Positions 1-64,000 of a stretch of DNA of 64,000 bases are shown piece by piece (position 1 is the first letter of the stretch; every line of letters starts with the position of its first letter). The stretch is from assembly GCA_963678705.1 (NCBI GenBank), contig OY783213.1, positions 14,884,451-14,948,450 on the forward strand, written 5' to 3'. Origin of the DNA: Panorpa germanica. Lineage: Eukaryota; Arthropoda; Insecta; Mecoptera; Panorpidae. Position numbers and translations under genes: made by a program. The notes beneath the pieces were generated by a model. The model had not been told where the DNA came from. It saw nothing but the letters and a program-made list of their open reading frames with translations, and did not search any database.

Positions 1-140
1 TCCCTTTAACAATTAAAGAGACAACATGACTTTTTTAATTGTTAATATATCCTAACATATAAGGAGTTATAACATATAACCCACTTTATCAATATATAGT
101 ACACTTATAGAAATTAAGACATAGGACATAAGCCCATTAA
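1..140 (+). mobile_element. 3' end of TIR element family A (partial)
   Basis: The first 140 bases match the right end of the complete family A copy at 12581-13187, ending in GGACATAAGCCCA, one mismatch from the family terminus GGACACAAGCCCA. The left part is outside the window or deleted. It sits in the COPB2 intron just before the exon at 198. Confidence 0.75.
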
Positions 141-197
141 ATAATAATCTGTAAATTAATAATTAGTTATTTATACTAATAACACTGTTATTGACAG

Positions 198-648
198 GTT
201 CATTGTGGTATGTGGCGATGGTGAATACATAATTTACACCTCAATGGCTTTACGTAATAAAGCGTTCGGTGCAGCACAGGAATTTGTTTGGGCTCAAGAT
301 GGTTCAGAATATGCTATTAGGGACGGATCTAGTGCAGTGAAAGTCTTCCGTAATTTTAAAGAGCGTAAAAATTTCAACCCTGATGTTGGCGCTGATGGCA
401 TTTTCGGGGGTAATATGTTGGGCGTACGTTCATCATCAGGTTTAGCGTTGTATGACTGGGAATCATTGCAACTAGTACGTAGGATTGAAGTTCAACCACG
501 TAATGTATATTGGTCTGAAGCTGGGGCTTTAGTGTGTCTAGCAACTGAAGACAGTTACTTTATCCTGAAAGTAGATACCGCCATGATATCTGGTGCTTTA
601 GAGAATCGTCAAACTCTTGGTGATGATGGTATTGAAGATGCGTTTGAG
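198..648 (+). CDS. COPB2: COPB2 exon a (second beta-propeller)
   Basis: The acceptor TTATTGACAG ends at 197 and the donor is GAG|GTTGG at 648/649. It is 451 nt: one base finishing an upstream codon plus 150 codons, ending DGIEDAFE. Reading past the donor gives a stop 30 bases on, so the splice is needed. Confidence 0.95.
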
Positions 649-3600
649 GTTGGTTTTATTATTGCTACATTTTTTTTATAACATATAAAACCAATTTAAA
701 AGTTCTATTTTTTTTTTAATATCTTTTAATTATGTTTAGGTTTTAGGTGAAGTAAACGAATCCGTCAAAACGGGACTGTGGGTTGGTGATTGTTTTATTT
801 ACACAAATTCCGTTAATCGAATTAATTATTATGTTGGTGGAGAAATCGTAACTATTTCTCATTTAGACCACACCATGTATTTGCTTGGCTATGTACCCCG
901 GGATAACAGGTAGAAAAAAGTCTTCATTACTGTAATGCTTTAATTAGGAGTACCTCTTTTTGAAATTTGGTTTGTTTTAGATTATACCTAGGAGATAAAG
1001 AACTTAACGTATGTAGCTATCAATTGCTATTATCTGTTCTGGAATATCAAACTGCTGTTATGAGAGGAGATTTTGATACAGCCGACAGAGTTTTGCCAAC
1101 TGTTCCAAAGGAACATAGAACACGAGTTGCACATTTCCTAGAAAAACAGGGCTTTAAACAACAAGCTTTAGCGGTTTCAACCGATCCGGAACACAGATTT
1201 GAAATCGCACTTCAATTAGGAAAATTAGATATAGCGTTAGAATTGGCCCGAGAAGCTGCAAGTCAAGCTAAATGGCGACAATTAGCTGAACTGGCTACCA
1301 GCAGAAACGACTTCAAACTCGCACAGGAATGTTTGGAGAAAGCTGAAGATTATGCCGGTCTGTTACTTCTTGCGACTAGTACAGGAGATGCTGATATGAT
1401 AAAACAACTGGGTCAAATTAGCTCAAATGAAGGAAAACATAATATTTCATTCATGTCTTTGTTATTACTTGGCGATTTAGAAGGATGTCTAGAGATTTTA
1501 ATTAATACTGATAGAATACCGGAAGCAGCCTTTTTCGCAAGATCATATTTGCCCAATAAAATTTCATACGTTGTTGAAAAATGGCGTGAACATTTATCTG
1601 GAGTTAATGAAAAAGCTGGGCAGAGCTTGGCAGATCCAGCGAGCTATGAAAATTTGTTCCCGGGATTACAAGATGCTCTGAAAGCTCAACAATATCAGGA
1701 AAGTAAACCGCATTTGGTGCCCGCAGCTTTGGCAGCTCAGGTAATTCATATTTTATGGTTCAGTTTATAAGTTTAGTAGCTATAAGATATACATCTTTAT
1801 TGGGACCTTGTGGAACACATGGCAGGGGAATAAATTGGGAATCGAACATTAAAGAAAGCTTGTTTTGTACGTTGGTGTGTTAGAATATTGCGGGTAATTG
1901 ATTGGAATCTTTACTAACTACCTAATTTTAGACTTGTTTTAGCTAGTTTTTTTTTATTATACTTATGCAATTAATTTATATGGCGTTGCTGTATGGTCCC
2001 AGTATAATTTCAAATACATGTTTTATTTTTACAAGGTACAATCAATACAAGTGATTGATTGTTTCAGTTACCTCAAAACTCAGAGCGAAATGTTATAGCT
2101 GAGATGCGGCAGGCTGAATCATCGGGACAATTTTCTGGCGATAGTTTGGATAATCCACTAGGAAAACCCAAAAATTGGTGCGGGACTGTAATTCCTGGTC
2201 CAGAAGGAGAATCACAGTGTGTTCTTCCACCGAAACGAAAAACATCAATCGCAGATCTCGATGATGACTTAGATTTAGACCTTGAAGGAATTAATTTAGA
2301 TGACAACATTGACTCGGTAAGTTAACTCTATTTCATACTAATTAATAGAATATTGAATTATTGTTCAAATAATTTAGTATAATACTCATCAGTAGTTTAG
2401 TTTATGTTTTGAGTAACAAGTAACTCAATGTAAAATGTGTTCACGCAGTGCACTAAATTTTAAACATGATATTTATGTAAACAAACATTTATTTTATGTT
2501 TTAAATATTATATTCAAGTAAAATATGTTAATTTAAAAGTAGAATTCAAATTTGAAATAAAATTAAAGATTAATTTGTTAAATTTAAATGAAATTTTTCA
2601 AACAAACATCGCTTTGCAAACGTTAGTGTTATTATAGTTGACTATGAATCAGGCAGAAAATTATGATGAATACAGTTTCAGGGTTAACGTAAAAGAGGGA
2701 AGAAAGTAGTTGTGAGGTTAGTAAATGGACCTGTGTAAATAATTGCATTTTGATAAATTACTCAAATTACGAGACGGTTAAAAACTAGTGACTGACAAAA
2801 TTAAGATGAGAACAATGGCCAGTGGATGGCTCGCTATTACTTTCCTAGTAATAATTTGCTGTACTAGTAGTAGCTTGTAAGGCGTAAATTCATATTATGT
2901 CCAATTTTAAAATTGTGAGTAGGTAGTGGTTTATGCAGCAGTCGCTGAATGCGTGCATGCATTACATTTTGTTGTAAAACGAGATTTTAATCATTCTTGA
3001 TGTTTTAGAAGCGGATTTAAGTGAGAAGTCTATTTTTTAAATTTGATTACCATAGATTATTACAATCTGTCCTGTTTAGAGGACATGTAGTGATAAGTAT
3101 GTAAAGTGTAAGTGTGTTGTACGGGGTGTGCCCTTCGACTCTTCCCTCAATTACAAAAGATCCTAGAATCTGATTAGTTGGTTAATAGGTCTTGAGGTAA
3201 TTTCTTTTTTAGTCTGCGTAGTGCCAGTTTATTGAACATGATGGTCATGTATTCTCTCTTTGTAGGCTTTGGTTCTAAGGACTATTTCTTCATTAATCGT
3301 GGGTATATTCAGATCACGGTGTATTCGTGGCAATCCTAAACAGTTTAGACTGAAATCTTTGTCTATTTGAATATTAGTGGTTTCTTTCTTGTGTAAGAAA
3401 ATATTTGTGCAGAATTTTTAGAAAATTTTAGTTTGCTATAAATATTAGGTAAACATAGAACTATCAGTTTACATTAAAATGTATTAAAAAGTTTTAGGTC
3501 GCCTGTAATTTGTAAAACAGTTAACAAAAATGTTCGTTCATATTAATTAACATTTGACGACATTTACACTCAGAAGACCTGCTGTGATAATATTTATTTT

Positions 3601-3776
3601 ATACATAAAAATAACAAACACAACTAAAATAAATCAACTGAAACAATCTCTAGTAGAACTTGTTCGCTTCAAATAGATTTGATTTATATTTTTGTTGTTC
3701 TATCAATTATAATAAAATAAATTGTTTGTTTTTGTTTCAGGATGTCAACATAGAGGATATAAGTGATGATGAATGA
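198..3776 (+). CDS. COPB2: Coatomer subunit beta' (beta'-COP), C-terminal part, five exons
   Basis: Subunit of the COPI coat that drives retrograde Golgi-to-ER and intra-Golgi vesicle traffic in the cytosol. Exons 198-648, 740-909, 981-1740, 2068-2316 and 3741-3776 join in frame with GT-AG introns (phases 0, 2, 0, 0) to about 555 residues ending at TGA 3774-3776. The order of sequence matches animal beta'-COP: VVCGDGEYIIYTSMALRNK, then DGIEDAFEV, GLWVGDCFIY and NRINYYVGGEIV of the second beta-propeller, then the alpha-solenoid with VLEYQTAVMR, RVAHFLEKQGFKQQAL and STDPEHRFE, and an acidic tail of D/E/L residues. Vertebrate beta'-COP is about 900 residues, so the N-terminal propeller lies upstream of the window. 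The first base completes a codon from an upstream exon. No frameshift or in-frame stop is seen, so the gene looks functional. The linker before the acidic tail is shorter than in vertebrates. Confidence 0.97.
740..909 (+). CDS. COPB2: COPB2 exon b
   Basis: The acceptor TATGTTTAG ends at 739 and the donor AACAG|GTAGAA follows 909. It encodes 56 codons plus two bases (VLGEVNESVKTGLWVGD ... YVPRDNR). The last arginine codon is split with the next exon. This exon is too short to appear as a long open frame. Confidence 0.95.
981..1740 (+). CDS. COPB2: COPB2 exon c (alpha-solenoid)
   Basis: The acceptor TTTGTTTTAG ends at 980 and the donor CAG|GTAATT follows 1740. It has 253 full codons after the split Arg: LYLGDKELNV at the start, the most conserved stretch HFLEKQGFKQQAL, ESLADPASYENLFPGL near the end, and ALAAQ at the donor. 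Confidence 0.96.
2068..2316 (+). CDS. COPB2: COPB2 exon d (linker and acidic tail)
   Basis: The acceptor TTGTTTCAG ends at 2067 and the donor TCG|GTAAGT follows 2316. It is 83 codons in phase 0: LPQNSERNVIAEMRQAES, then a polar linker, then an acidic D/L-rich run corresponding to the acidic C-terminus of vertebrate beta'-COP. Confidence 0.93.
2317..3740 (+). other. COPB2: Last COPB2 intron (1.4 kb)
   Basis: AT-rich intron bounded by GTAAGT at 2317 and TTTGTTTCAG ending at 3740. Apart from the antisense LINE fragment near 3110-3346, nothing recognisable is seen in it. Confidence 0.85.
3110..3346 (-). pseudogene. Antisense Jockey-like LINE fragment (reverse transcriptase C-terminus) in COPB2 intron
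   Basis: Read on the - strand from about 3345, the translation GLPRIHRDLNIPTINEEI continues as KAYKERIHDHHV, which resembles the C-terminal end of Jockey-type LINE ORF2 (the typical R.L.IP...EEI then H/NP pattern). A one-base frame change near 3240 restores FNKLALRRLKKKLPQDLL and a stop. The fragment is short, frameshifted and antisense to COPB2, so it is dead. Clade assignment is by motif recall only. Confidence 0.6.
3741..3776 (+). CDS. COPB2: COPB2 terminal exon
   Basis: The acceptor TTTTGTTTCAG ends at 3740. Eleven codons, DVNIEDISDDE, followed by TGA (3774-3776). The acidic ending agrees with the acidic C-terminus of beta'-COP, and phase 0 fits the preceding exon. Confidence 0.9.
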   Translation, partial: DVNIEDISDDE

Positions 3777-3788
3777 TTTAAATTGAAC

Positions 3789-3794
3789 AATAAA
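3789..3794 (+). terminator. COPB2 polyadenylation signal AATAAA
   Basis: Canonical AATAAA 13 bases after the COPB2 stop, followed by AT-rich sequence. It implies a very short 3' UTR; the cleavage site itself cannot be read from the sequence. Confidence 0.7.
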
Positions 3795-3924
3795 GTATCT
3801 TGTAACAATAGAAGAAATATATATTATCATTTTTTATAATCATTACAAAAGTTTTAGTATTTTTAAAAAAAAAATCATAACCTCGATATTTTGTTTAGTT
3901 GAAATCTGAAAGTTTATATCTACA

Positions 3925-4078
3925 GCTATGATCTTAGCTCTACGGGCTAAAAGCTTAGTGCTACGAACTAGGATCTTAGCTCTACGGACTAAGATCTTAG
4001 TAATACGAACTAAGTTTATATCTACAGCTATGATCTTAGTGCTACGGGCTAAGATCTTAGTATTACGGTCTACGACAA
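3925..4078 (+). repeat. 21-bp minisatellite
   Basis: About seven units of a 21-bp repeat of the form GATCTTAGTGCTACGGGCTAA, one of them degenerate. Because 21 is a multiple of three, the repeat stays open in frame and gives an artificial heptad protein (ILALRAK, ILALRTK, ILVLRAK); I do not regard this as a gene. Confidence 0.85.
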
Positions 4079-4387
4079 TGTTCTACACGTATTTCTACGC
4101 ATTCCTTATCTTCATGTTAACCACAAATATATGTTTTATAAACACAATGCATTTTTTTGCTGTTTATTTAATACATTTGTTTTCATATTTGAGTATTTTA
4201 TGTGTTTTAAGTATAAATTATAATAAAATTATCTATTAAAATTTAAAGTAATTTTTTATTTGCTTATACTACCTGGGAAGACGGTAGACTGGAGCCTCGT
4301 AAGACAGGTTCCCGCTAAACCTATATGTAAGGTTTATTTAGCATACAAATTAATCTTTTACATACAATGTTTTAGGTTAGTATAATG

Positions 4388-4984
4388 TATAAACTATATA
4401 TTGATAAAGTGGGTTACTAGAACCTCAAATGTTCAATTATTTTTTAATAACTCCTTATATGTTAGGAGATATTAACAATTAAAAAAGTCATTTTGTCTCT
4501 TTAATTATTAAAGGGATTCAACGTTGTACAAACTCCAAATGCATGTGACATCACAATCCTTGTGTAAGGTTACCAACCTTACAGATCATAAATCTCTGCT
4601 ATATGTATTTTTATATCAAAATATCAAATATTATTTACATCTATTCAATAAAATTTCAATATCATGTCTGCCTTAGCAGGGTTAAATAAAGTAAAAACTT
4701 ATTATTCTTTGACTTGACTGGATTGTTTGAATACCAACAGCTACAAAACATTACCACAACACTGACCTACTCAACAAATAACTGACGTTAAAATGCATTT
4801 CATGTCATACAAATATGGCCGACCATTTCTAGCGCTAAAACTACAATTCAAATTTTTAATTGCTATATCTCCGTCAATATTTAGATATTTAATAAAATAG
4901 ACACGCCAATACACATTTATTAACATCAATTTCAATCAACAATTGAAAAATCGACCACTAAAAAATGAGGACACAAGCCCATTT
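4388..4984 (-). mobile_element. TIR element family A, reverse copy
   Basis: Reverse complement of the family A copy at 12581-13187 along almost its full length, ending at 4984 with GGACACAAGCCCA. The opposite TIR (about 30 bp) is missing at 4388, so it is truncated at one end. There is no open reading frame, so it is non-autonomous. Confidence 0.85.
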
Positions 4985-5149
4985 CAATATTATGTCCGCA
5001 TATTTTGAAAATTGTATTTAATTAAAACGTTATTATTGTAATATTCACAGAATATTTTTTACACATAAAACTTAAAATGTGCACCAGTGAACAGGCGCTA
5101 TAATTTTCTGATAGTCCATATTTTTAGTCACAGTACGCATTGGATTTGT

Positions 5150-5372
5150 ATCAAACCCAGTAAACAATTTGGTGAAGTGTCCCTTTTTGTGACGTTTCTA
5201 TCACTATTTCACTTCAATTATAGTTCGCATCAACTTTATCTTCATTTGTATTCCGACAGATGGAGTGGTTTTGCCATTTGTAGCCGATAAAATAGATATT
5301 TCATATGAATGACTCTGAGAAACTGAAATATAAATGAACTCAATATGATGGCAAAGTGACTCGAAAATTACT
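5150..5372 (-). mobile_element. MITE family H (CCCAGTAAACA termini), degraded copy
   Basis: Starts CCCAGTAAACAATTTGG and is the reverse complement of the complete copy at 53386-53639 over most of its length. Its right end (near TCGAAAATTACTGAG) has diverged from the terminus. Confidence 0.7.
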
Positions 5373-6020
5373 GAGATGTATGAATTTGGGGTTTATATCT
5401 GGCATAATCCGCCTCTGGCACAAAAACAAAACAAATTACATATTTGCAAGTAGTGGGCAGTAGTGACAAATCGAATAAATTTATTAAAAACTCAACAGTC
5501 GCTAAAGTAAAATAAAATAATTCTAGTAATTTTTTTTGTAGTAATGTAATTTTAAATATATATACAATTATATAGAATTTTTAAATTTGGAACATACCAT
5601 TTGCATTCCATGTTAATTCCTCTAGCGTTAAAAACAAGTAACAAAAATAGTGTCACAGAACAGCATAAAGAAAAATACATAAATATAAGTGTGAATCGTT
5701 TTAAACGTCTACAAATCGCTGCCTAACAAATTACACTACTAAATTACGGTGTTAACAGCTCAGAATAAAAATAGTTTGCTACAGCTACGTGATAGACCAA
5801 AGCACGTGAGATTACACCGCCACTGATGCCTGTACCACTGTACGCCTAAGCGTCTATCCGCCATACTGACGCGTCGGATTTGTAGACGGCCAGGCTACAA
5901 CGCCAACGGGCAACGAGTAGATTATAGCTTGTTAAACATTTAATTCACTCATTATGTAACAAATTACATTCAAAAATTAAATGGTCAATCAGTAGTTATT
6001 TGACAAGATGTGTTTGACAT
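5373..6020. other. AT-rich intergenic stretch
   Basis: No coding signal and no repeat shared with the rest of the window was recognised. A GC-richer patch at about 5770-5920 has stops in all frames. Confidence 0.6.
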
Positions 6021-6021
6021 A

Positions 6022-6245
6022 TACAGGGTGTGCCAGTGAGTTCCGAAAGTTTAATTCTTCTATTTGCTTTCGTTCATATCAAATACAAATATTGCACTAT
6101 TAAAAACCGGAAAATAACTTCTAAATGAAACCTGCAACCATAGAAATATAGAGTACGCAAAGAGTACGGCCGCGTGTAAGAGAAAGCGATAAAGGCAAAG
6201 AGAGAGATAGCTGCCGAGTGTCGTATCTGTCTCTTTTGATAGGAA
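6022..6245 (+). repeat. Dispersed repeat (inverted partner at 56010-56150)
   Basis: A core of about 65 bases (CGTGTAAGAGAAAGCGATAA then GGCAAAGAGAGAGATAGCTG then a T-rich end) recurs in reverse complement at about 56030-56100. The left edge carries ACAGGGTGTG. No coding content. The element class is not clear. Confidence 0.6.
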
Positions 6246-8090
6246 TTGTGTATTTTATAAATTGGTTAAAAGATGGCGACAAAGATCACGGGGCAGTAAA
6301 ATTAGTGCTTGTTTAACTAGAACAAAAATGTAGTACCTAAAACGAGTTATGAAAGAAAGGAAAATAAAAAAAAATAAGTATGCGTTCAGTTTACAATACT
6401 TATTCAGTAGAGTCGTGGGTCATGCCTGGCTCCTAATTGTTTTAGCTTCGACAACCAATACGACTTAGAACAAGAGCCATGACGCATTGCAGGCTATACG
6501 TTGTGTAAGCTCTTTTTGTTTTGACTTTTAGGTTAGGATTTTGTTTATATAAGCAAGTGATAAATTAAAGCAGTATATTTATTTTTTATGACTGAAATGG
6601 TAGTTAATTTTTAATATAATTTATTGCTTTTAAAAAATGCGTAGTATCTTATTAACACAATGCTATATCTTAGAAATATTTAGTTTATTGTAGTGGCTGT
6701 ATTTAAAAATATTAAGTACGCAATATTTGATTAAATATTTAAGTATAGATGTGATACTGATGCATAGTCAATGCGCATTTTAATATAATACATGTTAAAA
6801 AAATTGTTACTGTGAAATAGCAGAAAACCTAGTTTGCCCAAATTTTGCGGACGCCCATGTTCTAAGTTTAGTAGTCAAGTTTGTAACTGTGACTATAACA
6901 ATCCCGTCACAAAGTATATTACTAAAACATTTAAATATCAATAAACCAGACTAAATGAATTTACGTAAAAATGGACAAAGATCACACGCACACACAGCCA
7001 ATAAATTGTCACTAATTCAACTGGGTTAGCTAACATGAATAAATTTATTTAAATGTGTTTCGTTTCAAAATTCTTAACTAGATCTTGTCCTTTTGATACA
7101 ATCATTTTTAATAACAACTTTCTGTTCTATAAAATTTCTAATTTTATTTTAAAACATTTCCAACCGCCTGTTTCTCCTGTGATATACTGCTTCAGTGCTT
7201 CCTCTGCCCTTGCCCTCGCCCTCGCAACAAACTGTGGCCGTCAGAGGGATTTGGAGATTTCGTTTTGGCTCACGGCTGTGGTACATTGCTTCGCTACTGC
7301 TACAATTTGCTGTGCGACCTGACGTGACAGTTTGACAGTAACATTTCTAAACAGCCTGCTCTATGACACTTTTTTTTTCTTACATTTTAACTTATTTTCT
7401 TAATTAAACGCTTTATTTAATCTCATCGTGTTGACATACTAACTATTGGGCTATTAGTGCGACATCTCATAATTCTCAAACGAATTAAAAAGTGAACAAA
7501 AATCCAAAGCTAAAATTGTATGTATTCATTTAAATATAGCCGACACTTACAAATGTTATTTTCTATCATAGCTTTATCAATTATTTATATTTATAATAAT
7601 AATATTTGTAAATTAAAGGAACAGATAGCAGTAAAAATGGAATGCTATTAAAATAGCAAAATTTTATGTTTGAAAACATGTCTTGACTTGTTTTAAAAAA
7701 CGTTTTATTATACCATATGTTTGAAATCAAAATATATCCATTTTATTTTCTAAATAATAAATTAAAAAGTAATAATTCAATTTATGTTTAATGTTTTTAT
7801 GAAAATAAACGTTAATTTGAATCATTTTGTTTAAAGTACTTAAACATATTTGACAAAATGATGCAAAAACATAAACAATTTAATATTATTGTTTGTAAAC
7901 AACATGGCGAGAAGATCATTTCTTTGATAGTTGTTGAAAAACATTTTGTAGTTGGTGACATGGATTGAAATGTTCGAATTCAAAACAAAAATATTATATT
8001 TTAGGTTTTGAAGAAAACGAAAACGGAAACTTACGACTATGGTGGTAACTGGTAATAGTGGTGCCGTAAAGGAGAATTAAGTGTGTCGTT
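6246..8090. other. AT-rich intergenic stretch
   Basis: No gene recognised. A locally GC-richer patch near 7160-7325 is open for a short distance on both strands but resembles nothing known to me. Its + frame (89 residues) is probably chance. Confidence 0.5.
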
Positions 8091-8092
8091 AA

Positions 8093-8292
8093 ATGCATCG
8101 TTTAGTAGATGGTGATGGACCTGTAAATAGAACGTTTTATAGAGATACGAGTACTAAGGACGGCGCTACAATAAACACGTGGAGCGACCACGTGCCACGC
8201 CTCATAGTCTCACAACTGTTGATGCGTCTGTGGTGATGCAAAGTGGTGAAGGTTTAGATGCGGCAAATGTACAATTATGGCATAATTATTGA
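8093..8292 (+). other. Short coding-like island, unassigned
   Basis: Two overlapping + frames have ordinary protein-like composition in a region clearly richer in GC than its flanks: 8093-8236 (starts MHRLVDGDGPVNRTFYRD, 47 residues) and 8158-8292 (ends SGEGLDAANVQLWHNY, stop 8290-8292). This could be an exon of an unrecognised gene, a decayed pseudogene with a frameshift, or a transposon piece. I do not recognise the protein. Confidence 0.2.
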
Positions 8293-8330
8293 ATTCTGAA
8301 CACCTACTGCTTTATTTTTTAATTTTTATT

Positions 8331-8374
8331 CTGAATGCATCAACTTTTGATAGTTATTAGCACTTAAATCAATA
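8331..8374 (+). repeat. Direct repeat shared with 41744-41787
   Basis: About 45 bases beginning GCATCAACTTTTGATAGTTA recur at about 41744-41787 in the same orientation with a single C/T change. It is a fragment of a dispersed repeat. Confidence 0.55.
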
Positions 8375-9074
8375 TATACATTTATAATTCTCCTATTTCT
8401 TAATAATCTCTTAACAACCTCCATCTTCCAACAAAAATATTTATTTAAATATTTAGTAGATCCTCAAAATAAGTAATGAACTTAAGTCTACGTTTTTCAT
8501 GACTTTCTTAAATCATTTTCCACTGTCGTTACATACAAAGTATTAGACATCCACAACCCACGAGAGATGGCTCACCCATTTCTATAAACAATTTCGATAG
8601 CACTTTAGTTGATTGGTGGTCAAGAGAAAGGGAGGCGGGGTAACTTAACGATGTACTTAAATTGTTTACAACTCTAGCGAATATTTAACAGTAGTTGATT
8701 TCATAAAATTATAGCTCGTAAACGTCGTTATAAATATTACAATAATTACTTAACCAATTTTATACCGGTGTGGTGTTCTCATATGGTAAAAGAGTGCGGC
8801 GCTAATTCTTCTACAGAGCCGAATTATGGTCTGTATCCGCTCCCAACACCGTATCTCTGAGATGATTTGTATGTATGTACTTCTTTTTCTTTGATGTGCC
8901 AAGCATGGGTCAATCAATAAGTCAGCATCAATAAAATTCCACTCCCTCTAGTTCAGTGTTCAATTCGCCTAAATATAGTTAACATGTATTTCATCTATTC
9001 TCCTTCTAATTATTTTAAGAGCAAATATTTCAATTTAAAAATGCAATTGAAATTTGAAATTAAATTACGAATTA

Positions 9075-9470
9075 AGCCGATATCAAACGATGCGGTGAAC
9101 GTTTGATTCAAATGCTTGCCTCTAACGTGTGAGTCAAATATTGAAAGATTGACATGGCAAGTTTGCTACTACACGGTGGAACGAATATTTGATCCGAATG
9201 ATTTATTTATTATATTAATTTGTTGATATTATTGACACTGACACTGTTTAACAAAAACTTTCAAGTAAATAAAGAAACTTTCAAGTATAAAACCTTCCCT
9301 GTCCATTGTGGTGGGGGTAGAAAAATCTCTTTTGACACGTGTCAAAAGATCGACATCTGCACGAACTTCTTTCAACTTGAACTTTGGACATACCATCACC
9401 ATCAAACGCCCAACGTTAAAGGTGTTCGTAGCATCGTTTGTTACCGTCATTATTTCATTGAATTAAAATC
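9075..9470 (+). mobile_element. MITE family F (central TTTTGACACGTGTCAAAAG palindrome)
   Basis: Related copies lie at 57350-57550 (reverse) and 58800-59100. Shared landmarks are the GAACGTTTGATTC left region, GACATGGCAAGTTTGC, a palindrome TTTTGACACGTGTCAAAAG at about 9330, and a right region GTTCGTAGCATCGTTTG that is partly inverted relative to the left. No transposase is seen. Confidence 0.7.
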
Positions 9471-9636
9471 ACAACGTCGCTTTCCAACGGGGTAAACGTT
9501 AGTATGTATACATTTGATATATTTAAATCTGGTTGCATAAATAGATTAATCATCAGAAAAACTAAAGTTGATGTTGTGAAGAAAAGTTGCACACGAGAAG
9601 TAAGTATAAAATATATAAATTGAACATTTTAAATAT

Positions 9637-9830
9637 TTATGTGAGCAGCTGCGTTTGAGAATTGCAAAACCTAAGAAACTCTTCAAGTGCTGGTATCCTT
9701 CTAGAGTCCGACGGAGTCTTCAGGTCTGCTGCAGTGTTCATAGCTTCACCGTCACATCTGTTGACAGTCTGATGCGATTTCCGTTTTGTTACATCATTTT
9801 TCAATCAGGGGTAGTTACATATTTCCAAAA
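9637..9830 (-). other. Short coding-like island on - strand, unassigned
   Basis: About 190 bases open on the - strand, reading KRKSHQTVNRCDGEAMNT, then SRRIPALEEFLRFCNSQTQL, with TAA at 9637-9639. Composition is protein-like and GC is above the flanks. There is no clear start or splice site and no recognised homologue. Confidence 0.2.
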
Positions 9831-10127
9831 TTGGTAGCACCATCTATTAATACGTCCGTGGTTCGCGGACATATCTTTTTAAGTCAAATTTTTAATTTTT
9901 TTAATGAAATACATTATATTACATATATGTTTATTTTTGCTGCTTAATTTTTCGACGACACTAGATTAGTATTAATTTTGGAAAAAAATATAATAGATTT
10001 TATATATCTTTGTTCATCTTGTTCGTAATATCAACAGTTATATGTTGCACGAGCCAGCTCTAAGATGTAGTAGACGTTTGACTGGCGCTCGTATGACTCT
10101 CTTTTATAATGTGTAATATAAAATCTG

Positions 10128-10598
10128 TCGGCCATATTTGTATGACGTGAAATGCATTTTAACGTCAGTTATTTCTTGAGTAGGTCAGTGCTGTGGTAAT
10201 GTTTTGTAGCTGTTGGTAGTCAAATAATCAAGTTAAGTCTAAGAATAATAAGTTTTTATTTTAATTAACCCTGCTAAGGCAGACATAATATTGAAATTTT
10301 ATTATTGCTTGAAATAGCTGTAAATAATATTTGATATTTTGATATATAAATACATATAGCAGAGATTTATGAGCTGTAAGGTAAGCAGCGGTTGTGATGT
10401 CACATGCATTTGGAATATGTACAACGTTCCCTTTAATAATTCCTTTAATAATTAAACAGACAAAATGACTTTTTTAATTGTAAATATCTCCTAACATATA
10501 AGGAGTTATTAAAAAATAATTGAACACTTGAGGTTCTAGTATCCCACTTCATCAATATATAGTACACTTTTATAGAAATTAAGACATAAGATACTTCA
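10128..10598 (+). mobile_element. TIR element family A, 5'-truncated copy
   Basis: Matches the right three quarters of family A from CGGCCATATTTGTATGACG through the ACTTTTATAGAAATTAAGAC region. The left TIR is absent and the right terminus is degraded (ACATAAGATACTTC). Confidence 0.8.
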
Positions 10599-11205
10599 GA
10601 CTGTCCAGTAGTTTTGTCGTACCAATCTGGCAACCCTGGTAACATGAGTGCAGTCGACAAATTAAATTGTTTTGTAATATTAAACTTACTAAGTCATAGA
10701 AACATTGTCTGATCGAAGTTTGGAAGATCAGGTTGGTCCGATCGAATTCAAAACGTCATGGCCGCGGATCTGAGACGGACAATTATCGAATGACACATGT
10801 CAAATGTAAATCGATCTCCAGGATCGCACATAAATATCAGTCAGTAATGAATACCGTAGCTTTACCATTCATAAAATAAGTGCAATATTACTTTGAAATC
10901 TAAAATGGTTCGCTATTGTGCAAATACCTCAAGTGAGTCTCGTTCTTGAGGTTCTCGTATTCGAACGAGTGGTAACTGGTAACGAATTGTGGCACTGGAT
11001 CAAATTATTAGTCTCAAATGAACACGAACTGTGGAAGTGGATATTCCGCTTCATTTCGAATTTTATTCAGATTAATTTTCAGCTGATGTGTAAAATTAAA
11101 ATACGTATGAATTCAATCAGAATCATTTTGTACGATTATTAGAATAGTACATTAAGATGGGGTTTAACAGTGGCGGACTGGGCCTAAAAAATATAGATAA
11201 AAGTT

Positions 11206-11400
11206 AGAAAAAAATGCAGTAATATCCATTTAATATTTCACCGTCAGTTTTAAGATATCTCTTGTGTTTCACTGTGTAATTTTGACTGAAATTGATGTTA
11301 ATAAATGTATATTGGCGTTTTTACAAATTTTAAGTGCAGTTTTACCGCTTCTGATATCGTCCATATTTATGACGTAAAATGTCACACTATTAAGGGATAA
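11206..11400 (+). mobile_element. Divergent relative of TIR element family A
   Basis: Shares the order of landmarks (TTGATGTTAATAAATGTATA, TTGGCG, then CATATTTATGACGTAAAATG) with family A but at lower similarity and with large deletions. It suggests an older subfamily. Confidence 0.5.
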
Positions 11401-11487
11401 ATCAGTTATTTGTTATATGTATAAGAGTTCTGTGTTAGGTCTTCTTTGAAACTTTTAAACGCTTTTTTCTCACACATAGCTTTTTCA

Positions 11488-11806
11488 GAGTCGGTGTCCT
11501 CTCTAGCTTAAAATCTACTGCACCGATCCTTTTGAAATTTTGCACACTCCTTCTTTACATAAATTCCGAGGTAACGCAGTCGAATATTTTTTCTTTTTTA
11601 ATTATAACGTATTTTAAAATAACAAAGTTTTTGATATCTTTCATGAAAAATCGGTATTTTGATTTCTAAGTGCTGTAAAAAATTGAAAAATCAATAATAA
11701 AAAAAAAACTTGACAGGGTTACTTGCAGAAACTTATTAACTAATGAAATCATTTTGGTTTTTTGATTTTAAATAATCCAGTGATGAGTTATGAGGGACAC
11801 CGGAAT
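11488..11806. mobile_element. Candidate MITE with CGGTGTCC termini
   Basis: Begins GTCGGTGTCCTC and ends GAGGGACACCGGA, giving imperfect inverted ends of about 10 bases around 320 bp of AT-rich non-coding sequence. No second copy in the window, so the boundaries are uncertain. Confidence 0.4.
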
Positions 11807-12580
11807 AAAACTTTTTTTTGTGACGTCTCCGAAGATTGGCTGTCAATGCCTCATTTCTTGATATTTATTTGTGAAAATTTCGCAAAGTATTTTTGAAATG
11901 TTATTTTATCATGTAGTAGTTATACAAATAGTTGTATATTAACTGAGTCGTCAAAAAGAAGTATCGAAAATATGCTTTTTTGTATGTATTTGACCTTACC
12001 CCACCCTTGACAAACCTTATCAATCTTTCAGTTTATGAGAGAATCAACTACAAATATTAAGTTTTGACAATATTCCAGTTTGATTGCATTTACAAGGTAT
12101 CTGAGTATTCTTCCCTATAATCGTATAGAGGATAAGATTTTCCATAAAACTGAAAACTCAACTCAAATGGACTGAAGATCGATATACGTTAATTTGGCAC
12201 TGACGTTGAAACCCCGAGCTGTTCTACGTGCTCCTCCATTTTGTAAATCTTGCCTACGTCACTGCAACTGGTGCAGTATAAATGAAACAATCAATTTCGT
12301 GACTAATGTTAAGTACATGGATTTATGTTTCTAAATAAATAATTTTAATGACGTGAAACCAATTAATGCTGTAATAAACTAGTCGTACCAACACTGATAA
12401 CGCTAATTTGATATTCCTGATAATTAAACCAATTATTATTTTATTTTTATACGTTTTTAATAAGTTAATATAAAAGTATTTTTATGTTAGTGTTGTTTAC
12501 ACTCTGTTTAGCCTAATAACAGGTACCTAGGTAAATGCATTTAAGGTTTATTCAATATAAAAATAATCTTATACATAAAA

Positions 12581-13187
12581 ATGGGACGGTGTCCTCATTT
12601 TTTAGTGGTCGATTTTTCAATTGTTGATTAAAATTGATGTTAATAAATGTGTATTGGCGTGTCTATTTTATTAAATATCTAAATATTGACGGAGATATAG
12701 CAATTAAAAGTTTGAATTGTAGTTTTAGCGCTAGAAATGGTCGGCCATATTTGTATGACGTGAAATGCATTTTAACGTCAGTTATTTGTTGAGTAGATCA
12801 GTGCTCTGGTAATGTTCTGTAACTGTTGGTAGTCGATTTACTTTATTTAACCCTGCTAAGGCAGACATAATATTGAAATTTGATTGTTCCTTGAAATAGC
12901 TGTAAATAATATTTGATATTTTGATATATAAATACATATAGCAGAGATTTATGAGCTGTAAAGTTGGTAACCTTACACAAGGATTGTGATGTCATATGCA
13001 CTTGGAATGTGTACAATGTTGAATCCCTTTAATAATTAAAGAGACAAAATGACTTTTTTAATTGTTAATATCTCTTAACATATAAGGAGTTATTAAAAAA
13101 TAATTGAACATTTGAGGTTCTAGTAACCCACTTTATCAATATATAGTACACTTCTATAGAAATTAAGACATAGGACACAAGCCCATA
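12581..13187 (+). mobile_element. TIR element family A, full-length reference copy
   Basis: About 607 bp. The left end GGGACGGTGTCCTCATTTTT is a variant of the TGGGCTTGTGTCC end seen at 34806 and 63822. The right end is its inverse, GGACACAAGCCCA. There is no open frame, so it is a non-autonomous DNA element (MITE-like). Internal landmarks in order: TAAATATTGACGGAGATATA, TTTTAGCGCTAGAAATGG, CGGCCATATTTGTATGACG, AACCCTGCTAAGGCAGACAT and ATTTATGAGCTGTAA. The terminal motif does not identify a superfamily for me. Confidence 0.85.
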
Positions 13188-13332
13188 GAGTAGAGATTTA
13201 GATTTACTTAAAAATATAAAAATTACTTTAAAATTTACTTTAAATTATAAAATGCATGTTCTTATGTAAAATTTCATGTTAATGAATAAATAAACGTAAG
13301 TAGTAAAATGTAGCAAAATTCTCTTGGATTGT

Positions 13333-13406
13333 TGGTACATGGTACATGGTACATGGTTTGATGCCCAACAAGCTGAGACATCTTTGAACATGGGTACATG
13401 GGTACA
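13333..13406 (+). repeat. GGTACAT short tandem repeats
   Basis: Three to four copies of a 7-bp unit (GGTACAT) at 13333-13356 and two copies of an 8-bp variant near 13391-13406. Confidence 0.6.
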
Positions 13407-13684
13407 TCGTCTTCGATATCTGACTTCTGCATTAACAGACGGCATTTAGTATTTTACCTTTAAACATATAGATTCAACGAGTATGTTGTCACCATATTTC
13501 AAGTACTTTTTTTAATGTTTTGTTCCGTTCAGCTGTGCGCACTCGATCACACTCGCCCTCCGCCTTCAGAATTAAAGCTAAACATATCACATCTCCAACA
13601 GAGGTTGTCAACATGCAGCCCATGGCCTTCTATAGAAAAGTGTATAACAAAATGCTAAGGATATTTTTATAATTTTTTTTTTTT

Positions 13685-13740
13685 TTACGAATAGCATGGG
13701 GGAGATACCCAAAGTGTAACAAGACGTGACAAGGGGGGAA
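13685..13740. mobile_element. MITE family K fragment
   Basis: Contains AGTGTAACAAGACGTGACAA followed by a G run, matching the middle of the short complete copy at 54714-54805. Ends are missing. Confidence 0.45.
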
Positions 13741-14479
13741 GGAACCATTCAACCTAAAATTCGATTTCCAAAAACGTAAAAAACAATTATATTTGTGTAA
13801 TGTACGTTGATAACACTAAAATTTAGAATATGTAGCGCTGGTCTGGAGATCGAATCTAGTAGAAACAATAGTTTAGCATTAAGCATAATTGCTCAGTATT
13901 GTCATTAACCTCTATTTGAAGTCTTCAAATGTTATTTATTTTCATCGATTTATATTTAATGATAACCTTTAAAAACCAAATATTATTGTGTATTAAAAAT
14001 TCTGTTAAAATTCTAAATAAACAAAAGGAAATAAAAACAATTTGAACATATAAATATTTTGAAACTATTTAACTACAAAACGAAATGAAACATAGCGTTT
14101 ATTCCTTGCCTGATAATTGTTAATTAAAATTGTTATTTGATAAGATAAAAATTACTAATATTTTGTTATGTAGGTAGTATGTCGAAAACAATGTTAAATA
14201 TTTGTTATATCGGGGTAAAGGACAAAGTCAAGCAATCAATGTTTTCGTTGCATTGCACATTCTGATCCTACAATTAGATTTTAGAGAGTCTGAGAGAATA
14301 AGTAAAGAAACGAGTCTCTGATGAAATGAATTGGTTCTTCTTGACAAGGATTACAATTAGAATTATTTCCAGTGTCAATTATTTTTTCATCTTATTTCTT
14401 GTGTAAAAATTGGTAGACAAAATTTAGAGAAGAATTTGGTAAGTTGCATATTATTAGTGTTTCTTTGAGACGTTGGGTG

Positions 14480-14880
14480 AAAAATGTAACAAGAATTTAT
14501 GTTTTGTGTTTAGCGAAAATTAATATTGTGTAACAAATAATGTATAGCATTATACGAAAGAGTGAAGTGGAGGTAAAACGAGGAGAAAGAGGATCTGGAA
14601 AGGGGGGACAGTTCGAAGAGGAGATGAAGAATAAGAGACACTGGATAACTTGAAATGCGTGGATAAAATACACAGCCAAAGAAACATTGAAGAAATGTTT
14701 TAGGAGTGAAAAAGGGAATTAGAAAGAATGGCAAGTATAAAAAATGGAATAGTAAAATTGGAGGAAGAAGAAGATGATTAATAAGAGAACAACAAGGAGA
14801 GAAAAAGCAGCTGATGAAGATGTAGAGAAGAAGAAATTTCTGTGAATCTAATGGGGAAAGTTGAAACTTCGTATGGTTTG
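14480..14880. other. Purine-rich tract
   Basis: About 400 bases of strongly A+G-rich + strand sequence (GAGGAGAAAGAGG-type runs). Apparent - strand frames here are low-complexity. It may be a decayed coding end of a LINE, but no conserved motif was seen. Confidence 0.4.
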
Positions 14881-14895
14881 TTTAAATGTTGACAG

Positions 14896-15056
14896 CATCT
14901 GGCGCAGATCGCTCCATTTCAGACACCTCCACCGGAGACCTAGAGCTAGAGCGACGACTTCCAATTTTCAACCTCTACCAGGCACAGCTCACACGGTTTC
15001 ACGTTCACCGTCCATTAGTCGGGCTATTACCAGAAGCAGCCCATAGGGAGCACTAA
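14896..15056 (+). CDS. Candidate terminal coding exon, unrecognised protein
   Basis: A sharp GC rise (about 55% against about 30% around it) begins directly after an acceptor-like TTTAAATGTTGACAG (14881-14895). From there one frame runs 52 residues to TAA (15054-15056): SGADRSISDTSTGDLELERR, then a segment with LPIFNLYQAQLTRFHVHRPL, ending LPEAAHREH. The 161-nt length is two bases plus 53 codons, as a spliced exon would be. I do not recognise the family. No upstream exon was found, and another frame is also open here, so this may instead be a transposon or pseudogene piece. Confidence 0.3.
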
Positions 15057-15059
15057 ATT

Positions 15060-16675
15060 ACAAACTTTAAATGAATATGAATGAATTAGTATCCGAAATT
15101 GTATTTTGTAATTTTTGAAAACACTCAGCAACTTATAAATCAGGCAAATGTCAAACAGGGACACTTAGCAAAACACTATTTAGTTTTATAAATAGTCGCA
15201 GTTAAGCGACTTTATGATTTACTGGCTAACGTGTTATAACTTGATTTTGCTTACATTCATTTATTTCGTATATTTAAACAAAATTTCGTTGATAATTAAT
15301 AATACATATAGGTATATACATAATATATTTTTATTTGATACTACTTTTGAAATTTTGTAACCGATTTTTAAACGTAAACTCACGCAGTGACTGTTTTAGG
15401 CGTAGGTACGTGAGGTTAGTGAGAGAAAAGTGTTTTGCAGTGCAAGGTGAACACATGCTAGCTTGCTACAAACTAATTCCAAGATTTATTCATATATGCT
15501 TATCACATTAATACTCTTTTACGAATATTTATGTTTAAATATTTAATCTTTAGTAAAATAAAAATATATTTAATATTTAGTTTAATATCTAAAATTATAT
15601 AATCTTGCATAAAAAGTTTTATTAATGACAGAAAACATAAGTTTATATTGAAACATAAATTTTGTTATGTAATCTTACATTGTTTTAACCTTAAAAGTAT
15701 CATGTAACAGGTAAACTTTTTTATGATAACTTAATGACAAATATGTATCTGTATCAGCGGGAATCTTTTTGTTTATTTTCATTTTTATAAAAGTACTTTT
15801 TATTTAATGAATTAAAAAGACAAAAATTATTTATTATATTGTTTACGGTAAAGAAAGGGTAGGGCTTTAATTATTAGTTATTTAGGAGCTTCACGCTATT
15901 GCTATTATTCATGTACTGTGTGACAGTCCATAATTTCTAAGAGATGTTAATCTTTTTGTCCAGTTGGTAAATTTGCAATGAGTATAAAAGGTTTTTTAAC
16001 TTTTATACTCGTGACTTGAGAATAGTTGATATTTTTAAAAATAACTTTCTGTTTCTTATACCACTCAGTTTTTAGCAAAAGCTCGCACCTTTTAGCACCT
16101 GCAGTTCAATAAATTAAGGTTTTTGATAAGAGTCGTAATGCGATTGTAAGTTATTATCGACTGAGGTGTTAGTCACAACAACTTAACCTATGCCTATCGT
16201 TTCTGTTGTTTTGTTTGTGACAGATTTATAATAATAATGAATGGGACCTATTGTTCTGAAAGCCATTGTTATGTCTGCCATAGTCCATATATATCATACC
16301 AAGCAGTTAACTTTGACTTTTAACTAAGTGCAAAAATTACTGTCTGCATAAAATGCATAAATTAATTAATGCACTAAAAAGAGAAAAGTTATGTGTCATA
16401 CTCATATTCCACTAAACACAAAACATGGATATTACCATACATACATCTTACATTTTTTCTTTTACCTAATGTGTAGTACAGACTGATTTGACTCTAACAT
16501 GCGCGGATTTTGTTTTCGAATTAAACACATTATTTAATCGAAAAGTACTAATTAATATAAAGTACAAATATTGTGATTAAATATGAAATAAAATGTCAGA
16601 CAAAAGCATTTCCGCAGACCTCAACTCATAGTGACTTCCCATTTTCTTCTTGTTAAACGACTAATGCAAGAAATA
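15060..16675. other. AT-rich intergenic stretch
   Basis: No gene seen. About 15424-15500 matches a dispersed repeat also at 46394-46465, 46616-46660 and 61165-61310 (motif TTTTGCAGTGCAAG then GCTAGCTT). Confidence 0.5.
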
Positions 16676-16710
16676 GATTTATGTTATGTATGTTCTCGAA
16701 ATTTTTTGAT

Positions 16711-18910
16711 GCAGTTATGTTCGCTAGGCTTTAAATTAAATAACTGCTTCATTACATTTTTAATATCTACGCGATTCTGGCTTTTACGCGACCTTTTTTA
16801 AATTCATGGACTTTTTTTTCTAAATTTTTTTTGGATTTCTTGAAATTTTTTAATGCAGTTATGTTCGCTAGGCTTTAAATTAAAGAACTGCTTCATTACA
16901 TTTTAAATATCTATGCGATTCTGGCTTTTACGCAACCTTTTTTAAATTCATGGACTTTTTTTTTCTAAATTTTTCTTTGGATTTCTTGAAATTTTTTGAT
17001 GCAGTAATGTTCACTAGGCTTTAAATTAAAGAACTGCTTCATTACATTTTAAATATCTACGCGATTCTGGCTTTTACGCGACCTTTTTTAAATTTATGGA
17101 CTTTTTTTTCTAAATTTTTTTTTGGATTTCTTGAAATTTTTTGATGCAGTAATGTTCACTAGGCTTTAAATTAAAGAACTGCTTCATTACATTTTTAATA
17201 TCTACGCGATTCTGGCTTTTACGCGACCTTTTTTAAATTCATGGACTTTTTTTTCTAAATTTTTTTTGGATTTCTTGAAATTTTTTAATGCAGTTATGTT
17301 CGCTAGGCTTTAAATTAAAGAACTGCTTCATTACATTTTAAATATCTATGCGATTCTGGCTTTTACGCAACCTTTTTTAAATTCATGGACTTTTTTTTTC
17401 TAAATTTTTTTTTGGATTTCTTGAAATTTTTTGATGCAGTAATGTTCACTAGGCTTTAAATTAAAGAACTGCTTCATTACATTTTAAATATCTACGCGAT
17501 TCTGGCTTTTACGCGACCTTTTTTAAATACATGGACTTTTTTTTCTAAATTTTTCTTTGGATTTCTTGAAATTTTTTGATGCAGTAATGTTCACTAGGCT
17601 TTAAATTAAAGAACTGCTTGATTACATTTTAAATATCTACGCTATTCTGGCTTTTGCGTGACCTTTTTTAAATTCATGGACTTTTTTTTTCTAAATTTTT
17701 TTTTGGATTTCTTGAAATATTTTGATGCAGTAATGTTCGCTATGCTTTAAATTAAAGATCTGCTTCATTACATTTTAAATATCTATGCGATTCTGGCTTT
17801 TACGCGACCTTTTTTAAATTCATGGACTTTTTTTTTCTAAATTTTTTTTTGGATTTCTTGAAATATTTTGATGCAGTAATGTTCACTAGGCTTTAAATTA
17901 AAGATCTGCTTCATGACATTTTAAATATCTATGCGATTCTGGCTTTTACGCGACCTTTTTTAAATTCATGGACTTTTTCTTTCTAAATTTTTTTTTGGAT
18001 TTCTTGAAATATTTTGATGCAGTAATGTTCGCTAGGCTTTAAATTAAAGAACTGCTTCATTACATTTTAAATATCTATGCGATTCTGGCTTTTACGCGAC
18101 CTTTTTTAAATTCATGGACTTTTTTTTTCTAAATTTTTTTTTGGATTTCTTGAAATATTTTGATGCAGTAATGTTCGCTAGGCTTTAAATTAAAGATCTG
18201 CTTCATTACATTTTAAATATGTACGCGATTCTGGCTTTTGCGTGACCTTTTTTAAATTCATGGACTTTTTTTTTCTAAATTTTTTTTTGGATTTCTTGAA
18301 ATATTTTGATGCAGTAATGTTCGCTAGGCTTTAAATTAAAGATCTGCTTCATTACATTTTAAATATGTACGCGATTCTGGCTTTTGCGTGACCTTTTTTA
18401 AATTCATGGACTTTTTTTTTCTAAATTTTTTTTTGGATTTCTTGAAATATTTTGATGCAGTAATGTTCGCTAGACTTTAAATTAAAGATCTGCTTCATGA
18501 CATTTTAAATATCTATGCGATTCTGGCTTTTACGCGACCTTTTTTAAATTCATGGACTTTTTTTTTCAAAATTTTTTTTTGGATTTCTTGAAATATTTTG
18601 ATGCAGTAATGTTCGCTAGGCTTTAAATTAAAGAACTGCTTCATTACATTTTAAATATCTACGCAATTCTGGCTTTTACGCGACCTTTTTTAAATGCATG
18701 GACTTTTTTTTTCTAAATTTTTTTTTGGATTTCTTGAAATATTTTGATGCAGTAATGTTCACTAGGCTTTAAATTAAAGAACTGCTTCATTACATTTTAA
18801 ATATCTACGCGATTCTTGCTTTTACGCGACCTTTTTTAAATTCATGGACTTTTTTTTCTAAAATTTTTTTTTTTATTTTTTAAATTTTTTTGATGCAGTT
18901 ATGTTCGTTA
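16711..18910 (+). repeat. Left-arm ~146-bp tandem array (about 15 units)
   Basis: Unit starts at 16711, 16854, 17001, 17146, 17290, 17436, 17581, 17727, 17873, 18019, 18165, 18311, 18457, 18603, 18749 and 18895. Each unit holds a GCAG(T/A)(T)ATGTTCGCTAGGC box, CTGCTTCATTACATTTTAAA, TACGCGATTCTGGCTTTTAC and two T-runs. Confidence 0.95.
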
Positions 18911-19149
18911 TGGTCTAAAATAAGAAACTGCTTCATTAGATTTTAAATATCTACGCAGAAACTCAAAAAATTGCATTGCTCTTAAAATCATAAAAGTGAA
19001 CCTTTTCATCATTTTTAACAAGATTATAGTCTTCTTTCATTGAAAAACTCAAAGTAGAAAATATGTTATTTTTATAACGGTTTTTATATAATTTTGAATG
19101 CTGATTTCAAATTTGTAATTAATTTTTAGATAACTCTTTTGGTTTACCA

Positions 19150-19230
19150 GATATCGGCATAAAAATTCGAACTATTTTTATGAAAAGTAAGAAGACTATA
19201 CTCTTCTTACTTTTCATAAAAATTGAAGAA
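19150..19230. repeat. Central hairpin of the foldback element
   Basis: ATTTTTATGAAAAGTAAGAA (about 19174-19193) is followed after about 10 bases by TTCTTACTTTTCATAAAAAT, a near-perfect hairpin with a short loop. Confidence 0.85.
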
Positions 19231-19439
19231 AAAAATATCTTATTTTTATAACGGTTTTTAACTTAATTTTTAATGCAGATTTCAAATTTATAATTCATTT
19301 TTAAATAAGTATTTTAGTTTATGATATATCAATATATTAAATCTCCATATAGAAAGAAGACTATAATCTTGTTAAAAATGATGAAAAGGTTCACTTTTAT
19401 GATTTTAAGAGCAATGCAATTTTTTGAGTATCTGCGTAG

Positions 19440-20645
19440 ATATTTAAAATCTAATGAAGCAGTTCTTTATTTTAAAGCCTAGCGAACATAACTGTATCAA
19501 AAAATTTCAAGAAATCCAAAAAAAAATTTAGAAAAAAAAAGTCCATGAATTTAAAAAAGGTCGCGTAAAAGCCAGAATCGCGTAGATATTTAAAATGTAA
19601 TGAAGCAGTTATTTAAATTAAAGCCTAGCAAACATAACTGCATAAAAAAATTTCAAGAAATTCAAAAAAAATTTTAGAAAAAAAAGTCCATGAATTTAAA
19701 AAAGGTCGCGTAAATGCCAGAATCGCGTAGATATTTAAAATGTAATGAAGCAGTTATTTAGTTTAAAGCTTAGCAAACATAACTGCATCAAAAAATTTCA
19801 AGAAATCCAAAAAAAAATTTAGAAAAAAAAAGTCCATGAATTTAAAAAAGGTCGCGTAAAAGCCAGAATCGCGTACATATTTAAAATGTAATGAAGCAGT
19901 TATTTAAATTAAAGCCTAGCGAACATAACTGCATCAAAATATTTCAAGAAATAAAAAAAAAAAATTTAAGAAAAAAAAGTCCATGAAATTAAAAAAGGTC
20001 GCGTAAAAGCCAGAATCGCGTACATATTTAAAATGTAATGAAGCAGATCTTTAATTTAAAACAGAATTAACATAAGTGCATTAAAAATTTTCAAGAAATC
20101 CAAAAAAAATTTTAGAAAAAAAAAGTCCATGAATTTAAAAAAGGTCGCTAAAAGCCAGAATCGCGTAGATATTTAAAATGTAATGAAGCAGTTATTTAAA
20201 TTAAAGCCTAGCAAACATAACTGCATAAAAAAATTTCAAGAAATTAAAAAAAAATTTTAGAAAAAAAAGTCCATGAATTTAAAAAAGGTCGCGTAAATGC
20301 CAGAATCGCGTAGATATTTAAAATGTAATGAAGCAGATCTTTAATTTAAAGCCTAGCGAACATTACTGCATCAAAATATTTTAAGAAATCCAAAAAAAAA
20401 TTTAGAAAAAAAAAGTCCATGAATTTAAAAAAGGTAACGCAAAAGCCAGAATCGCGTAGATATTTAAAATGTAATGAAGCAGTTCTTTAATTTAAAGCCT
20501 AGCGAACATAACTGCATTAAAAATTTTCAAGAAATCCAAAAAAAATTGTAGAAAAAAAGGTCCATGAATTTAAAAAAGGTCGCGTAAAAGCCAGAATCGC
20601 GTAGATATTGGAAATGTAATTAAACAGTTCATCAATTTAAAGTGT
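19440..20645 (-). repeat. Right-arm ~146-bp tandem array (about 8 units)
   Basis: Same unit as the left arm in reverse complement. Landmarks such as AAAAGCCAGAATCGCGTA recur every 145-148 bases. The arm has about half the units of the left arm, and several units carry GCAAACATAACTGCAT variants not found on the left. Confidence 0.95.
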
Positions 20646-20756
20646 AGCGGATATAGAATAATTAAAAAATTAAACACATTTGAAATATTAATTATTTAAA
20701 AAACAAATACATAACTCACACTCGTTGTCTTGTGACGGGCCGAACAGCTAGTGAAT

Positions 20757-20972
20757 TTCAAATTTAAATAGAAATAAAATATTCTCATTTTTCTTGAATC
20801 AACAAGAGTATAACCTTCTTAAGAACCACGAATTTTTAATTTAAAGAGAAATAAAATTTTCTTTGTTTTTTGAAGCAACAAGAGTATAAACCTTCTTAAA
20901 AACCACGAATTTTTAAATTAAATAGAAATAAATTTTTATCAGTTTTCTTCTAGCAACAAGAGTACCTTCTTA
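20757..20972 (+). repeat. Three-copy ~77-bp tandem repeat
   Basis: Three units at about 20760, 20837 and 20914, each with AAATAGAAATAAAATxTTCT, CAACAAGAGTATAA and CCTTCTTAAxAACCACGAAT. It abuts the foldback element but is unrelated to its unit. Confidence 0.8.
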
Positions 20973-23900
20973 AAAGGCATGATAATGTTGAATATTTCGG
21001 AAATGGACGTATATTTTGCTTTTTTCACTAGTTTTTACAGTTTCACAATACTAATAACGCTGTTTTTACGCGTTAGAACGTATGATATATTTTCTTATAA
21101 GGATTATTATTTATTACGCAACTCTATACTTACCTATCAGATATCCAGGATTCCAAACAACTATACAGTTAGGATTGAAATAGATTGAATAAATAACATA
21201 TTCTTTTTCTTTTGAAGACAACATCAGAACGTTAAAGAATTGTTCTGACTTTTATTACGGCATTTATTATTTTTTTCTATATGCAAACAAGTAAAACTGT
21301 TTAAGTGAATACGTAGGACCGATAAGTATTACCGATGTATTAAGTTACATGATACTTCATTTGTTGTTTGGTATGTTGATGTCAACGACGCGAAGGAAAT
21401 ACATACACCGATTGAAGAAGGAGGAGCTAAAATATTTGAACCTTAACTAAGCAATAAAACAAACATAGTTTTTATACTTTGGTGAATTTATTTGTAATGA
21501 ACTACTTCTACATTTTAATGATATTTTCCCTTTACATTTATATAATTTATATACTCTAATAAAATCTTAATATATTAGAAATCTATTTAATTATTAAGTA
21601 CATATTTTTTTAAATAACATAATATTCTAAAAATAACAAAAACGAATTACATACATAAATTAGAAAAAATAATAATAAATTTTTAACAGTTTTATATGAA
21701 AAATTATAACAAAAAATAAAAATATAATTAAATAAATTTATATATAAATGAAAATAAAATTAATTATGTATAAACATATCGTGAATATCATTTCTTAAGA
21801 CTAAAATCTTTTTAAGTATATACAAAATCAATATGCATGAGTTTTACAAATAAACAAACAAACAAATCAAGTCAGTTATTTCCAAAGACACATTGCTGTA
21901 AAGCTTGTTCGTTTTGATACTTTGCTGTTAGCAGAATGTTGTAAATTTAAACTAAATAAAACATAAACGGAAACCAAATCCAATAGAAATCCAATAGAAA
22001 TTATTCACATCGATAAATATTCAAATTTTTTGTTTCAGAAAATAATGATCAAGTAAGAAAACGAACAGGCTTATAGTAATATTTTATGTACAGGTCTAGA
22101 AATACTCTATTTTCTAGAGCGATTTGCTTAGTGACGTAATTATTGTGATTGATAAAATGACCACCAGGAGCGCTGTTAGTTATGAGAGTGTTGCTTTGAA
22201 AATGCAATGGAATAAATACGTAATGATGGCCACAGTGGCCGAAAGTATTTATACTCTCCCAACACTCCCAACAGCGCTATATTATCTAGCTTTGGTTGTT
22301 ATCAGAATTATTTACATTACGTGCTCACAATAAGATAAAGATAGTTGTGTAGCCCACATATATGAGGTCACGACAATATAAATACTGTCAGCATTGTAAG
22401 AGGTCGTCGGAGATAATACGTTAATAAATGAAAATGTTAACCTGTGTACAAAAGGGGTATCAATAAAAGCTGCCTGTTTTAAATTTGCCGCCAATTAGTC
22501 ACCAAGATCACGTGATTTAAAGTTGCCTGATTTCAATTATTGTGATTTTCTTAAAAGTATAATCTACACAAAAAATTCTTCAAGAAATTTTGAACAAAAA
22601 TCATAATACCGGGTGCTTGCTTGGTGAATTTAAGCAGCATTTATATGCAAAACACGCTCAATGGAATGGTAGTCCATCAAAAGAGTTAAAAATAATTCTT
22701 ATGTCCTAGTTAGATATCAAATTAAAAAATCGAATATGTTTTCCTTATATTCCGCTTTATTTAAAAAACAAAACAGAAAAATTATGTTCTGGGTATAAAT
22801 ACTGTAAAATTTCAATTGATAATTATTTATTTTTCGTTGTCATTAACTAAAAAATTATCTTATAATGCAGCGTTACTAGCGACAAAAAGTGAAACTACTA
22901 CAACTGCATCACCAAGCAAACACCATCTCCAAACAAAGATTTATCGAAACTAAATTATTTCCGCAATATAAAAAATGGATGATATTTCCTATTAATTAGA
23001 AACATTTTAAAGGCAGCTGTATTAATTGCTTTGTATTATCGAATAGTATTTATTTTCTGAATTTATTTAAACATATTTAACACCAGGTTTTCTAATATGT
23101 AATTTCTTATTGTACATTATTTTCATAGTGTAATTATGACAACACATTTAGAACTGATCTCTTAAAAGTCTCAAAATTAATTAAGTTCAATTCACATTAT
23201 CAAATAGTTATTTAAAAATAGCCAATGTTCTTATGAAGTGCATAATATTTGTTTTCAATAATACTTTAGAGGTTAGAATATATATTGGTAGCATATTTTC
23301 AATAGTGTTGATAAATTAAATACTTGAAGTGACCAAAAAAAAACCAATATTTCTATGAAATGTTTAACTGCTTTTTCGTACCTAAGAACACATTCAAATT
23401 ATTTAAGAAAAAAATGGTTTCTTCTTGTATAAATTGTCAAAATGACAAATGTTTTTGAGGTTAGAATATTTCTTGGTAGCATACTATCAATAGTACTAAC
23501 AAAATGCTATGTGTAATACAAAAAACTGTTTTTAAAACTCCATAATTTGAAGGGCTTGCATGATACCAAATGAAAATAAGTCCTTGTTGCCCTTGGGAGG
23601 AATTGTTTGTTTGTTACTGTATTGGTGAGTTTGTAACACATCTCTATTCATTTTCACTCAAGCTTAGCAATTAGCTTTGAAAATACAAGCGGTGATTAAT
23701 AAGTCAGTGAAAAGTTTCGTGTTCGTTCTTCAGAGCAAAAAGTACGGACGGCATTACTACTCTACTGACATGTAAATTATTTTCATTTTCGCTGTAATTC
23801 ATACATGAACTTATCTGTCTTGTTATTGCAAATAGAAAAAAAGAGTTCCTTATATAGATTAAATGATTTTTCTTTCGTGAAATTCTGTATCTAAAATAAA

Positions 23901-24020
23901 GCTAAATAAATAATGATTCGAACGAAGTTCAGAACGTCTTAATGAGTTGAACATTTAAAAAATAACTCAAAAATGATGATTATATATTATTATCTTACAT
24001 GAACATTTGCAAATTAAAAT
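20973..24020. other. AT-rich intergenic stretch with no recognised gene
   Basis: Very AT-rich. Open frames here (for example 20979-21188 and 22124-22333) are low-complexity or lack any protein-like motif. A local 50-base duplication occurs at 23269 and 23457. Confidence 0.5.
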
Positions 24021-24029
24021 GGTTTCAAT

Positions 24030-24112
24030 TGTGTGACGTCACAACAGGGGGGGGGGGTCAATGGAGTCGGAGGGAGTAATGAAATTTGTGTGACGTAATT
24101 TATGGATGACCC
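24030..24112. mobile_element. MITE family K half copy
   Basis: TGTGACGTCACA, a G run, then TGTGTGACGTAATTTATGGA and TGACCCC. This matches one half of the short palindromic element at 54714-54805. Confidence 0.6.
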
Positions 24113-24541
24113 CAAAGGCGTATAAAATATAATATAATACAAAATACAAGATAGAAAAAGTATTTTCTTTCAATTTTCACTGATTTATCAATCCGCTCAT
24201 GTTTCATAATGTTTTTTACGAATTCTGCCTTACCTTCCTTTAATAAATTCCATACTTTTACAAATTTCTTGAGTCTTACTAATTCTTCCATATATTTTCA
24301 AACACCACATAAAGGAGATCCTCTATTCCATTCACACCACGTGGTCAACCACGTGTTTCAATATCTTTAACTCCACTTATTATTATTCCATTTTTAAATG
24401 CATTACAAATGCTATAAATATTATTATATTTACATTATTTTTTGTTTTAGTTTTTTTTTTTAATATTTTATAATTTTCTTCTCTTATAATTTAACTTTAA
24501 ATTATCTTAAATATATTTTTCTTTAAATTAATATTAATTAA

Positions 24542-24547
24542 TTTATT
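24542..24547 (-). terminator. Candidate FoxL2 polyadenylation signal
   Basis: AATAAA on the - strand, about 155 bases after the predicted FoxL2 stop. AT-richness makes chance occurrence likely. Confidence 0.3.
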
Positions 24548-24699
24548 AATTATCTCAGTTATAATTCGACCCTGATCACGACACGGCACTCGTCGCACAT
24601 AATTAAATACAACTCTGCTTTTGTTCATATTTTCACATTTCTGCAAAGTTTCTTCTCACTTATTTTAAATTACGTAAAACACTATATCTTTTTTTTTAC

Positions 24700-24785
24700 T
24701 CACAGATAACATTTTCCGAACGGTGGCGTTGACGTGCTCACAGGCGTTGGGGGGCTGTTCTCCTCCTTCACTCCAGTGAGACCAA
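24700..24785 (-). CDS. FoxL2: FoxL2 last coding exon
   Basis: The acceptor TCTTTACAG precedes 24785. It reads [20 protein letters not shown] then PFGKCYL and TGA (24700-24702). VKEE inside a proline-flanked context is a typical SUMO/synergy-control motif. The bases across the stop also form a strong donor (CT|GTGAGT), so a longer isoform skipping this stop is possible. Confidence 0.8.
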
Positions 24786-27700
24786 CTGTAAAGACAAAGG
24801 CAATTAGTACCATTTTACCATGGAACAAAAGAAAGAATGAGCTGAATTGGGAATGGAAGGAGCAATGGAACTGCTAAGTTAAGCGGCTGCTTTTGTTACT
24901 TTTTCTCTGACGTCATGCTTTATGAATTGGACTAGTGTAATATTCGTTCGAAAAAGTTACAAAATTAAGCTCTGAGATTCTTTTGAATTAGTTTATCATT
25001 ATATTTTGGATAGGATGTAATTACTCTTTATAATTGAAGATGTAGCATAAAGAAATCAATTGCAGAATAAGATTTTTATGCAGAGAGGCAAATCGATTAA
25101 TAATACAATACGAATAAATATGAGAATAACATTTTAAAACTGAGAACAAAGTAAAATGAATATGAAACGTTTCTATCTAATTAAAACGAAATAATATTTT
25201 GAATCAAATTTGTTGTACAAGGGCTGTTTGGAAAATAACCGCCGTTATTCATTAGCGCCAGCAGCATACGCAAATAAATATAATTTTTTTCAAGAATATT
25301 ACGTAAATTTTACGTTTCAGGTTTGCAGTGAAAATAATTAGTCTTGATAATTTTGAATCTGATAATAATTTAGTGCAGAATACTCACCATCGGGCCAGCC
25401 ATAAGTGTAGCTCGCGTCCAGACGCCTGGCGCACGGAGAAAAGCTTCCAGGACTTGTCGACGCCCCCGCATGGAAATCTGAAACGTGTAAATACGTGTTA
25501 ATTTCCAAAACATTTTACATATAAGTCACTATAAAGGTCCCTAAGGTCTGTCGCACACTACAAGCATAATTAAGCGAATTTAGACCGGACGTATACAGGC
25601 TACTACGCTTTACCTATCCGAGCCCTGTAAATGTAATGAACCTCGCACACTGCAAGCAATAAAGCCGTCCGAATACGGGTGTTACGTACTTATAATATTG
25701 GAACCGTATATCAGCGAATTTAACCAAGCGTATACAATGCTAAATCCTACTTTGTAAAAGCAATCAGCCGTCTCTGACTGGAAGGGATATGGAGCGGAAT
25801 GCAATAATCTCTTTCATAACAGTGGTGTATCGATAAAAATTAGAGTAAAACTTTGCTCTCATGATGAGTTATGTTAGTGCAAAACAACTGCAATACACCC
25901 TACAGTACACAAGTTTGACTTGGTGTACTGTCGTATCGGCACGTGGTATGCATGTATTGTGACACAACACATGCAAATGACACAGGACACGGTTCAAGCC
26001 GCCGATTTACGCCCAAATTCGCCGTCGCTTAAATACGTTTGCAGTGTGCGACAGGCTTAAAGCGGGGTTCAGGTAATATTCAACTTTTGTATTAATAAAC
26101 AATTACTAATCCACTCAACTCTCTCAGACTCTTTCTTAAAGATGTCGGTATACACTAACCTCTAAATATAACTACGTAAAATTTATCTCTAAACGTATCA
26201 TCTACATAAATATTCTATAAATCCAACAGTTCAATCTTACCCAGTGTGTTTGATAAGGAACTGTAGCTGTTCATCTGCATAGGCGGCACCGACTGCTGGA
26301 GCTGAAATACAATAAACACAAATGTTAACAGAATTGTTAATAGCAATGAACCGAGTTCGAGTTTTAAATTTCTAACTAACGTGTCGCAATGTTGCCAACA
26401 ACACAGGTGCATGTTCAGGATTTCCTGTTAACGTGCTCCTTCAATAACTATTTTCTAAAAATATAACTAAAATACAAGAACAAAGAGGGTTTTCTTTCTT
26501 CTTATTCGATATAAATAAAACATTGTTTCAGTTTATAAAACGTATACATTACTCCTTGGTACTGGGTACTACTGGTACTGATATATGTTACAGTGCTTGT
26601 TTCAAATGTTTAGAATTTCGTTTTTCAGAATCAATTAGTTAAATAAGAATTACTTAATTTATGGTGACACGATTACAACTAATGTTAGCATGTCTTAATT
26701 ACTATAAAAGTGTGTTATGTACAGAATGCGGCACGGGAACTTCTTTATTTTAAAAACTCACAAAAGAAAAAGTATTAAAGATATGATTTTTATTCGTTTT
26801 CCTTTTTCATAGAGGTACATTTAGTCGCGGAGAGTCGAAATGGGAACATTTTGTCCATCATGTCTGTGCTAATGGTCGTAATAGGAGTTCTTCCTCTCGC
26901 TCAAGGTCTCTTCAGGGTCAGGGATTTAAAATAGGGTGCTAAATTCGGGAAAATCGCGTGGATTAAGTTTTTACATCACTGCCAGTTTGTATGGATGAAA
27001 TTTCAGATCTTCACGAAGAATTTGTCTCACTGTGGTCGCCTGCCTTACTCTATCGAGGCTTTCTAGACTCCTAGAAGTTCTTAAAGGTCCTGGTTTCTTT
27101 TTCCACACACTATCAGTAGACATAAGCATGTCCACCCACTGAAGTGATCTTTGAAAAGCTGGCGATCTTTGTTTCCTGCCGTTGGAAAAATAAGTCGCCA
27201 CAACGAACGCGGTCTTCTCTCATCTAAAGCATGGTCGTTAATAAAGTAACCGTAGAAAAAACGTTGGTCTAGTATCTTTCGAATGTGTTACAACCTCTCT
27301 ATCTTAAGAATTAATAGCCGCTGTGTGGCGCGCCTTTCAAATAAGGAAGTTCCCGTGCCGGATCTTGTATTACCCATTTGCGTATAGAGCAATAAAAGAT
27401 GGTGTGATTTTGTGAGGACACTCATTTAAAGTAATTAGAGGTAAAAAAAGACTTATTCGTTTATTATTTAACTTAAAACATAGGTGTTTTTTATGATCTT
27501 ATTTTGTACAGAAGGAAAAATTTATCCTGAATTAAGTGCAATTCAGAAGTACACGAACGTAACATAAGAACAAAGTATCATTCCTACTCACTGTTTTAAT
27601 TTTGTATTTAAATTAAATTGTATAACATATGGATATATGCGTAGCCCTTCCTTGCACCATTTTTAATTTACAATTTATTTATGTTTTCTTTGTGTTCTTA

Positions 27701-30700
27701 GAACCTTACAAGGTGCAATGTTTCTAATTTAAAAAAAAAAAACTATATTATATTATAACCTCTAAAATATGACAATCTGACAAAATGTAGTAGGATTTAC
27801 TTTTAAAAGAATTTCAATGCCAGTTTGTCATAAATAAAGAAATAAAAACAATTTCTGTTACTAAATATTATTAAATACTGTAATTTTAATTATTGCACAT
27901 TTAATTTGGCCAACTGTCGAACTGTCAAAATTTATATTACCACGCATGCGCACCAACTAAATTAAAACACGAATGTGACAAAGAATTGCTTATACTGAAA
28001 TCTGAAATCTTGATTAAAATATTAAATAAAAACGTAAATGATATATCAAACCAGTGAGTGGGAATGAGGTTTAAATAATAATTTATTTAATGAACATTTT
28101 TGAAGAATTAGAGATAGCCGTGTGCCTATATGTAAGGGCAGTAGATGCAACAACAAAATTTAAACATTAGCTGAGACATAAATTTCAAAATTCATTCGTA
28201 AATTAATTGCCATTGTAATTAACAATTTAATAAAACTAAACATACTGGTAGAAATGCCACCAAGGTAATATTTAAAACAATAAGTTACAAAACCCCGCCC
28301 AATGTTGTTGTTTTGTTCAACATATATCACCTACACCTTCCTTTGCCTCATTACCTCCCCTTCGTACCCCTCACCTCGTTAAACACGGTACAGGTCAATA
28401 AAAATTACTCATTAAAATATTATTTATGCCTTGACGAGAAAAAACAAAATAATGTTTACTATAAATATAAAAATACTCTTATAAAATCCAACGCGCAAAG
28501 AATCGAAATGAATTGCAGTCCGTGAGCCATGTGCCTTGTTTTTTCTAATAAATTGAGTGCTCAATAATACGGATAATTGGTTTTGAAAAAGATAATTACA
28601 AGGGTATTATTATTGTATTATATTTAACACGATTGCAATAAAAATTTAAACATGTTTATTTTTTATGTGTTAACACTTTTATTTGATAAGTAGGAGAATG
28701 TATGTGTGTGTGTGTGTGTTTTTATTCACACGTATTCTATGAGTATGATATTAAACAGGGAGTTGGAGACATCGATGTCAATCTTGAAAACGATGGGTTG
28801 AAAGCCGCGAGGCTATAAATATGCCTATTACAATACCCAAAATAGGTTTTTTATAGTTGAATGAATTAAAACAAATGATACAAACAATTGTATTGTAAAA
28901 GTGATAACTATCAACAACAACAATTTATGAAATTTGGTTCTTGTTCAGAAATAGTATGCATAATTCTTTTTATTGCTAGTTTTCCTGGAGTATTATACCA
29001 TTTTGGAATCCTAAAGAGTTGCGCCAATTTTTAAAAAAACTTGCCATAGTAGTGTTCCTACTTTTTTTTACACCACGATAAGTTAAAGTGGACAGAAAGT
29101 AAAAGCCTTTAAAAATTTTAGGGAAAAAAATAATTTCGATTGATTTTTGTGTAAAAACTACTAGCATTCTGGGATTTTTAATGGTTGTGGTGGATAGCAG
29201 TGCTATTTAGGTTGCCGATACAAAAAAAAAAATCAGAAATATTTGAAAAATTGTGGTCATGGTAGTTAAAAACATCTTAAGGTGTTTCGGTTTTTGAAAG
29301 ATTTTTATTTTTTTTGTAATTTCTAAACAAAATGAGATAATTTTTTTTTTCTTTTTTCTCGTATAGTGATGAGCAGGACCTTCTGGTGCCCGCTTATCGT
29401 TGAATTTTGAGACACCCTGTATATACAGGATCTTATTTTCACATTACATATTAGGGAATATCTAACGTTATGTGGGTAGCATTGAATTTAATAGTGTCGC
29501 AGCAAATGTCGTATGCAAGCGCGGTATCGATATGTTTTCGTATAAATGAATTTTGTGGGCCACCAGTCGCATTTCTTTGGTTCAAAAAATTCCGATGGTA
29601 CCTTCAGTAAACACATTTATACAAGATACCGCTGCATAATCTTTCCTTCCGCTTCCCTTTTATCCGATATTTCATTTTTGAAATCTAATGCGATTACTGC
29701 CTTCCGTGCTGTATTCCGTTATGTATATACATAATTATGTAATTGTAATTAATTAGGCAGCAGTGTTGTTTTTAATCTTACATGTAATTTTGAACTTGTG
29801 AAATAATTCGACATACGTCAGTAATATATATTATTTTGTAATAATTATTATCATTATTTAATATAAATTATTGTTTTTAATATAATTAATTTTACTTCTT
29901 TATAGTTCACAACGTGAAACTTGTATTTTAGGTTAAAACTTTAGAGTAATACTAAAACAGTGAGTAGGTCTTTAATAATTCACAGATTAAATTAACACGT
30001 GGAAATACTTAATAATGGAAAATAACAGAAAAATGAAGAAAACTACTTGTAGAATTAGAAAGTAATGTTACAATATCAGCAACTTTTTATATTTTAATGA
30101 ACCAGTATATAAAAAGCGTAATAATAAAAAACAAATCAGAAATCAGGTAATTTGGATTTAATATTTGTTTTTCAAAATAACTTGTCATTCTATTCTTATT
30201 ATAATCGATTTAACTTTTATGAGCAAATACGAATTAATTTTTAATGACGAATGTAAAATATACCAAGCATAAAAATATATTTAAATAATATTTATAAGTA
30301 ACTATTCAAATATTTAAATGTATTGTATTTATTTTATATAATAAATACAATAAAGTGAATAATAAAACAAAACAACTAATAATAAAAAACAAGTGTTTAA
30401 TATTTTAAACATTTTGAACGGATTGATTGATGCTTGTGAATACATTTTTTTTTTTAATTTTATTCAATTTAATGTCGGCCTATTTTCGATGCTGAGTCCT
30501 ATCAGCGACGACTGCAGTTGTTGTAGTGTCGTGGCCTCGTATTTGCAGAATTAAAAAATATATTTTACCGATTAAAATAATAAGAGAGAACGATCCTAGA
30601 ATCGTTAAACTTTTACACCATGTTATAAATCCACTTAAAATGAATTACAAATCTGGTTTAGACGTAACTCTTGTCCTAAGCAATTATAATTAAACCATAT

Positions 30701-33700
30701 CGTTGGAACCAGAATCATTTTTTTATTTCAATAACTTCATATTTCAAAAGCTCGCATTTTGTGTATTAAATGGCGCGCATTTTGTCAATTTTCAATATTT
30801 TTTCTCTCATACTCATACTAATTAATAATTTTCTTGGTTTTTATTTTTGAGATAAATAGAAGAACCAAAATCGACAACAACGTCCTGGTCCAATTTCTTG
30901 ACAGGGTCTAATTCAGCATCATTTTTAACATATTTAACAACATTTTTAAATTTCAAAAAAGATTTTTTTGTATGTAGAATAAGTGTAATGATAAGCCTAA
31001 AAAGTTAAAATATCGTTTTTCATAATTTTTATTATAAAAAAACAATCCTCAAAATACCTTAAATTTAGGACCTCTAGACCCTGTCTCCCCTTAATACTTT
31101 AACTCTAAATACTACCAGGAAATATTACCTACTCCATGATAAATCCTTAATCAAACATATAGAGAAAAGATCAGTAACTAAAGAATAACGTGAACGAATA
31201 TCTTACCTGACTCGAGAACTGTGAACTGTAAGTCGGTCGCGGCACCGGCTGGCATGAAGAATGTCCATAGTTAAGTTGTGAGGGCGCTGGCATCCAGGCG
31301 CTGCAAGGAACGGGCAAATATTTATAACTGGTTGACATTTTACAACAGAAAAGCTAGGCAGAAAAGGCAGACCATGCAAAAGCAAGATATGGACTGTTTT
31401 TGACTGCAAATAGCAAACCATAATCTTCATCAGATGAAGTATACTTGTTCAAAACAATCTTGTAACTTCCTTACAAATCAGTAACTACGGTTGCAGAATT
31501 AGAAGAGGATTGTGCCCAAGAAAATGGATTTAGGACCTGTCAAACTATTGTAAATTTCAGCAAGAGGTGTCATTTTAAATCAACAGAAAAACACAATATT
31601 TTCGCGAAAACTTGGGATACTTTTATTTTAATCCACCACACAAGAACAATATTTTGCCAAATGTCAATGGTGATAGTTAAAAAAATGGCGCGAAATTTAA
31701 AATGACAGCTCTTGTTTAAGACCCTATATTATTTAGCATCTTAAGAGGGATTTTTATTTTATTGTAGGATACAAAACATAGTTTTTGGATGTGTCTAAGC
31801 GGATGTGGCGCATCGACAATGGTGTGAGCGGAGCAAACGTGCCAGGGCACATACTTTTGTGTTACGAATTCAATAGCCTAGAAGCCAATGCAATTAAGTA
31901 AAAAAAAATCTATAAATCACTGATTCTTAAGCCCGTCCGCAAACGGATCGACTAGTTTGAATAGAAGTGTTAGGATATAAAAAAATGGACATTAATTACG
32001 AGAAAGCATTAGAATTGCAATTTAGGCATTGGCACTTGCTTTCAAATTTCCTGTATTTTGAAGTAAAAAACGAATTTTATCGTCAAATATATATATATTG
32101 ACAGTAAGAAGTATATTCGCTTAAAGTTGAATTAGACCTACACATAGCCTTTGCGTCGTTCTAACACCTCATGAAATTAACTAAATTTGTTGTAACGGTT
32201 CATTTTCTTTAAGGATTCCGTGAGTTCGTCTCCCAATTATGTGTAAAGTTATGAAAAATATGACCCGATCTCATATATTGGGGCGGTTGCAGGCAGGGCA
32301 CATGACGGTTTAAAAGCAATTTGTCTTTGTCGTAGAGAGAGAAAGATAATACCATATGAACATATTGAGTAGATAGAGATAACGCTATTAATTTTGTCTT
32401 GGAATAAATTTTTCGTATGTGACGTTTCCCAAAATGTTCTCATGGTGCATACCGAATTGCCAGACTTATTGCCAGTCGTATCTCTTGTGCTCTTACTTGC
32501 GCTGTTGATCACTGAGTTGAAGTTGAGTGATTTCGGGTACAGGGGTTAGCCATTGAAATGTGAAGGACAAGTATCAATGCCTAACAAGGCAGCGAGTGTG
32601 GTGAGTCATTAGTGTATGCAAGAACGAATTAATCAATGATCGATTACTAGTGATTGATTATTGATTGTGGTGCAATACCTTGAATATGGGCGATGCGCAT
32701 AATTGGTCCAGTTGTTGCTAAGATGTGAGAAGAATACATACAATTATTATCTAATTAAAACAAGTTAAGTCGTGATATATGCAAGGACACCAAATGTATC
32801 AACTACGTAAAAAGTATGTAAGGTTGGAGGTAGAAACTAACCTGTCGTATCTGGAATAGGGTTGGTAAGCAGGAGGGGCTGCGAACAGATTCCGCGTCAG
32901 GTGATGACTGCCTCCAGAAAATACGCCTGGATCAGCGAATAATCCCTTGGGATAACCTCCACCTGTTGAACGGTACGGCCGCTTCATGCGACGCCGTCGT
33001 CTGTAGTTGCCGTTTTCGAACATGTCTTCGTATTGTGGATCTGCAATTTTGGAAAATCTATTTTAACATATTTTTTACAATAATCCGCGATGAAAAGTAT
33101 TAGTGTATAATCGATATTAATCGACAACGCAACCAAGAATTAAATATCACTTTAATGGAAATAATTTGATCTAAATTCGTCCGCATTAGTAAGTGTAATT
33201 TTTCTTCAAATTTTCTTTAAGTTTGTTCAAGAAAAGATTCCAGAACAAACTATTTATCGGAATCAGAATCAGAATCGTATTAGATAGCGTAAAGCCCACT
33301 TAAAATGACAGCTCCAGTTGATACTGTCGTATAACTATTTTTGAGGTTATTATACAAGGAAAATGAACGTTTAATATCTCGATCGTTGTCTATCCGCCAT
33401 TGTTAAAGGGGTGGTAAGTCAGTAGAAGATTCACACCCTAACAGGTTGCGTCAGTGAAAATAATCGTGACTCACCAAGTGTCCAGTAGTTGCCTTTCCGT
33501 TCACCTCCCCCCTCCCTAGGAACCTTTACAAAACATTCATTTAAAGATAAATTGTGTCGTATTGAATTTTGCCATCCTTTTTTGTTACGTTCAAAATATG
33601 GGAATCGTCCTGTGATGAAGGAGTAGATTTCACTAAGGGTCGCGCGTTTCATTGGAGAACTCTGTGAAAAGAAGGATCAAATAAATTACGTCGCAATTTG

Positions 33701-36700
33701 TTTTTTGTTTGTTGTTGTTTAGAAATATATAAAATCTTTGATTTTTACCTGAATCGCCATTGCTATTAGGGCTACGTATGAATATGGTGGTTTTCCTTGT
33801 ACTACACTCGGGGGTCGATCTGTCGTTGATGTTGGAGGGGCGGGGCTGCAAATTAATTGATTAAAATAAAGTGTTTGGATGGAGAACAAGGGTTCAGAAT
33901 AATGTCAATATGATTTTGTGAAAAAGAACAAGAAGTATATTCTTTCAACTTAACTACACATTACAATTGTATATTGGTAAATAAATAACTAAAGTCAATG
34001 AAATAATTCATCAGAATACACAAAGGTCTAATAAATAAACTTTCAAGTTTCAAATAAATCGACGATGTAGTTCTTTTTAAACAAAATATTCCAAAAATTC
34101 CGCTTTTTAGGAAGAAGTTGTTTCAGACATCATTAAATGAGTATATATTTTGCAGTTTGAATAGAAAATATCCATGTTTATCAGTGTGAAGTTGTCTATG
34201 GCACTTTATATAGACAGGCTTCGTGTGTGGTTTTGTCTTACTTGGTTGGTGTGTCGCGGTCGGATGAGTTGTTTCCTCCCAGCATGTGGTGCATGGAGGC
34301 TCGATGGTGTGTCACAGAAAGAGAGTCTTCGTTTTTGATGATGCTTCCTGGTCCTGTGATGACGCTGGGTGTATCGCTCGCCGTTGATGCTTCGTTTCCA
34401 TCCGAATAGCTGGACAGGCCAGGATTAACTGATAACAAAAATATCAAAGATAATTTTCACAGTCAGATACATATTCTCTTAAAATTGTCTTAAAAAAATT
34501 AGAGATGATTTAAATAGTTAAAAAAGCTCATATAAAGAAAAGGTTATTTCACCTAAATATTTATTTGTATAAAACTTTTTTTAAGTATAGAGTCATTTAA
34601 CAAGAGGCTAATTTTAAATTTCGCATAATTTTTAAGCTGTCAATGTGCAATCATTATTGGCATTGTGTTCCATTGCTAAAAGTTCATACTTTGGATTAAA
34701 ATAAATATATCACTAGTTTTCAATATTGCGTTTTTTTGTTGATTTAAAATGACACCTTATTTTTCATTTTTAATTGTTAACAAGTTAAGTGAAATTCAAA
34801 TTTTAATGGGCTTGTGTCCTCATTTTTTAGTAGTCGATTTTTCAATTGCTGATTAAAATTGATGTTAATAAATGTGAATTGGCGTGTCTATTTTATTAAA
34901 TATCTAAATATTGACGGAGATATAGCAATTAAAAGTTTGAATTGTAGTTTTAGCGCTAGAAATGGTCGGCCATATTTGTATGATGTGAAATGCATTTTAA
35001 CGTCAGTTACTTGTTGAGTAGGTCACTGCTGTGGTAATGTTCTGTAGCTGTTGGTAGTGAAATAATCAAGTCAAATCAAAGAATAATAAGTTTTTATTTT
35101 ATTTAACGCTGTTACGGCAGACACAATATTGAAATTTTATTGTTCCTTGAAATAGCTGTAAATAATATTTGATATTTTGATATATAAATACATATAGCAG
35201 AGATTTATGATCTGTAAGGTTGGCAACCTTACACAAGGATTGTGATGTCACATGCATTTGGAATGTGTACAACGTTGAATCCCTTTAATAATTAAAGAGA
35301 CAAAATGACATTTTTAATTGTTAATATCTCTTAGCATATTTAAAAAAATAGAAACGCCACTATACTTATATTAATTTGTATTTCAATAAATAATTTAAAA
35401 AACGACCCCTAAAAAATGTGTTCTTTATTCAATTGTACCCGTTTAGAATTTTGAATTAGAGACTCCGTAAACTAGCGACTCTTCAAATAATACATATTTG
35501 CCAATCTTTCTAGGTTAATTATAACATTTAAATTTTACTTGTGTAACTATACATACATAAAATAAGTCAAAGTATAGAATCAAGAATAATTGAACTGAAT
35601 AATTTTTCTATCGTCGTATCTTGAAGTCTACAATTTGCACCGATAACACTATTTATTATCAGAACTGCATTGTTTTTCTCTAGAATTCTAGAACTTCTGG
35701 AATGCATAATTCAAATACTTACCAACAGTGCTGTAGTGCACCATACCTGAACTTATTAGAAATTATCAACAGGGCAAATTAATTGTTACATTTTATGACG
35801 TACTAGTACAGATAACACATCACTCTATTAGTACGTAGCATGACATATAGATGGATTCATATGATTTTTAGATAGCACTAACCTTCAGACCATATGTGTT
35901 AAAATTTCATGACTTTACGACCATTATTTTACGAGATAAAGTGGTATTAGTGACGGTACTTTTGTAATTTTAAAAACAGTAGAAAAATCTGAATTTCGTG
36001 TGTTGATAAAGCATTGCTTTACGTGAAAGACTTCAATTCATGTTGCTTTGAGTCCTTAAAAGTTTCTAAAAATGATTATTAATAAAACATAAGGCGGAAC
36101 GGTACGGTGGCTGAGAGAATTGAAGCATTGGCCCAACCGCTGTATGTCTTCGAATTCGGTTCGCCGGTTCAATGTTACATTTTATAGGTTTTGTTGTTGT
36201 TTAATTTAATTTGATTATTTACTTGGCATATAAAAAGAGCGACGTAAAACTGCAAGCATAGTACCGGATCTGCGGTGATAGATAAAATAAAATAAACATG
36301 AATAAAATAAATTACATCAGTGAAGACGATTCATAAGATTCATCTTACTAAAACACTAACTGTGACACATTACTATCATTACTATTAATTTCAAAATCAA
36401 TGAAAATCAAACCTTGAATGAGTCAATTGATTGAGGAATGTTGTCAAAATCCATAATACGAGTATGTTAAGTTCGTGTTATTCGTTTAAAATGGCGTCTT
36501 TGACATGCACAAGTGATTTAGAAATTGACGTACTTAATTACTTCAATAATGAATAGTCTAGAAATACAAGTTAAATAATTGTTAAGGTAGTTCTTGCTGA
36601 AAAACTTTTCAACAGATTTTTTAAAATTTGTGTTTTTAAGCTAAGAATAACGTTAACTCATAAATCGTTAAATTTCAGAATTTTGGATCGTTTAGAATCC

Positions 36701-36845
36701 GAGATAATTAATAACAAAGTTCGCAATTTTCATGTAAAACTTCCTGTCCGCCCAATTGTTTTGTATTATTCACAAAAAAATTAAGAGAGTAAAGAAAAGT
36801 GTTTTTGAAGTGGTTGAAAAAAATAGCACTTACCGTTTTGTATTC

Positions 36846-36935
<90 letters not shown>

Positions 36936-39900
36936 ATATGTGAAAATATATAAAAAAAAAATATACTAATTTCATCTCTTTAATCATAAAAGGATACAAA
37001 GTTATAAAAAACATACATCTGCGTGTAATGACACATTAGATGAGCCAGATACTAATAATTATCGGGCATCCTATCAATTTTTTTTATTATGATTCTTGTG
37101 AATAAAGAAAAAGAATCTCCCTTATTTATTTCTCCTATGACGTCATACACAGAGCTAACAGAAGCAGCAAAACTAAAATTAAAACTTTAATTAGCTATAT
37201 CTTCGTCAACTTTTGGATATTTAAAAACGCCAATACTCTTATACTAATCTCTATTTCAATTAAATATTAAAAAAACGACTCAATAAAAATGAGTCCACAA
37301 GCTCATTAAAAAAATATCTAAGAAGGTTAAGCTTAAATCACCTTAGAAAGATTTACCAGACTATTTGGAGTCACCATATCCACGGGTCCATTGATCCACG
37401 TGTGAATCCACGTTGCGGTGAGAAGTTTAGATGTACCTGCAGCTTTATGTTTCACATTCCCGACGATGTGATTTCAAATCAAATAAAATGTTTCTATCGG
37501 CAACGGTCAGCGGCGGGTTACAGCACAAACAAATTGATTGTTTGTTTTATTTCGATGCCTAACAGGGCGTACTATGTACAACCAACAAGTCGGAGGATTA
37601 AGGTGGTTGTTACGGAATAGTTTATTACAAGTTTTACATATCTTAGAGAAGATAGAATGGAATCTGAGATATTGCTATTATGTGGAGACTCTATACAAGT
37701 TATAAAAAACTAGTGTTACTAATTATGAACCATAACTGCATTTAAATAAAACTGCGCTGTATATTGATAAAGTTGCCTATCAAAATCTGCAATTACTTTT
37801 ATTTAATTCGCAATAATATAGAAATATAAGATATAAGATTTACAAAAAATGTATTTAACATATTCGGCTTGCAGTAGCGCATAGTATTATGCAGTATCTT
37901 TCACACGGCCTGACTTTTCTCGAATAGTAAACGAACAAGTGTTCAGTGCTGAAGTATCATTTGCAGGGAGTGCACATGTTTCAAGATTATTAATATTAAC
38001 AAATCTTTTATGGATAATGATTTATTGATTTCTTTAGTGGAACAAAAGCCTGTTTTGTGGGATAAAACTATTGAATTATATAAAAATCGCGTTGAAACTC
38101 AAGTGACGTCACAGACAATATTTCATTCAAGATTTCCAAACCAACAATAATTCGACTACTATAAATTCTAGCAGTACCTTTGGTTCAAAGTCCGAAGTTT
38201 AATGATTCTTCATATTCAAACTACTCAGATATAGTGGATTATAATGAGTTATAAATCAAATACATATTTTGGCCAAATAAGTACATCGATTACCTATTCT
38301 AAAGATATTAACAAAACTTAAGTAATACCTACATCAATCGGTGTTTTTCTTATGTCTTTACTTACCTTAAACATATAGCAAATATCATTTTAGTACATTT
38401 ATTTTGCCGTATGAAAACTGCGGCTATACGTTTTTACTAATAAAAATTTACCCGCTGATTATACGTTTAAAACCGAATACTGTAAAAAACGTGCAGTACA
38501 ATGTCGTGTAAAAGTGTAATATATAAAGAAAAATACTATTTACGTACAACAACCTTAAACGGTATAAAACCCTGTACAGGTTTTAAGTTCCAGAATGTAC
38601 GAGTATGTATAACAGAACAGAACAGAACAGAACAGAACAAGTGCAGAACGGATTCTGTAAACCGAGATCTTTTCATGTCACCACATCATAAAACTACATT
38701 TATATTATTATACGAATGTTATAGATTTAAAATAAAAAGAAATAATTTTAATATCATGCTACATGGTAAATCTAGAATTGAACAATATTTCTTTTAAATG
38801 TATTTTTAAGTGTAGAACCAGATGTTTTCTCACTGGGTACTGACCAGGGCCGGCTAGGTATAACTAGGGATGTCGTGGATTCAAAGCCACAAACCATAAT
38901 TAAGTTCCAAACGTATTCAATGCAAATTATATACAGTAAATTGTTGAACACTAACCGTCTTACTAATAAACCTGTTATAAAATTTATACCAGGTATAAAG
39001 CCCGTCCGGGCAGACACATTCTCAGTTTATAACTGGTATAAATTTTATAACAGGTTTCTTAATAAGGCGGTAACAGTTTTAAACAAAAATCATTTTATGA
39101 CATTTACGGCGATTTCAACTGGTAATTGATTTTAAACTAACATCAAATACGTATATATGGCCTTTCAACAAGAGGTGACATTTTAAATTTACTCGTACAT
39201 TCCTCATTAGAGCGATATTTGGCAAATGTTGTGTTCCATTACTAACCTCAGAGTTTGTACTTTGGATTAAAATAAAAATATTAAAACTTTTCACGGAAAT
39301 ATTGCGTTTTTCTGTTGATTTAAAATGTTACCTCTTGTTGAAAAACTCTTCTTTTCTAAAACAGTTCTTTTGTTAATACAGAACGTAAGACAGTGGAATC
39401 ACGAGGAAAAAAATTGAATATTAATAAAAAGTCAGAAATATAATCCATAGATTTATAGATAAGTTTCTTCGTGGAAATTGCCAGTTTAAAAGTTAACGTA
39501 ACATTTTATCCATAATCTGTTATGTAGAAGGTTTTTATAGCTCCGAGGGCTTCCTATAAATACATCCCTTTACCCCGCGGCCATTCAAATAATATGATAT
39601 ACCAACAAGTTAATTGCAAAGTTGTTTATGCAATATTATCTGTCTAGACCGTGTTGTTGAAATTAAATTAAATGAATTATTCTGTTTCTTACTTTACTTG
39701 TCCAAGGGCCTTTACGCATCCGTAACTACGTCATTGAATTCTAATAAGAGTTGTTTATCTCAGTGTTCGCGTAGTTCGAGAGTTCTTTGAATATTTTTAT
39801 CGTGTTATAGGGGCCTCCCCTATACTATAGTGTGAATATTATCAATAAACCAAGACTTTTATTCATAAGCATCTTGTAATATAAAAGAAAGAGACAACAG

Positions 39901-42900
39901 ATTGTTCTCAACATATTCAATAAACATTTTTCTGGATCGTTTCGTTTCACACGATGGATGATGGATTGACCTAGTACGACCTAGTAATAAACAGTAAAAT
40001 AAACATTACTATTATTATTTATATTTGATAGCTTCAAATATATTTATTCAAACAGTTTATGTGAAATATAATACTTCTAATTCACTAGTATACGATAACT
40101 AGTAGTTTTTTATTGAAAAAAATTGGTTAAAATTTGGTTATGTTGGTGAAGTACGCAGTCGATTTGATAACAGTCACTTCACACTATTGTCAAATCAACT
40201 ATTATTAAAAAAGTTTGGGGAAACTGTGGTTTAAAAGTACGAAATATTGTAGAGACAGGCGAGATCGAGTGTGTACAATAGCTCTCGCATTGGCTTGCCT
40301 CGGTTCATGAGCTGTATTTTGACACAAGTCAAAGGAAACGAGAGACTAGACGCATGGGTGTACTCGCTTCTGCTCAGTTACTTGCTATGTCGATAAATGT
40401 ATCGCCAGAGGGACATTAGGCGAGTCAAAGTTGACAGTGAACTTGTCCAATCGGAGCCTTGCCATATCGACAAATGTTTTGACAAATGTTTCGCCGAGAG
40501 TACAATCGAACAATCGATTGTCGTAGCTCGCAGTTTACAAGGACCAATCCATTTTCATTGCGAGCTAACTCTCATATCAACCACTCGGTCCTCCGCGTTT
40601 TCAGTTCGAGTTACCATTCACTCGGGTCTGAGTTATGAGAGTTTCAGGTTACCGTATAAATCGTATACCGTGCTCTAAACAAACTCAGCTCTGGCCTTAG
40701 CTATAGATTTCATTATAGTAAAGAAAAAGAAAAAGAAAAATAATAAGATACTCATAGGTTATATTTTGAGCAGTAATATGTTTTATAATTTGAATTTATT
40801 TGTCACATCTTTCCGGTTCCGTGTGTTCGTTACTAGTTATATGATTAACTGATTAACTGCAATAAATGTAATCAAGTAACTTAATCCAATTTTTATGAAA
40901 TTTGAAACTGTATTTCCTGCTTATTATTGTTATTAGCATAAAAATTATTCATAGATTGTTATCTTCATATATTCTTATCGCCAATGAACCCGTAATAAGA
41001 GTCGCGTTGGGCTATAAACAGAACCCAGACTCTAAAATTTGATTATTTTTTTATATTATTGCGATTTCAACTACTACTACACTGTTAAAAATGTTGTTAA
41101 ATTCTTAATATGCAAATGTATATTAAAATTAAGAACCGGGTATATTAAATATTTTTAAGATCTTATTAAAATTAAGATACGGGATCTGAATTCTTCTCCA
41201 ATGCACTGGTTAAATAATACTCGTATATTTCAGTAATGTTATGAAATTTCAGAAAGATTAAAATATTTGTAACTGTCTAACAGAAGTAGCATAAAAATCA
41301 GAAATAAGAAATCAGTCTGAAATACATACATTATACATTACAAATTCAGTTTTATAAGCTATTGTTTTTAAAGTAATAAAGCATATTAAAGCATAGTTTG
41401 TGAACAATAATAAAAATTATAAAATGTATGACAAACCCTTAGTAATGTTACCAATAAAAATTGGCATTTAACTAGAAAATATAGCAATATTCATTTTCAA
41501 AACTTATTTTTGCAGTTCCAGCTCAGTAGCCTAAAAGCCTAAAATGTAGATACGTTATTCATCTAACTAATTGCAGCTTTAGATTTGGACTTAGACTGAT
41601 ATAAAACGATTTAAACATAACAAACATGTTTTTTTTGATAATATTTAACCTGCTGTATAGTATCGCCATCTATATTTCGCGAATCAAAAATGTCCAAGTA
41701 TCGTTTCACCTTAAATATACTTTTTAATATTTATTTTTAAGTGCATCAACCTTTGATAGTTATTAGCACTTAAATCAATATATACATATTAGACAATATC
41801 TCCAATTTTATTAGGAATTGTACATTTTTATTCAAACTTACATGTTGCTCTGAAATCAAAAACTTTTATTTCAGTAAATTACATACACATTATAATAATT
41901 ATATTGTTTAACTTAAATCATATTATCCTACCAGAAATCAACAAAAACTACATTTAAAGTTTATTATTTAAATTGTCAATTCCTATTTATCTAATTTTAT
42001 AATGACTTAACAATATGCACAGTGAGTTCTGTCTCATCCAAATATCATTATGTTAGCACATAACCAATTAAATTTGATTGCAACGAAACTCAGTAAATAT
42101 AACTCTGGTCCGGAGACACAGTAGTCAGCTACTGTGTCGTCTAAGCTGACATTTATTATTAATAAATTATGACACAAAATAAAACGATAACTAATGAAGT
42201 TTTAACAAGTCTACTGTGTACTGGAATTGTATTGTATTCGTATAGAGGAAAATGTTGGTTCAAAATATCGAAACAAAACACTGAACTTTATTTTGAAAGC
42301 ACCCCTAAAGTATTTACAGTGTGGCTGTTACATCGAGCTGAAACTGTAATGGGGTTATTAGTATTATGTTGCACCCTGGAGTCATCCCTCGGGGTGGGAA
42401 GAGATGCTGGATAATGAGTGGTGTGTTGCGCTAATTTAAGGGATGTTTTGGCAATTTGTAATTGATATACATATAAACAAAATGCTCCAAGCCCGTTATT
42501 AGTAGGAAGAAAATCGATCTGTTCTTAACCCCCGACCGACATAAAGCACACGCCGAAGCGGGGTTACTAAGTGCAAGTGCCTAAGTACACATGCACTGGC
42601 CCCAGGTTAATCCAATTATTAGTATAATAGCTAACACCTCTTATTTATCTACAATATTTTGTTTGTTGGCATTTGGAAGAAGGACAACAGGATAATAAAT
42701 ATGTAAATGTTGGATGTCGCATTTTCGCATGGCGCACCAATCTGTACGAGGCATTACGTTATATTATCCTTAAAAATGTTATGTAAAAGCAACATTTTTA
42801 TATATAATAAATAATGAAATAATATATAATAAACCTTAAATATATGGTAACTGTGTTTAGCGAGTAACAATTATTATTAAAAATAATTATTCTAATTATT

Positions 42901-45900
42901 ATAATAATTCTTAACTATAATTAGTTATTTAATAGACCGTTTGATCACTAGATTATTTATTATACGACTTTTCCTATCAACATAAAAACATATCTATATA
43001 CAAATACATTTGTTTATAAACAATAGAATTGTATAAGATAAAAGTTGTGTATTTTTAAAAAATCCCCACTCACATTACGAGAAATCCGCCATCGTAAAAA
43101 CGTTCATTCATCAAATTACGTTTAATTCATGAATTGAAACCGGTTTATCAGGTTCAGGTTCGGGTTTGCCATACTTAACGAGATAACCTGTCTTCAGTTT
43201 GCTGTCTTGTCCAATAGCATGGTACAACGTTAGAAGATAAGACAGCAGGAGCGTCCAATCGTGGAACACATTTATTACACTTGTGTTACCTGTTTAAATA
43301 TTATATCACAAAGTAGGTTAATGAAAGGTAGCCATTCAAGTTTTAACTAATATAAATATATATTCAATTCTTGGGTTGGAAAATAAACCTTACAAAATAT
43401 ACCGAAAATTTCTCTCTCAATTCTTTTGCCTATGTCCGATGCTGAATCATATCACCGACGACCCCTTACAAGGTTGACAGTTCGAACCGTATTTTATTTT
43501 TAAAAGAAATTTGAAATAATTTAAATTGCTATTTTTAATAACAATTAGTAATAGAAATTGTTTTCTCTTCTATATTTTTCAAAAACTGACAATAAATTTC
43601 CTTTAAAAGTAAATCTTACTGCATTTTGACAGATTGTCACATTTTGGAGGATATAATATAATATAGTTTTTCTTAATTTAATTTAAAACTTTGGACCTTG
43701 TAAGGTTCTAAAAACTAAGAAAACTAAAAAATGGTACTGTGAATGACTACGCGTATTGTCATATGCTAAAGAATTTAATATAAATACAAAATACAAAATA
43801 AAATTAAAGCAGTGAGTAGGAATGATACTTAACGTATGCTTGTAACTAAAAAATAAAATTAAAACTAAAACAAAAGTAGGTGGGAACAATACTTAATTCA
43901 TAGTCAAAATGAAAGTACATTACTAGGTAGGTAGTAGCAAAGGCGCAGTGTGTACAGTGGGGTGTACACTGCACGCAGCGCAGACATTCCATTTTGATAA
44001 CTCAATTTGATTGGCGACAGAATGCCTCAGAAGCGCGGGCGCGGACTAAGGCGCGGGGAATCGGAGTACAGGGGACTCCTGGACTCAGAGAACAATGTCC
44101 AGTTATCGCCCACGCCGTTTTGCAACTCAATTATGCTTGCTCATATTTATACGTACGTATATATGTGACTGGAAATACTTATTAAAAAATATGCACACAA
44201 CTTATAAGTAATAGTTCTGATATTGTTTGCACACGTCGACATATTTGTACGAGGCAACGGTCGGTGCGCAGTTCAGCATCGCTGTTAGTTGGTGCTGTCG
44301 ATTGTTCAGCACAGTGGTTCACAACATTTTCATTTTTTTGAATGAAACACCTGCAAATCAGATCAAGTGTGGTATAAGAGGTCCTTACGCAAAGTAGAGT
44401 GATTAAGAACTACTTGCCAGATTTGTCAAACGATTGAAAAAATTGTTCGATAGAGCTTCAGATCTATTATAGGAATAGATAGAGAATAACAGGACAGAAG
44501 TTAGGTAGTAGCACGCTAATCTTGTACACTATGTTACTTCTATGTGATAGATAGAAAATGAACCTTGGAATTAGGTTGTATCATTAAGTTTGAAACTGCA
44601 CTGCAAGAAAATTTTCTACCTGATAATATTATTTCATAATAGTAAAAAATAAAATAAAATTTCATAAATTATACTCAATTAAATTAAAGCAATTTTGTAG
44701 GTAACTGCAATATTAGGTTGCTCCTTCAACATAAGTTTACGTTTTCTGACATTAATAAAGCTTTTACTCATAAGTACTATTTAATTAGACAAAGTGAAGA
44801 ATCATAGCAAATATACTTACGTATATTTAAGGTTTATTTAACATAAAAAAAGACTTTTACATAAAAAATGTTGTTATTTGTGACTTATTTTATTGCTTTT
44901 TGAAAAATAAATCTAACGGTTTACTCATGAATATAATCATATATTGATGCTTGAAGCTTGATGCTTGATTCAGATTCTATTCCGGACCAGAGTTATATTT
45001 TTTAGGTTTGGTTGTTATCAAGTTAAATTGATTATCTAAATACATAATCATAAACTTATTAAAGGCGTATACTTAACATATAGGAGGCCACAACACAACA
45101 GCATCAGAAATACGCTGACATTAAATTAAATTAAAACTTCTTAAGACGAACTTTTAAATGATTAAAAGTATTAAGAAGACACCTTCAAGAATGCAAATTA
45201 GATTTCGTTTAAGTAAGTGTTATATGCTTGACGGTTTCCTTTCCTTTTGCTATAGTAAATTTATTTGCTTTCATTCAGAATTTGACACTTTCAATATGTC
45301 TTATTCATTTATATATTTTTGTTATACATATAATCATTATCATCTTTGTGCTACATCCTTTGGCGTTCTTTAAGGTTTCTCTATATTTTTCCTATTGGCC
45401 TATTCGTTCAATTTGCAATTTGGTAATCCTCTACATGCTCTTTCCATCGCGTCCTTTCCAGTCTCTCCTCTTGTACCCCCTGGATTACCTTCCCTAAGTT
45501 TAGTTATACAATACGCATAATTAATATAGTAATGCGACTTTTTAGTTAGAACTTAGCGGATCGCTGATTGAGAATCGTTGGCAGAGAGCAACCTGGTCAC
45601 GTACTGAATTATGTATTATATTTGTGGTGCAGAATGTAGGTATATGATATATTCATATATTAGTACAACTACGTAATATACCATATATTCCAACAAAGAA
45701 TGACCACGACTCCATCGACCAACTGGTCTAAATAACCCATGAAGTTGTGCTTGAGCAGCCGTAGCCGTGGGTAGAGAACGTTGGGCAATGGCAATGATAA
45801 AACTTTTACATCGAGACTTTAGAGCTTGTGCTCTGTGGATGCATGGGATAATATTACGGAACGGTATTTGATAATAAATCATTTTTATGCTATAAATTCA

Positions 45901-48900
45901 ACTAAGAAATTACGTTTTAGAAAATAGGAATACAAGCATGGTTTTATTGTAGACATTTATTTATTAATTAGAAGGTGTTCCCTAAGAAGGGCGTTCGTGG
46001 AAGGCAGGTCCGTATTTATTAAATATAGTGACAATGATGTAGCCCGTAGTGTATTAATTTTTTCTCGAAATTTTAAGTGAATTAGAGGTTCATCTAGTGG
46101 CAGATTAACCACTTAGCTTACCCCAAACGCACCATAGTTTTTGAGACAACTTCTAAAACTTATAATGGAAAAATTATATGGAAACAAGCAAAACCACTGC
46201 AAAATTGTTTTATTTATATAGTAAGTTTATTACAAATTATATTCTTATATATCTTAGCTATCCAGAAAACTGAGTTAGAAAGTGTGTATTTCTTTACCTG
46301 CTTTTTCTTTTGCCTAACATAACGTAAGATTGCACAACAAATTACATATGTTGTTACATATTATATTAATATAATGCGGAATGTTTCAAGTAGAAAATTG
46401 TTTTGCAGTGTAAGTTTACAGTTGCTAGCTTATAACAAACTTATTCTAAGATTCATTTTGTACTTCTAATATATATGGTCTTTCAATAAGAGCGCCCGAT
46501 TAGTATCATCTCATATGAAACACCTTTATACAACTTATATGGATATACAGTGTGTTTGTTTTATATGAGATTATACAAAATTCTGTGCTTTTATTGAAAC
46601 ACACTATAGAAATTGTCTTGCAATGTAAGTTTCACGTTGCTAACTACTACAAAGAAATTTCAGTGTTACATTTTCTATCGGGGGTCTTTTAAATTTATTT
46701 AATGACTATGTATTAGAATTTTTGTAAATAATAATTAAGTAAAAAATATTACGTTTAGTGTTAAATGGGTCGTGTCTTTGGGATCACAAAATACATAACT
46801 GTTTTATCTAATAAAAAATGCACTTGCCTCATTTTTAAAATAAACGGATGCTTGTAGAAAGAACATTGGACATTTGGAGGTCGGACGTTTTTGGTTGGGT
46901 GTTTTGTTGTTGCCTTTTGCAGCGAATGGTCAACAAGAGGAACCCTGTATTTGTTCTTAACCGTGGGAGTACTCGTATGTGAATTACCGACGCGACAGCC
47001 TCGAGCGAATGTTCAGCTCCTTCAGTTAGTGTTTGGCGTGTCAATAACAGTACACGACAGCAATCATGTGACCGCGTTCCAGGAACTTGAACATAATTGA
47101 CTCATGCACGGACATTGATCAACGACCAACAGGCAATAGGCAAACAGCAAGTAGTTAACTGCAAGTTGCACCGGGAACACTATACTCGTGCATTCAAAAG
47201 TCAGAAGTTACAGCTCCAAAAAAGTACAAAGAAATGAAATAATGCCAGCAAAGAATAATTGATCAAGATCAGGCCCTTAAAGCACTGCTCTAATATGAAC
47301 ATGACTCACAGAAAGCTCATTGTAGAAAATTAACATTTAAGATTACGTAAAAGTCATATTCTAACAACAATAACTCTTAAATTATGCAGTCCAGAGCAAT
47401 GATTTTGATGTCGTATATTATTATTAATTGTTTATTGTTCGCCTTTCGGCTTTACAATCTACATTCTTAATACATTTCATTTACTTCAACTTACAATTAA
47501 ATTTACATTATTCTAGACCTTTTTATTTCCAAAAGTACTTTCTGCTTCTTCTTCTCTTGACCCTCTTCCTTTATTTTCCCTAGTCTTCCTTCTGTACTGG
47601 TCTATTCCCTAGTCTATTTTTCTGGGCTGAAGTTTAACTGTTTCCTCGCTACTTCTTTCTTTCTCCTGCTTCCCTTCACTGCCTCTTTTAGTACTTCCTT
47701 TCTCTTCCTGTTCCTTGTGCAACCCAGCCACCAGCTTATTTATTCTCCTGTTTTTTCTTTCCTTCTTACTATTTCCGCCATCCACCTCTTTCCTTCACTG
47801 CCTCCCTTTAATAGCTGGCCAATATTCCTTTCGCTCGCTACTTTTTCCTTACACTCAAACTTAATGTGCTCCAGTGTTTCGTCCTCTGCTCCGCACACTC
47901 TACACTTTCTTTCCTCACTACTTTCCCAGTATCTGTTTCCTTTTTCGTCATTTCCCAATCTAAACCTTGCTGTTCTTCTTATGTGTTTTATGTCTTTTTC
48001 TATAAGGTACTGAGGCACATTATTTTCCCATAACCTTTTATATCTTGTATTGTAGTTGCTTTTTTCGATTTTTCCCATTCTCTCCTGTTGTTGTTTTGAT
48101 GTCGTATATGAAAGTATATTTTAATAAGTGAAAAGTATATTTCCTACTGTTAAGTATTTGAATATTCTTTTGATATGTTGTTTAATGTTAAATAACGTTA
48201 TCAGATATTATGTTTTTATCATTGACTGCAATCAAATTTATAAATGAACTGTTAAGTACATGTTTCGAGTTTCTATAATTAGTTTAATGAACATGACATT
48301 ATTCGAACAAGTAACGAAGGCTCCTGCCTGGAATGGCTGATAGCTGGGCCTTGTAATTCATGTTGACAGGACAAATTAGTGTTAACTATTTACTCGTATT
48401 ATAAATCTAAACTATCCGTGATAATAATTGTGTAGCTTATAGCAGGGCTGCGGAGTCGGTAAAAAAACATCCTACTCCGACTACGGATAATTTTATTTAT
48501 CCGACTCCAGATATTTTTATTTATCCGACTCCGGATAATTTTATTTATCCGACTCCAGATAATTTTATTTATCCGACTTCGAATAATTTTATTTATCCGA
48601 CTCCAGATAATTTTATTTATCCGACTCCGACTCCGACCAAGTAAAATACTAAGACATTTTGTGTTGAATATTTTGCATATTTTGAAAGGGCAGTTGGCAG
48701 AACCTTGTTTCTTTATTATTAATTCTCTATAAAAAGTGTATCTTGATTAAAAAACAAATGGATTAGGTAAAAAATATTACGCTTAATAATACAAGAGTTT
48801 ACGTTTTGTGTTTAATGGGTAAAAACTGAAAAAAATCCGACCATTAAAATATAGTTCACATCCCAATTGTCACAGTTATATCACCAATTGATACACAGTA

Positions 48901-51900
48901 TAAACTTAAAATAAATAAGGTGTTACGTACAAGATATTATTAAAATAAATATGTAATTAATTAATTAAATAAACAATAAACAATGGCACAGTAGTGACTT
49001 TCATAATATTCGCACCAGTAAGTGGTACAAGTTAATACCAAATAAAACAATTTCGCAAATAATGCAACTATGTATTATAGATTACAGATTTGTGTAACAT
49101 AAATAATCCAATTGTATTCTAAATAACTGACACCAATTATGTAACGATTATAATAAATAATAATTATTATAAATAAATATTGCCAAATAAAAATAATCAA
49201 AATAGGTCATATGACGTCACTGATAGATATCAAGTTTGCAAAATTTATAGATCCATTTTTGAAACATTGATAGACAAATCGCGGGTCGTAATACTCGTAG
49301 AACGTAGAATTAGGTTATGTTCTATTTATTTTTGATAAAATTTTTGAAACTTTGATAAAATATATGTACATACCCAAAATGAACGATCAATGACAGATTT
49401 TGCAAAATACAACATCATTTTTTTTTCCTGGAATCGAAATTGCAAACCGTTTCTATTTCTTTTTTAATAGCAAATAAATAGACCAACAAGTTGCAACAAG
49501 AAAATTTCCTGCCTACGTAAAATGCAAGGATGGAAATACCCAATTTTCCTGACTCTACCAGAAACGAACGAGAAGGCAGAGAGCGGGTTTTAAAATTGGT
49601 AAGATAGGAAATTAGGAAAGTAACAAAGAAAGAAGAGGATATTATGAATGAAGTGAAGTGACATAGAAGGTAATTGAAAGAACGGACAAGAGTTGCAATA
49701 AATAATTAGAGAAAGTGATATAGAAGAGGATCATCAGGAACAGTTGAAGACAAATGAAGAATCGGAGTTTAATGTAGGATACAGTTGTGGATAAAAAGGA
49801 TGGCGAAATAACGAGATCAAGGAAGTACATAAAATAGAATGATCATAAAAGAAAGCGTTGGTATTAAAATAAGTATTGGAAGGGAAAGTAAGAGAAGAAA
49901 TGCAGGATATATGTGGAGAAAGAGGAAAAATTGGAGCACATAAGAAGTAGCTGTTGTAAGAGGGTTGAAAGCATATTGAATCTGGAGGAATTGGTGCACA
50001 GGAAAAGAGAATAAAGAAGATGGATGGAGGAAGTAAGAAAGAAAAAGAAGAAAAGGAACAGGACCGAGGTACATTGGAAAGGAAGGAAACAATTAAAAAA
50101 GTTTAAACTTTGAAATGATGAATGATGAAATATTGACGTCGAGTATGCGTTACGTATTTTCTATACGCTGATCTTTTATTTCTGCCACCTAGAATTGATT
50201 AATGAGCACTCGTAGCTAATTTGTTCAGCATTCTTGTGTTTTACGAAGTATCCAGTCTGGTTTAAAAGGAGCTCACGGCGATTTACAGTGTGTTGAACAT
50301 CACTGTCTCATGACATTAACGCTGACTTAGCTATACGCCTATTTGATTTGATCTACTTATAGGTATCTTGATTCAACATGTCTACATACGTGATAAATTA
50401 AGTACGAGTAATAATTTTGCGTCATGCTTTCATTGAATATGAAGTATATGACTCATTGATTGTGCTGAATAAACTTGTTTTATTTGGGACATAATTAATT
50501 TAAGGACAGATGAGGCAATTTCATTAGAACATTAGTATCTATTATTTTGCTGACAATGCGCAAGTGAATGAACAAACAGCAAACAATAGAATAGACAGGC
50601 CGTGACGATAAAGTATGAGTATTATGTCACCATATTTCGATATCATATTCTAATAATTTTTGCACTAATTGGCAATAGATTTGTGAAAACAAAACATCAA
50701 ATTTATTTACTCTATATTATGTTACTAACATACATAGCCTAGGTCAGGCACGGCATTTTTTTTTAAGTAGGTTTCGTCGGGAATTATTTGAATGATAGAA
50801 TGCATTCGAATTTGGTGAATTTGTTTAAGTCGCTTAAGAATCTATATTTGTTTCCTAAAAAACAAGCCTTCCCTTCAAGCTACGCAACCATTATTAATTG
50901 ATGAGGATGTTATATGTAGTGTTAAACTATAAACAATGAAAGGAGAGTTAAATTTAAATCTAAAAGTGCAGAAAAACCTGTCGTCATTGAATCTGGTGAC
51001 TTAGGACGGAAAGAAGAACACAATGCATAGAGAAACATACTTCGACGGATAAATAAAGAATATTCTTCTCGGTCTCTGCCAATTTTTGCATCAAACGTAT
51101 TGAAATCTCTTAATAATTGAAGATCCGAGATGTTTTAATATTTTTACGATTTTGAACATTACTCAACCTGTATCTGTCGACGGGTTTTAAAACTACGGGT
51201 GATCAGAAACCCTATATGTGACCTTGGTGAAATTGGAATATTGTTGTTTGACATAGCTTTTCATTTTCTTTTCTAACGGATAACCTTTTACAGTAGGTTA
51301 ACAGTAGTTTGTGCTGTTTTTACCACTCCGAGGGTTATATAACTATACTTAGTATAATGAGAACATTTCGATAAAAATAGTTTCAGTTAATAAATAACAT
51401 CTATTTTCAATGCTTCTGCAATTTTTTTTAAATAATACATTAAATTACATATTAAAAATTAAACATTGATAACAAATATTTATATTTATATGTTAATCAT
51501 ATATAAAGGCGTGTCCCCACTCGTAAAACATTCAATATTTTACTGCAACAATATTATAAAACTATAATAATATTTATTTATCACTTTTTTGTTATTATTT
51601 GATAGCCGCATTTGAAGCCGTATTAATCATGGCGCAAATTGCGCACATTTGAAATAGGCCTACAATCGAAAGTAACTAGAGATAATGATTAGATACAATT
51701 GATTTCACGTGAGAACTAAATAAAAAAAGGTAATTTCAGATATGGGTCATTGCCACGTCATTTTTTGGCTTTTCGAAAAGTGGTCCTATATTTGTTTTCT
51801 TTTTGTTTAGTTACGCTATGCTCTTAAAAAATTATTCGCATACTGGTTGTTTCTGTATAAAGCCCTCACTGAGTTTTAGTACTAATTTAAGGTTTTAACC

Positions 51901-54900
51901 TAAAATGTAAGTTCAGCTTGTAAAGTATAAATAAATAAAATTAATTATATTAAATACAATAATTTATATAAAATATAGATACTAATTATTACAAAATAAT
52001 GTATATTACTGACGCATGACGCCTGATTTCACAAGTTTAATATTACATTTAAGGTTAAAACCTTAATTTAAAACCAAAAACAGTAACTGGGAATGGGGCT
52101 TAATGCATTATCAACACACAAAATTAAGATTTTTCCATTGTTTTGAACATTACAATTATTCGGAAACTAATGATTGAAATGTCATGAAAATTTGGCAAAT
52201 ATTGTTTAATACTATCTAAAAATCAAAAGGATTTGCAAATAGTGCCGCCATCTATATTTCATTCCACGAACTACGATCTAAAAGTAACACCGAATTTGCG
52301 TTTATGCTATCACTTTAAGTAATAATTTAAACTTATTATATATTTTAATGTAATTTACAGTATATTTAAATTATATAACTCTTAGTATTATATGTAGAAG
52401 TTGATTTAATGTGGACGCTGTGTTACAAAAATATAAAACACATTTCAACAAACATAAAAAATGTTGTTGCTCTAGTGTGGACGGTCCTTAAGACTTAAAA
52501 AGTGTTAATATAATTAAAATCCAGTGTCTTAAAAAAATAAATTTCTAAGTATGTATATGATATTAACCTTAGATTAAAATAAATTTAAAAATCGCGAGGG
52601 TCTTGACCTCGCTTACGCTTCGATGGCCTTCCAGATTATTAAAAAAAAAACACAATTTTTTATCTCATCTCGCATGAGGCAGCTTCCAGGCTATTACGCA
52701 CGCTGATAAAAACTTTGTGCGTTATCACCATCCACCAATCATGAATATCTACTGCAGTCACAATCAATGTTGGCTATGAAAAATAACAAAATTTTCCGTT
52801 TGTTTACGTAGGAAGTTACCAATAATTACAGATTTTTCTTTGCTAGTTTCTTTTGAGTTTTCAATGTGGTAGCACTGTATCAGATATTGTTTGTTGACGT
52901 ATCCTAGGCGTACGTCATTTCGCTGACAAACGTCAACAGCTGGTGACGTTAAGGGTTATCGTGTAAGTGTTTTTATTTAGAAATGGTATGTTTTTGATCA
53001 ATTAACTTATTTAGATTTGTGTATACAGAGGTCACGCATTTTACAGATATGTACGACTGTTTCCAACAAAGAGTAAATAATGCTTCTGTAATCATATACT
53101 GCATTTACACGAATAGCATTGCGCACAGGAGGACCGACGTCGGTTGTAAGGTAATTTAGTGCGTATGCGTATGTAAAGAATTTTTAAAATGACATTTCAA
53201 CTTGCATTGAATAGATTTTGCGCAATTTTTTACCAAAGATATGAATTTCTTACCGTACATGGTTATTAAATAAATTAGGCAAGTAAATTTTTGATTTTCT
53301 TCTTGAAAACTTGCTTCAAATAATAGTACAAAAATCCAAGTGTAAACGACCAAGTAATTTGGCCAACTCTTCTTCGAATGATTTACCCAGTAAACATTTT
53401 GGAGCCACTTTGACATCATATTGAAGATGTGTCATGATTTTTTTGTCATGAAAGAGTTAATTTATAGTTCAATTTCTCACATTTTTTCATATAAAATGTC
53501 TACTTTATCGGCTACAGATGGCGAAATTACTCCACCTGTCGAAATACAAATGAAGATAAAGTTGATGCGAACTATAATTGAAGTGAAATAGTGATAGAAA
53601 CGTCACTAAATAGGGCACTTCACCAAATTGTTTACTGGGTTAAGACCGGCCATGATTTTCCGGCGTGTAAAACTGGTGTAAATGCAGTAATACAATCTAA
53701 GTGAAATAGAAAATATTATGACAGAAATTAAACCATCGCAAAGCCACGTTCGTTTTTAGTCCGTCAGCATTGCATCAGTTCTGGACCCGTTTTGCACATA
53801 AATATGCTTGCGATTTCTAACCTAAGTTTTAGTAAAAGTCTTAGTGACTTATTTGTAAAATTAATAATAAGTGTGTACTTTTAAATTTAGACCTTTGGAT
53901 ACTTTGCATTAATACGAGTTTAACGAAGTATACATTCTGTGTTTTCGATTTCTGACAAATGGTTTTGCGAATTTGTTTATAGTGGTTCAAGTTAGTTGCC
54001 CCGTTAAGGATCTCATTTTTTTCACGATCACGATCGTTGGGTCGTATATTTTTAAAAACCAATCATTTTTAACTGTTCATAATCAATAATTTGACCCGTA
54101 TAATCATACTGCGATTGTACATTTTTCATATTATAATTAGATGCAACACGAAATGAACCTGGGCGATTAGCATCCCGCAGCAACTGCGCTGATTTCATGT
54201 ATCAATCGTCAGGCAGATCGTCCACTGCGTTTGGCGCCTCCTGGACCCGTGAACAACGGCTTAAAGAGCTGTCAACACTATCTCTAAACTGATGAACTTT
54301 GAGAATGTTTTTTTTTTAAGTTTTTACATTATTTTATTTATTTTTTTCATTGTATCGTAAACAAACACATTTGTGTAGTAAATAATATTACTTATATGTT
54401 TTATATACAATCACATAATTTGTTTATTTATTTCTCGTTTTTGTTATATTTATTTCACGATTTATATATAGTATGTTTCTAGTACAGTTATGTATCAGTA
54501 CATATGTAGTGTTAGTACATTATGTACTTTCAATTTATATAACAATGATCTAATATGATAAATTATGTTTATTTGATAATGCAATTACATCTATGTTACG
54601 TAATAAACATTGATATATTGATACATTTCTATATCTGCGTATATTATACAAGAAAGATTATTTCATGTGTTAAGAAAAGTGTTATTTAACACTTAAACGT
54701 GTATATTTAAGAAGTCATTCATTAATTACGTCACATTAATCGAAAATCCAAAGTGTGTGACAAGACGTGACAATAGAAGTTGTGTGACGTAATTTCTCAA
54801 TGACAACTTTTTCTAAAAAATGAAAATTTAATTGAAGAAATGAAAAAATAAACACAAGAAATAAACGTTTTGTTCAATAAAAACCAAAGGCCTCCTTTCT

Positions 54901-57900
54901 CCCATAATTTCTAATTAATATAAGTTGCATGAGTTCATTTTAACTTAGCTGAATAAGGTTTTAAATTTTCCCTTTATACTCGGACATATTAAGAGAGGTA
55001 TTAGTTATAACTTAACCGTTTTACAAATAAATCTGTTAAAAAATTTATACAAGGTATAAATTGATAATAAGCCTGTCCAGGCGGGCTTTATACCTGGTAT
55101 AAACTTTATAACAGGTTTATTTGTAAGGCGATAAATGTTTTTATATTTTGACTTGAAAACTTAGACAAACGACTCAAAACGAATAAAAATTGCGCGGACA
55201 AAATTCACATCGCAAATTTGTATCAAAATTATTTGCGATTTAAAATCGTCTATATGATTCCATGCGTTACAAAATTGCGGAGTTAATCCAGTTCTCCCCA
55301 AATAAGGAAAACGAAAATAAATCAAATGTAATCCAAAATAAAACTAATAAAGTTTAAAATTTGTGCAATTAAAAGGTGTAGAAATATTTTAATGTCAAAA
55401 TAAAAAATCAGAGAGAAGTGCCGAAAAATCTTTTCTCTCGGTTTTCTAAAAAGTTACTAAAATTTCAGACCAGTATTCGAACATTTTGATAGTACATTTC
55501 ATAGATTACAATACGATTTCATGCAAACTCTTTTTAAGAAGTGGCGCGAATAATAGAAAAAAAAGCTATACGTGCAATCGACTATGGTAATCATCCTCGA
55601 TAAACCTAAATCTTTAGCAAAAAAAGGTAAAACTCAACAATTTCTTTTACATAAAAGCTTCAGAAGTGTTTTCGCGATCAAGACACTAAATTATATTTTC
55701 AAAAAGTTAATTTTTGATTGGTTTACTGTTTTATTTGCAACAAATTTTGCCACTGCGTGATAACTTAAAAAAAAATGACTATCTGTTGTGACATATGACC
55801 TTGCCATGTCACAAACTTCGTAGAAAATAAAAAAGAAATGATGATGAATGAAACCTCGATCTGGGTTTATCACAGCGCTGATAAAATATAGTGTAGTCAC
55901 GATTCAATTTAATCAAGTTTTTGAATTTTATTATTTTTATAATATTAAAATAGGCCCTATACTTTTTTTATTTAAGTTATTTAACGTCGACCTATTTCCG
56001 ATGCTGGGAGAGATGGAAAGCCTCGGCCAGAAAGAGACAGATAGGATACTCGGCAGCTATCTCTCTCTTTGCCTTTATCGCCTCTTCTTACACGCGGTTG
56101 TACCCTTCGCGCTTTCTATTCTTTTATCTCTATGTTATATAGAGTATCCAAATAAGAGTGCCAGATTTAGTACCATCGCATATAAAACACCTTGATACAA
56201 CTTATATGAATATAGGGTTTTGTTTTATATGAGGCAATACAAAATTCGACGCTCTTATTAGAACATCCTATATAATAATGTTATACAAATATTTCCAGTT
56301 TTTTCCGCAACAAAATATAGTAGATGAATTTAGAAAAATATTCTAATTGGTTGAAATATTTAAGAAAATGTTCTTGGTATCAGGAATTGTTTTTTTATTT
56401 CTCATTTGCCTTTAATAAAAGAAATAGGAGTGAAATAAATAAATTCTAGTGATGAGAATTTCATTTGATAAGAAGAGTTGCTTCTATCAAAGAATTTCTT
56501 AGCTTCATTGTTCATTGTCTATCTGTGTGAGAAAGAAGTTTGTGCTATGCACGTTATAAAAAATAAATACCGATAGAAATTCTAATTCTAGGCGTTATAT
56601 GGTTTCGAGTTGGACGTTGTGGCACCAATGCGGAGAAGGCGCGACGCGACGGGACGGAGCTGCTGAACGTAGCGTCTGACCTGCGAATAATGGGCTTAGC
56701 GTCCACGACTTAATTTCTATAAAACTGTACTATATATTCGATACTAGAGTTTACCCCCGTCGCAATGCGACGTCTTTTTGGTGTGTATGATTTGAATCCA
56801 ATAAAATAATTCGTAATTACATTTCATATTTAATTCTATTTTTAAATTGAAATAATAAACTCGCACATAATTCTTTTTTTCAAAATTTGGGATTTTTTTT
56901 TTCGATTCGTAAATAAGTTACCAAGGTTAGCCTATATACAAAGTTTCAACTTTCTAGCACAATTTTTACTCTCGGCAAATACTGCCCCCGTGCCCCCAAA
57001 TAAAATTTGGAAATTTTGAATTTTCTTTTATTAATAATATACTTAATTATTCTAGAATCCAGAATATGAACTTTCTCCAAAGTTCCCTACCGGCCCTCCA
57101 AATTTCTTCAACCCCCCCTTTTTCAATTTTTGAATTTCTATTTTTTGAGAAATGTCAGCATTGAATACCTTAATACACATGCAAAATTTCAACTTTCTAT
57201 CTTTTACGAATTAAAAGTTACGATTAAAAAGAGCTCACTTTTTTTCCAGTTTTTCCAAAATTACGGGTTTCCAGGAAATTCAGGGAAAAATCCGGGGCCG
57301 CCAAAAGTCTAAGAATTTTTTTCTCTACGAAATAGGCGATTTTCAAAAACATTGACGAAGGTTTTATACTTGAAGGTTTCTTTATTTACTTGAAAGTTTT
57401 TGTTAAACAGTGTCAGTGTCAATAATATCAACAAATTAATAAAATAAATAAATCATTCGGATCAAACATTCGTTCCACCATGTAGTAGGAAACTTGCCAT
57501 GTCAATCTTCTTATATTTGAATCAAACGTTCATCGCATCGTTTGGTACCGGTTTTACAAATGAAGCTGTTGTGAACAGAAGCCCTTAGCCACGAGCACTT
57601 AAAATTGGTTCTCAAATTAAAATATTGTATTGTGTGTTAACTTCTAGTATTAGTACAACGGTGCTGCAAATGACGTTTTCTAAACAACAACGCAATACGC
57701 ACAATTGCTTATTAGCAACAATCACGTAATTGTTTTTTTTTTAACTAAATTTGAAATAGTGCACGTTCTACTATACTATACACAAAACAACTATAAAAAC
57801 AACATATTTTTAGCTTCAGTTTGCGATATTTTCAGTGGCGTTATCACGTGTTGACGTTACTAAACATTGACGTCACATTTCATCTCGAGATGGGTGTGAC

Positions 57901-59110
57901 CCCTGCTTGACCCTTTATGTGACCTCGATATATAATACAGCACGCTCTTAAACGGGAACATAAATCAGATTCTAACATTATTTTATTTTACTAAATTAAA
58001 CAGAATACTAATTTCTTAAAATTATTTTTTGGAGTTACGTATCATTCCCACTCACTGTTTTAATTTTTAATTTAATTTAAATTGGATAGCATATGGTAAT
58101 ATGCGTAGTCATTCCCTATACCATTTTTAATTTAGAATTTGATTGACGTTTTCTTTGTTTTTAGAACCTTACAAGATACCATCTTTCCAAATTAAAAAAA
58201 AAACTATATTGAATTATAACCTCCAAAATGTGACAATCTGTCATGTATTTTTAAAAGAAGTTTAATGATAGTTTCACAAAAATAAAGAAGTAAAAACCAT
58301 TTCTAATACTAATTATTATTGTATACAGCAATATTAATTATTTCACTTTTAATTTTGTCTAACTGTCGAGCTGTCAAAATTTACGAGTATATTACTAACG
58401 ACGCATGAGCACCAACTAAATTAATTAAACGCAAATTAAAACACGAATGTGACAAGCTTCTAAAAACCTGAAATCTAGATTCTTAGAATTACAAAATAGT
58501 GAGTGGGAATGAGGCTTTATGTTAAGTTGTTTTTATTTATAATATGCGAATCTCAAATTATTTTATGTAGTTAATAAATTCTCTAAAGCATGTTGTAGAA
58601 ATTACACTCTTTACAAAATTAATATTAATCTAATCTTGATATTTTGTTATTTAATTATCCGTTAAATTTTGGATTATATCGATTGAAGCTGGATAACAAA
58701 TTTTAATCTAAAGTTAACATAAAAATAAATAAATTTGTTTCGTTAAACGAAAAGTATAATTAAAAACATTCAAAAATGAACTTTACGTACAATGCATACT
58801 CGAATATACATGCAAAGCAGGCTCCAGATGTTACGGTGAACATTTGATTCATATTCCAACATGTGAGTCAAATATTAGAAGATGGACATGGCAAGTCTCC
58901 TCCTAATGTTAAACGATTCGTGCAGCAGTGCACGACACTTGAATCAAATGTGTGATGGGGGTAGAAAAACCCCTTTTGACACGGGTCAAAAGACTGACAA
59001 CAGCCCAAACTTCTTCTAACATGAACGTTGGACACGCTTAGTTCCAGAATCGGCCACATGATGCGTCCGGTGTTCGTAGCAACGTTTGGAGCCGGTTAAA
59101 GAGACGTGAC

Positions 59111-59178
<68 letters not shown>

Positions 59179-60926
59179 GGAATTAATTAATAAATGAATC
59201 ACTAACATATTATTAAACAAAGTGACCTCTAATTTTGAATCGAACAATACTCATATTTCCCTAATTTTATTTTATTTTTTTTCTATTGAAAACTGAGAAC
59301 CATTATTCTAATTCTTTGTTATAACGATAAAGAATGCACTGTTTTCTTTTTAAAATAAACACGTATTTAATCAATCATTTCTGTATTTATTTGGCCAGTG
59401 GTTAAATAGGCTTACTACACTGGTGTACGTTAGAATAAGTATACCTTGTACTGTTCTGTATATACTTAAATCACAAATAAAGTATATTGTTTATTTGTAG
59501 AAACGCGAGTCCATTGTATTCGAAGACAATTGTTAGTTTACGTTTAATTCTTCAATGCTTCATTGTTAATTAACTACACCGGACGTTAAGAAAACAAATA
59601 TTTATATTTCTTCTCTTATTGTTTGAAAATGTATCATTTATTTTTTTTCAATATATTTTTAAAGTGTGTGATGAAAAGTGTATAGAAGGATTAATTGTAT
59701 TGTAATAGAAGATTCTTATGCACGACTATTGATAATCAAACTCTTATACTAATCTGCATAAAAAAAAAATGGCAGTATTTTTGATAATTAGATATTATCT
59801 TAAACAAGCGAGCTTAATCTCCATCCTCATGTGAGTGCCAGTGTCATTTGAACCAGGACCACCGACCACCGTTCAGCTTCTATTACTGCACAAGCACCGT
59901 TTGGTCCATACGCATATCAGTAATAAAACATTCGTGAGAAATAGAGCTTAAAATATCCCATAAAGATAAAAACCGCAGAAAATGTTATCTGATACAATTA
60001 TTAATATAAATATAATTAAAATCTTATATAAATAAAACGTCGTTGAATTTGGTGGCTTCAAAAGTTTTCTCTACTTAAAAAAAAAAAAAAACTTTTATCT
60101 AAAATACGACGAACTGGGAGTCGACGACGACGATACGAGATGATATTCTCGAACTCCTAGTTGCTCGTATAGTGGGACACTGTACTGTTATCAAATGTTA
60201 TTGTTTTACACTCATGTAAGAGGCGAAATGTAAATATTTGGTCTATGGAACGGTGTAGAATTTCCATTCAAGTTACGGAAATTATGATGGCGTTGCCGAG
60301 ATTGTTGGATCAAGTTGGGGAATGAAAGGAAGTGCGTATGACTACGGTGATAACAACAGAGATCGGCAAGCGTTGCCTTTTGAATATTTGCAGTTACTCA
60401 TGCGGAGACTAAGTGCAGAAGTGACGTTGCCAAATCTTACGTCGCGTTTTGAAAAACGGAATTTAAATGTCAATTACTTTTTATATTCCTTCGAAAGCAT
60501 ACTATTTTTAGTATTTTAATCGAAAGCTTGATCTTTTCTGAACTATATTCAATTGAAATAATAAGTTTCTCCATTAGATGCTTACATGAAATTTTAAATC
60601 AAATGCACAAGTTAATGAATCCGTATACTCCATTTTTTTAAAACTAATTATTTTCTAAAAAGTTTCGGAAACCTACCCTTATTTAATTTTTTTTATTATA
60701 ATTAGACGAGGATCTCTTGAACACAAACATATATTTAAAATTTACCATAAGTTTTGTTTAACACAATTTCCTGCAACGCGTTGCACATTCTTCAACATTA
60801 TAATATTAATATTGTTATTGAATTATAAAGATTCTTACCATGATGAGGTAAATTTCCAAGGGTAAATGATTCCTGCTTGATAAGCTTTTGACCTCCTAGA
60901 GCACCGTTGAGTCCAGATACTAAATC
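24700..60926 (-). CDS. FoxL2: Forkhead box transcription factor L2, nine exons, N-terminus not seen
   Basis: Nuclear winged-helix DNA-binding regulator; FOXL2 is best known for ovarian and other gonadal roles in animals. Exons in transcript order: 60839-60926, 34242-34428, 33749-33845, 33475-33661, 32842-33040, 31207-31300, 26241-26301, 25388-25477 and 24700-24785, all with GT-AG junctions and consistent phases (362 residues visible). The forkhead domain (about residues 110-209) starts [14 protein letters not shown] and contains helix 3 as [19 protein letters not shown]. It continues [16 protein letters not shown] and ends [15 protein letters not shown]; the [13 protein letters not shown] and [11 protein letters not shown] signatures are diagnostic of FoxL2 among Fox classes. 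Outside the domain are three I/V-K-x-E motifs (possible SUMO sites), a His-rich segment and a Ser/Pro-rich tail. The gene is antisense to and convergent with COPB2. The first visible exon does not begin with Met, so upstream coding sequence is missing. Confidence 0.95.
25388..25477 (-). CDS. FoxL2: FoxL2 exon (Ser/Pro-rich C-terminal region)
   Basis: The acceptor CGTTTCAG precedes 25477 and the donor GATG|GTGAGT follows 25388 on the - strand. It encodes [20 protein letters not shown] then ASYTYGWPD; Cys-Ala-Arg followed by aromatic Y/W residues recalls the C-terminal end of vertebrate FOXL2. Confidence 0.88.
25546..26060. mobile_element. MITE family J (CTGTCGCACACT termini)
   Basis: The left end GGTCTGTCGCACACTACAAG and right end TTTGCAGTGTGCGACAGGCT are inverted repeats (CTGTCGCACACT), continuing imperfectly into an AAGCGAATTT / AAATTCGCC arm. 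It is about 510 bp with no transposase, located in a FoxL2 intron. Confidence 0.75.
26241..26301 (-). CDS. FoxL2: FoxL2 short exon
   Basis: 61 nt with acceptor TTGTATTTCAG and donor CTGG|GTAAGA. It encodes [20 protein letters not shown] plus one base. The phase fits both neighbours; the reading is Gln/Ser-rich. Confidence 0.88.
26729..27360 (-). mobile_element. TIR element with decayed transposase remnant
   Basis: 632 bp bounded by inverted repeats CGGCACGGGAACTTC (26729) and GAAGTTCCCGTGCCG (ending 27360). On the - strand, 26971-27201 retains VATYFSN, a [20 protein letters not shown] segment and [13 protein letters not shown], which match the N-terminal helix-turn-helix region common to insect mariner/IS630-like transposases (consensus [12 protein letters not shown]). 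The middle of the helix-turn-helix is deleted and the catalytic DDE part is absent, so it cannot move itself. No clear target duplication is seen (ATG / GAT flanks). Confidence 0.8.
27585..28073 (+). mobile_element. MITE family E (ATTCCxACTCACTG termini)
   Basis: Starts TATCATTCCTACTCACTGTT and ends CCAGTGAGTGGGAATGAGG, an inverted terminal repeat. Copies lie at 58035-58521 (same orientation) and 43520-43832 (reverse, partial). It is non-coding and lies in a FoxL2 intron. Confidence 0.8.
28074..31206. other. FoxL2 intron remainder
   Basis: AT-rich. It contains a (TG)n run near 28702, a GACACCCTGTATATACAGG palindrome-bearing end near 29410 (a terminus type common to many insect repeats), and a SINE tail at about 30440-30545. 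No exon-like stretch was recognised. Confidence 0.5.
30440..30545 (-). mobile_element. SINE-type fragment
   Basis: On the - strand it holds GTCGTCGCTGATAGGACTCA, then GCATCGAAAATAGGCCGAC and an A/T tail with AATAAAATT. Close relatives are at 43425-43500 and 55950-56005. The shared tail suggests one SINE family; no A box is retained here. Confidence 0.5.
31207..31300 (-). CDS. FoxL2: FoxL2 exon
   Basis: The acceptor GTTCCTTGCAG precedes 31300 and the donor CAG|GTAAGA follows 31207. It encodes [20 protein letters not shown] then [11 protein letters not shown], rich in Pro/Ser/Gln. The first serine codon is split with the previous exon. Confidence 0.9.
31555..31722 (-). mobile_element. MITE family D (CAAGAGGTGxCATTTTAAAT termini), reverse copy
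   Basis: Ends AGCAAGAGGTGTCATTTTAA and TTAAAATGACAGCTCTTG are inverted repeats. The interior is the reverse complement of copies at 34597-34763 and 39162-39346. About 168 bp, non-coding. Confidence 0.75.
32842..33040 (-). CDS. FoxL2: FoxL2 exon (end of forkhead domain)
   Basis: The acceptor AAAATTGCAG precedes 33040 and the donor ACAG|GTTAGT follows 32842. It begins [20 protein letters not shown] and continues [13 protein letters not shown]; the Arg run is the wing-2/nuclear localisation signature of FoxL2. The rest is Gly/Tyr/Ala-rich and ends YQPYSRYDS across the junction. Confidence 0.95.
33475..33661 (-). CDS. FoxL2: FoxL2 exon (forkhead recognition helix)
   Basis: The acceptor CTTTTCACAG precedes 33661 and the donor CTTG|GTGAGT follows 33475. 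It encodes helix 2 and recognition helix 3 ([16 protein letters not shown]) and wing 1 ([16 protein letters not shown]). Its first codons, [15 protein letters not shown], align without gaps with the ESAEKRLTLSGIYQY-type stretch of vertebrate FOXL2. Confidence 0.97.
33749..33845 (-). CDS. FoxL2: FoxL2 exon (start of forkhead domain)
   Basis: The acceptor TTAATTTGCAG precedes 33845 and the donor CAG|GTAAAA follows 33749. A Pro/Thr-rich lead is followed by [16 protein letters not shown], the canonical opening of a forkhead domain. Confidence 0.96.
34242..34428 (-). CDS. FoxL2: FoxL2 exon (N-terminal region)
   Basis: The acceptor GTTATCAG precedes 34428 and the donor CCAA|GTAAGA follows 34242. 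It encodes a low-complexity Ser/Asp/His-rich segment including [12 protein letters not shown] (an IKNE motif) and [12 protein letters not shown]. The phase joins the preceding exon through a split Val codon. Confidence 0.9.
34597..34763 (+). mobile_element. MITE family D copy
   Basis: Starts CAAGAGGCTAATTTTAAATT and ends TTGATTTAAAATGACACCTT. The interior ACTTTGGATTAAAATAAA is shared with 39162-39346. The ends are somewhat degraded. Confidence 0.7.
34806..35340 (+). mobile_element. TIR element family A, 3'-truncated copy
   Basis: Intact left terminus TGGGCTTGTGTCCTCATTTT, very close to the reference copy throughout, but it stops at CTCTTAGCATATTTAAA so the right end is lost. An inverted, divergent relative of the left end abuts at 35341-35425. 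Confidence 0.85.
36090..36290 (+). mobile_element. Candidate tRNA-derived SINE
   Basis: A tRNA-like head: GGTGGCTGAGAGAATTGAAG resembles a pol III A box region and GGTTCGCCGGTTCAATG a B box about 50 bases later. An AT-rich body and an AATAAAATAA-type tail follow. The head looks most like a tRNA with a long variable arm (Ser/Leu type), but a functional tRNA fold is not preserved. Confidence 0.45.
36849..36930. repeat. (AT)41 microsatellite
   Basis: 82 bases of uninterrupted AT dinucleotide. Apparent frames encoding YIYI repeats on both strands are artefacts. Confidence 0.98.
37130..37303 (-). mobile_element. Divergent family A relative
   Basis: On the - strand it shares the TGAGCTTGTGGACTCATTTT-like end, then CGTTTTTTTAATATTTAATT, and the AAGATATAGCTAATTAAAG region with family A at low similarity. 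It probably represents an older subfamily. Confidence 0.5.
37350..37620. other. GC-richer stretch without recognised gene
   Basis: An open + frame of about 70 residues ([20 protein letters not shown] ...) lies in a patch with GC above the flanks. No family recognised and no convincing splice context. Confidence 0.2.
38611..38640 (+). repeat. (AACAG)6 microsatellite
   Basis: About six copies of AACAG. Confidence 0.95.
38950..39080. mobile_element. Palindromic MITE family P, copy 1
   Basis: Nearly self-complementary: AAACCTGTTATAAAATTTAT then ACCAGGTATAAAG, a GCCCGTCCGGGC centre, and the inverse AAATTTTATAACAGGTTTCT at the far side, with outer AACCGTCTTA / AAGGCGGTAA ends. About 125 bp. Copies at 55012-55138 and 62695-62792. 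Confidence 0.8.
39162..39346 (+). mobile_element. MITE family D, best-preserved copy
   Basis: Ends TTTCAACAAGAGGTGACATT and AATGTTACCTCTTGTTGAAA form a near-perfect terminal inverted repeat of about 22 bases around a 185-bp non-coding body. Confidence 0.85.
40250..40685. promoter_or_regulatory. GC-richer island in FoxL2 intron
   Basis: About 430 bases with visibly higher GC and CpG than the surroundings and frequent TCG/CGA. A 93-residue + frame (40397-40678) is open but resembles no protein family. It may be a regulatory element or an alternative first exon; this is inference. Confidence 0.2.
41744..41787 (+). repeat. Direct repeat shared with 8331-8374
   Basis: GCATCAACCTTTGATAGTTA followed by TTAGCACTTAAATCAATATA, nearly identical to the sequence at 8331. 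Confidence 0.55.
42060..42150. repeat. Repeat end, inverted partner at 44984-45035
   Basis: AAATATAACTCTGGTCCGGA (about 42097) has an exact inverse TCCGGACCAGAGTTATATTT near 44984, with weaker similarity running outward. It is followed by a hairpin CAGTAGTCAGCTACTG. Confidence 0.5.
43111..43289 (-). CDS. Candidate terminal exon of an unrecognised membrane protein
   Basis: On the - strand, an acceptor TTTAAACAG (43290-43298) is followed by 179 nt: two bases plus 59 codons ending TGA at 43111-43113. The product reads [20 protein letters not shown], continues [20 protein letters not shown], and ends with a K-P-E-P-E-P-D-K-P stretch and IHELNVI. It contains one hydrophobic segment (about residues 12-22) and then a charged proline tail, as at the cytosolic end of a multi-pass membrane protein. 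Codon use and GC stand out from the surroundings. It is in the same orientation as FoxL2 and inside its large intron. No upstream exon was found; it could be a nested gene end, a FoxL2-locus alternative exon, or an exon captured by duplication. The family is not recognised. Confidence 0.45.
43425..43500 (-). mobile_element. SINE-type fragment
   Basis: On the - strand it has ACGGTTCGAACTGTCAACC (a B-box-like GGTTCGAAC) followed by GTCGTCGGTGATATGATTCA and GCATCGGACATAGGC, matching the tail at 30440-30545. Confidence 0.55.
43520..43832 (-). mobile_element. MITE family E, partial reverse copy
   Basis: The right end GCAGTGAGTAGGAATGATAC is the family terminus. The body is the reverse complement of 27590-27890. 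The other end is missing. Confidence 0.7.
43930..44130. promoter_or_regulatory. GC-rich island in FoxL2 intron
   Basis: CpG-containing sequence (AGAAGCGCGGGCGCGGACTA, AAGGCGCGGGGAATCGG) flanked by about 30% GC. A 63-residue + frame is open but unconvincing. It could be a promoter or an unmethylated regulatory island; no direct evidence. Confidence 0.25.
44311..44417. mobile_element. Possible very short hAT-like element
   Basis: ACAGTGGTTCACAAC at one end and GATTAAGAACTACTTG at the other are imperfect inverses of a hAT-type CAGTGGTTC terminus. No matching 8-bp duplication at the flanks, so this is weak. Confidence 0.25.
46394..46665 (+). repeat. Dispersed repeat with GCTAGCTT box, interrupted by family G
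   Basis: GAAAATTGTTTTGCAGTGTA then GTTGCTAGCTTATAACAAAC at 46394-46465, with a second partial copy at 46616-46660. The family G element lies between. Relatives at 15424-15500 and 61165-61310. Confidence 0.5.
46493..46608 (+). mobile_element. MITE family G, copy 1
   Basis: About 115 bp with inverted ends TTTCAATAAGAGCGC and GTGCTTTTATTGAAAC, and an internal ATATGAAACACC / TTTTATATGAGAT pairing. The second copy is at 56145-56268. Confidence 0.75.
46870..47200. promoter_or_regulatory. GC-richer island in FoxL2 intron
   Basis: Higher GC with CpGs (TTACCGACGCGACAGCC). Overlapping open frames of about 69 residues on both strands suggest lack of stops through GC rather than a gene. Confidence 0.2.
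47419..48093 (-). mobile_element. 5'-truncated non-LTR retrotransposon with target duplication
   Basis: About 675 bp on the - strand. The frame 48078-47740 (112 residues) is the C-terminal end of a LINE ORF2: [17 protein letters not shown] then [18 protein letters not shown], a CX2CX8HX4C zinc motif typical of I/R1-type elements. It is followed by a 3' region ending CGAAAGGCGAACAATAA and an AATAATA tail at the 47419 side. Flanks carry the same 16 bases, TTTTGATGTCGTATAT, at 47403-47418 and 48094-48109: a target site duplication, so the insertion is complete as landed and fairly young. Confidence 0.85.
48443..48642 (+). repeat. 24-bp tandem repeat element with inverted ends
   Basis: GCTGCGGAGTCGG on the left and CCGACTCCGACTCCGACC on the right flank six 24-bp units (48485-48628) of GGATAATTTTATTTATCCG plus ACTCC. 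Each unit is itself a hairpin (GGATAA / TTATCC). Confidence 0.85.
49560..50100. other. Purine-rich tract
   Basis: About 540 bases of A/G-rich + strand; the long - strand frames (for example 49817-50092) are low-complexity Phe/Leu/Ser/Pro and are rejected as genes. Confidence 0.5.
53386..53639 (+). mobile_element. MITE family H, complete copy
   Basis: 254 bp with terminal inverted repeats CCCAGTAAACATTTTGG and CCAAATTGTTTACTGGG, flanked on both sides by TTA (53383-53385 and 53640-53642). A 3-bp TWA-type duplication fits the PIF/Harbinger superfamily. No transposase. Confidence 0.8.
54714..54805. mobile_element. MITE family K, short palindromic copy
   Basis: GTCATTCATTAATTACGTCA at the left and TGACGTAATTTCTCAATGAC at the right are inverted repeats around AGTGTGTGACAAGACGTGAC. 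About 92 bp. Relatives at 24030-24112 and 13685-13740. Confidence 0.75.
55012..55138. mobile_element. Palindromic MITE family P, copy 2
   Basis: TTATACAAGGTATAAATTG, centre GCCTGTCCAGGCGGGC, then TTTATACCTGGTATAAACTT and TATAACAGGTTTATTTGTAA. The arms are inverse with more mismatches than copy 1. Confidence 0.8.
55950..56150 (-). mobile_element. SINE-type tail joined to dispersed repeat
   Basis: On the - strand, sequence shared with 6130-6240 (GATAAAGGCAAAGAGAGAGA, then TAGCTGCCGAGTATCC) runs directly into CAGCATCGGAAATAGGTCGA, the tail seen at 30440 and 43425. Together these may be one SINE of about 180 bp. Confidence 0.5.
56145..56268 (+). mobile_element. MITE family G, copy 2
   Basis: Same body as 46493-46608 (AACACCTTGATACAACTTAT, then GTTTTATATGAGGCAATAC) with ends CCAAATAAGAGTGCC / GACGCTCTTATTAGAAC. 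Confidence 0.75.
56694..56750 (-). mobile_element. Family A terminal fragment
   Basis: ATGGGCTTAGCGTCC, then ACTTAATTTCTATAAAACTG and TACTATATATT, match the right terminus of family A in reverse orientation; the rest is absent. Confidence 0.65.
57350..57550 (-). mobile_element. MITE family F partial reverse copy
   Basis: Reverse complement of about 9090-9290: AAACAGTGTCAGTGTCAATA, AATCATTCGGATCAAACATT and TTGCCATGTCAATCTTC. The half with the GACACGTGTC palindrome is missing. Confidence 0.7.
58035..58521 (+). mobile_element. MITE family E, complete copy
   Basis: Left end TATCATTCCCACTCACTGTT and right end AGTGAGTGGGAATGAGG. The body is co-linear with 27585-28073, with small indels. Confidence 0.85.
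58800..59100 (+). mobile_element. MITE family F copy
   Basis: Shares GGTGAACATTTGATTCATAT, GGACATGGCAAGTC, the CTTTTGACACGGGTCAAAAG palindrome and GTTCGTAGCAACGTTTGG with the copy at 9075-9470. A central segment differs between them. Confidence 0.75.
59111..59172. repeat. (AT)n microsatellite
   Basis: About 62 bases of AT dinucleotide with one C interruption near the start. Confidence 0.97.
60839..60926 (-). CDS. FoxL2: FoxL2 first visible coding exon
   Basis: The acceptor TTTTTTGCAG precedes 60926 and the donor CATG|GTAAGA follows 60839. It encodes [20 protein letters not shown] then FTLGNLPHH. The final G pairs with TT of the exon at 34428 to make Val, keeping the frame. LIKQESF holds an I-K-x-E SUMO-type motif. 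It starts in phase 0 after an acceptor and has no Met, so at least one more upstream exon exists. Confidence 0.85.
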
Positions 60927-61044
60927 CTGCAAAAAACATATTTGTCATCAGAATTAGATAATTAATCATTCAGAGTTCAACATAATTGTCAAGCACGTGT
61001 TAGCTTAGAGCAAAAAGATAATGGGATTGTGAACCATGTGTTAA

Positions 61045-61165
61045 TTTCTATTAAACTTTACTATATATTGATAAATTTAGTTACCAGAACGTCAAATGTC
61101 CAATTACTTTTTAATAACTCCTTATATTTTAGGAAATATTGACAATTAAAGAAGTTGTCTTTGAA
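61045..61165 (-). mobile_element. Family A fragment
   Basis: TTTACTATATATTGATAAAT, CAAATGTCCAATTACTTTTT and AATAACTCCTTATATTTTAG match the right portion of family A in reverse orientation. Ends are not preserved. Confidence 0.7.
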
Positions 61166-62694
61166 AGAAGAAAATGTAACGTTTTATATAGCTTGTAGTA
61201 AGCTAGCAAGTGTCACATTTGAAGTGCAAGCTTTTTCTATAAAAGAAGTAGAGTAAATAAATCTAGGAATTAGCTTATGGCAAGCTACCAAGTGTGACCT
61301 GCACTGACAAACAATTTTATACCTGTATAACATTTTACAAATTTGAATTAGATATGACTATACATATAAAATAAAAATTTCATCGATGTGTAACGTTTAA
61401 GCAAAGCAATGCAATCACGATGGAAAAAATAATCATTTTTGTTTTATAAAAAAAAATTAATTGCTTTCTGCTGTAGTAATTCTTCATACAATATTTACAT
61501 AAAATGAATTCATGCATTGCAAATAGTAACAATAATAATGTAAAATTTATAACCTTTAAAGAATTTAAATAAATGCATCATTTAAGGTATGGCTCACATT
61601 TGCATGTTCGGAGTCAAATATTTGACTTATATGTATAAAAAAGGCATGTATGAACCTGTCTTGAGAAATGTTTTTTAGAAAAACATTTGGTGAGAAGTGT
61701 GTTTCTTTATTTTTCACAAACCGAACATTAATTTTCCTTATGAGATATTATGGTATACTGAATTGTGACGTATAAGCACTGTCTCTAAAAGAGACTGTTA
61801 AGTTTTATGTTTTAGTTTTAGAAAGTAGGCATACTTTTGCAACTAGAACACAAAACTAAACTTAAAACATTACGTGCGAATAATACTTAACGACTAAAAA
61901 CTACAAATGTTTAATCAAAGTTAATCGCCACTAACGTTTGGCATTAAAAATAAAATAAAAATTATAATACAATTTAATTTAACAGCATTTAAATGACTAC
62001 TCAGTGCTAAATTGTCGAGAAACATATCAACTACATAATCTAGTAAACACATTAATTAACAGAGAAATTACAAGCGACAACGCGACGAATCAGAAAACGC
62101 GGCTTAATTGAGCAAAGTGAAACTATTTATTTATTGACTGCGATAAATCTTCATAATTTCACAGCCAACGTTTGAGACTGTGCAAGAGCAGTGGTTCCTA
62201 AAACGATGTTCCACGGCACACGTGTTGCGAATTTATAATATGAGACTCTGAGGGGAAGTAAGTGACAAATTTTGAAATTTGAGATAACCTGCGCAAACGA
62301 TAGAATATGTAGAAAACTATTTAGTGGCACAGAGATATAAGCGAAAACTTGGACAGATTTTACTATATAGCGTGAATTCTAAAACCTACTGAAAGAAAAC
62401 GTCTATACGATCTTAACTTTAAACTCGTTTTCTGAAGAATTTTACTTTTGTCACTTACATCCTTTTGCATCTAGATGCCTCATATGTATTTCGCAAAATT
62501 TTCACCTGCAATAAAAGCTATAAAATAGATATAATATAGGATAGATGATCATTGTAATTAGAATATCCTAAAAATTAAATTAAAAAAATATATATTCCAC
62601 AATATTATGACAATGTTTTTAAAGAAAATGTGGAGAGAAATACTTGTTATAGCAAAAATTATAAAAATTGTAGAATTACTTTTATTCTACTTTA

Positions 62695-62792
62695 AATTTA
62701 TACCAGGTATAAATCCGTCCGGACAGGCTTATTATCATTTTATACCTGGTATACATTTTATAACAGGTTTGTTTGTAAGGCAGTTAGGGTTT
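62695..62792. mobile_element. Palindromic MITE family P, copy 3
   Basis: TTTATACCAGGTATAAATCC, centre CCGTCCGGACAGGC, then TTTTATACCTGGTATACATT and TTATAACAGGTTTGTTTGTA. The left outer arm is eroded. Confidence 0.75.
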
Positions 62793-62927
62793 TGACTTTG
62801 GCGACACAACATTACGGTTTCGTCATGAGAACTTCAACACATTCGATTGGAATTGATTATTAATAAATGATTGTTATATAATTATTGATTTTTAATTGAA
62901 AGAACCCTAACAGTATGATGATTCTAA

Positions 62928-63190
62928 AGAGGCAGACCCTGACCACATTCTGTGGCAATGTAAACAGCAATGGCAAGAAATGGACTCCAACGGGCGGTGC
63001 TACAGACTTTGCAGACGCTTCCTGTTAACACCGCCTTTTTGATTGAGAAACCGAAATTTATAACTGCAGTAGCCATGAATAGATCATTCTTGTTGTCTGG
63101 ATATAACGTATAAGAAGAAGCAGAACAATATTAGGGGCGATAAAAGGCTACATGCCTAGGAAGCACGAGAAACTATATATAAAAAAAAAA
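62928..63190 (+). mobile_element. 5'-truncated LINE insertion with poly-A and target duplication
   Basis: 263 bp. It reads EADPDHILWQCKQQWQEMDS, the second half of the C-terminal LINE zinc motif (HX4C). After a one-base shift it continues to a stop at GGATATAACGTATAA, followed by a short 3' region and a terminal A-run (about 63181-63190). The 14 bases TATGATGATTCTAA occur immediately on both sides (62914-62927 and 63191-63204), which marks a retrotransposition event. Confidence 0.8.
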
Positions 63191-63254
63191 TATGATGATT
63201 CTAATGTTCCGCAAATGTAAAACTGACTTCACAAAGATTAAGAACCACTGCGCT

Positions 63255-63412
63255 ACGGCATGGGATCAGGATCATAGACTATCAGTAATACAGCAACTGT
63301 TGATGCCTCAAATGTATCTCCTACGTCATCACTTTCAGCAATTAACTGTTCAACAATTTAGCTACGCCGCGACGCCTGCAGTCTACCGTCTAGCATTGTA
63401 TCGTGTGTTTTA
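63255..63412 (+). other. Open stretch of unknown nature
   Basis: A + frame of about 50 residues (WDQDHRLSVIQQLLMPQMYL ...) in slightly GC-richer sequence. No family recognised and no splice support. Confidence 0.15.
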
Positions 63413-63820
63413 AATGAATCCAAGATCCAGGGTTAAGTGAAAGCCGAAAGGTATTGCTGCTATCTAAAAGAGTTTTAAACAGCAACAGCTGCTGCACACA
63501 AATCAAAGTATTAAATGCCCGTGACACACGTCTAAGCGCTGGGGATAGTAAGATGTTAGAGCGAGACGGAGATATGAATTACATTCCTAGTAGAATTTTC
63601 TGTATTATCAACTGTATTATGTACATTACAAATACTTAAAGAGAAAAAATGTTAGATAATTAGTAATAAAAGCTTTTAGCTAATAAATTATAAATGAAGT
63701 TGTATGTTAGATTTAATTGAATATGTTAACTAACTTCAAACACTTTTTACATATATTGTACCAGTGATGTATTGTCAATGGTGAAGGTGGTGCAATTGCT
63801 GAATAAAAAAACTTTAAGTA

Positions 63821-64000
63821 ATGGGCTTGTGTCCTCATTTTTTAGAGGTCGATTTTTCAATTGTTGATTAAACTTGTTTTTAATAAATGTGTATTGGCGT
63901 TTCTATTTTATTAAATATCTAAATGTTGACAGAGATATAGCAATTAAAAATTTGAATTGTAGTTTTAGCGCCAAAGATGTCGGCCATATTTATGACGTAA
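63821..64000 (+). mobile_element. TIR element family A, left end, runs off the window
   Basis: Begins TGGGCTTGTGTCCTCATTTT with the canonical terminus and follows the reference copy to TCGGCCATATTTATGACGTA at 64000. Confidence 0.85.

Follow-up and report, generated by a model that had tools for sequence, protein, structure and literature searches.

The window, a stretch of 64,000 nucleotides from the scorpionfly Panorpa germanica, contains a non-coding locus in which two arrays of a 146-bp unit face each other around a short centre. The features of this locus, with the evidence on which each was placed, are as follows.

16693..18956, + strand: left arm, tandem 146-bp units (TRF: about 15.5 copies; profile search: 15 full units)
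18957..19038, + strand: left copy of the 82-bp module (C), with conservation highest in its inner 62 bp (module comparison)
19039..19351, no strand: centre, in the window copy palindromic only at the apex (self against reverse complement)
19182..19215, no strand: apex hairpin (self-alignment)
19352..19433, - strand: 82-bp module (C), right copy, inverted, differing from the left copy at 1 of 82 positions
19434..20649, - strand: right arm, tandem units in the opposite orientation (TRF: about 8.3 copies; profile search: 7 full units)
20610..20751, + strand: 3' end region of the Helitron, in which a diverged unit runs into a tip of about 41 bp (blast search of this end against the loci)
20721..20739, + strand: proposed 3' terminal hairpin CTCGTTG-loop-TGACGGG, weak, 12 nt before the 3' end (sequence)
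20748..20751, + strand: 3' terminus CTAG, with the target T at 20752 (flank alignments, end scan)

A preliminary description of this DNA had reported inverted arms of about 15 and about 8 tandem 146-bp units, enclosing an inverted central domain and a tight hairpin in a non-coding locus, and this architecture was borne out. According to TRF, the left arm has a period of 146 with 15.5 copies and 95% matches, whereas the right arm gives periods of 145, 146 and 291, with 8.3 copies of 145. When the locus was aligned to its own reverse complement, 2,936 bp aligned at 87.6% with a bit score of 3580, compared with 54.5 bits for the best of 20 Markov-chain (approximate dinucleotide) shuffles. The stretch 17247-17788 pairs with 19434-19975 over 542 nt at 92% complementarity, and the 25 longest inverted pairs are 84-94% complementary, meaning that paired arms differ by 6-16%. 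The inverted central domain, at 18957-19433, contains the two 82-bp modules at the inner edges of the arms, with the hairpin at the apex between them. No stop-to-stop ORF of at least 110 aa is present within the locus, for which reason a coding element was rejected. A known RNA family was rejected as well, given that the window showed no Rfam match at gathering thresholds.

The window copy lies on the + strand and its real 3' end is at 20751, beyond the position 20650 given in the preliminary description. Its 5' end was not found in the end scan described below, and its left arm starts at about 16693. Directly past the 3' end, at 20753-20964, lies a 77-bp tandem repeat of 2.7 copies. A near-palindromic box in it recurs in the apex of the element and, in other loci, in dispersed repeats about 87 bp long. 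Elsewhere in the window, we observed exons of a COPA/B-type coatomer gene near the left end (163-1767), a forkhead domain (33434-33676) and, below threshold, a match to a reverse-transcriptase-associated zinc-binding domain (47743-48120).

The genome (464.2 Mb, GCA_963678705.1) was searched with a 601-bp unit query, which gave 244 matches (40 of 1211 candidates scored), and with a centre query, which gave 90 matches (40 of 955 candidates scored); the centre also matches itself inverted. Thirty further loci (L009-L038) were read, making 31 with the window. This sample is non-random: the unit matches supplied 20 of the loci, and the other 10 were selected because their 5' region was long or their centre good. 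The preliminary description had proposed looking for other head-to-head loci, and all 31 loci read carry full units in both orientations, arranged head-to-head. In place of the ordinary satellite that it had set against its own reading, the genome contains a dispersed multicopy element with defined ends and head-to-head tandem arms, rather than a lone satellite.

The arms of this element vary in length. By profile search, they comprise 1-15 full units, the left and right counts are weakly correlated (Spearman 0.43, p 0.017, 31 loci), and one arm is at least twice the other in 6 of the 31 loci, the window included. Unit divergence amounts to 7.9% within the same arm, 9.3% between opposite arms of one locus and 11.2% between loci; within an arm, divergence rises from 6.9% for adjacent units to 8.7-10% at a distance of five units or more. 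As adjacent units are the closest, and as the window copy contains identical adjacent units at 18148 and 18294, the data fit units being duplicated locally, whether by slippage or by unequal exchange. The earlier suggestion that unequal exchange produced the arm asymmetry is compatible with this variation in arm length and with the greater likeness of neighbouring units. Of the 26 centres compared, 15 are palindromic along 92% or more of their length (73-97% identity). The remaining 11, which include the centre of the window copy, match their own reverse complement only over 32-54 bp, located at the apex or close to it.

Flank alignments revealed two unlike ends. With a slash marking the junction between element and flank, the 5' end reads A/TCCTATATTATAATG... 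and the 3' end reads ...GCGACGGGCCGAACAGCTAG/T, finishing in CAGCTAG. The 31 loci were scanned for these ends with strings from our own alignments, namely a 3' 26-mer with at most 5 mismatches and a 5' 16-mer with at most 2 mismatches. Seventeen 3' ends were recovered, all of which are followed by a T that was absent from the search string. Their terminal tetranucleotides are CTAG in 14 cases and CTAA, TTAG and ATAG in one case each; CTRR is thus present in 15 of 17, with a search string that itself contained CTAG and allowed up to 5 mismatches in 26. Among the nine 5' ends, eight start with TC, the search string itself having begun with TCC, and seven are preceded by an A that was absent from the string. 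By these thresholds, both ends are present in 5 of the 31 loci (L010, L015, L019, L030 and L032), and by inspection no target duplication was seen in any of the five. In L010, a second 5' end follows straight after the 3' end, forming a head-to-tail junction.

Another 20 3' ends were taken with a pattern containing CTAGT, for a total of 37. Beyond the junction, 19 of these continue into a flank that none of the others shares, and the other 18 fall into four common-flank groups (7, 4, 4 and 3 members), so that at least 23 settings back the same boundary. The 21-nt 3' end occurs 79 times in the genome with at most one mismatch, compared with 0 occurrences of the reversed control, and the 3' tip gave 0 matches as an exact pattern in viral contigs. 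Canonical Helitrons are recognised by a 5' TC, a 3' CTRR and insertion at AT without duplicating the target (PMC3789558 and PMC4067079). Judging from the alignments, the element displays these canonical ends and this insertion site: TC...CTAG, an A/T target and no duplication.

The inverted arms start about 430 bp inside the 5' end, as measured in L010, and about 41 bp inside the 3' end. The 108 bp preceding the 3' tip match the units at 67-79%, and this resemblance indicates that the arm unit was probably derived from the Helitron 3' subterminal region. A canonical Helitron also has a hairpin of 16-20 nt at about 11 nt from its 3' terminus. Near the 3' end of the present element, an imperfect 19-nt palindrome located 12 nt from the terminus could form a hairpin of 7 bp with two T.G pairs; its folding is no better than that of shuffles and it is not the minimum-energy fold in the window copy.

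An empty-site query was built by joining the 5' flank of L035 to the 3' flank of L038, that is, from the flanks of different filled copies. Of 1594 candidate matches to this joined query, 40 were scored, and all 40 run through the junction; 10 of these were fetched, and all 10 show neither a gap nor a duplication there. The junction reads ATATA/TAGTA in 8 of the 10, and a G precedes TAGTA (G/T) in the other 2; the flanks of L033, L009, L020 and L054 are consistent with an ATATA/TAGTA junction. The FB-type target duplications of 8-10 bp, which had been proposed as a check, were not seen, and the empty sites rejoin without duplication. These empty sites are copies of another repeat, one position of which is occupied by several copies of the element and whose end sequence seems hAT-like. 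Flanks of this carrier repeat were observed on one or both sides in L009, L020, L033, L034, L035, L038, L039-L041 and L054. This arrangement suggests that the Helitron also travels as a passenger within another repeat. At C19:10974032-10985245 (L039-L041), three 3' ends lie 5.2-5.7 kb apart with the same 3' flank, and these loci are perhaps a tandemly repeated composite.

We conclude that the window copy is very probably a 5'-truncated member of a non-autonomous Helitron (rolling-circle transposon) family in the scorpionfly genome. The element order is 5' end, tandem array, 82-bp module, centre, module and array reversed, and 3' end. The head-to-head arms of all 31 loci, together with an arm layout of tandem units, inner domain and middle domain like that given for Tetris in PMC4079207, would also suit a foldback transposon of the FB, Galileo or Tetris type, moved by a cut-and-paste transposase and bounded by long inverted repeats of tandem units. 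This is highly improbable for the present element, as its ends are unlike in sequence, no terminal inverted repeats reach both ends, the termini are TC...CTAG, and an A/T target without duplication, as seen at the empty site, contradicts it. The resemblance to Drosophila FB elements that had been noted earlier holds for the head-to-head tandem arms and fails for FB membership, since the ends differ and are not reached by the inverted arms. That the element belongs to the Drosophila FB family was rejected on the strength of its unlike ends, its Helitron insertion site and the lack of an 8-10 bp duplication.

Ordinary satellite arrays inverted by chance, or an assembly artefact, account for the data with a probability that is close to negligible. 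Units do duplicate locally, and three exact-match module clusters on C2 (10, 5 and 14 sites) are on one strand each by exact match, as might be expected of a satellite. Against this stand the defined ends, the empty site and the head-to-head arrangement in 31 of 31 loci. In addition, the 100 exact module places listed (C1 and C2) form 36 clusters, of which 22 are convergent, 0 divergent, 10 single and 4 one-strand; L036 is one of these last four, and the opposite module is present there with mismatches. Because paired arms are only 84-94% complementary, the locus is not a folded read. An artefact is very unlikely given both orientations in every locus read, the 6-16% difference between arms and the HiFi basis of the assembly, as stated in PMC11464959. 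A further reading concerns how copies are now added: many could spread as passengers in other repeats or in larger duplications, and not by rolling-circle movement of their own. We regard this as rather unlikely. The common-flank groups, with 18 of 37 3' ends, imply fewer insertions than copies and many copies multiplied along with their flanks; the largest group sits at one carrier-repeat site, with L009, L020, L038, L039-L041 and L054 on the 3' side and L020, L033, L034 and L035 on the 5' side. Conversely, 19 of the 37 3' ends have their own flank, and the common boundary with its A/T target shows that the Helitron has moved by itself too. Passenger spread is compatible with the Helitron explanation, as it concerns the later addition of copies.

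With regard to the machinery, Helitron_like_N genes are abundant in this genome (150 scored of 893 candidates); those listed are all above the cut-off, many in long open frames. A comparison by eye found no Rep gene near the 79 3' ends among the 150 scored of 893; the closest Rep gene and 3' end are separated by about 300 kb. Neither these 150 scored Helitron_like_N genes nor the region downstream of one Rep gene yielded an autonomous partner sharing the ends of the element. This downstream region contains an open frame that, from its motifs, is presumably the helicase part, as well as a candidate 3' end, CAGCTAG/T, which is like that of the element and was picked by eye among eight CTRRT strings. 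A blast of the element ends and centre against the same region gave only 16-18 bp hits (E 0.005-0.055), which were taken as chance. The scored Rep genes are located at 1.8-9.6 Mb on C1, 1.6-18.4 Mb on C2 and 19-21 Mb on C6, and the foldback copies or ends, among the matches listed, at 19-28, 20-23.5 and 0.3-10 Mb, respectively. On these top-scored or listed hits, the two seem to occupy different chromosome regions.

Module C flanks the centre at the inner edge of both arms in inverted orientation. For its comparison, only nearly full-length hits at an identity of 85% or more were taken, which left 58 of the 62 possible arms; both arms of L010 and one each of L023 and L037 lack such a hit. Between the arms retained by this identity filter, which favours conserved copies, though few were dropped, divergence is 1.0-1.9% in the inner 62 bp and 5.6% in the first 20 bp. 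Outside the module, divergence in 50-bp bins ranges from 9.1% (nearest) to 23%. On the inside, the bins give 34% (only 276 of 1653 pairs countable), 19% and 23%, values that partly reflect a mixture of two centre versions. The divergence between modules is 1.8% for the left and right copies within a locus and 2.4% across loci, and exchange within loci alone is therefore not enough for the constancy of the module. Genome-wide, a 38-bp piece of the module has 795 forward and 895 reverse occurrences with at most 2 mismatches, compared with 0 for the reversed-pattern control. A further locus, L070, has seven near-full-length units 82-85% identical to those of the window and six long module hits of 96-99%; the ends of the foldback Helitron family were not found in it. 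At 4004-4744 of L070, module C itself occurs in tandem with a period of about 165 bp.

This constancy can be read in two ways: the module may be under selection because it acts in cis, or loci may exchange sequence over the module stretch only. In the mechanism that we propose for the Helitron family, Rep/helicase from other Helitrons of the genome would move the element via a single-stranded or circular intermediate. The foldback would go back to an ancestor in which an array of the 3' subterminal unit underwent snap-back copying at a near-palindromic box, it would have spread later, and the arm lengths would drift through slippage or unequal exchange. The near-constancy of the module would reflect a need of the copies for it in cis, where it might act as a hairpin base or as a protein-binding site. 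A bolder version, which we put forward tentatively and consider possible but doubtful, makes the giant inverted repeat part of the rolling-circle life cycle: the single-stranded intermediate would fold on the near-constant 82-bp module and the apex box, and copies without the module would stop spreading. The module would then be a new kind of internal cis-acting Helitron element, retained even where the arms have diverged.

Drosophila FB and Galileo are TIR elements with target duplications, and their inverted arms contain tandem subrepeats and are asymmetric in length. The present element has such asymmetric, inverted tandem-subrepeat arms in common with them, but neither TIRs nor target duplications were found in it. 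Among the systems found, Tetris is the nearest in arm layout and Mothra is the nearest Helitron. Tetris, a foldback element of Drosophila virilis, has a flanking domain, variable tandem repeats, inner and middle domains and inverted arms, and its repeats resemble part of the flanking domain (PMC4079207). Terminal inverted repeats form the boundaries of Tetris, whereas the present element has two unlike Helitron ends. Mothra, a non-autonomous Helitron of rice, has TC...CTAG ends and two tandem-repeat blocs in which unit number, order and orientation vary between copies (PMC4683698). Its two blocs are different repeats, whereas a single unit makes up both arms of the element, which are set head-to-head with an inverted 82-bp module between them. 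The non-autonomous Helentrons HINE and DINE-1 are rolling-circle elements that also carry tandem arrays, but they have subterminal inverted repeats, with central repeats between two modules (PMC7492417 and PMC4067079); the element instead has TC/CTRR ends and two inverted arrays. In the open-access literature searched, we came across no Helitron described as having head-to-head arrays, opposed arms built from one unit, or large palindromes, nor any account of Helitrons in Panorpa.

The foldback architecture is usually read as a mark of TIR transposons. As the same layout is present here between Helitron ends, the mechanism cannot be told from a foldback shape alone, and we call this a foldback architecture reached by convergence in a non-autonomous Helitron. 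Repeat annotators may misfile foldback-shaped Helitron copies. The many long palindromes in one genome may be candidates for chromosome breakage and rearrangement. Finally, the internal sequences of Helitrons are usually thought dispensable, and an internal module that is several-fold better conserved than its surroundings leads to a testable cis-element hypothesis for Helitrons.
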